A stretch of DNA of 39,135 bases from a virus. A program made the position numbers and the translations under genes. Below, piece by piece: positions 1-39,135 of this stretch; within the stretch, counting starts at the first letter, position 1, and every line of letters begins with the position of its first letter. The notes beneath the pieces are model-generated. The model was given only the letters and a program-made list of their open reading frames with translations, did no database searches and was not told the origin of the DNA. The stretch is from the IMG/VR virus record IMGVR_UViG_3300029908_000065, positions 1 through 39,135 of that record; one strand, 5' to 3'.

Positions 1-106
1 GAAGCACAACGGGCATAGATGCAGCGGCTAGGGCTTGTCCTTGCGCGGGAAGGTTAGTTGCGAGCGTTGCAAGTGACGTGTTTCCCGTCGTTTGAAGAGC
101 GGAAGT
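1..106 (-). repeat. Copy 1 of long DNA repeat in fibre-like gene
   Basis: This 106-bp segment is identical to 475-580 and shares all but its outer two bases with 795-898. It encodes LQTTGNTSLATLATNL followed by PAQGQALAAASMPVVL. Spacing between copies is a multiple of three (474 and about 318 bp), so the frame is kept. Confidence 0.95.
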
Positions 107-1396
107 TGATGCACCCGTGGGTAGGCTTACCGTGCCCGTCACATTTCCAATGTTGCCGCCCGCTTGAAGAGGCGTGCCAAGTGTGGTGTTGATCGTCGTG
201 AGCGAAGAATCTTTTGCGAGGGCCACGCCCGAAGGCCCAACTACTGTAGCGTTTAGGCTCGCGGCAGTCCCTTGAGTAGCCGCAAACGAAGTATTGCCGA
301 TTGAGCCGCCCGCCTGGAAGGGGCTTCCGAGCGTGGTGTTGATCGTCGTAAGAGAGGAGTCTTTTGCGAGCGCTACACCGGAGGGTCCGACTACGCTAGC
401 GTTGAGATTTGCGGCCGTCGCTTGAGTGACGGTAACGCTCGTGGGGGGCGTGAGCGTAGTGATTTGAGCGGCGGGAAGCACAACGGGCATAGATGCAGCG
501 GCTAGGGCTTGTCCTTGCGCGGGAAGGTTAGTTGCGAGCGTTGCAAGTGACGTGTTTCCCGTCGTTTGAAGAGCGGAAGTCGCGGCCCCTGTAGGGAGAG
601 GAACTGTAGAGAGGGAAACCGGCTGAGTCGTTTGCCAAAAAGTTCCCGTCACTGGGTACGACGTTGGAAAGTTTCCCACGTTTACCGAGTCTGTACCGCT
701 TGAAAGAGTCCAGGTGCGCCCGGTAGTCCATGATCCGCTTTGAGCTGCACTGATCAATGTGGGGGGAGTGAGCGTTGTGAGCTGAGCGGCCGTTAGCACA
801 ACGGGCATAGATGCAGCGGCTAGGGCTTGTCCTTGCGCGGGAAGGTTAGTTGCGAGCGTTGCAAGTGACGTGTTTCCCGTCGTTTGAAGAGCGGAAGTCG
901 CGGCCCCTGTAGGGAGGGGCACCGTGCCCGTGAGCGTTGTGACCTGCGTTCCATTTGTCAAATCTGCCAAGATCGACGCCAAAGAGGTATTGCCCGTGCT
1001 TTGAAGGGATGACGTTGCCGCACCCGTAGGGAGTGGCCAAGACGCTGCACTCACGGGTTGAGTCGATTGCCAAAATGTACCGCTTACCGCTTGAGTGCTG
1101 GGGAAGTTGGACACGGCAACTGTACCGCTTACGGGCGCGGGCGACTCAAGCTCAGAGAGAATACTTGCCAGTGTTGTATTGCCGGTGCTCTGAAGGGAAG
1201 ACGTTGCAGCGCCCGAGGGGAGTGGAAGCCCTACCGCGCTGATGGGCTGAGTGACAGCAGACGGATCAACCTTGAGCGCGCCGGCCCCCGACACCGTAGC
1301 CTGATTCACGCCTGCTGGGTCCGTGACTACGGTGGATGGGGAGTAGCTTGCAAGCGCCGTAGTGGACAAAAAAAGCGCGAAGAAAAATTTATTCAT
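1..1396 (-). CDS. Repeat-rich secreted or fibre-like phage protein, C-terminus outside window
   Basis: The minus-strand frame opens with ATG at 1396 and has no stop before the left edge, giving 465 codons. The first 16-17 residues look like a Sec signal peptide (MNKFFFALFLSTTALA then SYSPS). The rest is rich in Thr, Ala, Ser, Gly and Leu and is built from imperfect repeats of the type LPTGAATSALQTTGNTSLAT. Three copies are nearly or fully identical in DNA (1-106, 475-580, 795-898). Two copies of a second unit, GVALAKDSSLTTINTTLG, lie near 180-250 and 330-400. Its start overlaps the preceding gene as ATGA. Beta-helical or beta-solenoid fibre proteins of phages have such repeats, so a fibre or adhesin role is an inference. 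A signal peptide is unexpected for a virion part. No enzyme motif was seen. Confidence 0.8.
   Translation of the reverse strand, partial: MNKFFFALFLSTTALASYSPSTVVTDPAGVNQATVSGAGALKVDPSAVTQPISAVGLPLPSGAATSSLQSTGNTTLASILSELESPAPVSGTVAVSNFPSTQAVSGTFWQSTQPVSAASWPLPTGAATSSLQSTGNTSLASILADLTNGTQVTTLTGTVPLPTGAATSALQTTGNTSLATLATNLPAQGQALAAASMPVVLTAAQLTTLTPPTLISAAQSGSWTTGRTWTLSSGTDSVNVGNFPTSYPVTGTFWQTTQPVSLSTVPLPTGAATSALQTTGNTSLATLATNLPAQGQALAAASMPVVLPAAQITTLTPPTSVTVTQATAANLNASVVGPSGVALAKDSSLTTINTTLGSPFQAGGSIGNTSFAATQGTAASLNATVVGPSGVALAKDSSLTTINTTLGTPLQAGGNIGNVTGTVSLPTGASTSALQTTGNTSLATLATNLPAQGQALAAASMPVVL
477..598 (-). repeat. Copy 2 of long DNA repeat in fibre-like gene
   Basis: These 122 bp are identical to 795-916 base for base, longer than the identity with copy 1. 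The match covers the codons for LPTGAATSALQ through SMPVV. Identity at third codon positions points to recent duplication or gene conversion. Confidence 0.95.
795..916 (-). repeat. Copy 3 of long DNA repeat in fibre-like gene
   Basis: Identical over 122 bp to 477-598, offset by 318 bp (106 codons). Flanking sequence is different on both sides, so the repeat has sharp limits. Confidence 0.95.
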
Positions 1397-1815
1397 ACAA
1401 GTACCCATCCTATTGAGGTTGGCAAAAAAGTAAACGACGTGCCCACGAATAAGTTAACCTCACCCACGGACACACCGCGCACAATGATTTCATCTTCCCC
1501 TTGCGGGATAACATGTTGAATTGACGTGCTTGCGTTCACTACAGTAATAGTTGATGCCTCATCGCCGTTCAGCACTGTAGAAATAAGGGGGAGCGTTTGG
1601 GTTGTCGTCGTGTTTCCAGCATCCACTACCGTATAGGTCTGGGTATTCGGGATTGTGCCGCTTTCATCCACGACGGCCACGATGCCCGCTGAGCCGGCCG
1701 GCCCTGGCGGCCCAGGCAAGTAAACCTGAACGGGGCACCCGGTGTTGAGGTCAATAATTTCTATCAGCCCATCACAACACTGATCATCGTCATCTAAGTT
1801 GCAAATTTTCACCAC
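1393..1815 (-). CDS. Small virion-associated protein with short collagen-like stretch
   Basis: A 140-residue protein. The N-terminus is acidic and cysteine-bearing (CNLDDDDQCCDG), followed by a short collagen-type stretch GPPGPAGSAG near residues 34-43. The rest is a Thr/Val-rich region likely to be beta-structured. Short Gly-X-Y runs are common in phage tail fibres and fibre-connecting proteins. It starts immediately after the stop of the upstream gene and its TGA overlaps the ATG of the fibre-like gene as ATGA, so it belongs to the fibre end of the late operon. No family was recognised with certainty; a role in fibre attachment is inferred from position only. Confidence 0.7.
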   Translation of the reverse strand: MVKICNLDDDDQCCDGLIEIIDLNTGCPVQVYLPGPPGPAGSAGIVAVVDESGTIPNTQTYTVVDAGNTTTTQTLPLISTVLNGDEASTITVVNASTSIQHVIPQGEDEIIVRGVSVGEVNLFVGTSFTFLPTSIGWVLV

Positions 1816-2205
1816 TTAGAAGCCCTCCATCGTGACTTGTGGAGAGACGTACATAATGCCTTGAATGATGCGGGTGACGTTGCCAATTGTGTCTTCCATC
1901 TTCACATCAAAGACAAACTGAGTGGTTTGTCGCATCGGTTGAAGTGGATCAGAAATAGAAGTGACGATGGCCGACGTGATGGAGTTGGGCAAGCTCCATC
2001 CCACTTGCCCCTCATTGCTCGTTTGATTCAGAATATCAAAAACAAACTCGGCCACAACCGGCGAGTCCAGCGCAGTTGAAGCGCGCATCTCACCCTTGAA
2101 GGTATACCCTGAAATATTGATAGGACCCGAAACCCCGGAAATCTGAATGACGGTATTGAAGTCATCCCCCTGATTGAGCAGAATTCCGAGATTTCGAGTA
2201 CCCAT
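1816..2205 (-). CDS. Hypothetical tail/baseplate accessory protein, beta-sandwich type
   Basis: A 129-residue protein starting MGTRNLGILLNQGDDF. The pattern of a short N-terminus, a GDDF turn, then ISGYTFKGEMRAS resembles the N-terminal beta-sandwich of many small phage tail accessory proteins (BppU-like upper baseplate proteins). That similarity is weak and by eye. It lies between the tail collar protein and the collagen-stretch protein, 8 bp after the former and directly before the latter. Role in the adsorption apparatus is inferred from context. Confidence 0.65.
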   Translation of the reverse strand: MGTRNLGILLNQGDDFNTVIQISGVSGPINISGYTFKGEMRASTALDSPVVAEFVFDILNQTSNEGQVGWSLPNSITSAIVTSISDPLQPMRQTTQFVFDVKMEDTIGNVTRIIQGIMYVSPQVTMEGF

Positions 2206-2213
2206 GATTCACC

Positions 2214-2948
2214 TCAAGTTTTGATAATATAATTCACTGCGACGTTGGCAGGCGCGGTTTCGATTCCAGTGCGGGGCGTTCCATTCGTTCCATCACTAAT
2301 CGGTAATGCTACACCATTACCAGTAGGGCGGTTTCCAGTAGGCGACGACTGGATATAATCAACCGTTACACCCGTACCCGTAGCGACTGTGCCAGAAAAC
2401 ACCGTTTGTTGATGATCGTGCCCCTGCATCGTGTCGCCACTTGTGGCACCCAGAGTTGCCGCGTGAGCAATGCCCCCGATCGTTTGAGTGCCTGCGCCGC
2501 GAGGAAACACACCCGCAAGATTAGGAATACCAAACGTCGTCGATCCGTCACCAACACCGTAGGTTGTTCCGATCACTGCAAACAACGCCGCGTAAGTAGT
2601 GCGTGAGACAGGTGTTGAGGTATTACAGAGTAAGAACCCAGTCGGGGCAGAGCTTCCGGCGAAAGCCAATATCGCGCCTGTGGGCGCAGGCCAGACTTGG
2701 GTCATCAGTGCTTGGATATTAGCGGGCGTTCCATCATCGTTACAGTTGTCGCCCGTTTGATTCACCAGAAACTGAGCGACCTGCGACGCGATGTAACACG
2801 CTTGTCGAAGAGCCTTGTTATTGAACGCAGAGCTTGCAAGACCCGGTTGATTTCCAATCGGGAGGTTAGGGTCTGCCGCGTAGGCGGTTTGAGATTCGAC
2901 GTTGGCACCCGCGCCCGTGGCGAAAGGTAAAAACTGATTAATACCCAT
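2214..2948 (-). CDS. Tail fibre protein with phage tail collar domain
   Basis: A 244-residue protein. Residues about 89-150 match the phage tail collar domain: PTGAILAFAG, APTGFLLCN, then Y..LFAVIGTTYG, FGIPNL and FPRG. This domain is found in short tail fibres such as T4 gp12. A GHDHQ motif near residue 177 and the closing APANVAVNYIIKT are also typical of collar-domain fibres, where His residues bind metal in the trimer. The gene is probably a receptor-contacting fibre or its tip. It has its own upstream terminator-like hairpin (2971-3013), which sets the fibre genes apart from the baseplate genes. Confidence 0.88.
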   Translation of the reverse strand: MGINQFLPFATGAGANVESQTAYAADPNLPIGNQPGLASSAFNNKALRQACYIASQVAQFLVNQTGDNCNDDGTPANIQALMTQVWPAPTGAILAFAGSSAPTGFLLCNTSTPVSRTTYAALFAVIGTTYGVGDGSTTFGIPNLAGVFPRGAGTQTIGGIAHAATLGATSGDTMQGHDHQQTVFSGTVATGTGVTVDYIQSSPTGNRPTGNGVALPISDGTNGTPRTGIETAPANVAVNYIIKT

Positions 2949-2970
2949 AGCTATTTCTCTCCTTTAAATT

Positions 2971-3013
2971 TAAAAACACGGCGGTAAACCTGAACGATAA
3001 GGCTACCGCCGTG
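2971..3013 (-). terminator. Rho-independent terminator candidate between baseplate and fibre genes
   Basis: On the minus strand a perfect 10-bp stem CACGGCGGTA/TACCGCCGTG (arms 3004-3013 and 2977-2986) with a 17-nt loop is followed by GTTTTTAAATTT-type sequence. It lies in the 93-bp gap after the DUF2612 gene and before the tail collar gene. The loop is longer than usual, so it may only attenuate. Confidence 0.65.
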
Positions 3014-3041
3014 CCTCTTCCCGCTAAGGAAACTTTGAAAA

Positions 3042-3713
3042 TTAAGTTGGCGCAAGTTCAATCCCCCACGATCCGTCATCCCATCCTTGAATGAAACTGT
3101 TTTGGATGTCCCATCCAAACAGCGGGCCAGTGTTAGCCGGCACGACATATTCAGTGATCCCCACACCTTCGGGCTTAAGCGGTAGGTATCCGCCCCTCAA
3201 AAGCGCGAGTGTCAGTGAGTCAAGCACAGCTCCTTGGACAATGAAAGTGTAAGTCATATTTTGATTGTCCTGAATCAAAATATTGAAGCCTGGGAAAAGC
3301 TGACTCCAAATCGTGTACGCGCCCTCCGTCGTCCCATCCCAGTGATTTGCAGCGATTCGAGCTAAAAGGAGAGTCAGGTAAACGTCATCAGGCAGACTGA
3401 CAAGAGACGTAGAGTCGTCCACGCTCTGCCATATCCCAGAATCCCAACCGACCGATGCAGCTCCATCCCAAGTGAAAAAGATTCCCGTGATGGGAACTTG
3501 TAATATTCGAGAAACCCCTACCCACTCACCGATGATATCGAGCTGATTTCCAACCGGAGGAGTAGCTAGGTCAAAAAGAGGAATCATCGAACTCATCAAC
3601 GCCTGAACCTGTACGGGCACGCCTACGCACGCTGCGATCACGGCCGCAAGGTTGGGTTGCTTTTGGTGTTCAGAAGTGAGGAGATTCTGATAATCCTGTA
3701 CTGTGTTACTCAT
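3042..3713 (-). CDS. DUF2612-type baseplate protein
   Basis: A 223-residue protein beginning [20 protein letters not shown], which matches the start of DUF2612 phage proteins, followed by [14 protein letters not shown]. These proteins sit next to baseplate J in small contractile phages and are functionally comparable to P2 tail protein I, linking the baseplate wedge to fibres. The family link is from sequence pattern; the role is by analogy. Its ATG overlaps the stop of baseplate J by 4 bp (ATGA). A terminator-like hairpin follows it. Confidence 0.85.
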
Positions 3714-5197
3714 GTGACAATCACCACGTTCGAAGCCAACGAAATAGGGATGGCGTTGAAAGCAAGGTCAATGTTTCCACTTCCAAAACCGCCGCCTGAG
3801 AGAGTTGAACCCGAAAGCGAAAGGGCGCTTGAAGACTTTGCAAGCGTGATCGCGTCGCCGGCTGGCCCTGGCTGTGCCGCCGTAACGGTGAGGATAAGCC
3901 CCGTCGTATCGAGCATGTAGGTACAAGTCACCAAGTTGACATCGGTTGAAGCGTTGAGGAAGGCAAGCAGGTTTGCGGCCGTTACTGTGTCGGATGCTCC
4001 GATTTTGACTTGGTTCCCGGTTGGCGTTCCGGACACAAACGTGATGGCAGTGCCCGCGATCGTAAGCGTGTCGCTGTTTGCCGGATTTGAGCCGAAGGTA
4101 ACGGTAGCGTCTGCGCACTCGGCAAGCTCAATCGAATCGACAAGGAACGTGCCAGCTTGAGGAGTACCGTAGAGATAGGCCGCCGCATAGAGCTGAGTGA
4201 TGATCACGCTACCACCGATTGGATAAGCTTCGATCGCTGCCGCGACGGCCGCCTGAATAAGCGCTTCCGTGCTTGTGACCCAGCCCGTTCCCGGCGTGAT
4301 AGTGACTTGAGCTGCGATCAGATTGGTGTTGGGAATAAAGAAGTTGATCGTGATCGGCATCCCGCGAGAGTCCGTGGTGGATACACTGGTAGTTCCATAC
4401 GTTTGAGTGCCGGGAGTCTTGTTTTGCTGGATGGCCGCCGCAATCGCGTTCACGCTTCCGCCCTCAACCACGAATGAAATACTGTGCGGGGGAAGGCCGT
4501 TACCATCTGTGATATCCGTGTCATTCTCATAACCGACCGCTTCGCTGACACCCGTGACATTTTGAATGGCACCTAGGGTTGCTTCAAATACCGTCTCAGC
4601 CGGAAGTGAAGTCGAGTTGATTTGTCGATCGCGTAAGGCCGCGTCCGTCTCAACGGGAGCGCCCAGAGTTGCCGCTGCCGGGTTGTTCACGGTTTGCCAA
4701 CCTTGCGTCGGCGTGAAGATGCCCGTGATAGTATTCTCAAGCGCTGCAACCGCGCCCGGCTGTGCCGCCGTTGCCGTGACAGTGATTGTGCCGCTATTTG
4801 GGATCGTCGTGGTAGGAATGATCCATTGTTGTTGAAGTGTGTCGATCGCAATCCCGCCCGTGATGAGCGTCCCGGCCGTTCCACCGATCACAACGGGCAC
4901 CGTGGAGTTTGTCGGGACAAGGCGAGAAATTCCGTTGATCTTCACCACGCGAGAAAGTCCAACTCCCTGAGCCGTGACGGGCGAAAAGGAATTATAGGTG
5001 CCGGCACCCAGAGCGGCCGTATCGTAAAGAGCTTGCGCGATGATCGCAAGAAATTGTCCATCTTGAGAGTCGTCGCCTAGATAAACGTCCGCACCATAAA
5101 TCCCTTTGTATTGTCCCGTCAACCACGAGAGAAACGCCGGATAATCTTCATAGTTGTATCCGGTTGCGTCGATCCAAACTAAGTCTGTGATGTCCAT
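3710..5197 (-). CDS. Baseplate J-like wedge protein with inserted domain
   Basis: A 495-residue protein. The N-terminal two-thirds fit the baseplate J family (Mu gp47 type): GATAxG-like regions, [13 protein letters not shown] around residues 183-195, and the alpha/beta part ending near VIITQLYAA at 331-339. This family forms the baseplate wedge. Residues about 364-470 hold an extra beta-rich domain ([44 protein letters not shown]) that interrupts the C-terminus and closely resembles a domain inside this phage's sheath protein. After it the J-like C-terminus resumes ([11 protein letters not shown]). It overlaps the next gene by ATGA and starts 12 bp after the gp46-like gene. Confidence 0.88.
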
Positions 5198-5208
5198 GAT
5201 TTCCGCTC

Positions 5209-5631
5209 CTAGAAGTTTGGATAGTTGTTGATCGTGAGCTGAGTCGGCCCATAGATCGTGTTAATGGTGCAAGTCGCCGAGTAAGAACGCTTAACCGGGT
5301 CGATCGTGCTCACATAGTTGCTGATGCTATTGACGCCAGGCACGCTTTGGCCTGGCGAGGTCCCGGCCGGTACGTTGGTGCTTGAAATGGTCACGAGCAC
5401 GCTCAAGATTTGCGTTTGAATCGTGGAATCAGCGGATGCTTGATTGTGATATCCCATCACGCCTTCGGGATAGGGCGTGCCACTATTCGTGTTGATGTAC
5501 CACTCACCTAACCAGAGCTTAAGACTCGTGAGCACGGCCTGTCCTACGGCGGCCGGCGTGTCGATCAAAAAGTTGCCTTGGCTTGAACCAAAAGTGTAGT
5601 CGCCCGTGGGGCTGAGCTGGCGATATCTCAT
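5209..5631 (-). CDS. Baseplate protein, GP46/W (gp25-like) type
   Basis: A 140-residue protein starting [18 protein letters not shown], with [17 protein letters not shown] at residues 31-47. This layout is typical of the baseplate proteins immediately before baseplate J in Mu-like and Pam3-like phages (GP46 or GPW/gp25 type), which belong to the wedge or inner baseplate. The assignment rests on the motif and on the order spike, gp46-like, J. It ends with TAG; the next gene's ribosome-binding site (AGGAGCGG) overlaps that stop, so the TAG is very probably used for termination. Its start overlaps the spike gene by 4 bp. Confidence 0.8.
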
Positions 5632-6314
5632 TGTAAGAGTGCTCCAATCTCGGTGAGCACATTCCCAAGCGCGGTGACGGCCGTGGCGGCGGGCACAGAT
5701 AGTGCGGTGCCCGACACGGGTGACGACGGAAGGGCCGCGAGTGCGCTCATGAATGTGTTCAGAAGAGTTTGCAAATTGGTGAGCGTCGTTTTCAAGCTTG
5801 TGGTGGAGTTTTGCATCCCGATCAGGCCGCCCGCCGTGATCGACAAGAACGTGGTGCCGGCGTCGTTTCGGATTTGAAGATCAGTCGAGCTGATGCCAGC
5901 GATCACACGCGGGAGCGAGCGCGGGCCGGGGAGTGCGAACCCATCCGAGAGGTCATGCATTCGCATTTCCATCGGGACGCCCACGCCCCCATTCTGCCAC
6001 CATGCGTCAATACAACGTGACGCCAGTATGATAAGGACCTCATCGCCTTTCTTCATTGGGAAGCTTATGGTGAACCCGCCAGCGCTCGGGAAGCAAATGG
6101 GCACGTCTACTAGCAAAGGCAGGTTGATGTAGCTCTCATCCCCCTCAGCGTTCGTATACACCCCTTGTATGGCGGGCTGGACCTGCACCGTCATTTGGGT
6201 GTTATTGACTGCCTGCACAATGCCTGGCATGGCCGTCCACATTTTCGCTTGACGCCCGTCGAGCGCGTAGACTTGGGCGGCTTCGGCATCATTGAGTAGT
6301 TGGTTTCTATCCAT
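5628..6314 (-). CDS. Gp138-type baseplate spike protein
   Basis: A 228-residue protein if the ATG at 6314 (MDRNQLLNDAEAA) is used; an upstream ATG at 6362 would add 16 residues but lies inside the preceding gene, so the later start is preferred. The N-terminal OB-like part contains MPGIVQAVN, MTVQVQPAIQGV, LPLLVDVPICFPSAGG and GDEVLIILASRCIDAWWQNGG, a pattern of phage Gp138 N-terminal/gpV-like spikes. The C-terminus is short and helical, without the long beta-helix of P2 gpV. The protein would form the membrane-puncturing tip below the hub. It follows the hub gene with an 8-bp overlap. Confidence 0.82.
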   Translation of the reverse strand: MDRNQLLNDAEAAQVYALDGRQAKMWTAMPGIVQAVNNTQMTVQVQPAIQGVYTNAEGDESYINLPLLVDVPICFPSAGGFTISFPMKKGDEVLIILASRCIDAWWQNGGVGVPMEMRMHDLSDGFALPGPRSLPRVIAGISSTDLQIRNDAGTTFLSITAGGLIGMQNSTTSLKTTLTNLQTLLNTFMSALAALPSSPVSGTALSVPAATAVTALGNVLTEIGALLQ

Positions 6315-7272
6315 TGCCGTATCCCGCCTGCACTGAGTTGAGTGGGTTAGAAGATACGTCAATCGTGAGCATTTGCAAGTTGGTGTACCACTCCGTGCCG
6401 CGCGTGTCGCCCGAGTGCTCGGCTACAAGAACGTAGTACATGCCATCATTCGAAAGAGGCACCGGGGTATTTGCCGGACTCCCAGGCTGAGAAAAATCAA
6501 TCACGAATTGCTGCACAGCCGCGTTGTCAATCTGCACACGTCCATGGCACTTGATCTTTGGGTTAAGCAGGCACTTCAGCTTAATTCCCTGGATCGTTTG
6601 TTGAGGGGCACCAATGAGGCCGCTCTTTGAAGTGAGCACCACGGCTTGATTCGGGAGATACGCCCCCTGCTTTAAGAAAACAATTTTCTCATCCTGAATT
6701 GACCACGCAAACCCATTGGTGTCGGCGATCGTCTTGATGTAGTCGCGCGCATTGCCGTACAAGACCTTGCCACGGGGGAGCTTCACTTGTGGAAGTGTCC
6801 CGATGTAGCTTGCTCCCACGCCCTGGCCACTCATGGATGCAGCAGCGGCGTTGAACTGATCGGAAGGGGATGAGCCCCCAGCGATTGCAGAGCCTACCGT
6901 TTGGGTCACGATTGCAAAATTATAGGCTTGATCCCCGTCGCCCGCGATGAGGTTGATGAAGGTATCCGTGCCACTCTCACGGCCTAGAATTGCCTGCTTG
7001 ATGTTGCCCTTGAAGATCACACCAAAGTTTCCGTCGTACCCGGCCTGCATGATGACTTGGGTGAATTCCTGCTTGATGAAGAGCGCCGTCGATTGGGCCA
7101 AATTGTACACGATGATATCGGCGACATTCGGTGTCATGTAGCCCGACTTTTTTACGGCAAACTTCACGCGCATTTGCGAAAGATCAACCGTGGTGCCACC
7201 CTTATTGGACACGAGTAACTTGAACTGCCGGCCGAATTGCTGAGCGGCATCAGTGCCCAAAAGATTACTCAT
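6307..7272 (-). CDS. Baseplate hub protein (gp44/gpD-like)
   Basis: A 321-residue protein. It starts FGRQFKLLVSNKGGTTVDLSQMRVKFAVKK, has NVADIIVYNL near residue 49, and a later segment ARDYIKTIADTNGFAWSIQDEKIVFL, all usual in baseplate hub proteins of the Mu gp44 and P2 gpD fold. The hub joins tail tube to spike. It lies between the baseplate plug and the spike gene, as in Pam3-type phages. It ends with TAG, 5 codons before another in-frame stop, so readthrough would add little. Confidence 0.82.
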   Translation of the reverse strand: MSNLLGTDAAQQFGRQFKLLVSNKGGTTVDLSQMRVKFAVKKSGYMTPNVADIIVYNLAQSTALFIKQEFTQVIMQAGYDGNFGVIFKGNIKQAILGRESGTDTFINLIAGDGDQAYNFAIVTQTVGSAIAGGSSPSDQFNAAAASMSGQGVGASYIGTLPQVKLPRGKVLYGNARDYIKTIADTNGFAWSIQDEKIVFLKQGAYLPNQAVVLTSKSGLIGAPQQTIQGIKLKCLLNPKIKCHGRVQIDNAAVQQFVIDFSQPGSPANTPVPLSNDGMYYVLVAEHSGDTRGTEWYTNLQMLTIDVSSNPLNSVQAGYGNG

Positions 7273-7612
7273 TCGTGTTCACCGTCACGAAATAGAGGTT
7301 AGAATCGACACCGAGATTGACAAGCGTTGGCACGTCGTCGGGGTCTGCCCCATTGGTGAGCACATAGATGGACCCATTGATGCCCAGGTATTCGAGCCCT
7401 GCTAGACAGTCCGTGCCCGTGATCATCGGGATGTTACTCACGATCGGGTTTTCGTTTGAGTCGGCGATGTCGAGCGCCCAGTAAGAGCAAATGTCATTCC
7501 ACTTGCTCGTGAGAGTGTAGGTCACGCCGGCCAGCAAAGTTTCAAATTGTTGGGGGATATTCACTAAGGGGAGAATGTAGGCTTGCGCGCCTGGGGTTTC
7601 AGTCGTGATCAT
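7265..7612 (-). CDS. Baseplate plug-like protein
   Basis: A 115-residue protein with the layout IPLVNIPQQFETLLAGVTYTL.SKWN, then SYWALDIADSNENPI and GTDCLAGLEYLGINGSIYVLTN. This fits the small baseplate plug family described in the cyanophage Pam3 (gp18-like) and in many small myoviruses, always between the Dit-like protein and the hub. In those phages it closes the tube end within the hub. The call is from length, layout and position. ATGA-type overlaps link it to both neighbours. Confidence 0.68.
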   Translation of the reverse strand: MITTETPGAQAYILPLVNIPQQFETLLAGVTYTLTSKWNDICSYWALDIADSNENPIVSNIPMITGTDCLAGLEYLGINGSIYVLTNGADPDDVPTLVNLGVDSNLYFVTVNTNE

Positions 7613-8148
7613 CTAATCCCCAATGCTTGGCCGCCCGTATAGAGCGCCGACTGTTTTTGGCCTACGGGTTGCGTGCTTGCGTTACTGCCCCGATTCTTAA
7701 GCTGAGACGCGGACAGAGTGCCCACGATGATCGGCACGGTGATAATCTGCTTGAAAGAGCAATTGATGGAGAGAATATTTTCAGTCTTCTTTTCCGTCGT
7801 CACCCCGAGCGCTTTGAAAAGCATCGAAGAGTAAACGCGCTTTGGGGTTGTCACGACAAACGGTGTGAAGCTGCTTTGTAGCGCAAGTAAGTTTTGATAA
7901 ATCGCGCTCAGGCTTCCGCCCGTGAAGATTGAAGTGCCAAAAAGAATTTGTATGGAAAGAACTACGGGCTTTTTGAAGGCATGATCCGAGATGGCCGCGC
8001 CTTGCTGCACGGGCTGATCAGTAATTTCAATCTCATCAATCGTATTTTCGGTGAGTGTAACGTAGCCCGAAAAGATTTGATTGGTAAGCCCGAAAGAGCG
8101 AGACGGCCCGATACCAAGTAGGGTTTCGACTTCATTGAGAATGCTCAT
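7609..8148 (-). CDS. Dit-like tail protein
   Basis: A 179-residue protein. The stretch VTLTENTIDEIEITDQPVQQGAAISDHAFKKPVVLSI is typical of the N-terminal domain of Dit-like tail initiators (ITDHPVE.GA.ISDH in relatives). The C-terminus is Ser/Gln-rich. It lies between tape measure and plug genes, as expected for a protein that connects the tail tube end to the baseplate hub. Four-base overlaps on both sides suggest coupled translation. Confidence 0.78.
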   Translation of the reverse strand: MSILNEVETLLGIGPSRSFGLTNQIFSGYVTLTENTIDEIEITDQPVQQGAAISDHAFKKPVVLSIQILFGTSIFTGGSLSAIYQNLLALQSSFTPFVVTTPKRVYSSMLFKALGVTTEKKTENILSINCSFKQIITVPIIVGTLSASQLKNRGSNASTQPVGQKQSALYTGGQALGIR

Positions 8149-9377
8149 CGAATGGCACCTCTCAAGTTACGAGTCATATCAAAGTTGACTTTGTTTTGCT
8201 CGCTCGCCACGGCCTTACCTACCGCATTGGCATCGGCCCCGCCTTGCACTAGGATATTAGTTTCCTGGCTCACCTTTTGGGTATTTCCCCCTGCATGGGG
8301 AGATACAAGCGGTTGAGGTTGTACGGCCGCATTGAGTGTGTTGGCCGCTCCCGGCCCACCAAATAACCCCTCAACCTTTCCGCCCAGGTTGCTTAGATAG
8401 TCTCCGATCCCCTTGAGATAGCCAAGTTTCACCGCTAATGCTGTAAGAAGCCCTATAAGAGCCGTCACGCCGATCACGATAAGTCCGATGGGATTAGCAT
8501 CCATCGCAACATCCCAGAGCCATTGCGCGGCCGTGGCAAGCCGAATCACCGCGATCACGGCACCGATCGCAGTCACCATAGCGGTAACGGCCGCCGCAAC
8601 TCCAAGTACCGTCTTGGTTGCTTGGCTTCCCCAGTTGAAAAAGGACTTACCGCCTTCCTGCCACACCTTGAAATCGTCATAGAGCGCAAGAATTGCGAGC
8701 AGGCCCGCAAGTAGTGCGCCGAGTGGGGTAGCGAGAAACTCCAAGTTAAGAAGCTTCCAAGCGGCAATCACGGCGATGATCTTGGTTGACCATCCAGATG
8801 TGGCTTCATCAAGTTTTTTGAAGAAATCCCAAACACGCCCAAGAATTGACCACATCCGTTCGCCAAGCTCCACGGTTGCGGAAAACGCTTTGAAGATGAA
8901 ATTGACAAATCGAGTAAGCTGCTCTTGGATTTTCGGCATGTTGGCGAAAATCTGTTTGCGAAAAATATCCATCTGCTTAGTGAGCAGGGGCAAGAACTTG
9001 ATACCGACCGATTTGTAAACGGCCTCAAGAGCGTATTTCGTTTTGGCAAGCGAGTAATTGAAAAGGATGGATTGTTGAACGGCCTTCACTAGATTGATGC
9101 CGGCCGCGCTGTAGGCGGATATCATCGCTTGCCTGAGTATGAGAAATTTGTTGATAGCCGGGGCGACAAGTCGTAGTTGATATCCTACCTCTTCAAAGCC
9201 ATCAGCCATTTTGGTGAGACTGTAAAAGATTCCAGCGGCGGCACCCTGGATAGAAACGTAAAGCGCGGTAACTTTCACGGCGGCATTGCTGATCGCTTTG
9301 TTGAACTTGGCAAGACTGGCGTCATCAACACCAAACCCAAGGCCCACCAAAAATGACTTGATCACCTCGCCGTCCAT
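8145..9377 (-). CDS. Tape measure protein
   Basis: A 410-residue helical protein with several hydrophobic segments (around residues 180-240 and 245-310, e.g. ATPLGALLAGLLAILAL and PIGLIVIGVTALIGLLTAL), which is typical of phage tape measure proteins. It begins directly after the stop of the frameshift-encoded chaperone extension (TAAATG). The family rule of about 1.5 angstrom of tail per residue predicts a short tail, near 60 nm. The ending VNFDMTRNLRGAIR resembles the C-terminus of tape measures of small myoviruses. Confidence 0.88.
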   Translation of the reverse strand: MDGEVIKSFLVGLGFGVDDASLAKFNKAISNAAVKVTALYVSIQGAAAGIFYSLTKMADGFEEVGYQLRLVAPAINKFLILRQAMISAYSAAGINLVKAVQQSILFNYSLAKTKYALEAVYKSVGIKFLPLLTKQMDIFRKQIFANMPKIQEQLTRFVNFIFKAFSATVELGERMWSILGRVWDFFKKLDEATSGWSTKIIAVIAAWKLLNLEFLATPLGALLAGLLAILALYDDFKVWQEGGKSFFNWGSQATKTVLGVAAAVTAMVTAIGAVIAVIRLATAAQWLWDVAMDANPIGLIVIGVTALIGLLTALAVKLGYLKGIGDYLSNLGGKVEGLFGGPGAANTLNAAVQPQPLVSPHAGGNTQKVSQETNILVQGGADANAVGKAVASEQNKVNFDMTRNLRGAIR

Positions 9378-10015
9378 TTACTCGTTTGCCTTTCTTATTC
9401 GATTTTCATTTTCTGCCTTCACATCTAGGGCCGCATTCATTCGGGCCACATCCAACATTCCAAGAGTGCCGTCAATCAAACTTTCATACAAACAAACTCC
9501 CTCGACCGCTGGGCGCATTACCCACTCCTCACCATCTGTCATTCCCACCCAGGCAACGGGACGTTTCGTCTCTATTTCCCGCCGTGAGAAGTCTGGGGAG
9601 ACATAGCAAAAAAATCAGCTAGGTTGTAAGCGAAGGCCCTCCCCGCAACCTGAAGCAAAACGGGCAGGGGGAGCTGGAAAGACAACACACTTCCCGTCGC
9701 AACCCGAGCCCAGTTATTGAACTGCTTTTGATGAATCTGCGCCGATGAGCAGAGCCCAAACAAAACCAAGTCCGCATCCGCATCGCTCAGCTTTGAGAGT
9801 CCCGTAATGAAGGGGGTCAAGAGCTTGGCGAACTGATCAAGCTTTTGTTCCTCTGTCATGTTGTTGGTGTCGATCCCCTTGAGCTTCTGAGCCATGGGGA
9901 TCAAGTCACCAAGGATTGGGCCGAGCCGTCTCACGATGTGAAATTGCTTGATGGCGTCAATCTTGGTGAGCTGAAACTTATATCCACCTACTTCAAATTC
10001 ATTATTTTCGTTCAC
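9378..10015 (-). CDS. Tail assembly chaperone, long -1 frameshift product
   Basis: The 0-frame (start 10015) and a downstream -1 frame join at the heptamer T TTT TTT (9608-9614). The -1 frame has a TGA at 9615-9617, directly before the slip site, and then stays open to TAA at 9378-9380. It has no start codon near its opening. Its translation runs CYVSPDFSRREIETKRPVAW, then WVMRPAVEGVCLYESLIDGTLGMLDV and ends ENRIRKANE. The RPAVEG.C.YESL.DGTL pattern matches the small protein that follows the chaperone in related phages. The fused product would be about 212 residues, equivalent to lambda gpGT, guiding tape measure and tube assembly. It ends exactly at the tape measure start. Confidence 0.8.
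9572..10015 (-). CDS. Tail assembly chaperone, short 0-frame product
   Basis: A 147-residue protein in the zero frame: MNENNEFEVGGYKFQLTKID, then FHIVRRLGPILGDLIP, with ADADLVLFGLCSSAQI further on. This is the usual layout of tail assembly chaperones in DUF3383/DUF3277 myoviruses. It lies between the tube and tape measure genes. It ends at TAG (9572), 36 nt after the slippery run. Its leader holds the GAAAGGAACGAA motif seen before several other genes here. The short form corresponds to gpG in lambda terms. Confidence 0.85.
   Translation of the reverse strand: MNENNEFEVGGYKFQLTKIDAIKQFHIVRRLGPILGDLIPMAQKLKGIDTNNMTEEQKLDQFAKLLTPFITGLSKLSDADADLVLFGLCSSAQIHQKQFNNWARVATGSVLSFQLPLPVLLQVAGRAFAYNLADFFAMSPQTSHGGK
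9608..9614 (-). promoter_or_regulatory. Slippery heptamer for -1 frameshifting in tail chaperone
   Basis: Seven T residues on the coding strand, framed GA-T TTT TTT-GC, fit the X XXY YYZ rule for -1 slippage. The two frames overlap only from this point to the 0-frame stop at 9572. Transcriptional slippage on the same run is an alternative mechanism. Confidence 0.75.
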
Positions 10016-10040
10016 TGCGTTTCGTTCCTTTCACCGCCGA

Positions 10041-10484
10041 TCAGATACCCCCGCCCAAAACAGAGTTGACTTGGATCGACTCAAGTTCCCACTCGATAAA
10101 GCCGGCTTCTTTGGCCTGGGTGATTTCCGGTTTCTTTTTGAATGCGACCTGCTGGGCAACGTGGAAGTCACCACGAGCGGGATCGCTCAGCGTGATCGTG
10201 TTGATCCCCCAGAGGTTGCTGGACGTGGATTGAAGATCGTAAGCGATCATCAAAGCCGCGTTGTAGGGTGACGTTTTCAAAAGCCTGATTTTGATTTGCC
10301 CCGAGTCGTCTGCGATGAGCGAGTGCTGGCCTACGCCATCCGCACCAATCTGCATCACGTTTTTATCCGTGGTAGGGCTGAGCGTGATGCCCTCATCAGC
10401 GTCACCCGCTCCGGCACCCAGGTCGGCCGCGATCCCCGGCCCGACAATCTTGCAACTCGTATTGAGAAATGAATAAGCCGACAT
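10041..10484 (-). CDS. Tail tube protein, DUF3277 type
   Basis: A 147-residue protein. The start YSFLNTSCKIVGPGIAADLG and DADEGITLSPTTDKN match the DUF3277 tail tube family. A later stretch FHVAQQVAFKKKPEITQAKE is also typical. This protein stacks as rings to form the inner tail tube. It lies directly after the sheath gene and before the chaperone gene. A good ribosome-binding site, ACAGGAGACT, precedes the ATG. Confidence 0.9.
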   Translation of the reverse strand: MSAYSFLNTSCKIVGPGIAADLGAGAGDADEGITLSPTTDKNVMQIGADGVGQHSLIADDSGQIKIRLLKTSPYNAALMIAYDLQSTSSNLWGINTITLSDPARGDFHVAQQVAFKKKPEITQAKEAGFIEWELESIQVNSVLGGGI

Positions 10485-10499
10485 GGTTTAAGTCTCCTG

Positions 10500-12308
10500 T
10501 TACTGGTTAACCGCGACGTTGATTTGCGCCGTCTGGGTTGCGCCAGCGAGTTTGAAAGCCACTTGGAAAGGAACGGACTGCCGATTCTGGCGAGCCGTTT
10601 CGCTCTGGCTCGAAATCGGCGGGGCATAGATATAGTAGCCGAGCTTCAAGAACTGGCCGGTTTGCAGCGAGCCGAATCCATCCGCGTTCCACTGGCCCGG
10701 AGCGCCAAACCCATTGGTAACGAATTGCTGGCAAACACCGCTGATGGCATTCGAGTAAGTGTTAGAGCCCGAGTCCGTTTGCGGGACCTTGGTTGCCGTC
10801 GTGTAATTCGCATTGTAGACGGCCGTCTGCATCGCATTTTGAAAGGCGTTGTCACCGAACGTCTCATCAATGTAGGCCCCTCCGCAACAAATGCCATACT
10901 CGATAATGCTCGTGTCATTGTCGTACTCGACAAACACATTGCAGTTTTTGCCCTGAAGTACGGTTGCTTGCTCATTGTCCAAGTTTTCCGCCGCAACTCC
11001 CGGCATCTGCTTGTACATCAGAGTGAGGAACGTATTGTTGCCGGACAGATTCACCGTGAAAAGCCGCCCAAATATGCTCGCCGCCGCGTAGGGGTTAGTG
11101 CTGCAATAGGTGATAAACGTCTGATCATAACCCAAAGCCTGCAACTCACTGGCTAGATCGGTGTTGACCACGCTGCTCAGCACATTGGTGTTTTGAGTCG
11201 TGATCCCATACAGCCGGGTGATCACGTCCGCTTCGATGAAGGGCGCGATTTCAAGCGCATCACTCTGAGTCGGCATCACGCTAGACGCGAACTTGAGCCC
11301 ATACCAATTCGGGTCCAGGGCATCAAGCGCGACGACGGCCTGTAGGGCGCTTTCGGCCGCATAGCCAGGCACCAAGGGAAGCGCAACCGCCGCCGTGAGG
11401 CCGAGCAGGGTCGAGACATCTTGGCCCGATGCCGGCGATGTGGCATAGCCTACGCTGGACGGGTTGGTGCCGCCCGCAAGCGTGCCGCCCGAAATCGTGA
11501 TCGCCGAGCTGGATTTCGCAAGGGTGTAAGCATTGCCCGCCGTGCCCGGCGTGACGGCCGTGCAAGTGACCACGCCCGAAGCGACTGAATAGGTCATGGG
11601 AGTCAGGTCGGCGTTGCTGGATGCGGAAAGGAACGTGCACAGATTGACGGCCGTAAGCGCGGCCGACGTTCCAATCAACACCTCATTGCCAGTCGGACTA
11701 GAAGAGACAAATTCGATGGACAGGCCATTCACCGTCACCGTGTCGGTAGCGGTAGGATTGCTTCCGAAGGTGATCGTGCCCGTCGCATCCACGCCCGCGC
11801 CGGTTGTCGCGCTCGTGATTTCAAATTGCGAGCCTGTCCACACGCAGGTGCCAGCACCCGAGAGGGCAGTGGTCACGTCCGACGCAACGGCGTTCAGATT
11901 GGTAGCAGTTGAGAAATTCAAGCCCGTGATCGTGTGCGCGGTGCCATCAATCGTGATATCGAATCCGCCCGAAGTGATCGTGAGGAAATTCCCAAGGGCC
12001 GCCTGCACCGCTGACAAGAGTTGACCTTGTAGCATGGCCGCTGCCGAAGTGCGAATCCACCGGCCAACCGTGCAATTAACAGGCTGGGGGGATTGAGCAT
12101 AGTACAGCTCAGCCGCTTTGAATTCCGGCGCGTTAACACCCAAGTCCGAAGCGATACCGGACAGACTCGTATAAAACCTTTCGCGCTGTAGTCCGTTGAT
12201 GACGTTTGAGTCACCGAGGATGAGCAGAGTGTTGAAAGTTCTTCCAAGAGCCCCCGGCTGGGTCAGACTCACCGTCACATTAATCAAGCGTGATACGTCA
12301 AGAGTCAT
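10500..12308 (-). CDS. Tail sheath protein, DUF3383 type, with inserted domain
   Basis: A 602-residue protein. The N-terminus (INVTVSLTQPGALGRTFNTLLILGDS), the conserved middle (YGITTQNTNVLSS, FLTLMYKQMPGVAAENL) and the C-terminus (FGSLQTGQFLKLGYYIYAPP, ARQNRQSVPFQVAFKLAG) fit the DUF3383 contractile sheath family. Residues about 176-280 carry an extra beta-rich domain ([46 protein letters not shown]) that is also present in baseplate J. Residues 109-170 may be a further inserted module. Inserts in sheath proteins usually project outward. The protein is longer than a plain DUF3383 sheath because of these inserts. Confidence 0.92.
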   Translation of the reverse strand: MTLDVSRLINVTVSLTQPGALGRTFNTLLILGDSNVINGLQRERFYTSLSGIASDLGVNAPEFKAAELYYAQSPQPVNCTVGRWIRTSAAAMLQGQLLSAVQAALGNFLTITSGGFDITIDGTAHTITGLNFSTATNLNAVASDVTTALSGAGTCVWTGSQFEITSATTGAGVDATGTITFGSNPTATDTVTVNGLSIEFVSSSPTGNEVLIGTSAALTAVNLCTFLSASSNADLTPMTYSVASGVVTCTAVTPGTAGNAYTLAKSSSAITISGGTLAGGTNPSSVGYATSPASGQDVSTLLGLTAAVALPLVPGYAAESALQAVVALDALDPNWYGLKFASSVMPTQSDALEIAPFIEADVITRLYGITTQNTNVLSSVVNTDLASELQALGYDQTFITYCSTNPYAAASIFGRLFTVNLSGNNTFLTLMYKQMPGVAAENLDNEQATVLQGKNCNVFVEYDNDTSIIEYGICCGGAYIDETFGDNAFQNAMQTAVYNANYTTATKVPQTDSGSNTYSNAISGVCQQFVTNGFGAPGQWNADGFGSLQTGQFLKLGYYIYAPPISSQSETARQNRQSVPFQVAFKLAGATQTAQINVAVNQ

Positions 12309-12309
12309 C

Positions 12310-12651
12310 TTAGAATCCTTTCAGTGAGAGGATCAGCGTGCGCGCGGCACCTTCGGCTGAACCCAGGACAATTTTAAAGAACGTAACGCCGTAAAAATCC
12401 GAAGCATTGATGGCCATATACTCCCCGGCCGCAACGGTGTAGCTCACCGCGCCCGAGGAGTTTTTGAGAGGGACGTAGGTGCCACTCAAAGTGTTGCAGA
12501 CGGTGAAGGTCATCGTCGTGCTCGTGAGCGCGGCCGGGAAGATCACGCCGACAAGCGGCGCACCTTCGGTTGGGATTGCGGGGCTAGTGGTGCCGCCATT
12601 CGCAATAATCACCGAGGGCTGTGCTATTTGTCCGATTGGAATTGCGCTCAT
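12310..12651 (-). CDS. Small beta-rich virion protein of unknown function
   Basis: A 113-residue protein: MSAIPIGQIAQPSVIIANGG, then LVGVIFPAALTSTTMTFTVC, TYVPLKNSSGAVSYTVAAGEYMA and FKIVLGSAEGAARTLILSLKG. Proteins with this layout are common next to capsid or tail genes in phages, where they look like small jelly-roll modules. No exact family name can be given with certainty. It sits between the tail terminator-like gene and the sheath gene, with an AGGAGACT ribosome-binding site. A decoration or tail accessory role is inferred. Confidence 0.65.
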   Translation of the reverse strand: MSAIPIGQIAQPSVIIANGGTTSPAIPTEGAPLVGVIFPAALTSTTMTFTVCNTLSGTYVPLKNSSGAVSYTVAAGEYMAINASDFYGVTFFKIVLGSAEGAARTLILSLKGF

Positions 12652-12666
12652 AATTAAAGTCTCCTA

Positions 12667-13263
12667 TCATTCTGCGTTTAGAGCAATCGTTTTCAAGTGG
12701 CTTCCCAAAGTGTAGAGCGTGCCCGTGAATGAGACAAAAGTCAGAATTGGGTACACGCGCAAAATCTCTCTCCGAAAATTGACGGTCATCTCATAGCGAT
12801 TCCGCCAGCGCTCATTGACGATATCCGGCGCGCGAGTGATCCGCCCGCAATCCACGAAATCCATCTTGGCCGATTGAAGTGCTTCGCGATTTTGGCCAAT
12901 TTGAAGCCCGTCGCGCACAACCTGCGCGAACGTGAGCGCATCCGGGCCGTAGAAAGAAACCTGTACCACAAGGTCTTCCATCCGTTGGACTACGTTGTTA
13001 TTATTCGCGTCCAGGCTATTGTACGCGGTGCCGATTGCGTTATCTTCCGTGACTCCAAACGCGATCCAGTCCGTCGTGATATCAGGCGATTTAGGAGGAT
13101 CAATCTGCCAGCGGGGGCGCACTAAAGTGGGATCGACTATGCCCGAGACGCCGACAAAAACCGTCTGGAGGAATTGGTCAAGCGTGAGACTGCCGGGGAG
13201 GGGCGGCGCGGGCACGGCTGGGAGTAAGTAGCCGCCGGTTGAACTATTATTAGGCGTGGTCAT
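12667..13263 (-). CDS. Neck/tail terminator-like protein
   Basis: A 198-residue protein from the ATG at 13263 (MTTPNNSSTGG), chosen because that ATG overlaps the upstream TGA as ATGA; an in-frame upstream start would lie inside the preceding gene. Features are a Pro-rich start, then LTLDQFLQTVFVGVSGI, RPRWQ, TDWIAFGV and VQVSFYGPDALTFAQVVRDGL. This is the pattern of the phage neck terminator family next to DUF3383 sheath genes. Such proteins cap the tail tube and contact the neck. Confidence 0.7.
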   Translation of the reverse strand: MTTPNNSSTGGYLLPAVPAPPLPGSLTLDQFLQTVFVGVSGIVDPTLVRPRWQIDPPKSPDITTDWIAFGVTEDNAIGTAYNSLDANNNNVVQRMEDLVVQVSFYGPDALTFAQVVRDGLQIGQNREALQSAKMDFVDCGRITRAPDIVNERWRNRYEMTVNFRREILRVYPILTFVSFTGTLYTLGSHLKTIALNAE

Positions 13264-13628
13264 AGAGCGGGTTTCTCCCGCACACAAGTGCCTTCACACC
13301 AACCGTCGCCCCAGTTCGTCCAGTCGAAAATCGTCTGGACTGCGAATCTCTGGCCGTTGAATGAAATGATGTCAGGGTATTGGCACTTGCCATCCGATAC
13401 GAGCTTGCCGCGCACCCAAAAGCTCATCACATTGGCCACGCGAAATTCATCAGGTAGGCGTTGAAGCGTCTTCCCGCTGATGGGTTGAACCGAGCCGTAA
13501 GTAGGCACACCGCTTTCGGTGAGCTGATTTTGTCCAAACTCATCCACCGTGGTCTTGCGGTGGATAAGCACGATCGGGTCCACCATGTCGGGGTCCGCAA
13601 GGATGTCGGAAACGTCTATCTGCCCCAT
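13260..13628 (-). CDS. Head-tail connector (stopper-like) protein
   Basis: A 122-residue protein: DPIVLIHRKTTVDEFGQNQL, GSVQPISGKTLQRLP, SFWVRGKL and FNGQRFAVQTIFDWTNWGDGWCEG. It is an SPP1 gp16-like or head-closure type by size and position, a small beta-barrel at the neck. The order DUF4054 connector, gp10-like protein, this gene, tail terminator is the same in many small myoviruses. Start overlaps the upstream gene by 13 bp, end overlaps the next by 4 bp. Confidence 0.62.
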   Translation of the reverse strand: MGQIDVSDILADPDMVDPIVLIHRKTTVDEFGQNQLTESGVPTYGSVQPISGKTLQRLPDEFRVANVMSFWVRGKLVSDGKCQYPDIISFNGQRFAVQTIFDWTNWGDGWCEGTCVREKPAL

Positions 13629-14128
13629 AGGGATTTCACCACGGAGGTAATATGGTTTCTCATTTGTCCCGTCACCACGAGCGCTTTCGTGCCCTTAAAG
13701 CCGCTCGCCGTAAGGTACTTACGCGCGGCAAGTGTGCTATCGGCTGGTTTCTTGATATCCGTCTGATCGTTGATCACTTTTTTAACGGAATTGGCCGCGA
13801 TGATCCCGGCACGCTCATAGTACGTTGTGAGTGCGTCCATGCCCTTGCTCAGCACGTTTTGCGCGCATTTCTTGAACTGCTCAGCAATGTCGGCTTGAGC
13901 CTTCCGAATCCCGATCGTAAGCACGGGTCGTGGCGGGATGTGGCCATCTTCGCTCCCAAAGTGATTCAGGGCCAAAATCGCAGCATTCCCGAATGATCCC
14001 TCCTCATCCTCGCGTTCATTATCATCGCTTGGAATGCCAACCAAAACGGCATCACTCTTAAAACGCTTGATCGTCTCATTGAATTTTTCCGTGAAGTCAG
14101 ACGTGACGGTGAGCTTGGGCTGGCTCAT
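13616..14128 (-). CDS. Neck protein, HK97 gp10-like / virion morphogenesis type
   Basis: A 170-residue protein with AVLVGIPSDDNERE, NAAILALNHFGSEDGHIPPRPVLTIGI and a helical C-terminus (YYERAGIIAANSVKKVIND). The pattern A.LNHFGS..IPPRP is the core of the gp10-like neck family. Such proteins are needed for head-tail joining or tail completion. It ends with TAG 13 bp inside the next gene; the downstream frame does not look like protein, so this TAG is probably a true stop. Confidence 0.75.
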   Translation of the reverse strand: MSQPKLTVTSDFTEKFNETIKRFKSDAVLVGIPSDDNEREDEEGSFGNAAILALNHFGSEDGHIPPRPVLTIGIRKAQADIAEQFKKCAQNVLSKGMDALTTYYERAGIIAANSVKKVINDQTDIKKPADSTLAARKYLTASGFKGTKALVVTGQMRNHITSVVKSLWGR

Positions 14129-14523
14129 AGCTGGATGCCCCCGGCACCAAAGATACGGGCGAGCCGAATGAACTGCTTGCCGTAAGTGGTGAGATTCCAG
14201 TAGCCGGCATCTTTCTCGCTCGTGACAGTCGAGTCATATCCTGCCGTTACTGAGCCTACCGTTTTGGTGTTGGCCGGCCCCGCAAACGTGCCGGGCGTTC
14301 CGCCGATGTTGCCTGACTTCGCGTTGATGGCCGCAAGCGTAAGCTCATGCGCGACGTACAAAAAGACGCCCGTCTGCGTCTGACCCCGCCAGCGATTGCA
14401 GTTCACTTGAGCGACGGCGAGCGCACTCCAAAACGCGAGTTGCGAGTCAGGGTATTTTACGATGTCGCTGAATTCGGGAAATGCTCCCCGAAAAGTGGCG
14501 TTGACGAAAACAAAGCCACTCAT
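14125..14523 (-). CDS. DUF4054 head-tail connector protein
   Basis: A 132-residue protein. The start FVNATFRGAFPEFSDIVKYPDSQLAFWSALA and the middle RWRGQTQTGVFLYVAHELTL match DUF4054, an adaptor that binds beneath the portal. The C-terminus YDSTVTSEKDAGYWNLTTYGKQFIRLAR is also typical. It follows the two small capsid-side genes and precedes the gp10-like gene, with 4-bp overlaps on both sides. Confidence 0.85.
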   Translation of the reverse strand: MSGFVFVNATFRGAFPEFSDIVKYPDSQLAFWSALAVAQVNCNRWRGQTQTGVFLYVAHELTLAAINAKSGNIGGTPGTFAGPANTKTVGSVTAGYDSTVTSEKDAGYWNLTTYGKQFIRLARIFGAGGIQL

Positions 14524-14867
14524 TTTTTCTTTCCAGCCGCCTTAGCCGCACGCTTGTCGGCGATCTTTTGCTGAGTGCCGGGCTTAGCCAGTTCAGTGAT
14601 TTCATGAGGCTTGAGAATGCCAGCCGCGCGGGCGGCGTCGAGCTGCTTGCTAAGCTGGCGTTGCACTTCCGCCTTGCGCGCGTTGAGCGCGTCCTTGCTT
14701 GCTTGGGTCCGCTGCTCGTTTTCATCGCGGGGCAGGATGATCACCTTGCCCTCTTTTACGAGCTGCTTAAATTTTTGATTGCCGTGAAGGTGATCGGGAA
14801 TGACCTGCACCCCGGCTTTGAAGGGACGATTTCCGAGAGTCTGGGCCGACTTAAAATTGACGTTCAT
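14520..14867 (-). CDS. Small basic protein, paralogue-like to the next head gene
   Basis: A 115-residue protein. The N-terminal 50 residues (MNVNFKSAQTLGNRPFKAG, then FKQLVKEGKVIILP) have the same layout as the start of the protein encoded at 14927-15307. The rest is a charged helix ending in a Lys/Ala tail (DKRAAKAAGKKK). Proteins like this sit between capsid and connector genes in several phages, with unknown function. A capsid-associated or assembly role is inferred only from position. Confidence 0.6.
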   Translation of the reverse strand: MNVNFKSAQTLGNRPFKAGVQVIPDHLHGNQKFKQLVKEGKVIILPRDENEQRTQASKDALNARKAEVQRQLSKQLDAARAAGILKPHEITELAKPGTQQKIADKRAAKAAGKKK

Positions 14868-14891
14868 GTGATTTCCCTTTCAAAGGCTGAA

Positions 14892-14917
14892 TGGTGCGGC
14901 CAGGAAAAACCGCACCA
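14892..14917 (-). other. Short hairpin between two small head genes
   Basis: A perfect 8-bp inverted repeat TGGTGCGG/CCGCACCA with a 10-nt loop lies in the 59-bp gap between the two paralogue-like genes. On the coding strand the T run is in the loop, not after the stem, so it is not a standard terminator. It may affect RNA stability. Confidence 0.4.
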
Positions 14918-14926
14918 CTCGACCGA

Positions 14927-15307
14927 TTAAGCCCCGCGCCGTTGTGATTGTGGGGCAGAAGGCTTGGACGTGTTGGGCTTGACGGCCGGTGCCGCCTTGA
15001 GCGCTTTAGGGGCTTCATCCGAAGAGTCAGACGCATCAGGCGAATCATCTTGATCATCCGATGCGTCTGACTCACCTTTTGAAGTTTGGGCATCCGTTGC
15101 CGGAGGGGCGGCCGGAAGCGCCTTTTCAGGCGAAGCGGGCAACCCAGCGGAGGGCTTTGCAGCTTCCGCCCCCAAAACTTTCACATCCCCCTGCTTGACT
15201 AAAGCTTTGAAAAACCAATGATCGGCAAGCTTATCGTCTAGGTCATGCGCACCCTTGTGATAAATCTTGCCGTCGATTCCCCGCGAAAACTTAAAATGCA
15301 CTTTCAT
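14927..15307 (-). CDS. Small head-region protein with acidic, Ala/Pro-rich tail
   Basis: A 126-residue protein. Residues 1-48 (MKVHFKFSRGIDGKIYHKGA, then WFFKALVKQGDVKVLG) form a small domain like that at 14520-14867. The rest is low complexity: Ala/Pro-rich, then Ser/Asp-rich (SDASDDQDDSPDASDSSDE), ending in a Pro/Ser/Arg tail. It follows the major capsid gene. The function is unknown; such tails are common in assembly or decoration factors. The ATG has the GAACGAAAGGAACGAA leader used by several genes here. Confidence 0.65.
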   Translation of the reverse strand: MKVHFKFSRGIDGKIYHKGAHDLDDKLADHWFFKALVKQGDVKVLGAEAAKPSAGLPASPEKALPAAPPATDAQTSKGESDASDDQDDSPDASDSSDEAPKALKAAPAVKPNTSKPSAPQSQRRGA

Positions 15308-15325
15308 GATTCGTTCCTTTCGTTC

Positions 15326-15396
15326 AAAAAAGATCGGTGGGCCGTCGTGGCTTGACAGTTACTTGCGCCCGGACTGGATACCGAACTACCCACCGA
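15326..15396 (-). terminator. Terminator-like structure after the major capsid gene
   Basis: On the minus strand TCGGTGGG (15389-15396) pairs with CCCACCGA (15334-15341), which is followed by TCTTTTTT. The loop is about 47 nt, so an internal fold would be needed. Downstream genes continue in the same direction, so this could trim or attenuate the operon after the highly expressed capsid gene. Confidence 0.5.
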
Positions 15397-15404
15397 AACT
15401 CTGC

Positions 15405-16379
15405 TTAGATGCCGTCGCCGTAACCAGCAGTTTCCGGGTACACGAATTCGACATGGCCAAACGCCCAGAGGTAAGGCGCGGTGTAGCGAATCCCCTGGTA
15501 GTAGGCCGTTTCACGACGGATGGGCACCATGGGGAAGCGCACGCGGTTTTCCGCATTGGTGTAGGCCATCATGCGATCCGCGCCAGCCGCGCCACGTCCA
15601 GTGAGCCACTTGATGGGCTGGATGTTGAGCGCCCTGCCGTTGATGCGAAGTGCGATGGAATTATCTTCCAGGTACTTGAGCACCGAGCAGTTGCCGGCCG
15701 AGCTGACTTTCATCGTGGCAAGCAGGCCGAACTGGACCGGCGGCACGCGCAGTTCGCCGGGGCAAACCGCGTAGGCCGAAGACAGCCAGACGGAAGTGAG
15801 CAGCGTGTTGACATCGAGCAGGATTTCGTCCGGGGTTTTGTTCGCCCACTGAGTCGATCCGCTGATGCCCGCCGCGACGTTGCTGGCCGTGACCAAAGAC
15901 GAATTGAGCAGGCCGGTTGCGTTGACTTCCGTCGCACCGATATACACCATTTGATCGGTGTTCATCTGATAGAGGAGATTCAAGGCATCGGTCTTCTGCG
16001 CGTCGATCGACGTGCCAAGCTTCTGCGACCGCTCCAACTCAACCGACGTGAAGCTAACTTCACGAGCGAGCAGGTGGAGGGGCAGGACTTGCTTGGACCC
16101 GTCAATCGAGACTTGCCCGATTGCCGTGGTTTCCGGCGAGATGAACGGCATGTTGCCGCCGCTCGCGCCGTTACCGTTGAGGAGTGAGCCGCCCGCCGCG
16201 AAGGCAGACTGGATGAACGACGTACTTTCGTCGCTCATCGAGACGCCTGGGCGCAGCTTGATGTCACGCCCCCAGCTCACTTCCAAGAGCGGCATGTAGA
16301 GCCGCTTATCGAGATTTTCGAGCTGATTGACGTAGAAGGCTAACGCCGAGTCACGAGTCTTAAACGATTTTCTGGCCAT
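15405..16379 (-). CDS. Major capsid protein, DUF2184 type
   Basis: A 324-residue protein of the DUF2184 phage capsid family: FYVNQLENLDKRLYMPLLEVSWGRDIKLRPGV at the start, EVSFTSVELERSQKLG in the middle, MNTDQMVYIGATE, and at the end YYQGIRYTAPYLWAFGHVEFVYPET. It is expected to have an HK97-like fold. It lies after the protease-scaffold fusion and decoration genes as usual. The ribosome-binding site is AAGGGA. No insert or truncation was noticed. Confidence 0.92.
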   Translation of the reverse strand: MARKSFKTRDSALAFYVNQLENLDKRLYMPLLEVSWGRDIKLRPGVSMSDESTSFIQSAFAAGGSLLNGNGASGGNMPFISPETTAIGQVSIDGSKQVLPLHLLAREVSFTSVELERSQKLGTSIDAQKTDALNLLYQMNTDQMVYIGATEVNATGLLNSSLVTASNVAAGISGSTQWANKTPDEILLDVNTLLTSVWLSSAYAVCPGELRVPPVQFGLLATMKVSSAGNCSVLKYLEDNSIALRINGRALNIQPIKWLTGRGAAGADRMMAYTNAENRVRFPMVPIRRETAYYQGIRYTAPYLWAFGHVEFVYPETAGYGDGI

Positions 16380-16408
16380 TTTATTTTCCCTTTCTAGGAG
16401 TTAGCCGG

Positions 16409-16933
16409 TTATTGAGCGATACGGATTTCGCCGTATCCATTCGAGTCCACGCCATCAGACGCCCAGGTCACGGTGCCAACCACGGTGCCGGTGAGGGCCA
16501 CGTTGTTGCCGCCATTCTAGCCGACTTCAAACTGCCCGGCAAGATGGCCGGCGGATGCAGTCACGCAGACGTAGGCTTGCTGGCCACGCACCGGGATGCC
16601 GCCGCCCTGAACAAACACGGAAAGGTATCCGCGAGTGGCCAGGCCGTTGATTTCCGATTGGTTGGGCTGGAAGGTGTCCACGGCTTCATTCACGCTGCTC
16701 TGGCTGATGCCAGGGACTGCGCGGGCCAGGACACCGCAAAAGAGGGAAGCCGTGTCGGAAGCAACCATGGGGGTCACGCCCGTCACGCCATTCGAGCCAA
16801 CCGCGTATTTCATCGGAAGGCCAAAGTTGGCGGGGAACGGAGTCACCAATTGGGTCGGCTCAACATTGGTTTCGTCCGGACGGGTGATATCGCCAGGAAC
16901 GCCGGACGGGGAATTGTAAAGATATGCAGTCAT
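16409..16933 (-). CDS. Capsid decoration/cement-like protein with in-frame TAG
   Basis: The frame starts at ATG 16933 (MTAYLYNSPSGVPGDITRPD) and reads 138 codons to TAG at 16517-16519. The same frame then continues for 35 codons to TAA at 16409, encoding NGGNNVALTGTVVGTVTWAS and finally YGEIRIAQ. The latter is the normal ending of small cement-type proteins, whose last strands follow a GQFE-like motif. So the TAG interrupts the final beta-strands. Possible readings are translational readthrough giving 138- and 174-residue forms, suppression by a tRNA, or a substitution (e.g. from CAG, GAG, AAG or TGG). The gene lies between protease-scaffold and major capsid genes, where decoration proteins are usual. 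Confidence 0.75.
16517..16519 (-). other. In-frame amber codon in decoration gene
   Basis: The codon context is GGC TAG AAT GGC. The downstream frame is open and protein-like to TAA at 16409-16411. The second interrupted gene in the window (34396-34590) has AAA TAG AAT GTG, sharing TAGAATG. Confidence 0.8.
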
Positions 16934-16942
16934 GTGATTCTC

Positions 16943-18307
16943 TTACTTTCTGCCGTAGTGGGCGGCGTTAATTTCGTTCATTTTTTCGGGCGTCATGATC
17001 GTCGAGCTACCTTCGCCGTCTCGGGCTTGAAAGCGCTTGGCGTCCTTGGTTTCTTCCAACCCCGTTCCCCGCGAAGCCTTGAGGCATTCGCTGGTAGCGA
17101 TGAAAAGGGTGTTGATGCGCTCTTTGTCTTTCGAGTCGAGCGTGAGCTTTTTGCCGCCCGTGAAGCTATTGATGACTTGTTTGCCATCTTTAGTCTTATA
17201 GGCGACTTCAAGCGCTTTGGCGCGGGCGTCTTCACCCTTGGCAACCTTGAGGCCGGGTGCCAGGATTTCGATGCGAGCCTTGAGGTCTTGCGCGGCGGAA
17301 TCACCCGTCATGCTTTCTTCACCCTCTTCGCCCTCTTCATCTTCAGACTCTTCCGCGTCTTCATCCTCATCTTCGGATTCATCAGCGTATTCATCTTCAT
17401 CGCCGGCCTTGTTTTCGAGGAGTTTCGCAAGCGCCGTTTCGACGGCTTTCATGCGAGATTCGATCGAGGATTTTTCTTCCTCATCTTCATCTTCGGATTC
17501 TTCCTCTTCATCCTGCTCGGCGGCCTTTTTCTTAGGCGCGGGCTTTTCTTTAGATTCTTCCTCTTCATCTTCGCCCATGTTTTCGGCGAAGCCCTTTACG
17601 ATGGACATCATTTCATCCATCATGCCCTTCAGTTCGTCATAAGAGTCGGCGTCTTTGGCCTTGTCCTCTTTCTTGTCTTCTTTGAGCGCTTCATCAACAA
17701 CCTTCGCGCCGAGCTTTTTCTTCAACTTCTGAATCAGAGTCTCTTTCTCATCCATCTGGGTATCTCCTTTGTGATCGTTAATTGCGTAGGTCGGCCCCGC
17801 GCGTCCTTCATCCACCAAGGCAGTGTGATTGCCGATAATGTTGAATTGTCGCCCCTCACCTTCCCCAGTCTGCTCATACTCGCATTCATACCCGCAAGAG
17901 ACTTCACGCAGTCCGTTCTTAACGAGTTGAATAGCCATCTCCGAAGTGATGAGTAAATCCGCTTCCAAAACCTCTTCACCGTCGTCGTCTTTTTTAGCGG
18001 CCTTGCGCACATTCTGAACGGTGCCATGAGTGAGGTCTTTCCAGTTCTTCGGCCCCACGAAATCTTCGGGGTGACGAATCGTGATCGACTTGCCTTGAAA
18101 GCTTGCAATCGTCTGGGGGCGAAACACGTCCTTCGGATCGCGATAAACTTCAATCGTACCCTCTGGGCCAGCTTCAAGCGGAACTTCTGCACGCCCATAC
18201 GTCTGCCATCCCGTGCGTGCGATCGGCACGCCCAGACAAAACAGAAAGCCTTCCGGCGTCTCTGCAATGTTTTCGGACAGACGTGAAGGGGTGTAGAATT
18301 TCGGCAT
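16943..18307 (-). CDS. DUF2213 prohead protease fused to acidic scaffold
   Basis: A 454-residue protein. The N-terminal 180 residues fit DUF2213: GFLFCLGVPIARTGWQTYGR, VYRDPKDVF, SITIRHPEDFVG, GLREVSCGYECEYE and NHTALVDEGRAGPTY. By analogy with other prohead proteases, the His in IRHP or NHTAL and the Ser in REVSCGY are candidate catalytic residues; this is inference. Residues about 185-345 are an extremely acidic, Glu/Asp/Lys-rich coil, as expected for an internal scaffold, and the C-terminal 100 residues form a more ordered domain. The fusion suggests a self-cleaving scaffold. It starts 3 bp after the upstream gene. Confidence 0.85.
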   Translation of the reverse strand: MPKFYTPSRLSENIAETPEGFLFCLGVPIARTGWQTYGRAEVPLEAGPEGTIEVYRDPKDVFRPQTIASFQGKSITIRHPEDFVGPKNWKDLTHGTVQNVRKAAKKDDDGEEVLEADLLITSEMAIQLVKNGLREVSCGYECEYEQTGEGEGRQFNIIGNHTALVDEGRAGPTYAINDHKGDTQMDEKETLIQKLKKKLGAKVVDEALKEDKKEDKAKDADSYDELKGMMDEMMSIVKGFAENMGEDEEEESKEKPAPKKKAAEQDEEEESEDEDEEEKSSIESRMKAVETALAKLLENKAGDEDEYADESEDEDEDAEESEDEEGEEGEESMTGDSAAQDLKARIEILAPGLKVAKGEDARAKALEVAYKTKDGKQVINSFTGGKKLTLDSKDKERINTLFIATSECLKASRGTGLEETKDAKRFQARDGEGSSTIMTPEKMNEINAAHYGRK

Positions 18308-18310
18308 GAA

Positions 18311-19069
18311 CTACTTCAGTTGGCTCGCGAGAGGGAGCATCACGAAACGCATCCCGATCACCGTGTTGTTCGCCGGTGCAGTTGCGACAAGCGTGGTAGT
18401 CGAGCTTGAGGTTGCGCCTAGGACGCGAATCAAGAGCTGTGCGCCGCCCGTGGCACTGACAGACTGATTCGGGTCACCAACAATATCGGTGTACAGCGTG
18501 CCCGAGCCCGTTGCGAGGGGAGCTTGCACAGTGCCGGTGCCCGTGGTGGGCGTTGCCGTGATGGCAATGAAGCTCTGGCCGGGGCTAGGGGTGAGCCCAA
18601 GCGGAAGGCCAAGACTCTGCCAACCGGCCGCCGTCGTGGTGCCCGCTGATGTGATGACGTAGGGATTGCCGGGCGTGAGTGCCGATGTGACGTTGATCGA
18701 ACTTCCCGAAAGAGGAGAGACAAAACCAGAATACCCGCCGACGTAGCCAAGCCAGTTCGATGCGAGTTGAACAATGATGTAGCCACTCGCTGGGTTTGGA
18801 TTGCTTGCGGCGGGCGTTGCACTCGTGTGCATGTAAACAGCCGCGATGCCGTTGCCTTTCACGGAGCGGACACCCAGCCCATTCCCATTCGTTGAGTCTA
18901 CGATGAACGTAGCGTCGATTTGATTTGAGCCGCCGACAATCGAGTTGATCGACGTTTCACCGAACTGATTTTTGAGTACCAGAGAGGGGTAGGGAGGTGA
19001 GTAGGTAGCGGCGGAAGCCGAGGTGACTGCCAGCAAAAGCAGCGCGAAAAGTTTCGAAATTTTGATCAT
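18311..19069 (-). CDS. Head-region protein with signal peptide, function unknown
   Basis: A 252-residue protein. The start MIKISKLFALLLLAVTSASA followed by ATYSPP is a clear Sec signal peptide with an AXA cleavage site. The mature part is Gly/Ser/Thr-rich beta protein with GIAAVYMHTSATPAASNPNP, SGYIIVQLASN and a C-terminus APANNTVIGMRFVMLP. Similar long beta proteins occur among head genes of uncultured phages, often without a known role. It lies between the Mu F-like head gene and the protease, both cytoplasmic, so export is surprising. Surface display in the infected cell or an N-terminal hydrophobic anchor are both possible. It ends with TAG. Confidence 0.72.
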   Translation of the reverse strand: MIKISKLFALLLLAVTSASAATYSPPYPSLVLKNQFGETSINSIVGGSNQIDATFIVDSTNGNGLGVRSVKGNGIAAVYMHTSATPAASNPNPASGYIIVQLASNWLGYVGGYSGFVSPLSGSSINVTSALTPGNPYVITSAGTTTAAGWQSLGLPLGLTPSPGQSFIAITATPTTGTGTVQAPLATGSGTLYTDIVGDPNQSVSATGGAQLLIRVLGATSSSTTTLVATAPANNTVIGMRFVMLPLASQLK

Positions 19070-19126
19070 GGAATATTTCCCCTTTGAGTTAGGTTAAAGG
19101 ACTTTACATTTTTTACAATTTAATTA

Positions 19127-19894
19127 TCATCCGTCCGAATCAAACTGAACGTCTTGGTAACACCGACAATTTATTAACGTACCTGCGTGCCCTTGCGTTC
19201 CGTCATCAAGATGCGGCCCCTTCCCGCCGTTTTCCGAGTAGGCCACATACTTCCCGTTCATCTTTTTGTGAGACTCGCGCTCAGCACCGTCGAGTGTAGT
19301 TCGCCAAATATAACCTTGAGCGCCTACAGCCGTGCCGCGCGCTTGAGTAATTGATGCGTTTGCTCGGGCCGCTTCGGTGCGCGCGATCCGCATAGCAACA
19401 CCCTCCGTGACTTTACCTGTTCTTGCAAGCTCTTGCGCTATCTCATCCGCACGCGTCCCGTTGTAGAATGCTTCAAGCGCAAGAGCCTGGGCACGCTCGC
19501 CCGCTCGCGGGGGAATCGAAGTGATGAGCGTGACTTGCTCTTTCATCAGGGCAAATGCGACCGCGCCCACATCGTTTTCAGCAACCTGCTCGCGAAGTAA
19601 GCGCCCGATTTCGTTCGACTGCTTGGCCATCTCTTTGTGCTTAGCCTTGTAACTTTTTTTGTTGGCCTTGTTAATTTGCTCAAGCAGTTTTGCGCTTTGC
19701 CGCCTAGCCCACGGCTCGATGAGCTTAGAGTAGTCCTCAAGCGCCTTTTGCATCTCCTTCGGGTTGTGGATTTTGTGCCCGTCCACATGAGCATCCACCA
19801 AGTGGGAGCTGGCCCGCGCGACTTTCCTGAGCTGCTTTGCAAACGCATTTTCGGCCGCGCTCGATGGTTTAAACGGCTTTTTTTTGACGGCCAT
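19127..19894 (-). CDS. Mu F-like minor head protein
   Basis: A 255-residue protein: a Lys-rich helical first half, then NGTRADEIAQELARTGKVTE, MRIARTEAARANASITQ.RG, and a C-terminus with HAGTLINCRCYQDVQF. The pattern IARTE.ARA...... plus a closing INCRC motif defines the Mu gpF-like head morphogenesis family (SPP1 gp7 type). It binds the portal and is packaged within the head. TAATG overlap with the DUF6527 gene. Confidence 0.9.
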   Translation of the reverse strand: MAVKKKPFKPSSAAENAFAKQLRKVARASSHLVDAHVDGHKIHNPKEMQKALEDYSKLIEPWARRQSAKLLEQINKANKKSYKAKHKEMAKQSNEIGRLLREQVAENDVGAVAFALMKEQVTLITSIPPRAGERAQALALEAFYNGTRADEIAQELARTGKVTEGVAMRIARTEAARANASITQARGTAVGAQGYIWRTTLDGAERESHKKMNGKYVAYSENGGKGPHLDDGTQGHAGTLINCRCYQDVQFDSDG

Positions 19895-20244
19895 TACACG
19901 TCCGCAAGGTCAACTGTCATGTTAGCCATCTTATGAGTGCAATCCGAGAGAAACTGTATCCTACCCTCACGCACAAATGAGTGGCAAACATTGTGCTTGC
20001 GCTCTTTGTCGCCATAATCCCAAGTCACCAAAAGGGATGGCCCGAACGTGGGCTTATCGAGGTCGCCATTGAAGGTCCATTGCGGGGTGCTTCGCCCAGC
20101 GGCCACGCAAGATTTTCGATACTCATCGGTGTAGTTGACGGGAATCATGTGATCCATCCCGCAACCCGGGCACTCAAAGATATAGGCTTCCATGCCTGGA
20201 TGCGGCTTACCTTGGGGTGCTTCTAGGCGTGCGATCTTGGCCAT
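19894..20244 (-). CDS. DUF6527-type zinc-site protein
   Basis: A 116-residue protein: YIFECPGCGMDHMIPV at the start, WTFNGDLDKPTFGPSLLV in the middle, and CHSFVREGRIQFLSDCTHKMANMTVDL at the end. This matches the small DUF6527 phage family. The CPGC..H and CH...DCTH groups probably bind a metal ion. The function is unknown. It is set between portal and minor head genes by one-base TAATG overlaps, so it is probably expressed with head proteins. Confidence 0.75.
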   Translation of the reverse strand: MAKIARLEAPQGKPHPGMEAYIFECPGCGMDHMIPVNYTDEYRKSCVAAGRSTPQWTFNGDLDKPTFGPSLLVTWDYGDKERKHNVCHSFVREGRIQFLSDCTHKMANMTVDLADV

Positions 20245-20495
20245 TAGTTTTGCTCCATAGTGGGCCGGCGAAGCGAAATGACGTTGCCCGAGCGGGAAGG
20301 GTGCAACGCTTGGCGGTTGACTAACACGGGCGACTGCGTGACGTGATCGGGGTTGTTCAAACGCTTTTGCACCTCATCGGAATAGCCCGTGATGTTACAG
20401 CGCTTACGGCATTGGCTGAGACTCGGTGTCCAGGTCGCTGAGCCAGCGTGCCACGTCTCAACCCAGCCTTTGCCGCCACACTCTTTGCACTTCAT
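20244..20495 (-). CDS. Small protein with DnaJ-type CxxCxGxG motif
   Basis: An 83-residue protein starting [15 protein letters not shown], a single CxxCxGxG zinc-type motif, followed by SQCRKRCNITGYSDE, which may supply the second Cys pair. The C-terminus (NVISLRRPTMEQN) is basic. It overlaps the portal stop by 4 bp and the DUF6527 start by 1 bp. Function unknown; co-translation with portal suggests an assembly or folding aid, as inference. Confidence 0.65.
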   Translation of the reverse strand: MKCKECGGKGWVETWHAGSATWTPSLSQCRKRCNITGYSDEVQKRLNNPDHVTQSPVLVNRQALHPSRSGNVISLRRPTMEQN

Positions 20496-22090
20496 TTCTT
20501 ACCCCTCACATAATCCCTGATTTTCTTCCACGCACTGTCACCCGTCGCCTGCTTGATCTTGTCGGCGGGGTTGGTTGGCCCTTCGCCTGGGTCACCCGTT
20601 GTCGTGCCCGGAGGGCCGGCCGGAGTAGGTGCCAACTCAGGCGGATTCTCATCTAAGTCTTCGGCGTCCTTCACGTCTTCATCCGTGATGTGAGTGAAAA
20701 GCCCGCTTGCGGACGATTGCTGTTTCAGCTCTTTCACGAGCACGGCATTGCTGATACCGCCCGCGTCGTGGGCTTCGATCAGAGTTTCCGTGTTGGCTTT
20801 CGCGATGTCGGACTTATCCTTTGCACTCATCTGCCAGAGTGGCTTGAAAGTAAAAGTCAGGTCGCTCGGGCAAGGACGGCCAAAGTAGGATTGCCAGAGA
20901 ATCTTGACAACTTTCTCAATCCCGTTTCGCATTCCGGCTTCTTGCTTAGACTGGATGCCGTCATAATACTGGCGGATATCGCTATCGCCCGTCGCACCTA
21001 AGCCGCTCGGCGACTGGCCAAATAACCTCACCATGGGGATGTCTGCCGCGCCCGAAATCTGCTCGGCAAGCTTTAAGAGCGTGTCAGGCAGGCCAGCGAA
21101 CGAATACTGAGAGGAGTTGTATTCGTCTTCTTTGTCGAGCAGGGTCAACCCTTCATTGTTTTGAAACTCGGCAATCATGTCGAAATTTTGATAAAGCGCT
21201 TCCAGCTCTTCGCCCCCGGCCGCGATGATTTCGCGCAGTCCATTGATGCCGATCATGCGAAGGTTAGCCTTGAAGACAAGACCGGACGCCGATGTGGTTG
21301 CGGTATCAAACTCAATGAGCCGATCCCACATCTGCTCAAGGATGGATGAGCCCCAAAGCATTTCCGTGATCGCCTGCCAAAAGGGTAGCTCCGTGCCTAG
21401 GTGACGGATCACGCGTGAGTGATGCACGCGCACGCGGCCCGCTGAGCCTGCGTCCGTCTCGGAGTTACCGCCCTGAATCTTTGAGGGGTCATTCAAGTTG
21501 GTGCCGAGCACGACATCGTAAAACTCAGGCAAGCCCAGGTCGGGGCCAGAGTCTATAAGTTTATCTAAGACGGGATAGAGCTGCCAACGATCGTAGACGG
21601 TGAAGCCCAAGAACTGGCCTTTGCCGATCGTATCCACGTCCATCGGGCTTGCGAGATTCTGTCCTTTGATTTGAAACACAGCGCACGATCCACCGTAGAG
21701 CCTACCCCATGAGATATTCTTTCGAAGGCTCGGCCAAATTTGAAGGCGAGACATCTGCACCTGGAATTCGGTCACGTCTTCCGCGCCCTCATTGGTGACG
21801 ATATCAATACCCGCGCGGGTCATATCTTCCGCGATACAATTGATCACTCGGCCCACGATCCACGAGCCACGGTAAGCCGCTTCAAGCTGAATCCGATCGC
21901 GCGTGATCAGATTGAATTCATAATGGCCCTGACTCATCAGGTTGTTTTTGCCGCCTGGCGTGCCTCTCGGGTTGACACCCAAACGCGCTTTGATATTCGC
22001 AAAGCCGTCGGCCGTGGGGCGTCCCTTACGCACTTTCTTGTCGGCAGTCGGAAAGATGCGCGCGGCTTTTGGCTTAGGCGTTTTACTCAT
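20492..22090 (-). CDS. Portal protein, DUF1073 type
   Basis: A 532-residue protein: a basic N-terminus, [60 protein letters not shown] and [26 protein letters not shown]. This is the DUF1073 portal pattern. It forms the dodecameric DNA channel at one capsid vertex. The last 60 residues are Pro/Gly/Asp-rich and probably disordered. ATG overlaps the terL stop as ATGA. Confidence 0.9.
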
Positions 22091-23655
22091 TGTGCTAATT
22101 TCCCCCAGAGCTTGACTTTATTCTGATTAGATAGCATGTCCTGGATGGCGTCAAGCATCGGATCAATCTGATCGTCAAACGCATGGCTATCGTCGGCCGT
22201 GAATGCTTCGCACTCTTTTACAAAGTCATGAGTGAACGGCGAGTCTTCGGGTAAGTACACCATGTGGCTTTCCATGTAGCCGACTCCATCCATCACGCGA
22301 GTCAACTTATCAACGTTACGCTGGATTGCCTCAACTGGAATGTGATTGAGCAATCTGATCTTTTGAATGAGCCCCGTGCCGCTCGCCTTGTCTTCCACCA
22401 TGAGCTTGCGAAGCGTGCCCCACTTTTTCAGGTCATCACCCGTCTTCACGAACCCTTTGTGCTTGGCCCAAAACGCGATCGTGCGTGACTCCAGTTCAGG
22501 CGCTTCCCATTTCCCACGCTCAAGATCAAGCAGGTAGATATTGCCGTCTTCGCCATATCCCCAGCACTCAAGCACGGAGTAGTCGTTTCGCTCTTTGGTT
22601 TTTTGGGCCGTGTCGCAATAGATTTTACGCCACTTGATCTTAGGCAAGCTCTTGTAGTAGCGAAACCATTCTCCCTTGATGATATTCCCACCAATAGCTA
22701 CGGGGTTTTGATTGTACTGGCTTGCGAAGACGTGACGGCTCATGCGTGAACCCGCCTGATCCAAGCCGCGTCCCGCTTCCATGTCGAGCAGCTTTGCGAT
22801 CGGTTCTTTATAGGGCCAGTAACTAAAACGCCCCTCAGCGTCTTTCGTGATTCGCTTTCGATACTTCGGCTCAAGGCTTGCCACATATTCGTCGTCAATG
22901 ATGGCTGGGATCACGACAAGCCTGACTTTCTTTCCCAGCGCCCCGCTCCACACAAAGTCGCTTGGGTCTTTCTCATTGATCCGTTGCATGATGAGGATGA
23001 TCGGCGTGTGAGGGTTGGCCTTACGACTCTCTACAGTGCCCAGTAGCTTACGATTCGCCGCCTGCAATTTCGTCTCGCTGAAAGAGTCTTCGGGCTTGAT
23101 CGGATCGTCAATGATGATTGCGCCCTGAAAACCTTCACGCATGTGACCCGCGCGAAAGCCGGTGATTTGCCCACCGAGGGAGGTTGCGTACACACCTCCC
23201 GCTTTCTTTCCCTCATGCAGGACGTTCCATCTCTTCTTTGCTTTCGAATCGTCCGCAATCTCCATCGGCCAAAAGCGTTGGTATTCGTCCGATGTGATCA
23301 CGTCGCGAGCCGTCTGGGAATTGAGTAACGCGAGGTCATCCGAATAAGAGAGGTGAAGAAAGCGCGCCCACGGATTGAGGGCAAGGCCACGAGCGATCAG
23401 GTTGACGACTACCATTTCAGTTTTAGATGAGCCAGGTGACACGTTGATGATCACGATTTCTTCTTTGCCGTCGATCACGTCTTGCACGACATCGGCGATT
23501 AGCATGTGGTGCCAGTTGACGATAAAGTTTTGATTCTGCCGGCCCCGAAAAAACGTGCGAGTGAAATACAAATGCTCGCGCTCTGCGCGTGCCTTCACAA
23601 CCTGATCGAGCAGATTCAGCGGTTCAGGCTCAACGATCTTTTTCTGATTCTTCAA
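22087..23655 (-). CDS. terL: Terminase large subunit
   Basis: A 522-residue protein. ATPase: Walker A SPGSSKTE (residues 73-80), Walker B AIIIDDP (179-185), coupling motif [15 protein letters not shown] (220-234). Nuclease: D348 in [10 protein letters not shown] at 421-422 in [11 protein letters not shown], and [10 protein letters not shown] near 493-502, the usual metal-binding carboxylates of the RNase H-like domain. The Walker A has Ser in place of the central Gly of GSGKT, a tolerated variant. The start is TTG at 23655, with AAGG nearby, inside the end of the small subunit gene (26-bp overlap). Confidence 0.94.
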
Positions 23656-24208
23656 GGGCGGCCTTAATTTGCTCGGGCGTTGCTTGCGTGATCGTTGCCT
23701 GGACCTTGCTTTGCACGATATCCGTGAATAAGCCTTTGTTGCGGCCTAGATTCTCTTGGCTCTTAGGCTTATCCCAAAGCTTCACTTTCTTGACATAGCC
23801 CGTGAGTGCGCCCGTGAGGGGATGAAACTTTTCAATCACCTCAAAGCTCGCCACGCACGACGCGATATCATCGGGCCACTCGGCCGGTGGGAGCATTGCA
23901 CCTGTCACCGGGTGGAGGAGTCGTCTCGGATCGGATACCGCAAGCTCTTTGATCTTGAGCAGGATTTCGTCACCCTCAAGCAGCACGCGTGCGTTGCGCT
24001 CATCTTGTAAAACTTTGATACGCGCTTTGATGTTAGGTTTCGTTAAGAGCGCACAGCCCTGCTCTTTGGCCGTGTCTTCGCTGTATCCAGCATCGCGCGC
24101 CGCCTGGGCGGCGTTATTATGAGCCGCAAAAGACACGCAAAACGCCTCATAGCGTGCGTCGCGCTCTTTCGTGCCCCGCCTGCTTGGACCCTTCTTTTTC
24201 TTCGCCAC
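23630..24208 (-). CDS. terS: Terminase small subunit
   Basis: About 192 residues from the GTG at 24208 ([17 protein letters not shown]); a GTG at 24214 is in frame but only one or two bases after the GGGGG ribosome-binding site, so the later one is preferred. The N-terminus [46 protein letters not shown] is the DNA-binding domain of Terminase_2. The middle is SDPRRLLHP and [14 protein letters not shown]. It recognises the packaging site and loads TerL. A hairpin that could mask its ribosome-binding site lies just upstream. Confidence 0.9.
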
Positions 24209-24215
24209 GTTCACA

Positions 24216-24240
24216 CCCCCGACCTAATAGGTTACAGGGG
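24216..24240 (-). promoter_or_regulatory. Hairpin covering the terS ribosome-binding site
   Basis: On the minus strand CCCC (24237-24240) pairs with GGGG (within 24216-24220) and the inner ACCTA/TAGGT pairs around a 1-nt turn. The GGGGG just before the terS start is within the stem, so folding would lower terS translation. Read on the plus strand the same stem is followed by TTTT. Confidence 0.4.
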
Positions 24241-24270
24241 TTTTAGGCTAGTGGCAAAAAAGTGCTTTTG

Positions 24271-24591
24271 TCAATCAATCTTTACGTTCACCATCACTGA
24301 AATGCCAAGACGTGTACTGTTACAGACTGCGCACTTACGGATGAGCTTAATCGTGATGATAGGCGCTACTCGTGCCGCTCTGTCCTCGAAAGTGGATTTG
24401 CCACTCTCAATGTCGGGATCATACCACACGAGCTGATCCAACTTACAATCATGGCAGTACCATGTATCTCCCATCTCTGAAGTTTCAATCATTCGCTTCA
24501 TCTGAGACTTAAAGTGATCCATATAAGAAAGCCCGATGCCTGGATCAAACGTCTTTTCTGAAAACGGCAGAATGCGATTTAGCGCACTCAA
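24271..24591 (-). CDS. Small zinc-ribbon-like protein, unknown
   Basis: A protein of up to 106 residues with WYCHDCKLDQLVWYDPD and RKCAVCNSTRLGI, two CxxC pairs about 45 residues apart, as in zinc ribbons. The start is uncertain: the longest form begins with TTG at 24591, inside the upstream gene by 47 bp; a shorter form could begin at the ATG of MDHFKSQMKRM. No function can be assigned. It is the last gene before terS. Confidence 0.55.
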   Translation of the reverse strand: MSALNRILPFSEKTFDPGIGLSYMDHFKSQMKRMIETSEMGDTWYCHDCKLDQLVWYDPDIESGKSTFEDRAARVAPIITIKLIRKCAVCNSTRLGISVMVNVKID

Positions 24592-24877
24592 CGCGAAGCT
24601 CGTTTAGCGCCTCATCCTTCCGCCGTATCAGCTCCTCAAGACTCGCTATGCGGGCTTGGGCGGCGGCGCAGTATCCCGCATTCCGAAGTAACGTCCTACG
24701 TTGCTCACTTCGGGCATGTTTAGCCTCCAGCTCCTTCAACCTCTCCTCCGCTGCCTTCAAGCGGGCTTCGAGGTCGGAGATCTTGAACTTGGTTTCAGTA
24801 TAGAGCTGACGCGCCTCACTTGGGTCCAGGGACTGAAAACCGGCTATCTTAAGCTCTAGTGCGGAAAAGTTGCTCAT
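24545..24877 (-). CDS. Small coiled-coil protein
   Basis: A 110-residue protein, mostly coiled coil (FKISDLEARLKAAEERLKELEAKHARSE) followed by ARIASLEELIRRKDEALNELR. It has a strong ribosome-binding site, AAGGAGG, before the ATG. The EELIRRKDEALNEL segment recurs in the gene at 25069-25455. Function unknown. Confidence 0.65.
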   Translation of the reverse strand: MSNFSALELKIAGFQSLDPSEARQLYTETKFKISDLEARLKAAEERLKELEAKHARSEQRRTLLRNAGYCAAAQARIASLEELIRRKDEALNELRVECAKSHSAVFRKDV

Positions 24878-24892
24878 TAGTCGTCCTCCTTC

Positions 24893-25072
24893 TTAACCCA
24901 TATCTCCTAAAAGGTTGGCTTTCTCGGGTTTCTGACCTGGCGTCTCGCTGCGGCATAACGCTTTAGCAATTCTATTTAAGAACTGGGTCCGTTCTTCAAA
25001 GAAATCTTGCCACTCCGCATATTCTGGGTTCCGAATTTGCCGGCCCATGACCTCCTCGTCGAGCTGCTTCAT
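24893..25072 (-). CDS. 59-residue hypothetical protein
   Basis: The frame starts MKQLDEEVMGRQIRNPEYAE and ends EKANLLGDMG. ATG overlaps the upstream TGA as ATGA (25069-25072), and its stop is followed by the AAGGAGG ribosome-binding site of the next gene, so it fills the gap exactly. Charged, helical, with WQDFFEERTQFLNRIAKAL in the middle. No family recognised. Confidence 0.65.
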   Translation of the reverse strand: MKQLDEEVMGRQIRNPEYAEWQDFFEERTQFLNRIAKALCRSETPGQKPEKANLLGDMG

Positions 25073-25455
25073 TTCTTCATAGTCTCCGGCGTGAGGGCGA
25101 GAACGGACCTGGCATTTTCCCAGGCTATCGGTTTACGGCGTTCATACTCGGGGGTTTTTCCGACAGAATCTTTTAGCTCCTTCACGTAGATTAATTCACG
25201 TAAAGCCGAGTCCTTCCTCGCCACCAACTCCTCGCGGACCTGGATGGCCTCGCGGACGCTTTCGGGGGTGAGGGCGGCGGCCTCTTGGAGGTCTAGTGCA
25301 ATATTCATGAGAGTAAAATCCTCATCGGACAGGCGCTTATTCGCAAGTACCAGCGCCTCATCCTTGCGCTTGATCAGCTCCTCCATCTCTTTCTTGCCAG
25401 CTCGATACCCCTCGTTAAACGACATGCCCGATTCGAATTCGCCTTGCTCACTCAT
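25069..25455 (-). CDS. Charged helical protein with repeated RKDxAL modules
   Basis: A 128-residue protein: EMEELIKRKDEALVLANKRL, then REELVARKDSALRELIY, so the module EEL..RKD.AL occurs twice here and once in the 24545-24877 protein. ALTPESVREAI and ALTPETMKK also form a small internal repeat. Coiled coil is likely. Four-base overlaps on both sides. Function unknown. Confidence 0.65.
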   Translation of the reverse strand: MSEQGEFESGMSFNEGYRAGKKEMEELIKRKDEALVLANKRLSDEDFTLMNIALDLQEAAALTPESVREAIQVREELVARKDSALRELIYVKELKDSVGKTPEYERRKPIAWENARSVLALTPETMKK

Positions 25456-25637
25456 TTCAGTGCTGCCTTTCGCCTAGTTATTGTGCGCAACTCTTTCACA
25501 GTGCGGGGGTTGACATGACTTCCATAGCTCACGGGCATCATCCGTCTTCCATCTGAATAGAGCGCATGCTTCTTCCCGCGCTTAAAGAGCCGAAAACCAT
25601 GCTCACGCAAGTGACGCTCGATTTGTGCGTTATTCAT
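25452..25637 (-). CDS. HicA-like small RNA-binding-fold protein
   Basis: A 61-residue protein, MNNAQIERHLREHGFRLFKR followed by GKKHALYSDGRRMMPV and NPRTVKELRTITRRK. The order helix, GF.L.K.GKKHALY.DG...PV, helix fits HicA-type mRNA interferase toxins, which carry a catalytic His at the position of H24. HicA-like proteins are also carried by phages without a toxin role. No clear HicB antitoxin is next to it; the upstream 72-residue gene does not show the HicB pattern clearly. Assignment by eye. Confidence 0.55.
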   Translation of the reverse strand: MNNAQIERHLREHGFRLFKRGKKHALYSDGRRMMPVSYGSHVNPRTVKELRTITRRKAALK

Positions 25638-25848
25638 CTCTAAATCCGATCATGCCGTGAGCCCTCATCACTCCAATAAAGTCTCGGACAATCTCACCAA
25701 TAAGGGCGGCCTTTCTGGTTTGCACTGCCCATATTTTATAATCGGGGCCAGTGCCGAAAGCCTTTTTCTCCCCATCAGTTAGAGTTTTCGTTACGACATA
25801 CTGGCCGTCATCTTCAACTATGACAGTAAACTGCAACTGTTCTTTCAC
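25630..25848 (-). CDS. 72-residue hypothetical protein next to HicA-like gene
   Basis: Begins with GTG (25848), overlapping the upstream membrane peptide's stop as GTGA. The N-terminus MKEQLQFTVIVEDDGQYVV is beta-rich, then DGEKKAFGTGPDYKIWAVQT and the helix GEIVRDFIGVMRAHG. It overlaps the HicA-like gene by 8 bp. It could be a diverged partner of that gene, but the HicB partial RNase H pattern is not evident. Function unknown. Confidence 0.6.
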   Translation of the reverse strand: MKEQLQFTVIVEDDGQYVVTKTLTDGEKKAFGTGPDYKIWAVQTRKAALIGEIVRDFIGVMRAHGMIGFRDE

Positions 25849-25967
25849 TTCATACGCTCCGGCACGAGATAATTTGTGATCACCAACATCAACCCATAGA
25901 TCAAAATCCCTCCAACGAGCACGGGCACCGCGAGCAAACAGGCCAAACTGTAACGTATAATCTTCAT
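25845..25967 (-). CDS. 40-residue single-span membrane peptide
   Basis: The frame MKIIRYSLACLLAVPVLVGG followed by ILIYGLMLVITNYLVPERMK is one long hydrophobic segment with positive residues at the start. The start lies 5 bp after the stop of the upstream gene, and its stop overlaps the next start as GTGA. Small membrane peptides of phages may act in superinfection exclusion or lysis; nothing specific is visible. Confidence 0.6.
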   Translation of the reverse strand: MKIIRYSLACLLAVPVLVGGILIYGLMLVITNYLVPERMK

Positions 25968-25972
25968 TCGTC

Positions 25973-26197
25973 CTATCCCTTTTTAATTTCTTGCCTCATG
26001 GCATCTGCCAACGCTTTTTCAGTCGTGATCTTGATTCGATCCCACGTCTCATAGAGTGTTTTGCATGGTGACTCATTGTCATAATGCTCGTATTCGATCA
26101 CGTCGGCGTTGTGAGCGGCCGTCAAAGCATCTTGAAGGCGTGAGCGAAGGCTAGCTATTCTGCCGTAGTGATATCGAACTTGCTTAGGTGTTGGCAT
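25973..26197 (-). CDS. 74-residue hypothetical protein
   Basis: Begins MPTPKQVRYHYGRIASLRSR and ends ALADAMRQEIKKG, preceded by AAGGTGAAGA as ribosome-binding site. Helical and mixed-charge, with DVIEYEHYDNESPCKTLYETWDRIK in the middle. No family recognised. It ends with TAG six bases before the membrane peptide start. Confidence 0.6.
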   Translation of the reverse strand: MPTPKQVRYHYGRIASLRSRLQDALTAAHNADVIEYEHYDNESPCKTLYETWDRIKITTEKALADAMRQEIKKG

Positions 26198-26203
26198 CGC
26201 TCT

Positions 26204-26392
26204 TCACCTTAGCCCCGTATTTTTCACATGCGTTCCGCATGTCTGGCACCAACCCTGTGCAATCGCAATTTGTCGATCAAGAGCCCGTCTGAGCGTCTCA
26301 CTCACATCAATCCCCATCTTCTTTGCCTGCTTGAGCTTGCTTTGATCAAAGCGCACCCCGATAGCCTTCATCGGCTCACTTCGCTTTTTCAT
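26204..26392 (-). CDS. Small ribbon-helix-helix-like protein
   Basis: A 62-residue protein, MKAIGVRFDQSKLKQAKKMG, then IDVSETLRRALDRQIAIA. The short strand then two helices with VSETLRRALD is the pattern of ribbon-helix-helix DNA-binding proteins (CopG or CcdA-like). The C-terminus has CQTCGTH, a possible metal site. It may be a small regulator of the flanking minus-strand genes. Start overlaps the upstream gene as ATGA. Confidence 0.58.
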   Translation of the reverse strand: MKKRSEPMKAIGVRFDQSKLKQAKKMGIDVSETLRRALDRQIAIAQGWCQTCGTHVKNTGLR

Positions 26393-26556
26393 TTCTTTCC
26401 CCTCTTACGTTTGACCACGCGAGACTTACTCCCGCGCGTGATTGTCGTGTTGATAATTGTATCCCGGCCGCGCGTACCCTTCGCTGGCAACCTCACTTCT
26501 ATGTGCGTCGTATCGCCGTCCACCTGAATGCTCCACCAAGGTTTGTCCGCCTTCAT
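26389..26556 (-). CDS. 55-residue basic hypothetical protein
   Basis: Fills exactly the space between two genes by ATGA overlaps at both ends. It begins MKADKPWWSIQVDGDTTHIE and ends SRVVKRKRGKK; the first part is beta-like, the last 15 residues are very basic. Unknown function; nucleic-acid binding is possible from charge only. Confidence 0.62.
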   Translation of the reverse strand: MKADKPWWSIQVDGDTTHIEVRLPAKGTRGRDTIINTTITRGSKSRVVKRKRGKK

Positions 26557-26957
26557 ACACTCTTTCTAATAAGATCAGCCACGATCTTTGACCCGCCCCG
26601 GATTGCTAGGTTGACCTCTTTTGCCCAAGGTTGGTGCTCATTGTCCTGAAAAATGTAAGCATTTGATTCGCACACCCTGGCGCATCGCTCGCGCTCTTTG
26701 GCGACGGCCTTGTCAATCTCGCTCTGAAGCGGGGGTGTAGGTTGTTGAAACTTTTCGCCCGTGATTGCCGTCCAGAGTTGTTGAAGTAGCTCAGGAGTGA
26801 CAGGGCTTAGCATCGCTACTCCGAAACGCTGTGACAGATAATCCCGTATATGCCAACGGATGAGCGTGAGGGGATTGCCTGATGACTCACGCGCGTGGAT
26901 CATCCCGTTAGTAATTGCTTGCTCAAGTGTTTGCGGCGTGCCTTCAGATAAATTCAT
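26553..26957 (-). CDS. Hypothetical phage protein, about 134 residues
   Basis: Start chosen at ATG 26957 (MNLSEGTPQTLEQA), which overlaps the upstream TGA as ATGA and stands 8 bp after GGAGG; the in-frame GTG at 26966 would be too close to that site. The C-terminal half EIDKAVAKERERCARVCESN followed by AYIFQDN resembles a motif seen in many small phage early proteins (ERERCARVCE). No biochemical role known. Confidence 0.65.
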   Translation of the reverse strand: MNLSEGTPQTLEQAITNGMIHARESSGNPLTLIRWHIRDYLSQRFGVAMLSPVTPELLQQLWTAITGEKFQQPTPPLQSEIDKAVAKERERCARVCESNAYIFQDNEHQPWAKEVNLAIRGGSKIVADLIRKSV

Positions 26958-27163
26958 CTCATACACCTCCTATAAATCTCAGCTCGCATTACAGACGCTT
27001 CAGCCATGACGTTGATCATCTGCATGTCCGGGGATTTTTCTGGTAAGTTTTGGATGCCGTAAATTTTCCTAAACTGTCTGATGAAGTACCGGCGCGTGAG
27101 CTTGAATCCAAACTTCTTTCTCCATCCGTGCGTCTTGACTTTCTTACGCCGCCGCTTGTTCAT
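26954..27163 (-). CDS. Small highly basic protein
   Basis: A 69-residue protein with MNKRRRKKVKTHGWRKKFGF and LTRRYFIRQFRKIYG, then a neutral helical end. The charge suggests nucleic-acid binding. Both ends overlap neighbours as ATGA. No family recognised. Confidence 0.6.
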   Translation of the reverse strand: MNKRRRKKVKTHGWRKKFGFKLTRRYFIRQFRKIYGIQNLPEKSPDMQMINVMAEASVMRAEIYRRCMR

Positions 27164-27438
27164 TTAACCCGTCTCGGTACTGATGCCTCTTTTATTTTGT
27201 CTTTTAAATCCTCAAAAAGTTGGCGAGCTTCACTCATGGTAAGTGTGAGAATATAGCGGCGATCATCCATCCCCATGACAAAAGCAAACCACGCTTCTGC
27301 GTCCATTGGGTCACCCACTTGAGGGATATAGGCGCTCTGCAAGTGGATCACTCCATCAGGTGAAAACATGTCATCCGGCAACTGAGTGACCTTGTGTTGC
27401 TTATACCTTCCCCTATTCCTACGACTTTTAATATTCAT
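27160..27438 (-). CDS. Hypothetical protein, about 92 residues
   Basis: Start chosen at the ATG of MNIKSRRNRGRYKQHK (27438) because it overlaps the lipoprotein stop as ATGA; a longer in-frame form would lie inside that gene. The rest contains WFAFVMGMDDRRYILTLTMS and the helix EARQLFEDLKDKIKEA. No known family. Confidence 0.6.
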   Translation of the reverse strand: MNIKSRRNRGRYKQHKVTQLPDDMFSPDGVIHLQSAYIPQVGDPMDAEAWFAFVMGMDDRRYILTLTMSEARQLFEDLKDKIKEASVPRRVK

Positions 27439-27920
27439 TGGCTGATACTCACAATCACGCCCTGCGAAACATCCACCAAGCAATCGGGCGATCCGGCATA
27501 GGCACCAATGGGAAGCGTGTCATTCACTTCGCCAAGCTCAGTACCCGGATGCGTGGGGTTGCCAAGCTCCTGAGTCACCCCGCTTGCCGCGAACGTATAA
27601 AAGTAGGTTGGGTAAGTAAGGATAATCACCGTCGTGGCACTATCCCAAGCTTGAAGCGCGTCGCATCCCACCTGGCCGGCCGACGCGGCATAGGTGACAG
27701 TCGTCGGAGTGGGGGAGGGCGATGGGCTAGGGGTTGCCGTCACGGTGGGGCTTGGCGTCGGGGTGACAACCGGCGCAGGCGTGCTCACCGTGATGGGCGT
27801 GACAATTGCCGTGCCCGAAGCAACAGGCACGGGCGTGACTGCCGTGGAGCTAGCCGGCGCAGGGCTAGAAGCATTACATGCCGAGAGTGTGAGTGCCAAA
27901 AGTGCCAATAGTGTTTTCAT
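27435..27920 (-). CDS. Phage-encoded lipoprotein with Thr/Pro-rich linker
   Basis: About 161 residues from the ATG at 27920 (MKTLLALLALTLSACNASSP), preceded by GAGGAACGAACG. The start is a lipoprotein signal peptide with lipobox LSAC, so Cys15 would be lipidated. A Thr/Pro/Ser-rich linker follows (TPTPSPTVTATPSPSPSPTP), then a compact domain with two Cys (VGCDALQAW and SPDCLVDVSQG) that may form a disulfide. Phage lipoproteins usually act in superinfection exclusion or as outer-membrane spanins. No lysis genes are near, so exclusion or host-surface alteration is the better guess. Confidence 0.75.
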   Translation of the reverse strand: MKTLLALLALTLSACNASSPAPASSTAVTPVPVASGTAIVTPITVSTPAPVVTPTPSPTVTATPSPSPSPTPTTVTYAASAGQVGCDALQAWDSATTVIILTYPTYFYTFAASGVTQELGNPTHPGTELGEVNDTLPIGAYAGSPDCLVDVSQGVIVSISQ

Positions 27921-27971
27921 CGTTCGTTCCTCAACCTTCTGATTATAGCGTATCACGATGTCATACGGATG

Positions 27972-28337
27972 TCAATACTCATCTGTGAAACTCTTCTTAC
28001 GCCTGACACCTGGGGGGCGCTTAGTATCACGCTCGGCTTTCGTCTTCAAGGTGTGGCACTCGTGACACATGCCCTGTAGCATTTTAGAGGGTACAAACAT
28101 GCGCGGGATAAAACCGTCATCTAAATCGCCCACATTGACGATGTGATCCACTTTCAGTTTCGGGGTGCGCATCTTGCATTTCTCACACACCGTATACCCC
28201 TCTTTGTCCGTACAGCGGTTGACCACGCATTGCCGGGCATAAGAGCGCTGCCACACGAGCCGGACGGCTGATCTAATCTTCTTTATCTCTAATGGGCCGA
28301 GCCCGTCCGTTTTGACTAATTTTCGACTTTTTGCCAC
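27972..28337 (-). CDS. HNH endonuclease
   Basis: A 121-residue protein from GTG at 28337 (SD AGGAGAA). It contains VCEKCKMRTPKLKVDHIVNV, MFVPSKMLQGMCHECHTLKT, an HNH nuclease with CxxC and CxxCH zinc ligands and the DHI catalytic His. Small HNH proteins of phages often aid terminase in cos packaging and are then close to terS; here eight or more small genes lie between. A homing or free-standing early nuclease is also possible. Confidence 0.82.
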   Translation of the reverse strand: MAKSRKLVKTDGLGPLEIKKIRSAVRLVWQRSYARQCVVNRCTDKEGYTVCEKCKMRTPKLKVDHIVNVGDLDDGFIPRMFVPSKMLQGMCHECHTLKTKAERDTKRPPGVRRKKSFTDEY

Positions 28338-28640
28338 TTTTTCTCCTTTTGAGGGGTAACATTGAGCCTACCCGGTAACAAAATACCCAAATACGTCTAA
28401 TTGAATATGCCCGATGTTACCCGGTTACCCCGTTTACCCCCGATTCCTACGCGCGCCTGTACGGGTACGCGCCCGCTCACGCGCGCACTACCCAACCCCT
28501 AACTACTAGATAGATACTATAAAGATCAGGGGTAACAGGGGTATCATTCACAACATTCCTGCAATTTTGCCAGGTAAAAGATGAAATTAAGGTGCTACCC
28601 CTTTGGTGTTTTTGAGGGGTAGCAAAGGGTAACACGGGTA
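28338..28640. repeat. Non-coding block with GGTAAC repeats, possible replication origin
   Basis: No convincing gene lies here. The hexamer GGTAAC, mostly as GGGGTAAC, occurs at about 28353 and 28373, in reverse at 28416 and 28424, and again at 28529 and 28627. A 19-bp direct repeat (28531-28549 and 28628-28646) differs by one base, and its second copy overlaps the primase stop. A perfect 8-bp inverted repeat GCTACCCC/GGGGTAGC lies at 28594-28623. An AT-rich stretch (28500-28525) stands next to the repeats, and GC-rich sequence at 28450-28485. Iterons plus AT-rich DNA beside the primase gene suggest an origin; an operator array is the alternative. Confidence 0.5.
28531..28549 (+). repeat. 19-bp direct repeat, copy A
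   Basis: GGTAACAGGGGTATCATTC; matches 28628-28646 with one mismatch (base 8, G versus C). Confidence 0.85.
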
Positions 28641-28646
28641 TCATTC
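28628..28646 (+). repeat. 19-bp direct repeat, copy B
   Basis: GGTAACACGGGTATCATTC; overlaps the last codons and stop of the primase/helicase gene. Confidence 0.85.
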
Positions 28647-30899
28647 TCCCCTTACCTCAACCCAGCACTTCGCAAGCACTCCATCAATCCGTCGCGTAGT
28701 ACGTTTATACTTCAAACGCCTGAGAATCTTTCCAATCCGTTTCGCTTCATAGTCGCCCGGATGGCCCATCGGTACATTCTCAATCTCACGCCACACATCC
28801 GTCGTCGTGATCGGTGCGCCCCCCGTGCGCGCCTCTAAGAATCGCTTCACGACCACTTCCCACTCATCCGTCCGGTAGCGTTTCTCTTGTTCTCGGTTGG
28901 CGATCTTTTCAAGCTCAGGCGTCAAGTACACCGTCTCACCCAACTGGTAGCGCACCACGGCTTCAGCCCAGAGTTGATCTTTCACCGAGGCCAACCACTT
29001 GCGTTTCACGCACGTCACGACGACGGGCCAGAATCGACGGTTGCCCGTTTCATCATTGAAATATTCCGAGTTATTGGTTGACCCAATGAAGATGCCCTGG
29101 CGAGGGAAGTCCATCGAGCGTCTGCCGTAGGGCGGGCGCACGCGGTCCACTTGCCGCGAGATGAAAGCCTTCACGCTTTCCACGTCGCTTTTGCTGACAC
29201 TGGCAAGCTCGGCCAGTTCAATGATCCACTTGCCCGTCATCTGATCGACGACATCCTTGTGGAGAATTTCGCCCAAGCTATCCGTAAACCAAGCTTGGCC
29301 GGCCAGTGAGCCGAGCGCCATGGACTTGCCCTTGCCCTGGAAGCCCTCAAGCACGAGCACATAGTCAAACTTGCATCCCGGCTCAAAGACGCGCATCACA
29401 GCCGCAACCAAGACTTTACGACTTACCGCGTTAAGATACTCGGCTGGCCCACGCGCTCCAAACGCCTCAATAAGCCATCCATCCAGGCGGGGCACCCCAT
29501 CCCACTCCAAAGCCGATAAGTACCGTCTCACGGGGTGATAGGCGTTTCGGTGAGCCAGTAAAACGTGCGCCTTGAAACAGTTTTCAGTCGAAGGCTCAAA
29601 TCGGTAGTGGCAGGCAATATAGTGCTGGAGTTGAAGGTCATCGCGGTCGGTTACTTCTTTTCCCTTGACACCCCCATAAGGCGTGTCTTTCAGAAAAAAC
29701 GGGCGGTTTGCAAATTCGTCATACCCCACCAAAGGTCCGTCTAAGAAGTGATCTAAGATATGAACGACGTTGCGAAGTGATGCCTTGGGCTTGCCGTTAC
29801 CATCCAAGTCGGGCAAGCGCTCATTGGTTTCATCGCTGATCCGCTTACCTAGCTCAGCGACTTCTTTTTTTGAGGGCTTTTCAAACACGGGCTTATTCTC
29901 AAAACGCCGAGCGATGTCTGTCTCGTAACGAGCTTTGAGCAGCGTGTACTTGTAAAGCCAGTTCACGGCCCGAGCGCGATCCCGGCTTTGCGTGTGGTCA
30001 TAAGCCGCTTCCGCGATCCAGTGATCCGGATTGCTGAGCACACTCAGAATCTCATTATCCGTGAATCCGGCGCGACACATGCTCATAGCGATCGAAAGCA
30101 AAGAAGCCGAGCGATCTTCACAACCCTCGCCCGTTTCAATCATCTTGATCATGGGCACGGAAAGTCGCGAGCTATAGAGGTCAACGTCTACGGCCTTGAA
30201 GTTGGCAGATTCTTGGCTGGAAGTTGGCAGATTCTTGGCTGGAAGTTGGTACTTTTCTGGCATGAAAGTCGGTAAGTGTTTGACCTTTAAGGGCGAAGCC
30301 CAATCGTATTTCATGCCCGTATCGGGATGGATCGAGGGGGGCAAAACGGTTTGTTGACCCGTGCCCATGAAAGCGATTTCCCAGGCTGGGCGAATCCGGT
30401 AGCCCTGCGCGCGTTCCTCCGGTGTCAAGGTCTTCATCTCATGCTTACTGAAAGGCTTATCCCCTTCGCCTGGCATGAGCACTTTCACCTTGTAGGTGGA
30501 GCTTGCAAACTTCATCGCGCGCATGGGTTTTACGGTTTCGACGTAAACGTGCTTACTTCCGTTGCCGCGTCCACTCATCACGATGGGCGCGGTATCCAGG
30601 TCAATGCCCAGCTCCCGAAGTTTTTCATTCATCTCCACCATGGCTTTGCGAGACTTTGATTTCACATCACAGTCAATGGCACCGAGGTACTTCCCTGAGA
30701 TGAGTTTGCTTGGCTCACCCAGGCGCACGCCCACGTTATAGTTTTTCTCAAATGAGTTTTCTAACTCCTCCCAAAGGGGGAAGGGCTTTTGCGCCCAGCC
30801 TTTGGAGGTGACTAGGGGCTTTTTCTTCTTAGGCTCAAGATAAATGAGCGCCATGCCCTTACTATGAAGGGTTTTCAGTTCGGATAGCTTCAAGCTCAT
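28641..30899 (-). CDS. Primase-polymerase/SF3-type helicase (VapE/D5-like)
   Basis: A 752-residue protein. The N-terminus is a prim-pol domain: GAIDCDVK gives the metal-binding D76xD78, and GSKHVYVE gives the SxH motif around H117. The C-terminus is a VirE/VapE-like helicase: Walker A EGFQGKGKS (518-526), Walker B WIIELAEL (558-565), sensor Asn in GIFIGSTNN (602-610), then the NRRFWPV motif. It would prime and unwind phage DNA. A 22-bp tandem repeat (30198-30249) lies in the linker around residues 217-234. ATG overlaps the regulator's stop as ATGA, so both are in one message. Confidence 0.9.
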   Translation of the reverse strand: MSLKLSELKTLHSKGMALIYLEPKKKKPLVTSKGWAQKPFPLWEELENSFEKNYNVGVRLGEPSKLISGKYLGAIDCDVKSKSRKAMVEMNEKLRELGIDLDTAPIVMSGRGNGSKHVYVETVKPMRAMKFASSTYKVKVLMPGEGDKPFSKHEMKTLTPEERAQGYRIRPAWEIAFMGTGQQTVLPPSIHPDTGMKYDWASPLKVKHLPTFMPEKYQLPAKNLPTSSQESANFKAVDVDLYSSRLSVPMIKMIETGEGCEDRSASLLSIAMSMCRAGFTDNEILSVLSNPDHWIAEAAYDHTQSRDRARAVNWLYKYTLLKARYETDIARRFENKPVFEKPSKKEVAELGKRISDETNERLPDLDGNGKPKASLRNVVHILDHFLDGPLVGYDEFANRPFFLKDTPYGGVKGKEVTDRDDLQLQHYIACHYRFEPSTENCFKAHVLLAHRNAYHPVRRYLSALEWDGVPRLDGWLIEAFGARGPAEYLNAVSRKVLVAAVMRVFEPGCKFDYVLVLEGFQGKGKSMALGSLAGQAWFTDSLGEILHKDVVDQMTGKWIIELAELASVSKSDVESVKAFISRQVDRVRPPYGRRSMDFPRQGIFIGSTNNSEYFNDETGNRRFWPVVVTCVKRKWLASVKDQLWAEAVVRYQLGETVYLTPELEKIANREQEKRYRTDEWEVVVKRFLEARTGGAPITTTDVWREIENVPMGHPGDYEAKRIGKILRRLKYKRTTRRIDGVLAKCWVEVRGE
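30198..30249. repeat. 22-bp tandem repeat inside the primase gene
   Basis: Unit GAAGTTGGCAGATTCTTGGCTG occurs twice in full (30198-30219, 30220-30241) with a third partial copy of 8 bp. As 22 is not a multiple of three, the copies are read in different frames, giving QLPAKNLPTSSQESANF. It lies between the prim-pol and helicase domains. Confidence 0.9.
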
Positions 30900-31138
30900 A
30901 CACGCCCCTTCAAGTCTTTTACGGTGAGATAGCCGGCGTGGATCATCAATTCGATGTAGTCGAGTTTTAGGATGCGCGCGAGCACGCGCAGCTTATGCGG
31001 ACTAATTTCAAACTCCTTTCCATTTTCAATCCGGCAGAGATAGGGATTAGAAATTGCACCTTCAGACAAAGTTTCAACGGCTCGGAGTGAAAGCCCCCAA
31101 TGGAGTCGAGCGGCTTTGAGTCTTGCATGGAGTTTCAT
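30896..31138 (-). CDS. XRE-family (Cro/C1-type) regulator
   Basis: An 80-residue protein: MKLHARLKAARLHWGLSLRA, VETLSEGAISNPYLCRIENGK, ISPHKLRVLARILKLDYIEL. The pattern LRAVE...GAISNPYLCRIENGK is an XRE helix-turn-helix, with the Pro-Tyr in the recognition helix turn. It is the first gene of the minus-strand unit, divergent from the helicase gene. It probably binds the palindrome at 31225-31240 or the shared intergenic repeats and sets the balance between the two units. No integrase or large C1-type repressor is visible, so it is not proof of lysogeny. Confidence 0.85.
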   Translation of the reverse strand: MKLHARLKAARLHWGLSLRAVETLSEGAISNPYLCRIENGKEFEISPHKLRVLARILKLDYIELMIHAGYLTVKDLKGRV

Positions 31139-31168
31139 CGTGTCATTTTTCCTTATGAGTGGAAGCCG

Positions 31169-31197
31169 ATAATCAGTCTGCTTAGAAAAAATAGCAA
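31169..31197 (-). promoter_or_regulatory. Candidate sigma70-type promoter for the minus-strand unit
   Basis: On the minus strand TTGCTA (31192-31197) and GATTAT (31169-31174) are 17 bp apart, each matching the consensus at four of six bases. A TAAGGA ribosome-binding site and the regulator ATG follow. Confidence 0.4.
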
Positions 31198-31240
31198 TAG
31201 ACGAAAATAATTATTGCCAAGTCTGCTAACTGGGGTTAGC
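31175..31240. promoter_or_regulatory. Divergent control region with palindrome and direct repeats
   Basis: GCTAAC-TGGG-GTTAGC at 31225-31240 is a perfect 6-bp inverted repeat. AGTCTGCT occurs twice (31175-31182 and 31220-31227), 45 bp apart, both followed by a TA-type step, and the first is followed by a degenerate half-site CTTAG. AATAATTATT at 31206-31215 is a 10-bp palindrome. These are candidate operators of the adjacent XRE regulator, controlling both directions. Confidence 0.5.
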
Positions 31241-31255
31241 GTCCGTTTACAAGTC

Positions 31256-32815
31256 ATGGGCACATTGAGTTTTCATAAAGGTAAGTTTTACTTTGATCAG
31301 TCTTGCGACTCCGAGTCACGCGCTCGCGCTGAGTCGGGATTGTTATGGGATGCGGAAGCCCTTCGATGGGCTACGCGAAGCGCTGACAAGGCGCTTAAGC
31401 TCCGGAGGTTTGCGGATGACAGTGCTGAACGAAAATTTAAAACTACATTCATCACGAAACTGCAACCTCCGGAGTGGATTGAGTACCCCGATCACCTTGA
31501 GCCTAAGCTCTTCCAAATTGAGTCCGCGTGGCACGCGCTTTCCCGCACTCCGGCTTACGTCGCCGATGAAGCGGGATTGGGTAAGACGATCACGTCTATC
31601 CTTTGCATCAATAGCGCCCCTGGACCTACCCTTATCGTGTGTCCCCCCTTTTTGAAGTACAACTGGCTTGCTGAGCTAAAGAAATGGTTGACGGGCGGAT
31701 CATCCATCGCGCTCATTGAAGAGGGAAAAGACTTTGATCGAAAAGCTACGCTTAACGCAGACGTTACTGTCCTACCTGATTCATTGCTGGCTAAGGCCGG
31801 CCTGGATGACCATTTCAAAAGTCGAGCATTCAAGTGGGCTTTCTTCGATGAGAGTCATCGTTTTAAGGAAGAGAAAGCCCAGCGTACACTGGCCGCAATA
31901 GGAGATAATCACCGTGATGGAATTGCCGCCCAAGCCGAAAGAGTCGTCTTACTCTCAGGGACGCCGATACCTAACGGTAGGCCCATCGAGCTATATCCTT
32001 TGCTCGCACGGCTCGCCCCCGCCGCGATCGGAAATCGTTCGGCTCTTGCGTTTGGCAAACGCTTCTGTAATGGGCACGAAGTTGTGCGACATGAGGGAAG
32101 ACGTGTCGTGGTCAATTGGGACTTTCGTGGAGCTTCCAACCTCAAACAACTTCGAAAAGAGCTTCGCGCCGAATTGATGATTAGGCATCTCAAACGTGAC
32201 GTGCTAACCGAGCTTGAGCCAAAGACGCGCAAAATCATATTTTTAGATCGCCCCTCACGGCTCAACAACTTTGAAAAGCGGATACTGAAAGACTACTCCC
32301 TAGATGAGCTGATGACCTCGCACGGCCTGGGCGACATTGCCAAGTACCGTCGCGAGATTGGGGTTGCTAAGATTAAGCCCGCACTTGAAATCTTGATTGA
32401 TCATTTGGAAAACAATCCTGGCAAAGTTGTCGTGTTTGCTCATCACATCGAAGTAGTGGAACGATTGACGGATGGCTTGGTGGACTACGCGCCCCTCATG
32501 ATTCGCGGCGGGATGACGGCAAAAGAAAAGGCCGAGCGTGTGCGCCTCTTCCAAACTGTTAACGCTCACCGCGTGGTCGTAGGCAACATTGATGCAATCG
32601 GGATTGGCAATACTCTGACTGCCGCACCGGATGGGTTTTTTGTGGAATGGTCTTGGCAACCCGGAGCAAACGAGCAGGCCGAAGACCGCTTGCACCGGAT
32701 GACTCAAGCCTACAACTGCTATTTTCGCTATCTCACGATGCGTGGAAGCTTAGATGAACGAATGCTCTATAGTGTGCTCGACAAACAAGAAAATACGGAT
32801 GAGGTGATGGCATGA
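31256..32815 (+). CDS. SNF2-like DNA helicase/translocase
   Basis: About 519 residues from ATG 31256 (MGTLSFHKGKFYFDQ); a TTG at 31214 in frame would place the palindrome within the gene, so the ATG is preferred. Motifs: Walker A DEAGLGKT (104-111), DESH (198-201), SGTP (234-237), and motif VI QAEDRLHRMTQ near the C-terminus, which is the SNF2/SMARCAL1-like signature. Phage SNF2-like proteins are often annotated as helicases of replication or recombination. Its stop overlaps the next start as ATGA. Confidence 0.88.
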   Translation: MGTLSFHKGKFYFDQSCDSESRARAESGLLWDAEALRWATRSADKALKLRRFADDSAERKFKTTFITKLQPPEWIEYPDHLEPKLFQIESAWHALSRTPAYVADEAGLGKTITSILCINSAPGPTLIVCPPFLKYNWLAELKKWLTGGSSIALIEEGKDFDRKATLNADVTVLPDSLLAKAGLDDHFKSRAFKWAFFDESHRFKEEKAQRTLAAIGDNHRDGIAAQAERVVLLSGTPIPNGRPIELYPLLARLAPAAIGNRSALAFGKRFCNGHEVVRHEGRRVVVNWDFRGASNLKQLRKELRAELMIRHLKRDVLTELEPKTRKIIFLDRPSRLNNFEKRILKDYSLDELMTSHGLGDIAKYRREIGVAKIKPALEILIDHLENNPGKVVVFAHHIEVVERLTDGLVDYAPLMIRGGMTAKEKAERVRLFQTVNAHRVVVGNIDAIGIGNTLTAAPDGFFVEWSWQPGANEQAEDRLHRMTQAYNCYFRYLTMRGSLDERMLYSVLDKQENTDEVMA

Positions 32816-33030
32816 GTATCAAAGGTTTTATTGTGGTGACTTGTACTAAGATCGAAGGGGATTCCCGAGTGCTGATCAATGTGGATTACATTTCTGATGT
32901 CCACACGGCACGTCCACTGGGTCAGGATAAGCAACCCTACACGGCTGTGACGATCAATGGCGCGAGCCACATCCCATGCAAAGAATCCTATGATGAAGTT
33001 TCAAAGCTCATCGCGGAAGCAAAGTCCTAA
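32812..33030 (+). CDS. Small beta protein, FlbD-like pattern
   Basis: A 72-residue protein: GFIVVTCTKIEGDSRVLINV, DYISDVHTA, TAVTINGASHIPCKESYDEV then SKLIAEAKS. The order beta, INVDYI..V, ING...I.CKES.DEV..LI is like FlbD-type small proteins found in phages and flagellar operons. Role not known. It overlaps the helicase by 4 bp. Confidence 0.6.
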   Translation: MSIKGFIVVTCTKIEGDSRVLINVDYISDVHTARPLGQDKQPYTAVTINGASHIPCKESYDEVSKLIAEAKS

Positions 33031-33067
33031 AGTGTCCCTCAAACTAGAACGAAAGGTAAGAAGAAAA

Positions 33068-33577
33068 ATGTCAGAAAATCTAAGTAGGTCCATCAGTGTC
33101 ACCATTCCGAATCCCACGGCCGCCCAGCTCGCTATCATCAATAGTCTTTTGGATAGCGACACGGCTACTCTCGCTAAGCGTACTCGCAAGTCTGCCCCTG
33201 AAAAGACCGTGAGCGACGATGAGGATGAAGACACGGGCACCGGCAAGGAAACCTTGAAGAGTTTGAAAAAGTCTCTCAAGACTCTCAAGGATGAAGCGGA
33301 AGATGAAAGCGAAGAGTCCGATGACGACGCCGAAGAGGATGAAGAATCGGATGAGGGCGAAGATGAAGATGACGTGGACACGGGCGACACGATCACATTC
33401 GCTGAAGTGAAGGCGGCCATTGATAGGTATGGCGATCGGAAGCCTAAAGATATGGCGGCAGTGCTTGCGGGCTTCAATGTGAAGTCCACGCGTGAACTGA
33501 AAGAGACGCCTAAGAAGTGGGAACCCGTGTACCGCAAGGTCATGGCCAAGATCAAGCTGCTCAAGAAAGCCAAGTGA
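33068..33577 (+). CDS. Protein with central acidic linker and basic C-terminal domain
   Basis: 169 residues from the ATG at 33068 (MSENLSRSISVTIPN), with AAAGGTAAG upstream; an earlier ATG in frame lies inside the preceding gene. N-terminus resembles a short beta/helix unit (NPTAAQLAIINSLLDSD). Residues about 50-105 are Asp/Glu/Ser-rich, with a Lys-rich helix (KSLKKSLKTLKD) inside. The C-terminus TFAEVKAAIDRYGDRKPKD, WEPVYRKVMAKIKLLKKAK is basic. Function unknown; it may bind nucleic acid or partner with the SSB, which has a similar acidic DNA composition. Confidence 0.68.
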   Translation: MSENLSRSISVTIPNPTAAQLAIINSLLDSDTATLAKRTRKSAPEKTVSDDEDEDTGTGKETLKSLKKSLKTLKDEAEDESEESDDDAEEDEESDEGEDEDDVDTGDTITFAEVKAAIDRYGDRKPKDMAAVLAGFNVKSTRELKETPKKWEPVYRKVMAKIKLLKKAK

Positions 33578-33580
33578 TCC

Positions 33581-33826
33581 GTGGTAAAGAAGACTACACG
33601 TTTTGACTATGTGAAATATGATGACAAGGCTTTGCTTATTCAAGATGAGTTTAAGCAACGTGTATTTCACTTAGAGCAGGCAATCGACACCGAGTTGAGT
33701 AGTCCAAGGGCTAAGGCCATTGCGCTTACGAAACTGGAAGAGGTCTACATGTGGATTGGTAAGGCCATTCGAGATGATCAGATTATCCGAAATGATCTGA
33801 CTGAGCTGAACGAATCGAGACGATAG
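33581..33826 (+). CDS. acb2: Acb2-like anti-CBASS cyclic-nucleotide sponge
   Basis: An 81-residue protein with a GTG start at 33581. TRFDYVKYDDKALLIQDEF, then SSPRAKAIALTKLEEVYMWI and GKAIRDDQ. The pattern F.Y......I......R..AIALTKLEE..MW..KAI matches the Acb2 helical-hairpin family (relatives have REKSLALTKLEEA.MWANKAI). Known members are small hexamers that bind cyclic di- and trinucleotides and so block CBASS. Assignment is by recalled motif, not a search. It begins 3 bp after the stop of the previous gene and is followed by the structured RNA candidate. Confidence 0.72.
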   Translation: MVKKTTRFDYVKYDDKALLIQDEFKQRVFHLEQAIDTELSSPRAKAIALTKLEEVYMWIGKAIRDDQIIRNDLTELNESRR

Positions 33827-33830
33827 TTAA

Positions 33831-34002
33831 TCGAGTGGCGGCGTGGGAAGCTATGGACCGGACCCCGGTTGAGTCTTTTAAAGCTCAGGGTGTGGTAAGA
33901 GTAATCTCCACTCCATTGGAGACACGCACCGGCTTAAGTCGGAGCTTAGAAATAGGGACGCTGAATACTAAGCATGGCTGGGGTCGCATCCAGCCCACTC
34001 GA
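33831..34002 (+). ncRNA. Candidate structured RNA of unknown class
   Basis: The 190-bp gap between the Acb2-like gene and the next gene has no credible gene but many paired segments. The ends TCGAGTGG (33831-33838) and CCACTCGA (33995-34002) pair perfectly over 8 bp. Inside are GGCTGG/CCAGCC (33976-33981 and 33990-33995) with an 8-nt loop, GCTTAG/CTAAGC (33944-33949 and 33968-33973), TCTCC/GGAGA (33905-33909 and 33918-33922), ACCGG/CCGGT (33857-33861 and 33865-33869), TGAG-CTT/AAG-CTCA (33870-33887), and GCGTG/CACGC (33841-33845 and 33923-33927). A closing helix plus a neighbouring 3' hairpin gives a tRNA-like outline, but no canonical T-loop or anticodon arm was found. Confidence 0.6.
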
Positions 34003-34019
34003 CATTTTGAAAGGCAGAT

Positions 34020-34328
34020 ATGGAAAACAAGTTACCCCCAGGTGCGGGCGCTGCTCGGCCGCTACTCAACATCACGGCGGACAATCCGTTTCAGCGGCAG
34101 GCCGATGAGGCCACGGTGTTTGTCATGGCTGGATCAATGCTCAGCATGTACATCGCGCTTGCAAATGAAGATCACGATACCGTCAAGCGCGTGATGTCCG
34201 CTTTGGCCGATGTGTTTGCCAAGGACCCAACCTTTATTGAGCGGTTTAAGAAAGCTCAGCACGCCGTCATGGACAAGTACAACCAAACGGTGAAGGCCGA
34301 AGAGGATAAGAAAAAGTTGGTGCTATGA
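34020..34328 (+). CDS. Helical phage protein, unknown
   Basis: A 102-residue protein: MENKLPPGAGAARPLLNITA, then DNPFQRQADEATVFVMAGSM and helical sequence to the C-terminus (KKAQHAVMDKYNQTVKAEED). AAAGGCAG stands before ATG. No known family. It begins 17 bp after the structured RNA candidate and overlaps the next small frame as ATGA. Confidence 0.65.
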   Translation: MENKLPPGAGAARPLLNITADNPFQRQADEATVFVMAGSMLSMYIALANEDHDTVKRVMSALADVFAKDPTFIERFKKAQHAVMDKYNQTVKAEEDKKKLVL

Positions 34329-34399
34329 ATGTAACTGAGCATGAGCAAGCCATTGTAGTGATTTTAATTCTGATCATCCTATTGAGGTTGGTAAAATGA
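34325..34399 (+). CDS. 24-residue membrane peptide
   Basis: MNVTEHEQAIVVILILIILL followed by RLVK and TGA. It overlaps both neighbours as ATGA (34325-34328 and 34396-34399). Its hydrophobic core VVILILIILL is long enough for a membrane helix. The exact fit between coupled genes argues for translation; the small size leaves doubt. Confidence 0.5.
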   Translation: MNVTEHEQAIVVILILIILLRLVK

Positions 34400-34590
34400 T
34401 CGCACGCACCTGCCGACGTGGGCACCGAGTCACGGAGCAAAACAGCTACGTCTGGAAATAGAATGTGAAGACAAAGAGACGCGAGCGGATCGTGTGCGCG
34501 ACATGTTGCAAGCTTAGGGCGAAGGAACGCTACATAGCGCGAGTGCGCGCTAAGGGCAAAACGTACACACCAATGGAGTCAAGAGAATGA
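34396..34590 (+). CDS. Small zinc-binding protein with in-frame TAG
   Basis: Frame from ATG 34396: MIARTCRRGHRVTEQNSYVW, then K, TAG (34459-34461), then NVKTKRRERIVCATCCKLRA and onward to TGA at 34588. The whole frame of 65 codons starts and ends with ATGA overlaps to its neighbours. The protein, read across TAG, has C...GH (residues 6-10) and CATCC with R..Y after it, the usual pattern of small HNH-like or zinc-finger phage proteins (C..GH....N.Y......R.C..C). The second Cys pair lies after the TAG, so only the long form would bind zinc. Readthrough, suppression or substitution are possible, as for the decoration gene. Confidence 0.7.
34459..34461 (+). other. In-frame amber codon in zinc protein gene
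   Basis: Codons AAA TAG AAT GTG. It separates the first zinc ligands from the second Cys pair. The sequence TAGAATG is shared with the amber codon at 16517-16519. Confidence 0.85.
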
Positions 34591-34973
34591 GTGAAACGCA
34601 AGGGGTAAAAGATGACGCGGAAAAGAATCAATTGGACCTCCTCTCGGCAACCTGGATCGAAGGCGTGGGAAAGGTCCTTACGTTTGGAGCTAGGAAATAT
34701 GCAGCTCATAATTGGAGAAAGGGTATATCGCGTTCCCGTCTCTTGGGCGCAGCTTTCCGTCACCCTTTTGCCTACCTTAGAGGTGAAGATTGCGACGCCG
34801 AGACGGGTCTACTCCATCTTTATCATGCATCGTGTTGCTTGATGTTTGCCGCCGAGCTACACGAGACGCGGCCGGATACAGACGATCGCGTTAGGGTGAT
34901 ACTTCACAAAGATCAGACCTCACTCAACGGTGATAAGTCTATAGACCTATACAAGAGGTGTGGAGGTGAGTAG
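34587..34973 (+). CDS. dATP/dGTP diphosphohydrolase-like protein (DUF5664 type)
   Basis: A 128-residue protein: KDDAEKNQLDLLS, VGKVLTFGARKYAAHNWRKG, SRLLGAAFRHPFAYLRGED, DAETGLLHLYHASCCLMF. This pattern (FGA.KY...NW.KG, RH, GED.D.ETG..HL.HA) is the dATP/dGTP diphosphohydrolase N-terminal family, MazG-like in fold, with E and D residues for metals. Such phage enzymes change dNTP pools or protect modified-base systems. It ends with TAG, and the next gene begins within its last codons. Confidence 0.75.
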   Translation: MSETQGVKDDAEKNQLDLLSATWIEGVGKVLTFGARKYAAHNWRKGISRSRLLGAAFRHPFAYLRGEDCDAETGLLHLYHASCCLMFAAELHETRPDTDDRVRVILHKDQTSLNGDKSIDLYKRCGGE

Positions 34974-35445
34974 CCCCAAATACTATCTTGGGTTTGTCTT
35001 CGATCGCTTCGATACGGTGAATCTGCATTGCACGCACGCCTACTTTGGCACGCTCAATGCGGACAATCTGAAATTCATCACGACAACCGTGGACTACCTT
35101 TTCTACTCTCATGGACGGGGCGTCGGGCTACGCCATGCGGTGTTTGATAAGCTTGAGACATTCAAGCATCAGGATGGCGAGAGTCGCGTACTGCTCATGA
35201 AAGATCGGCTTGTGCTTCAGCCCTTTGCTCAGATTCGCGCCTATTTTGAAAGCCGCGACCTGATCAGCACAACCTATCCCTTTCGCCCACACGTCACGAT
35301 TGGTGAGCGCGATATAAAGTCCATCAGTGGGTTTTTTCATAGTTACGTCCTTGTAAAGGATGGCGAAGTGGTCAAGCGTTGGTTGCTCAGAAAAGACACG
35401 CAAGGGTACTCGGGCGTGCTGCAGGACACTTATGAAATCACCTAG
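34966..35445 (+). CDS. 2H phosphoesterase (LigT/Acb1-like)
   Basis: About 159 residues from GTG 34966, seven bases after AAGAGG; an in-frame GTG at 34960 is too close to that site. It has two HxT motifs of the 2H superfamily: LHCTHAYFG (His near residue 21) and PFRPHVTIGE (His near 109), spaced about 88 residues. 2H enzymes include RNA ligases/cyclic phosphodiesterases (ThpR/LigT) and the anti-CBASS nuclease Acb1 of T4. The size is close to Acb1 (about 150 residues). The nearby Acb2-like gene favours an anti-CBASS role, but RNA-end processing is equally consistent with the motifs. Confidence 0.75.
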   Translation: MSSPKYYLGFVFDRFDTVNLHCTHAYFGTLNADNLKFITTTVDYLFYSHGRGVGLRHAVFDKLETFKHQDGESRVLLMKDRLVLQPFAQIRAYFESRDLISTTYPFRPHVTIGERDIKSISGFFHSYVLVKDGEVVKRWLLRKDTQGYSGVLQDTYEIT

Positions 35446-36235
35446 TATCTTTAAGCCTTATATGAAAGTGAAGGACCCAGACAAGGCTCACGCCAAGCTT
35501 TCGGCAAGTGGAGCTGAGCGCTGGATGGGTTGTCCTGGCTGTGTGCGCGAGAGTGAAGGCATCCCGAGTGTTGAGAATGAGGCGTCTACTCGTGGCACCA
35601 ATACTCACACGCTGATGCAATTCATCCTTGAGAATTATTCGAGCTGGGAGCGCTTGATTGCGCGGCCTGATGCGAAGGCATTCAAGGACTTCATCGAGTA
35701 TGACGACGCCATGCTTGTGAGCGCCATGGTTGGCGTGAAATACGTTTGGGCTGAGCGCGAGAGGATGCTTAAGCGCAACGGTGTTGAGCCGATCATGCAC
35801 ATTGAAAAGAAACTTGAGCTTGAGCGCGTAGGCTTCGGGACAAGCGATGTCATCCTCTATCAACCGTTTGGTGTGCTCCACGTGATGGATTTTAAGAACG
35901 GTGTCGGAGTTGTCGAGCCCGAGGAAAATTATCAGGGCTTGTATTATGCCGTAGCGGCGGCTGATCTTCACGCCTGGGATTTTAGAGAATGTTGGATCAC
36001 GATCATCCAGCCCAATGCCCCCCACAAAGCCGGGCCGATCAGGACGTGGAAAACGACGCCCGCACGTCTTGAGCAGGCTCAGCGGGAGTTTCGAATCAAG
36101 GCGCGCGCTACTCAAAAGCCCGATGCCCCGCTTGTCATGAATGCCAAATGGTGTTGGTTTTGCCCGGCTCGGCAAACTTGCCCAGAGCAACGCAAAGCGA
36201 GCCACAAGAAAATAGCGGGGAGATTTGAACGATGA
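35432..36235 (+). CDS. DUF2800 Cas4/RecB-like nuclease
   Basis: About 267 residues from the ATG at 35432 (MKSPSIFKPYMKVKDPD) with AGGA upstream; a longer in-frame form is inside the 2H gene. Motifs: LSASGAERWMGCPGC, GTNTHTLM, GFGTSDVILYQPFGVLHVMD, FKNGVG, ENYQGLYYAVA and CWFCPARQTCPEQ. These give the PD-(D/E)xK residues D and D.K and a Cys cluster of Fe-S type. DUF2800, DUF2815 and DNA polymerase genes stand in this order in many phages, so it is a replication or recombination nuclease. Confidence 0.88.
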   Translation: MKSPSIFKPYMKVKDPDKAHAKLSASGAERWMGCPGCVRESEGIPSVENEASTRGTNTHTLMQFILENYSSWERLIARPDAKAFKDFIEYDDAMLVSAMVGVKYVWAERERMLKRNGVEPIMHIEKKLELERVGFGTSDVILYQPFGVLHVMDFKNGVGVVEPEENYQGLYYAVAAADLHAWDFRECWITIIQPNAPHKAGPIRTWKTTPARLEQAQREFRIKARATQKPDAPLVMNAKWCWFCPARQTCPEQRKASHKKIAGRFER

Positions 36236-36576
36236 GTAAAGAAGAGCAGAGTGACACGATCGTAGAAGCCGGGCGCGAGATGGCAATTTCTCTTATGGAG
36301 AGTGCCATTAGTAAAGCTGAGAATGAAGAGCAAGTGAGTAATCAGCTTGCACTACTTCAAATCACAGCAATCCATATCCTTGCTACATCCGCTTTCAACC
36401 GAATGCAGCAAATGGGTCACACCTATGAGCACGCTTTTAGCTTAGTGAAAAAGGGATTTGATCTTGAGATGGAGTTTATGAATCAAGCTTTAGTGGAGGG
36501 GGAGCTTGACTATCATGATGCGGGCAAAGAGCCTAAGCAAATGAAACCCACCGCACCGGATGGAGGACTACACTAA
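36232..36576 (+). CDS. Hypothetical helical protein
   Basis: A 114-residue protein: MSKEEQSDTIVEAGREMAIS, then LLQITAIHILATSAFNRMQQ and KKGFDLEMEFMNQALVEGE. Helical. The start overlaps the DUF2800 stop as ATGA and the end overlaps the next start as TAATG. Unknown function. Confidence 0.65.
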   Translation: MSKEEQSDTIVEAGREMAISLMESAISKAENEEQVSNQLALLQITAIHILATSAFNRMQQMGHTYEHAFSLVKKGFDLEMEFMNQALVEGELDYHDAGKEPKQMKPTAPDGGLH

Positions 36577-36767
36577 TGGATCAAGATGAAACTGTATGCG
36601 TGATGGCACTCAATCGTGATGAGACGTGGACCTTGGTGGAAGTGTTCAAGGCCGCGATCGAAGTCCATGAGGAGAATAAATGGACGGGTGTGAAGGTGCC
36701 CACTCAAATGAGAATGAAGCAACTGTTACGCAAGGCTGAGCTTGCTCTACGCAATCCAGATTTTTAA
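36576..36767 (+). CDS. Hypothetical 63-residue protein
   Basis: MDQDETVCVMALNRDETWTL then VEVFKAAIEVHEENKWTG and QLLRKAELALRNPDF. Helical. It follows the preceding gene by a one-base overlap, with GGAGGACTACACTA as ribosome-binding region. No family recognised. Confidence 0.62.
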   Translation: MDQDETVCVMALNRDETWTLVEVFKAAIEVHEENKWTGVKVPTQMRMKQLLRKAELALRNPDF

Positions 36768-36796
36768 TGTGTCTGTAAACGAAAGGAACGAACGAA

Positions 36797-37633
36797 ATGG
36801 CAACTAAGAAAAAAAGTAAAAAGAAACCGTCAGTCGAGATGACCCTATGGGATGTCATCTTAAGCTATCCTGATCTTCACGATCCTAAGCCCTTCAAGGG
36901 GAAAATCTATTATCGCACGGACTGCCTGATGGATGAAGATCATCCCCAGCTTGCAGACCTTCGCGCGGCGATCAAGTCAGTCAAAGTGAAAGCTTTTGGC
37001 ACTGACAAGAGCGAGTGGCCTGAGATGAAAAATTTCATTCAGGATGGCAATGCGCGGGAAGATCAAAAGGGCTATGCCGATAAGAAGTACATCACGGTAA
37101 GCACTCAGACGCCCGTGCCTGTGATTGATCTTAAGGACAAGCCTTTCAATCCGCAATCGGTGAAGGGCGGCATGTTTGCTAACGTCGCCATTCGCATCTC
37201 GGCGTGGGAATATGACGGCGATGAGGGCGTGTCGATCTATTTGCAAGGCGTTCAAATCGACACGAGCAAGGCAAGCTTGAACTTTGGCGGCGGGAAGTCT
37301 GTCAAGCAAATGTTCAAGCGCGATGACGATGACTCGGAAGATGAGTCGGATGAAGACACCGAGGCCGATGAGTCGGATGAGGATGAAGACGATCAACCGC
37401 GTAAGTCGAAATCTAAAAAGCGGAAGGCCGCTGATGAAGATGAAGACGACGTGGGGGATGAAGAGGAGGATGAAGCCCCTCGCAAGTCCAAGGCTAAGAA
37501 GAAAAAGCCTATAGACGATGAGGATGAAGACGACACCGATGCCGATGAGTCGGATGAGGATGAAGACGACGCCCCGCCTAAGAAGAAAAAGAAACGGCCC
37601 GCGCGTGACGACGATGAGGATGAAGAGGAGTGA
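36797..37633 (+). CDS. DUF2815 ssDNA-binding protein with charged tail
   Basis: A 278-residue protein. Residues 14-180 fit DUF2815 phage SSBs: GKIYYRTDCLMDEDHPQLAD, W.EMKNFIQDGN, YADKKYITVSTQTPVPVIDL, GGMFANVAIRISAWEYDGDE, GVSIYLQGVQID. The C-terminal 95 residues alternate acidic blocks (DESDEDEDD) with basic ones (RKSKSKKRK, RKSKAKKKK, KKKKKRP), a polyampholyte tail ending in EEE. SSB tails are normally acidic only. The leader AAACGAAAGGAACGAACGAA is that of other abundant proteins here, so high expression is likely. The gene is closed by a terminator. Confidence 0.85.
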   Translation: MATKKKSKKKPSVEMTLWDVILSYPDLHDPKPFKGKIYYRTDCLMDEDHPQLADLRAAIKSVKVKAFGTDKSEWPEMKNFIQDGNAREDQKGYADKKYITVSTQTPVPVIDLKDKPFNPQSVKGGMFANVAIRISAWEYDGDEGVSIYLQGVQIDTSKASLNFGGGKSVKQMFKRDDDDSEDESDEDTEADESDEDEDDQPRKSKSKKRKAADEDEDDVGDEEEDEAPRKSKAKKKKPIDDEDEDDTDADESDEDEDDAPPKKKKKRPARDDDEDEEE

Positions 37634-37690
37634 AGTTTGATCGCGTGATTTGAAATCACTGCCCGTGACTTTCGTCATGTGATCAGGGAA
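37634..37690. other. Short intergenic spacer, no gene
   Basis: The short spacer between SSB and the terminator hairpin holds no open frame worth naming. Bases 37647-37675 include an inverted ATTTGAAAT-like stretch and TGATCAGG; nothing further seen. Confidence 0.5.
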
Positions 37691-37725
37691 GGCTACGCGG
37701 AATTATGAGCCCGCGTGGCCTTTTT
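37691..37725 (+). terminator. Rho-independent terminator after the SSB gene
   Basis: GGCTACGCGG (37691-37700) pairs with CCGCGTGGCC (37711-37720) over 10 bp with one G-T pair and a 10-nt loop, followed by TTTTT. It lies 57 bp after the SSB stop and directly before the polymerase ribosome-binding site. Confidence 0.85.
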
Positions 37726-37737
37726 ATTGGGGGATAG

Positions 37738-39135
37738 ATGGCCGAGCTTAGGACAGTCCTAGACTATGAAACACGATCGCGCGTGCCGCTTGAGCTGGCC
37801 GGCGCGATCACCTATGCCCAGCATGAAAGTACGTCGATCTTTTGCTTAGGCTACAAGATCGACGACGGCCCGGAATATCTCTGGATACCCGAACGTGCCC
37901 CCATGCCCGATGATCTTTGGCGCGCTTTCAAGTACGGTACACTTGTCGCCCACAATGCGGGATTCGAACGTGCCATCACGCGCTACACGCTTCCTCGATA
38001 CCCGCTACTCACGGCCAAACAAAAGGGCGTGCTTGCTCATATCCCAGCCAGCCGTTGGCGCTGCACAGCCGCCAAGGCCGCCATGTGCGCCATGCCCAGA
38101 GGCTTAGAGATGGCCGCCAAAGTGCTTGAGCTTCCAACTCAAAAGGACAAGCACGGCCACACGCTCATTAAGAAGTATTCCAAACCCAGGAAACCCTCAA
38201 AGAACAACCCCAAACTATGGTGGGATGATCGCGATGACCTGCGTGACATCTATCGTTACTGCTTGATTGACGTGCAAGCTGAGTATGAGCTGGATCAAGC
38301 GTTGCCCGATCTTTCGGACTATGAGCAAAAGGTATGGGAGCTAGATCAGAAAATTAACGATCGTGGGATATTGATCGACATCCCCACGGTGAAGATTATC
38401 TTGAAGATGATTGCCGAAGAAACCGGCAACATCACGCGTGGCATTCAAAAGTTATCTAATGGCACCATTGAAAAGGCTACACAAAACGCTCGAATGCTGA
38501 AGTGGTTGAATGATCGCGGCGCGGAAATGTCGAATCTCCAAGCGCAGACGATCCGCGACAAGCTTGTAGAAAGGCTTGCGCCCGACGTGCGGCAAATGCT
38601 TGAGTATCGCCAGGGCGGCTCAAAGACATCCACGGCCAAGTATCAGAAGATGATCTATGCCGTGGGTGAGGACAATCGCGCGCGTGAGCTGCTTTTATAT
38701 TGTGGAGCTACGCCCACCGCTCGGTGGAGCGGAAAACGAATCCAGCCCCATAATTTCCCACGCCCTACTATCAAAGGTTTCAATTCTGATGAAGCCATCG
38801 AGCTGATCAAGAGCGGTGGACTTGAAGCCCTTCGAAAGAAGTATGGGCCGGCAAAAGTGATGGATGCGCTCGTAAGCGCTATCCGGGGAATGCTGATCGC
38901 AAGCGAGGGGTATGAGTTGTTTTGCTCAGACTTTGCGGCCGTGGAAGCGCGGCTTGCGTTTTGGGTAGCTGGGCATGACGCGGGAGTGCGAGCGTTCGTT
39001 GAAGATCAAAAATTATATGAAGATATGGCCGCAACCATCTTTGGGATGGACATCAAGGACGTTGAGAAAGAAAGCTTAGAACGATTCATCGGGAAGGAAA
39101 CTATTCTCGGGTGTCAGTACGGGATGGGTCCGCCG
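37738..39135 (+). CDS. DNA polymerase I-type (family A), cut by window edge
   Basis: 466 codons from ATG 37738 with GGGGGA upstream; the C-terminus is outside the window. 3'-5' exonuclease: LDYET (D9 and E11), LVAHNAGFE (69-77), YCLID (D178). Polymerase: motif A SDFAAVEARLAFW (D398) and the start of motif B RFIGKETILGCQYGMG (R449, K453, Y461). This is the T7-type polymerase class common in phages. Placed next to SSB and DUF2800, it completes a replication set. The separate terminator upstream means it needs its own promoter or readthrough. Confidence 0.92.
   Translation, partial: MAELRTVLDYETRSRVPLELAGAITYAQHESTSIFCLGYKIDDGPEYLWIPERAPMPDDLWRAFKYGTLVAHNAGFERAITRYTLPRYPLLTAKQKGVLAHIPASRWRCTAAKAAMCAMPRGLEMAAKVLELPTQKDKHGHTLIKKYSKPRKPSKNNPKLWWDDRDDLRDIYRYCLIDVQAEYELDQALPDLSDYEQKVWELDQKINDRGILIDIPTVKIILKMIAEETGNITRGIQKLSNGTIEKATQNARMLKWLNDRGAEMSNLQAQTIRDKLVERLAPDVRQMLEYRQGGSKTSTAKYQKMIYAVGEDNRARELLLYCGATPTARWSGKRIQPHNFPRPTIKGFNSDEAIELIKSGGLEALRKKYGPAKVMDALVSAIRGMLIASEGYELFCSDFAAVEARLAFWVAGHDAGVRAFVEDQKLYEDMAATIFGMDIKDVEKESLERFIGKETILGCQYGMGPP

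Follow-up and report, generated by a model that had tools for sequence, protein, structure and literature searches.

In the A1 protein of phage Q-beta, a leaky UGA stop ends a complete coat protein, and a long extension follows it. The structural cement proteins of phages are represented in Pfam by, among others, PF22758 (the E217 gp24 / Pam3 gp6 family) and PF23982 (the XM1 gp53 family). A report on E217 (PMC10329688) includes a description of gp24 as a likely cementing protein whose trimers sit at three-fold and quasi-three-fold axes, and part of a report on Pa193 (PMC11042391) describes the decorating protein gp25 in similar terms. Among the matches listed for the literature on readthrough and decoration proteins, no case combining the two appears in titles or abstract openings. 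Here we consider a capsid cement (decoration) protein gene in a 39,135-nucleotide viral sequence, IMG/VR record IMGVR_UViG_3300029908_000065 (the window, meaning the whole stretch of DNA that was analysed). Its frame carries an internal TAG, and a first-pass annotation had proposed that readthrough would place a minor long form of the protein on the virion. We regard it as highly likely that this is an ordinary tailed-phage cement gene whose product has a full length of 174 residues, in which the TAG is an isolated single-base difference, either an error or a rare loss-of-function allele.

The gene occupies positions 16409–16933 on the minus strand, and its assignment comes from translation, profile matches and sister contigs; it has 174 codons in those contigs and is interrupted here at codon 139. 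Translation of the minus strand of 16391–16933 gives an ATG at 16933, 138 residues and a TAG at 16519–16517. The same frame then continues as NGGNNVALTGTVVGTVTWASDGVDSNGYGEIRIAQ, 35 sense codons (16412–16516), before a TAA at 16411–16409, which confirms the exact span of the in-frame TAG and open frame annotated earlier. The chance of 35 open codons after a stop is ~0.23 at the window's composition, and 11 of 29 hand-picked ORFs of the window have at least 35 open codons after their stop. An open frame of this length is therefore common by chance, and the weight falls entirely on the homology of the tail. Profile matches identify the neighbors, both also on the minus strand, as a major capsid protein gene downstream (PF09950, PHROG 264; 15405–16379) and a DUF2213 / head maturation protease-like gene upstream (16943–18307).

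Other features of the window are recorded here for their own sake. A plus-strand open frame of 514 codons (16412–17956) overlaps the cement and protease-like genes in antisense orientation and is probably a by-product of the composition of the coding strand. The head gene cluster also contains a 252-codon minus-strand ORF (18311–19069) whose start resembles a signal peptide by eye, and for which no Pfam family was found at E 0.01. A DUF3383 (PF11863) protein (10500–12308) and a long protein (3710–5197), encoded on the minus strand in the same gene cluster, have in common a stretch of ~93 residues (51% identity, E 6e-21), as though two virion proteins had each received an insertion of the same small domain.

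Both Pfam cement families match the product above their curated cut-offs (27 in each case), and all scores rise when the TAG is read through: from 52.0 bits for the 138-residue form to 54.6 bits for PF23982, from 33.8 to 37.7 bits for PF22758, and from 55.0 to 62.8 bits for PHROG 563. With read-through, the PHROG 563 and PF22758 matches extend near the profile ends. The predicted model of the sense-codon form, built with 39 sequences, has a pLDDT of 84 and places strands at residues 144–146, 155–157 and 167–172, all beyond the TAG position. The predicted model of the 138-residue form has a pLDDT of 34; it used nine trimmed sequences, and the two values are not comparable. In the fold comparison, and in the Foldseek ranking as well, the best solved matches to the sense-codon model are chains from capsid entries of XM1, FCWL1, T1, Pam3 and E217, with alignments that start at model residue 1 and end at 173 or 174. 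Among them are XM1 chain 7kmx_a (Z 15.5, model residues 1–174), Pam3 chain 8hdt_G (Z 14.6) and E217 chain 8frs_f (Z 12.3). A single-sequence search of the solved structures gave no match at E up to 10, and a profile search of them gave no significant relative, just two chance-level matches (E 0.65 and 1.1); the structural match came solely from the fold comparison. The identification as a decoration protein made in the first-pass annotation is borne out by PF22758, PF23982, PHROG 563 and the fold comparison.

Relatives were sought by anchoring on the major capsid gene, which yielded 54 loci, 49 of them with at least 300 bases upstream (L026, L039, L040, L052 and L055 were left out for having less). 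Each of the 49 has a cement frame that continues without interruption to a similar C-terminus; this count includes L025, whose 5' end is missing at a contig end, and the distant loci L057, L058 and L061, which carry a diverged version of the C-terminus. The alignment holds 39 sequences: 11 of the 49 loci were omitted, ten as duplicates or near-duplicates of retained rows (L008, L056, L011, L016, L018, L019, L021, L037, L053 and L058) and L025 on account of its frame, truncated at the contig end. L005 was added. Every aligned sequence continues for 28–39 residues beyond the TAG site. The mean frequency of the majority residue is 0.60 before the site and 0.61 after it, and L147, W157, A158, D160, G161, D163, E169 and R171 are each present at 92%–97%. 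The site itself is variable (Ser in 19/39, Thr in 9/39, and other residues, Ala and Asp among them, in 11/39). From the site onward, dN is 0.08–0.25 against six relatives of 65%–74% overall protein identity; dN/dS is ~0.07–0.18 in the four computable pairs, with dS saturated for L005 and L048. Judged from these sequences, the tail is under purifying selection. Outside the capsid-anchored loci, 56 pattern matches turned up in contigs of bacterial and archaeal genomes, with no relative encoded in any of these stretches, and 28 of 50,697 phage records were matched, none covering at least 80% of the query.

The impression that the post-TAG residues look like the end of a capsid cement protein is thus upheld by the profiles, the 39/39 alignment and the full-length fold match; the protein-like character of the tail exceeds what chance would give. 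The opposite prospect, that homologues might stop at the TAG position, is ruled out by the 39-sequence alignment and by the 49 unbroken loci. From alignment and model together, the tail is the normal C-terminus of the cement protein and not an optional extension.

Contigs L006, L007 and L008, all three from other IMG/VR datasets, are nearly identical to the window around the gene and have TCG (Ser) where it has TAG. Over 9,961, 7,043 and 5,546 compared bases, respectively, they depart from it at base 16518 alone. A scan of the viral collection with base 16518 left free returned exactly these three contigs, although such a scan may omit records very near the window, and further copies, including some with TAG, may exist. 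Of the four assemblies with sequence at this position, the present record is the only one with TAG. The first-pass annotation had looked to raw reads for a sense codon; independent assemblies, taken in their place, show one in three of three cases. Elsewhere in the window, outside the TAG site, three more near-identical contigs were compared: L067 and L073 do not differ from it, and L066 differs at two bases, 7725 and 3263. L067 agrees with the window at 7725, so that change is L066's own. In the encoded proteins, the L066 differences at 3263 and 7725 are Gln/Lys and Val/Met. In all, the six sister contigs, whose names point to five datasets, allow 38,906 bases to be compared and together span 23,332 positions of the 39,135-nucleotide window, with three variable sites. 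Isolated single-base differences thus do arise among sister contigs, and a random substitution in the chosen ORFs would create a stop in ~3.7% of cases, or ~1 in 27.

If the TAG were a programmed or leaky amber stop, the 138-residue form would be the main product, and a 174-residue form would make up a few per cent on the virion. The frame past the TAG does remain open, and what it encodes is a genuine protein C-terminus. A leaky stop of the Q-beta A1 type should, however, be conserved in close relatives, and this one is missing from 3/3 near-identical contigs and from 49/49 capsid-anchored loci. Nor is the short form a complete protein plus an extra piece, since conserved residues and three of the fold's predicted strands lie beyond its end, in a family where 28–39 residues follow the site in 39/39 sequences. 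The minor long form proposed by the first-pass annotation finds no parallel in relatives that encode the long form only and in near-identical contigs with a sense codon, and we think programmed readthrough very improbable. About equally improbable is that the TAG is the true majority allele, partly suppressed in the host, with virions that carry mostly truncated or no cement and some full-length protein; this would be a recent readthrough state, unseen in the sister contigs. Least credible of all is a general recoding by the phage or its host, in which every TAG would specify an amino acid. Apart from the open frame past the TAG, nothing speaks for such recoding, which would be marked by avoidance of TAG as a terminator and by its use as a sense codon in many genes. 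Instead, TAG ends four of the 29 chosen ORFs as an ordinary terminator (TGA ends 18 and TAA seven), an ARAGORN search of the whole window found no tRNA genes, and relatives do not agree on a residue at the site. Amber recoding was rejected on the stop usage and on the lack of tRNA genes in the window.

We therefore return to the ordinary cement gene. On this reading the full-length protein has 174 residues, the 35 codons after the TAG encode the conserved C-terminal part of its fold, and the TAG at codon 139 is either a mistake of sequencing or assembly or a null allele that is rare in the sampled population. Truncation at this codon would be expected to spoil the fold. Because only one of four assemblies has the change, and because it falls in a part of the protein that is under constraint, we infer a modest tilt toward error over a null allele. 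The earlier suggestion that the gene is mutated fits the sister-contig evidence; a sequence error fits it too, and is the reading to which we lean.

In a metagenome contig, one anomalous base can be enough to mimic programmed readthrough. As ~3.7% of random substitutions make a stop, cases of this kind should turn up regularly when many windows are scanned, and comparison with sister contigs offers a quick screen against them.

Set beside the known systems, the locus resembles Q-beta A1 in being a capsid-type gene with an open frame past its stop. Unlike the Q-beta stop, which follows a complete coat protein, the stop here breaks a conserved fold and is not common to relatives. The likeness to phage cement proteins is closer: the product scores above the curated Pfam cut-offs for PF22758 and PF23982 and also matches PHROG 563, the gene keeps the gene order of its relatives and adjoins the major capsid gene, and the model aligns over nearly its whole length with the XM1, Pam3, T1, FCWL1 and E217 chains. 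It departs from known cement genes in having its frame cut by a single TAG at codon 139, in the present record alone.

Follow-up and report, generated by a model that had tools for sequence, protein, structure and literature searches.

A non-coding intercistronic gap with a predicted multibranched fold, downstream of an acb2-like gene in the early operon of an uncultured tailed phage

Background

The phi29-type packaging RNA (RF00044) is similar in length to the gap analyzed here and possesses an end-to-end closing helix, while the non-coding RNA of retrons (msr-msd) is closed by end repeats, as the gap is. The ornate GOLLD and ROOL RNAs are phage-associated and multibranched, but much larger. 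A phage RNA related to anti-phage defence by CBASS is cabRNA, a transcript of terminase genes in staphylococcal phages that activates a CBASS cyclase; cabRNAs can differ in sequence from one phage to another (Nature 2023, PMC10686824).

The locus compared with these systems is a gap in the early operon of an uncultured tailed phage, found in a stretch of 39,135 nucleotides (IMG/VR record IMGVR_UViG_3300029908_000065, positions 1 to 39,135), which we refer to as the window. The gap would share with cabRNA the character of a structured phage RNA tied to CBASS, its own tie being positional and its fold predicted; it differs in being intergenic and adjoining an Acb2-like gene, whereas cabRNA derives from terminase genes. 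Unlike phages of the phi29 type, the window phage has genes for a small terminase subunit of the Terminase_2 family and for a large terminase of the tailed-phage kind; unlike GOLLD and ROOL, the gap has no match in Rfam; unlike retrons, the window record carries no reverse transcriptase. A closer comparison is offered by structured intercistronic spacers or 5' leaders of phage operons, of attenuator or terminator type, two of which, one in a related viral record (L014, positions 8034-8160) and one in the window itself (37634-37737), are described below. Like these, the gap is non-coding, belongs to a polycistronic unit and has its predicted structure ending shortly before the next ribosome binding site; in contrast to them, it lacks a strong GC hairpin followed by a T run, its folding signal is much weaker, and no homologue of it was found.

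Results

The gap extends from 33827 to 34019 on the + strand (193 nt, GC 52%), between the end of the acb2-like gene at 33826 and the start of the next gene at 34020, in agreement with the distance of about 190 bp reported in a preliminary description of this DNA. The operon had there been called otherwise gapless, which does not hold, a second non-coding and more strongly structured gap (z -5.5) being located at 37634-37737, between the ssDNA-binding protein gene and the DNA polymerase gene. This second gap contains two tandem hairpins, the latter of which has the classic shape of a terminator (AAGGCTACGCGG...CCGCGTGGCCTTTTT). In L014, a tRNA-Asn gene (10678-10753) is present in the area where the window has this terminator-like gap, with the ssDNA-binding protein gene on one side and the polymerase gene on the other.

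The acb2-like gene (33581-33826, + strand) encodes 81 aa and matches the Acb2/Tad1 hairpin-domain family of cyclic-nucleotide sponges (Pfam PF24729) with 33.9 bits, above the cut-off of 27. Searched against the PDB, its profile retrieved Tad1 (8kbb, E 0.0011) and "Acb2 homolog 43" (9ptq, E 0.019), so that the product appears, on sequence grounds, to be a credible member of the family. Homologues were found in 12 other viral loci, at 52-81% identity. The DNA 3' of these homologues is unrelated to the gap and the element is absent, in all loci with readable downstream sequence (L009, whose record ends shortly after acb2, was left out of the comparison). The gap does not, therefore, travel with acb2, and its tie to anti-CBASS is one of position only.

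The coding potential of the gap was evaluated by scoring its six frames for codon usage, trained on 41 genes of the window. None of the six exceeds the 2nd percentile of real gene segments, and all fall inside the off-frame distribution. A single + frame is open through the whole gap (33835-34194, with a GTG start at 33835, 119 aa); in codon usage this frame ranks at percentile 1.3 of real genes, as is typical of off-frames, and it shares 175 nt with the supported 34020 gene. No relative of this frame was found by a degenerate translated pattern scan of IMG/VR (viral_contigs) or by tblastn against phages. As far as codon usage and homology tests go, the gap is non-coding, and the earlier remark that the open frames across it do not resemble protein is borne out.

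An exact 8-bp inverted repeat, formed by TCGAGTGG (33831-33838) and CCACTCGA (33995-34002), spans 172 nt of the gap, just as first noticed. Folded in isolation, this segment has a minimum free energy (MFE) of -68.3 kcal/mol; the two arms form a closing helix, P1, with 7 of the 8 possible pairs, and six further stems are predicted, where at least five had been proposed. A predicted P2 domain (33841-33927), in which GCGTG and CACGC enclose an interrupted hairpin (33857-33896) and a second hairpin (33905-33922), shows mean pair probabilities of 0.86-0.92 in the isolated gap. It is followed by the predicted hairpins CCGGC-TTAA-GTCGG (33929-33942), GCTTAG...CTAAGC (33944-33973) and GGCTGGG-GTCGCA-TCCAGCC (33976-33995), the last stacked directly on P1, with mean pair probabilities of 0.98, 0.99 and 0.89, respectively. 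P1 itself is near certain in the isolated gap; its probability is 0.33-0.39 when 40-130 nt of flanking mRNA are included on each side, and 0.83 in a context of 751 nt. Folding is stronger for the + strand (z -2.99) than for the - strand (z -1.63).

Compared with dinucleotide shuffles, the fold of the gap has a z score of -2.99 to -3.04, and 0.6% of the shuffles fold equally well. A conserved structured RNA would be expected to have an energy well outside the genome background, and this one does not: among 454 genome tiles, mostly coding and non-optimised, 3.7% reach a z of -2.99 or lower, the lowest being -5.8. The excess comes largely from P1, since the inner 156 nt alone give a z of only -1.67 (p 0.055). 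The closing helix had been singled out as notable. For an 8-bp repeat near both ends, the expected frequency among shuffled gaps is 0.36%, and 0.54% of genome windows have one; yet a helix of at least 7 bp, G-U pairs allowed, closes the MFE structure of 5.9-7.3% of shuffles; such a helix together with equally low energy occurs in 0.07-0.13%. As the gap was picked by eye from the whole window, with limits set so as to match the helix, these statistics are only suggestive, and the advantage of the fold over chance is modest. More generally, a functional structure is not established by folding of a single sequence (Rivas 2021, PMC8250186).

Searches for known RNA classes agree with the earlier statement that none could be recognised. 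Rfam 15 gave no match in the whole window at the gathering threshold and, at E values up to 10, a single chance match (E 1.9), which concerns an unrelated family and lies almost entirely beyond the limits of the gap; ARAGORN reported 0 tRNA or tmRNA genes. The last hairpin and P1, considered as a tRNA-like T arm on an acceptor stem, were rejected, the stem being too long, the conserved loop bases missing and ARAGORN negative. RF00044 did not match either, in a search whose dedicated control set held no positive. A retron non-coding RNA was discarded, as a six-frame search with working positive controls revealed no reverse transcriptase (PF00078) in the record. No intrinsic terminator was found at the 3' end of the gap, the only, weak, match being internal (33856-33870), and no repeat families were reported in the acb2-gap region. 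The gap contains no promoter-like match, which is consistent with its being part of a longer mRNA.

Relatives of the gap were sought at the DNA level, by structure and through its neighbours. Neither blastn against phages, plasmids and E. coli genomes nor comparison with 16 related viral records, where the best match was of 14 bases, identified any, and a single-sequence covariance model (R1), run over 17 records, including the 16 related ones, and the collected loci, found only itself. Scans with the neighbouring helicase and ssDNA-binding protein led to L014, to the near-identical record L015 (one mismatch in 12.7 kb) and to L019, the lysine-rich end of the ssDNA-binding protein yielding unspecific patterns. 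The 34020 gene retrieved nothing alone and, as an alignment, only L014 and L015, while the neighbouring dATP/dGTP hydrolase, and all scans of genome_contigs, produced no locus. The gap sequence may be read as a lineage-specific intercistronic spacer or leader.

The gene downstream of the gap (34020-34328, + strand) encodes a protein of 102 aa, predicted to consist of three helices (AlphaFold, mean pLDDT 73.8), with a relative of 42% identity in L014. Its start codon is supported by the proteins of the window and of L014, both beginning with ME.NK, and is preceded by a probable Shine-Dalgarno sequence, GAAAG (34009-34013, + strand), recognised by direct reading and spaced from the ATG as in L014. 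Being non-coding and directly 5' of this supported start codon, the gap occupies the place of a leader.

L014 and L015 share with the window, in the same order, the helicase (54%), an acidic protein, the 34020 protein (42%), an exonuclease (57%) and the ssDNA-binding protein (74%). They are devoid of acb2, the acidic-protein gene adjoining a gap which is in turn followed by the 34020 relative. This gap (L014 8034-8160, 127 nt) is non-coding and folds into two tandem hairpins (z -6.0 to -6.44), the second being a long GC hairpin followed by TTTT; it does not correspond to any Rfam family. In both window and L014, 17 nt separate the structured part from the ATG, and GAAAG has the same spacing; yet alignment and covariance model detected no meaningful sequence similarity, and no common fold, between the two gaps. 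The syntenic region of L019 yielded no relative of the 34020 gene. Judging from these sequences, the junction is variable between relatives. Both lineages having the 34020 gene thus feature a structured spacer before it, not conserved in sequence; two cases are not enough to make this a rule. Since the element is missing beside acb2 homologues in other phages, the gap belongs either to the 34020 side or to this one junction.

Other features were observed in these sequences. A frame for a hydrophobic peptide of 24 aa (MNVTEHEQAIVVILILIILLRLVK) is located at 34325-34399, its start overlapping the stop of the 34020 gene and its stop the next start. At 34396-34590 lies a small zinc-ribbon-like gene, reading MIARTCRRGHRVTEQNSYVWK before and NVKTKRRERIVCATCC... 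after one in-frame TAG, which could be either a decayed gene or a case of readthrough; an uninterrupted protein of similar pattern is encoded in L019 (3114-3275). The same early region of L019 includes two predicted proteins with long low-complexity repeats, at 3443-4192 (SAAESAAWSAAKSA...) and 6751-7407 (YAYANTYAYAYADADAY...). Further downstream in the window, the protein encoded at 34960-35445 (161 aa) contains the H-x-T motif twice, in LHCTHAYFG and in RPHVTIG, and is weakly matched (E 0.027) by TIGR02258, a model for RNA 2',3'-cyclic phosphodiesterase. It may belong to the 2H phosphoesterases, as do the Acb1 anti-CBASS proteins; neither a PDB search nor a structure model, of poor quality, confirmed this assignment. 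Finally, a non-coding gap 3' of the Prim-Pol/VapE-domain gene (28338-28640) contains six copies of GTTACC/GGTAAC and folds with a z of -4.1; its iteron-like appearance would be compatible with a possible origin or operator.

Discussion

The reading which we favor, with a probability of about 0.5, is that the gap is an intercistronic spacer or leader whose action, if it has one, is exerted in cis on gene 34020. It would represent the untranslated 5' leader of this gene on a polycistronic early-operon mRNA, able to fold into a compact multibranched domain, with 17 nt, including the Shine-Dalgarno region, left free between this domain and the start codon. The cis function, if any, might be to uncouple translation of 34020 from that of acb2, or to affect processing or stability of the mRNA. 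The model supposes both formation of the fold inside the cell and an action on gene 34020; from their equivalent position, the gaps of the window and L014 may have a common function. Against it stand the lack of shared sequence or fold between these two gaps, a modest folding signal equalled by many coding tiles of the genome, and competition of P1 with flanking mRNA in some contexts. Among the roles suggested in the preliminary description, that of a cis leader is the only one to find support, of a circumstantial kind, in the L014 gap. As for the designation "probable structured RNA", the gap is indeed non-coding and a fold is possible, but the statistics are modest and the wording was stronger than the evidence.

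The main rival to a cis-acting leader is a spacer devoid of function, produced by mosaic recombination at the entry of acb2, in which the stems would be nothing but unselected chance pairing. This is a tentative but serious possibility: it would account for an inner part not significantly structured without P1, for genome tiles folding equally well, for about 6% of shuffles having a closing helix that reaches 7 bp, and for the absence of the gap sequence from all relatives tested, and the caution about single sequences (Rivas 2021, PMC8250186) applies here as well. It explains less readily why 193 nt should be left untranslated in a compact operon, for which this is long, why helix and low energy coincide in so few shuffles, and why a clearly structured gap is present at the equivalent place in L014.

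A discrete trans-acting RNA of a new class (decoy, ribozyme or sRNA), possibly linked to counter-defence, seems unlikely. The compact domain, the exact 8-bp closing helix at the limits of the gap, the lack of an Rfam class and the adjoining Acb2/Tad1-type gene are what such an RNA would lead one to expect, but no homologue, and hence neither conservation nor covariation, was found in the collections searched, the element is absent beside acb2 in other phages, the folding statistics are modest, and a promoter-like match is lacking, as is a terminator at the 3' end, the lone weak match being internal. Very unlikely, too, is a lineage-specific class of about 172 nt, closed by the 8-bp helix and devoted to counter-defence beside the Acb2-type sponge or to regulation of 34020.

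That a protein gene was missed or has decayed, either as the 119-aa frame from the GTG at 33835 or as a pseudogene, is highly improbable: one + frame does cross the whole gap, but with off-frame-like codon usage, no relative in viral_contigs or phages, and a 175-nt overlap with the supported 34020 gene. An element acting as DNA rather than RNA (recombination site, protein-binding site or origin) deserves hardly any credence, for, although the inverted repeat is palindromic in DNA too and the junction varies between relatives, no repeat families are reported in the region and the + strand folds better than the -.

Taken as it stands, the cis-leader candidate is an untranslated operon gap with a plausible predicted fold, of little consequence. 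Better support exists for two other structured gaps in this phage group, L014 8034-8160 and window 37634-37737, each with tandem hairpins a short distance before the following gene. If covarying relatives of the gap existed, they would define a new phage RNA class beside an anti-CBASS gene, which would be of interest because a CBASS cyclase senses phage RNA.
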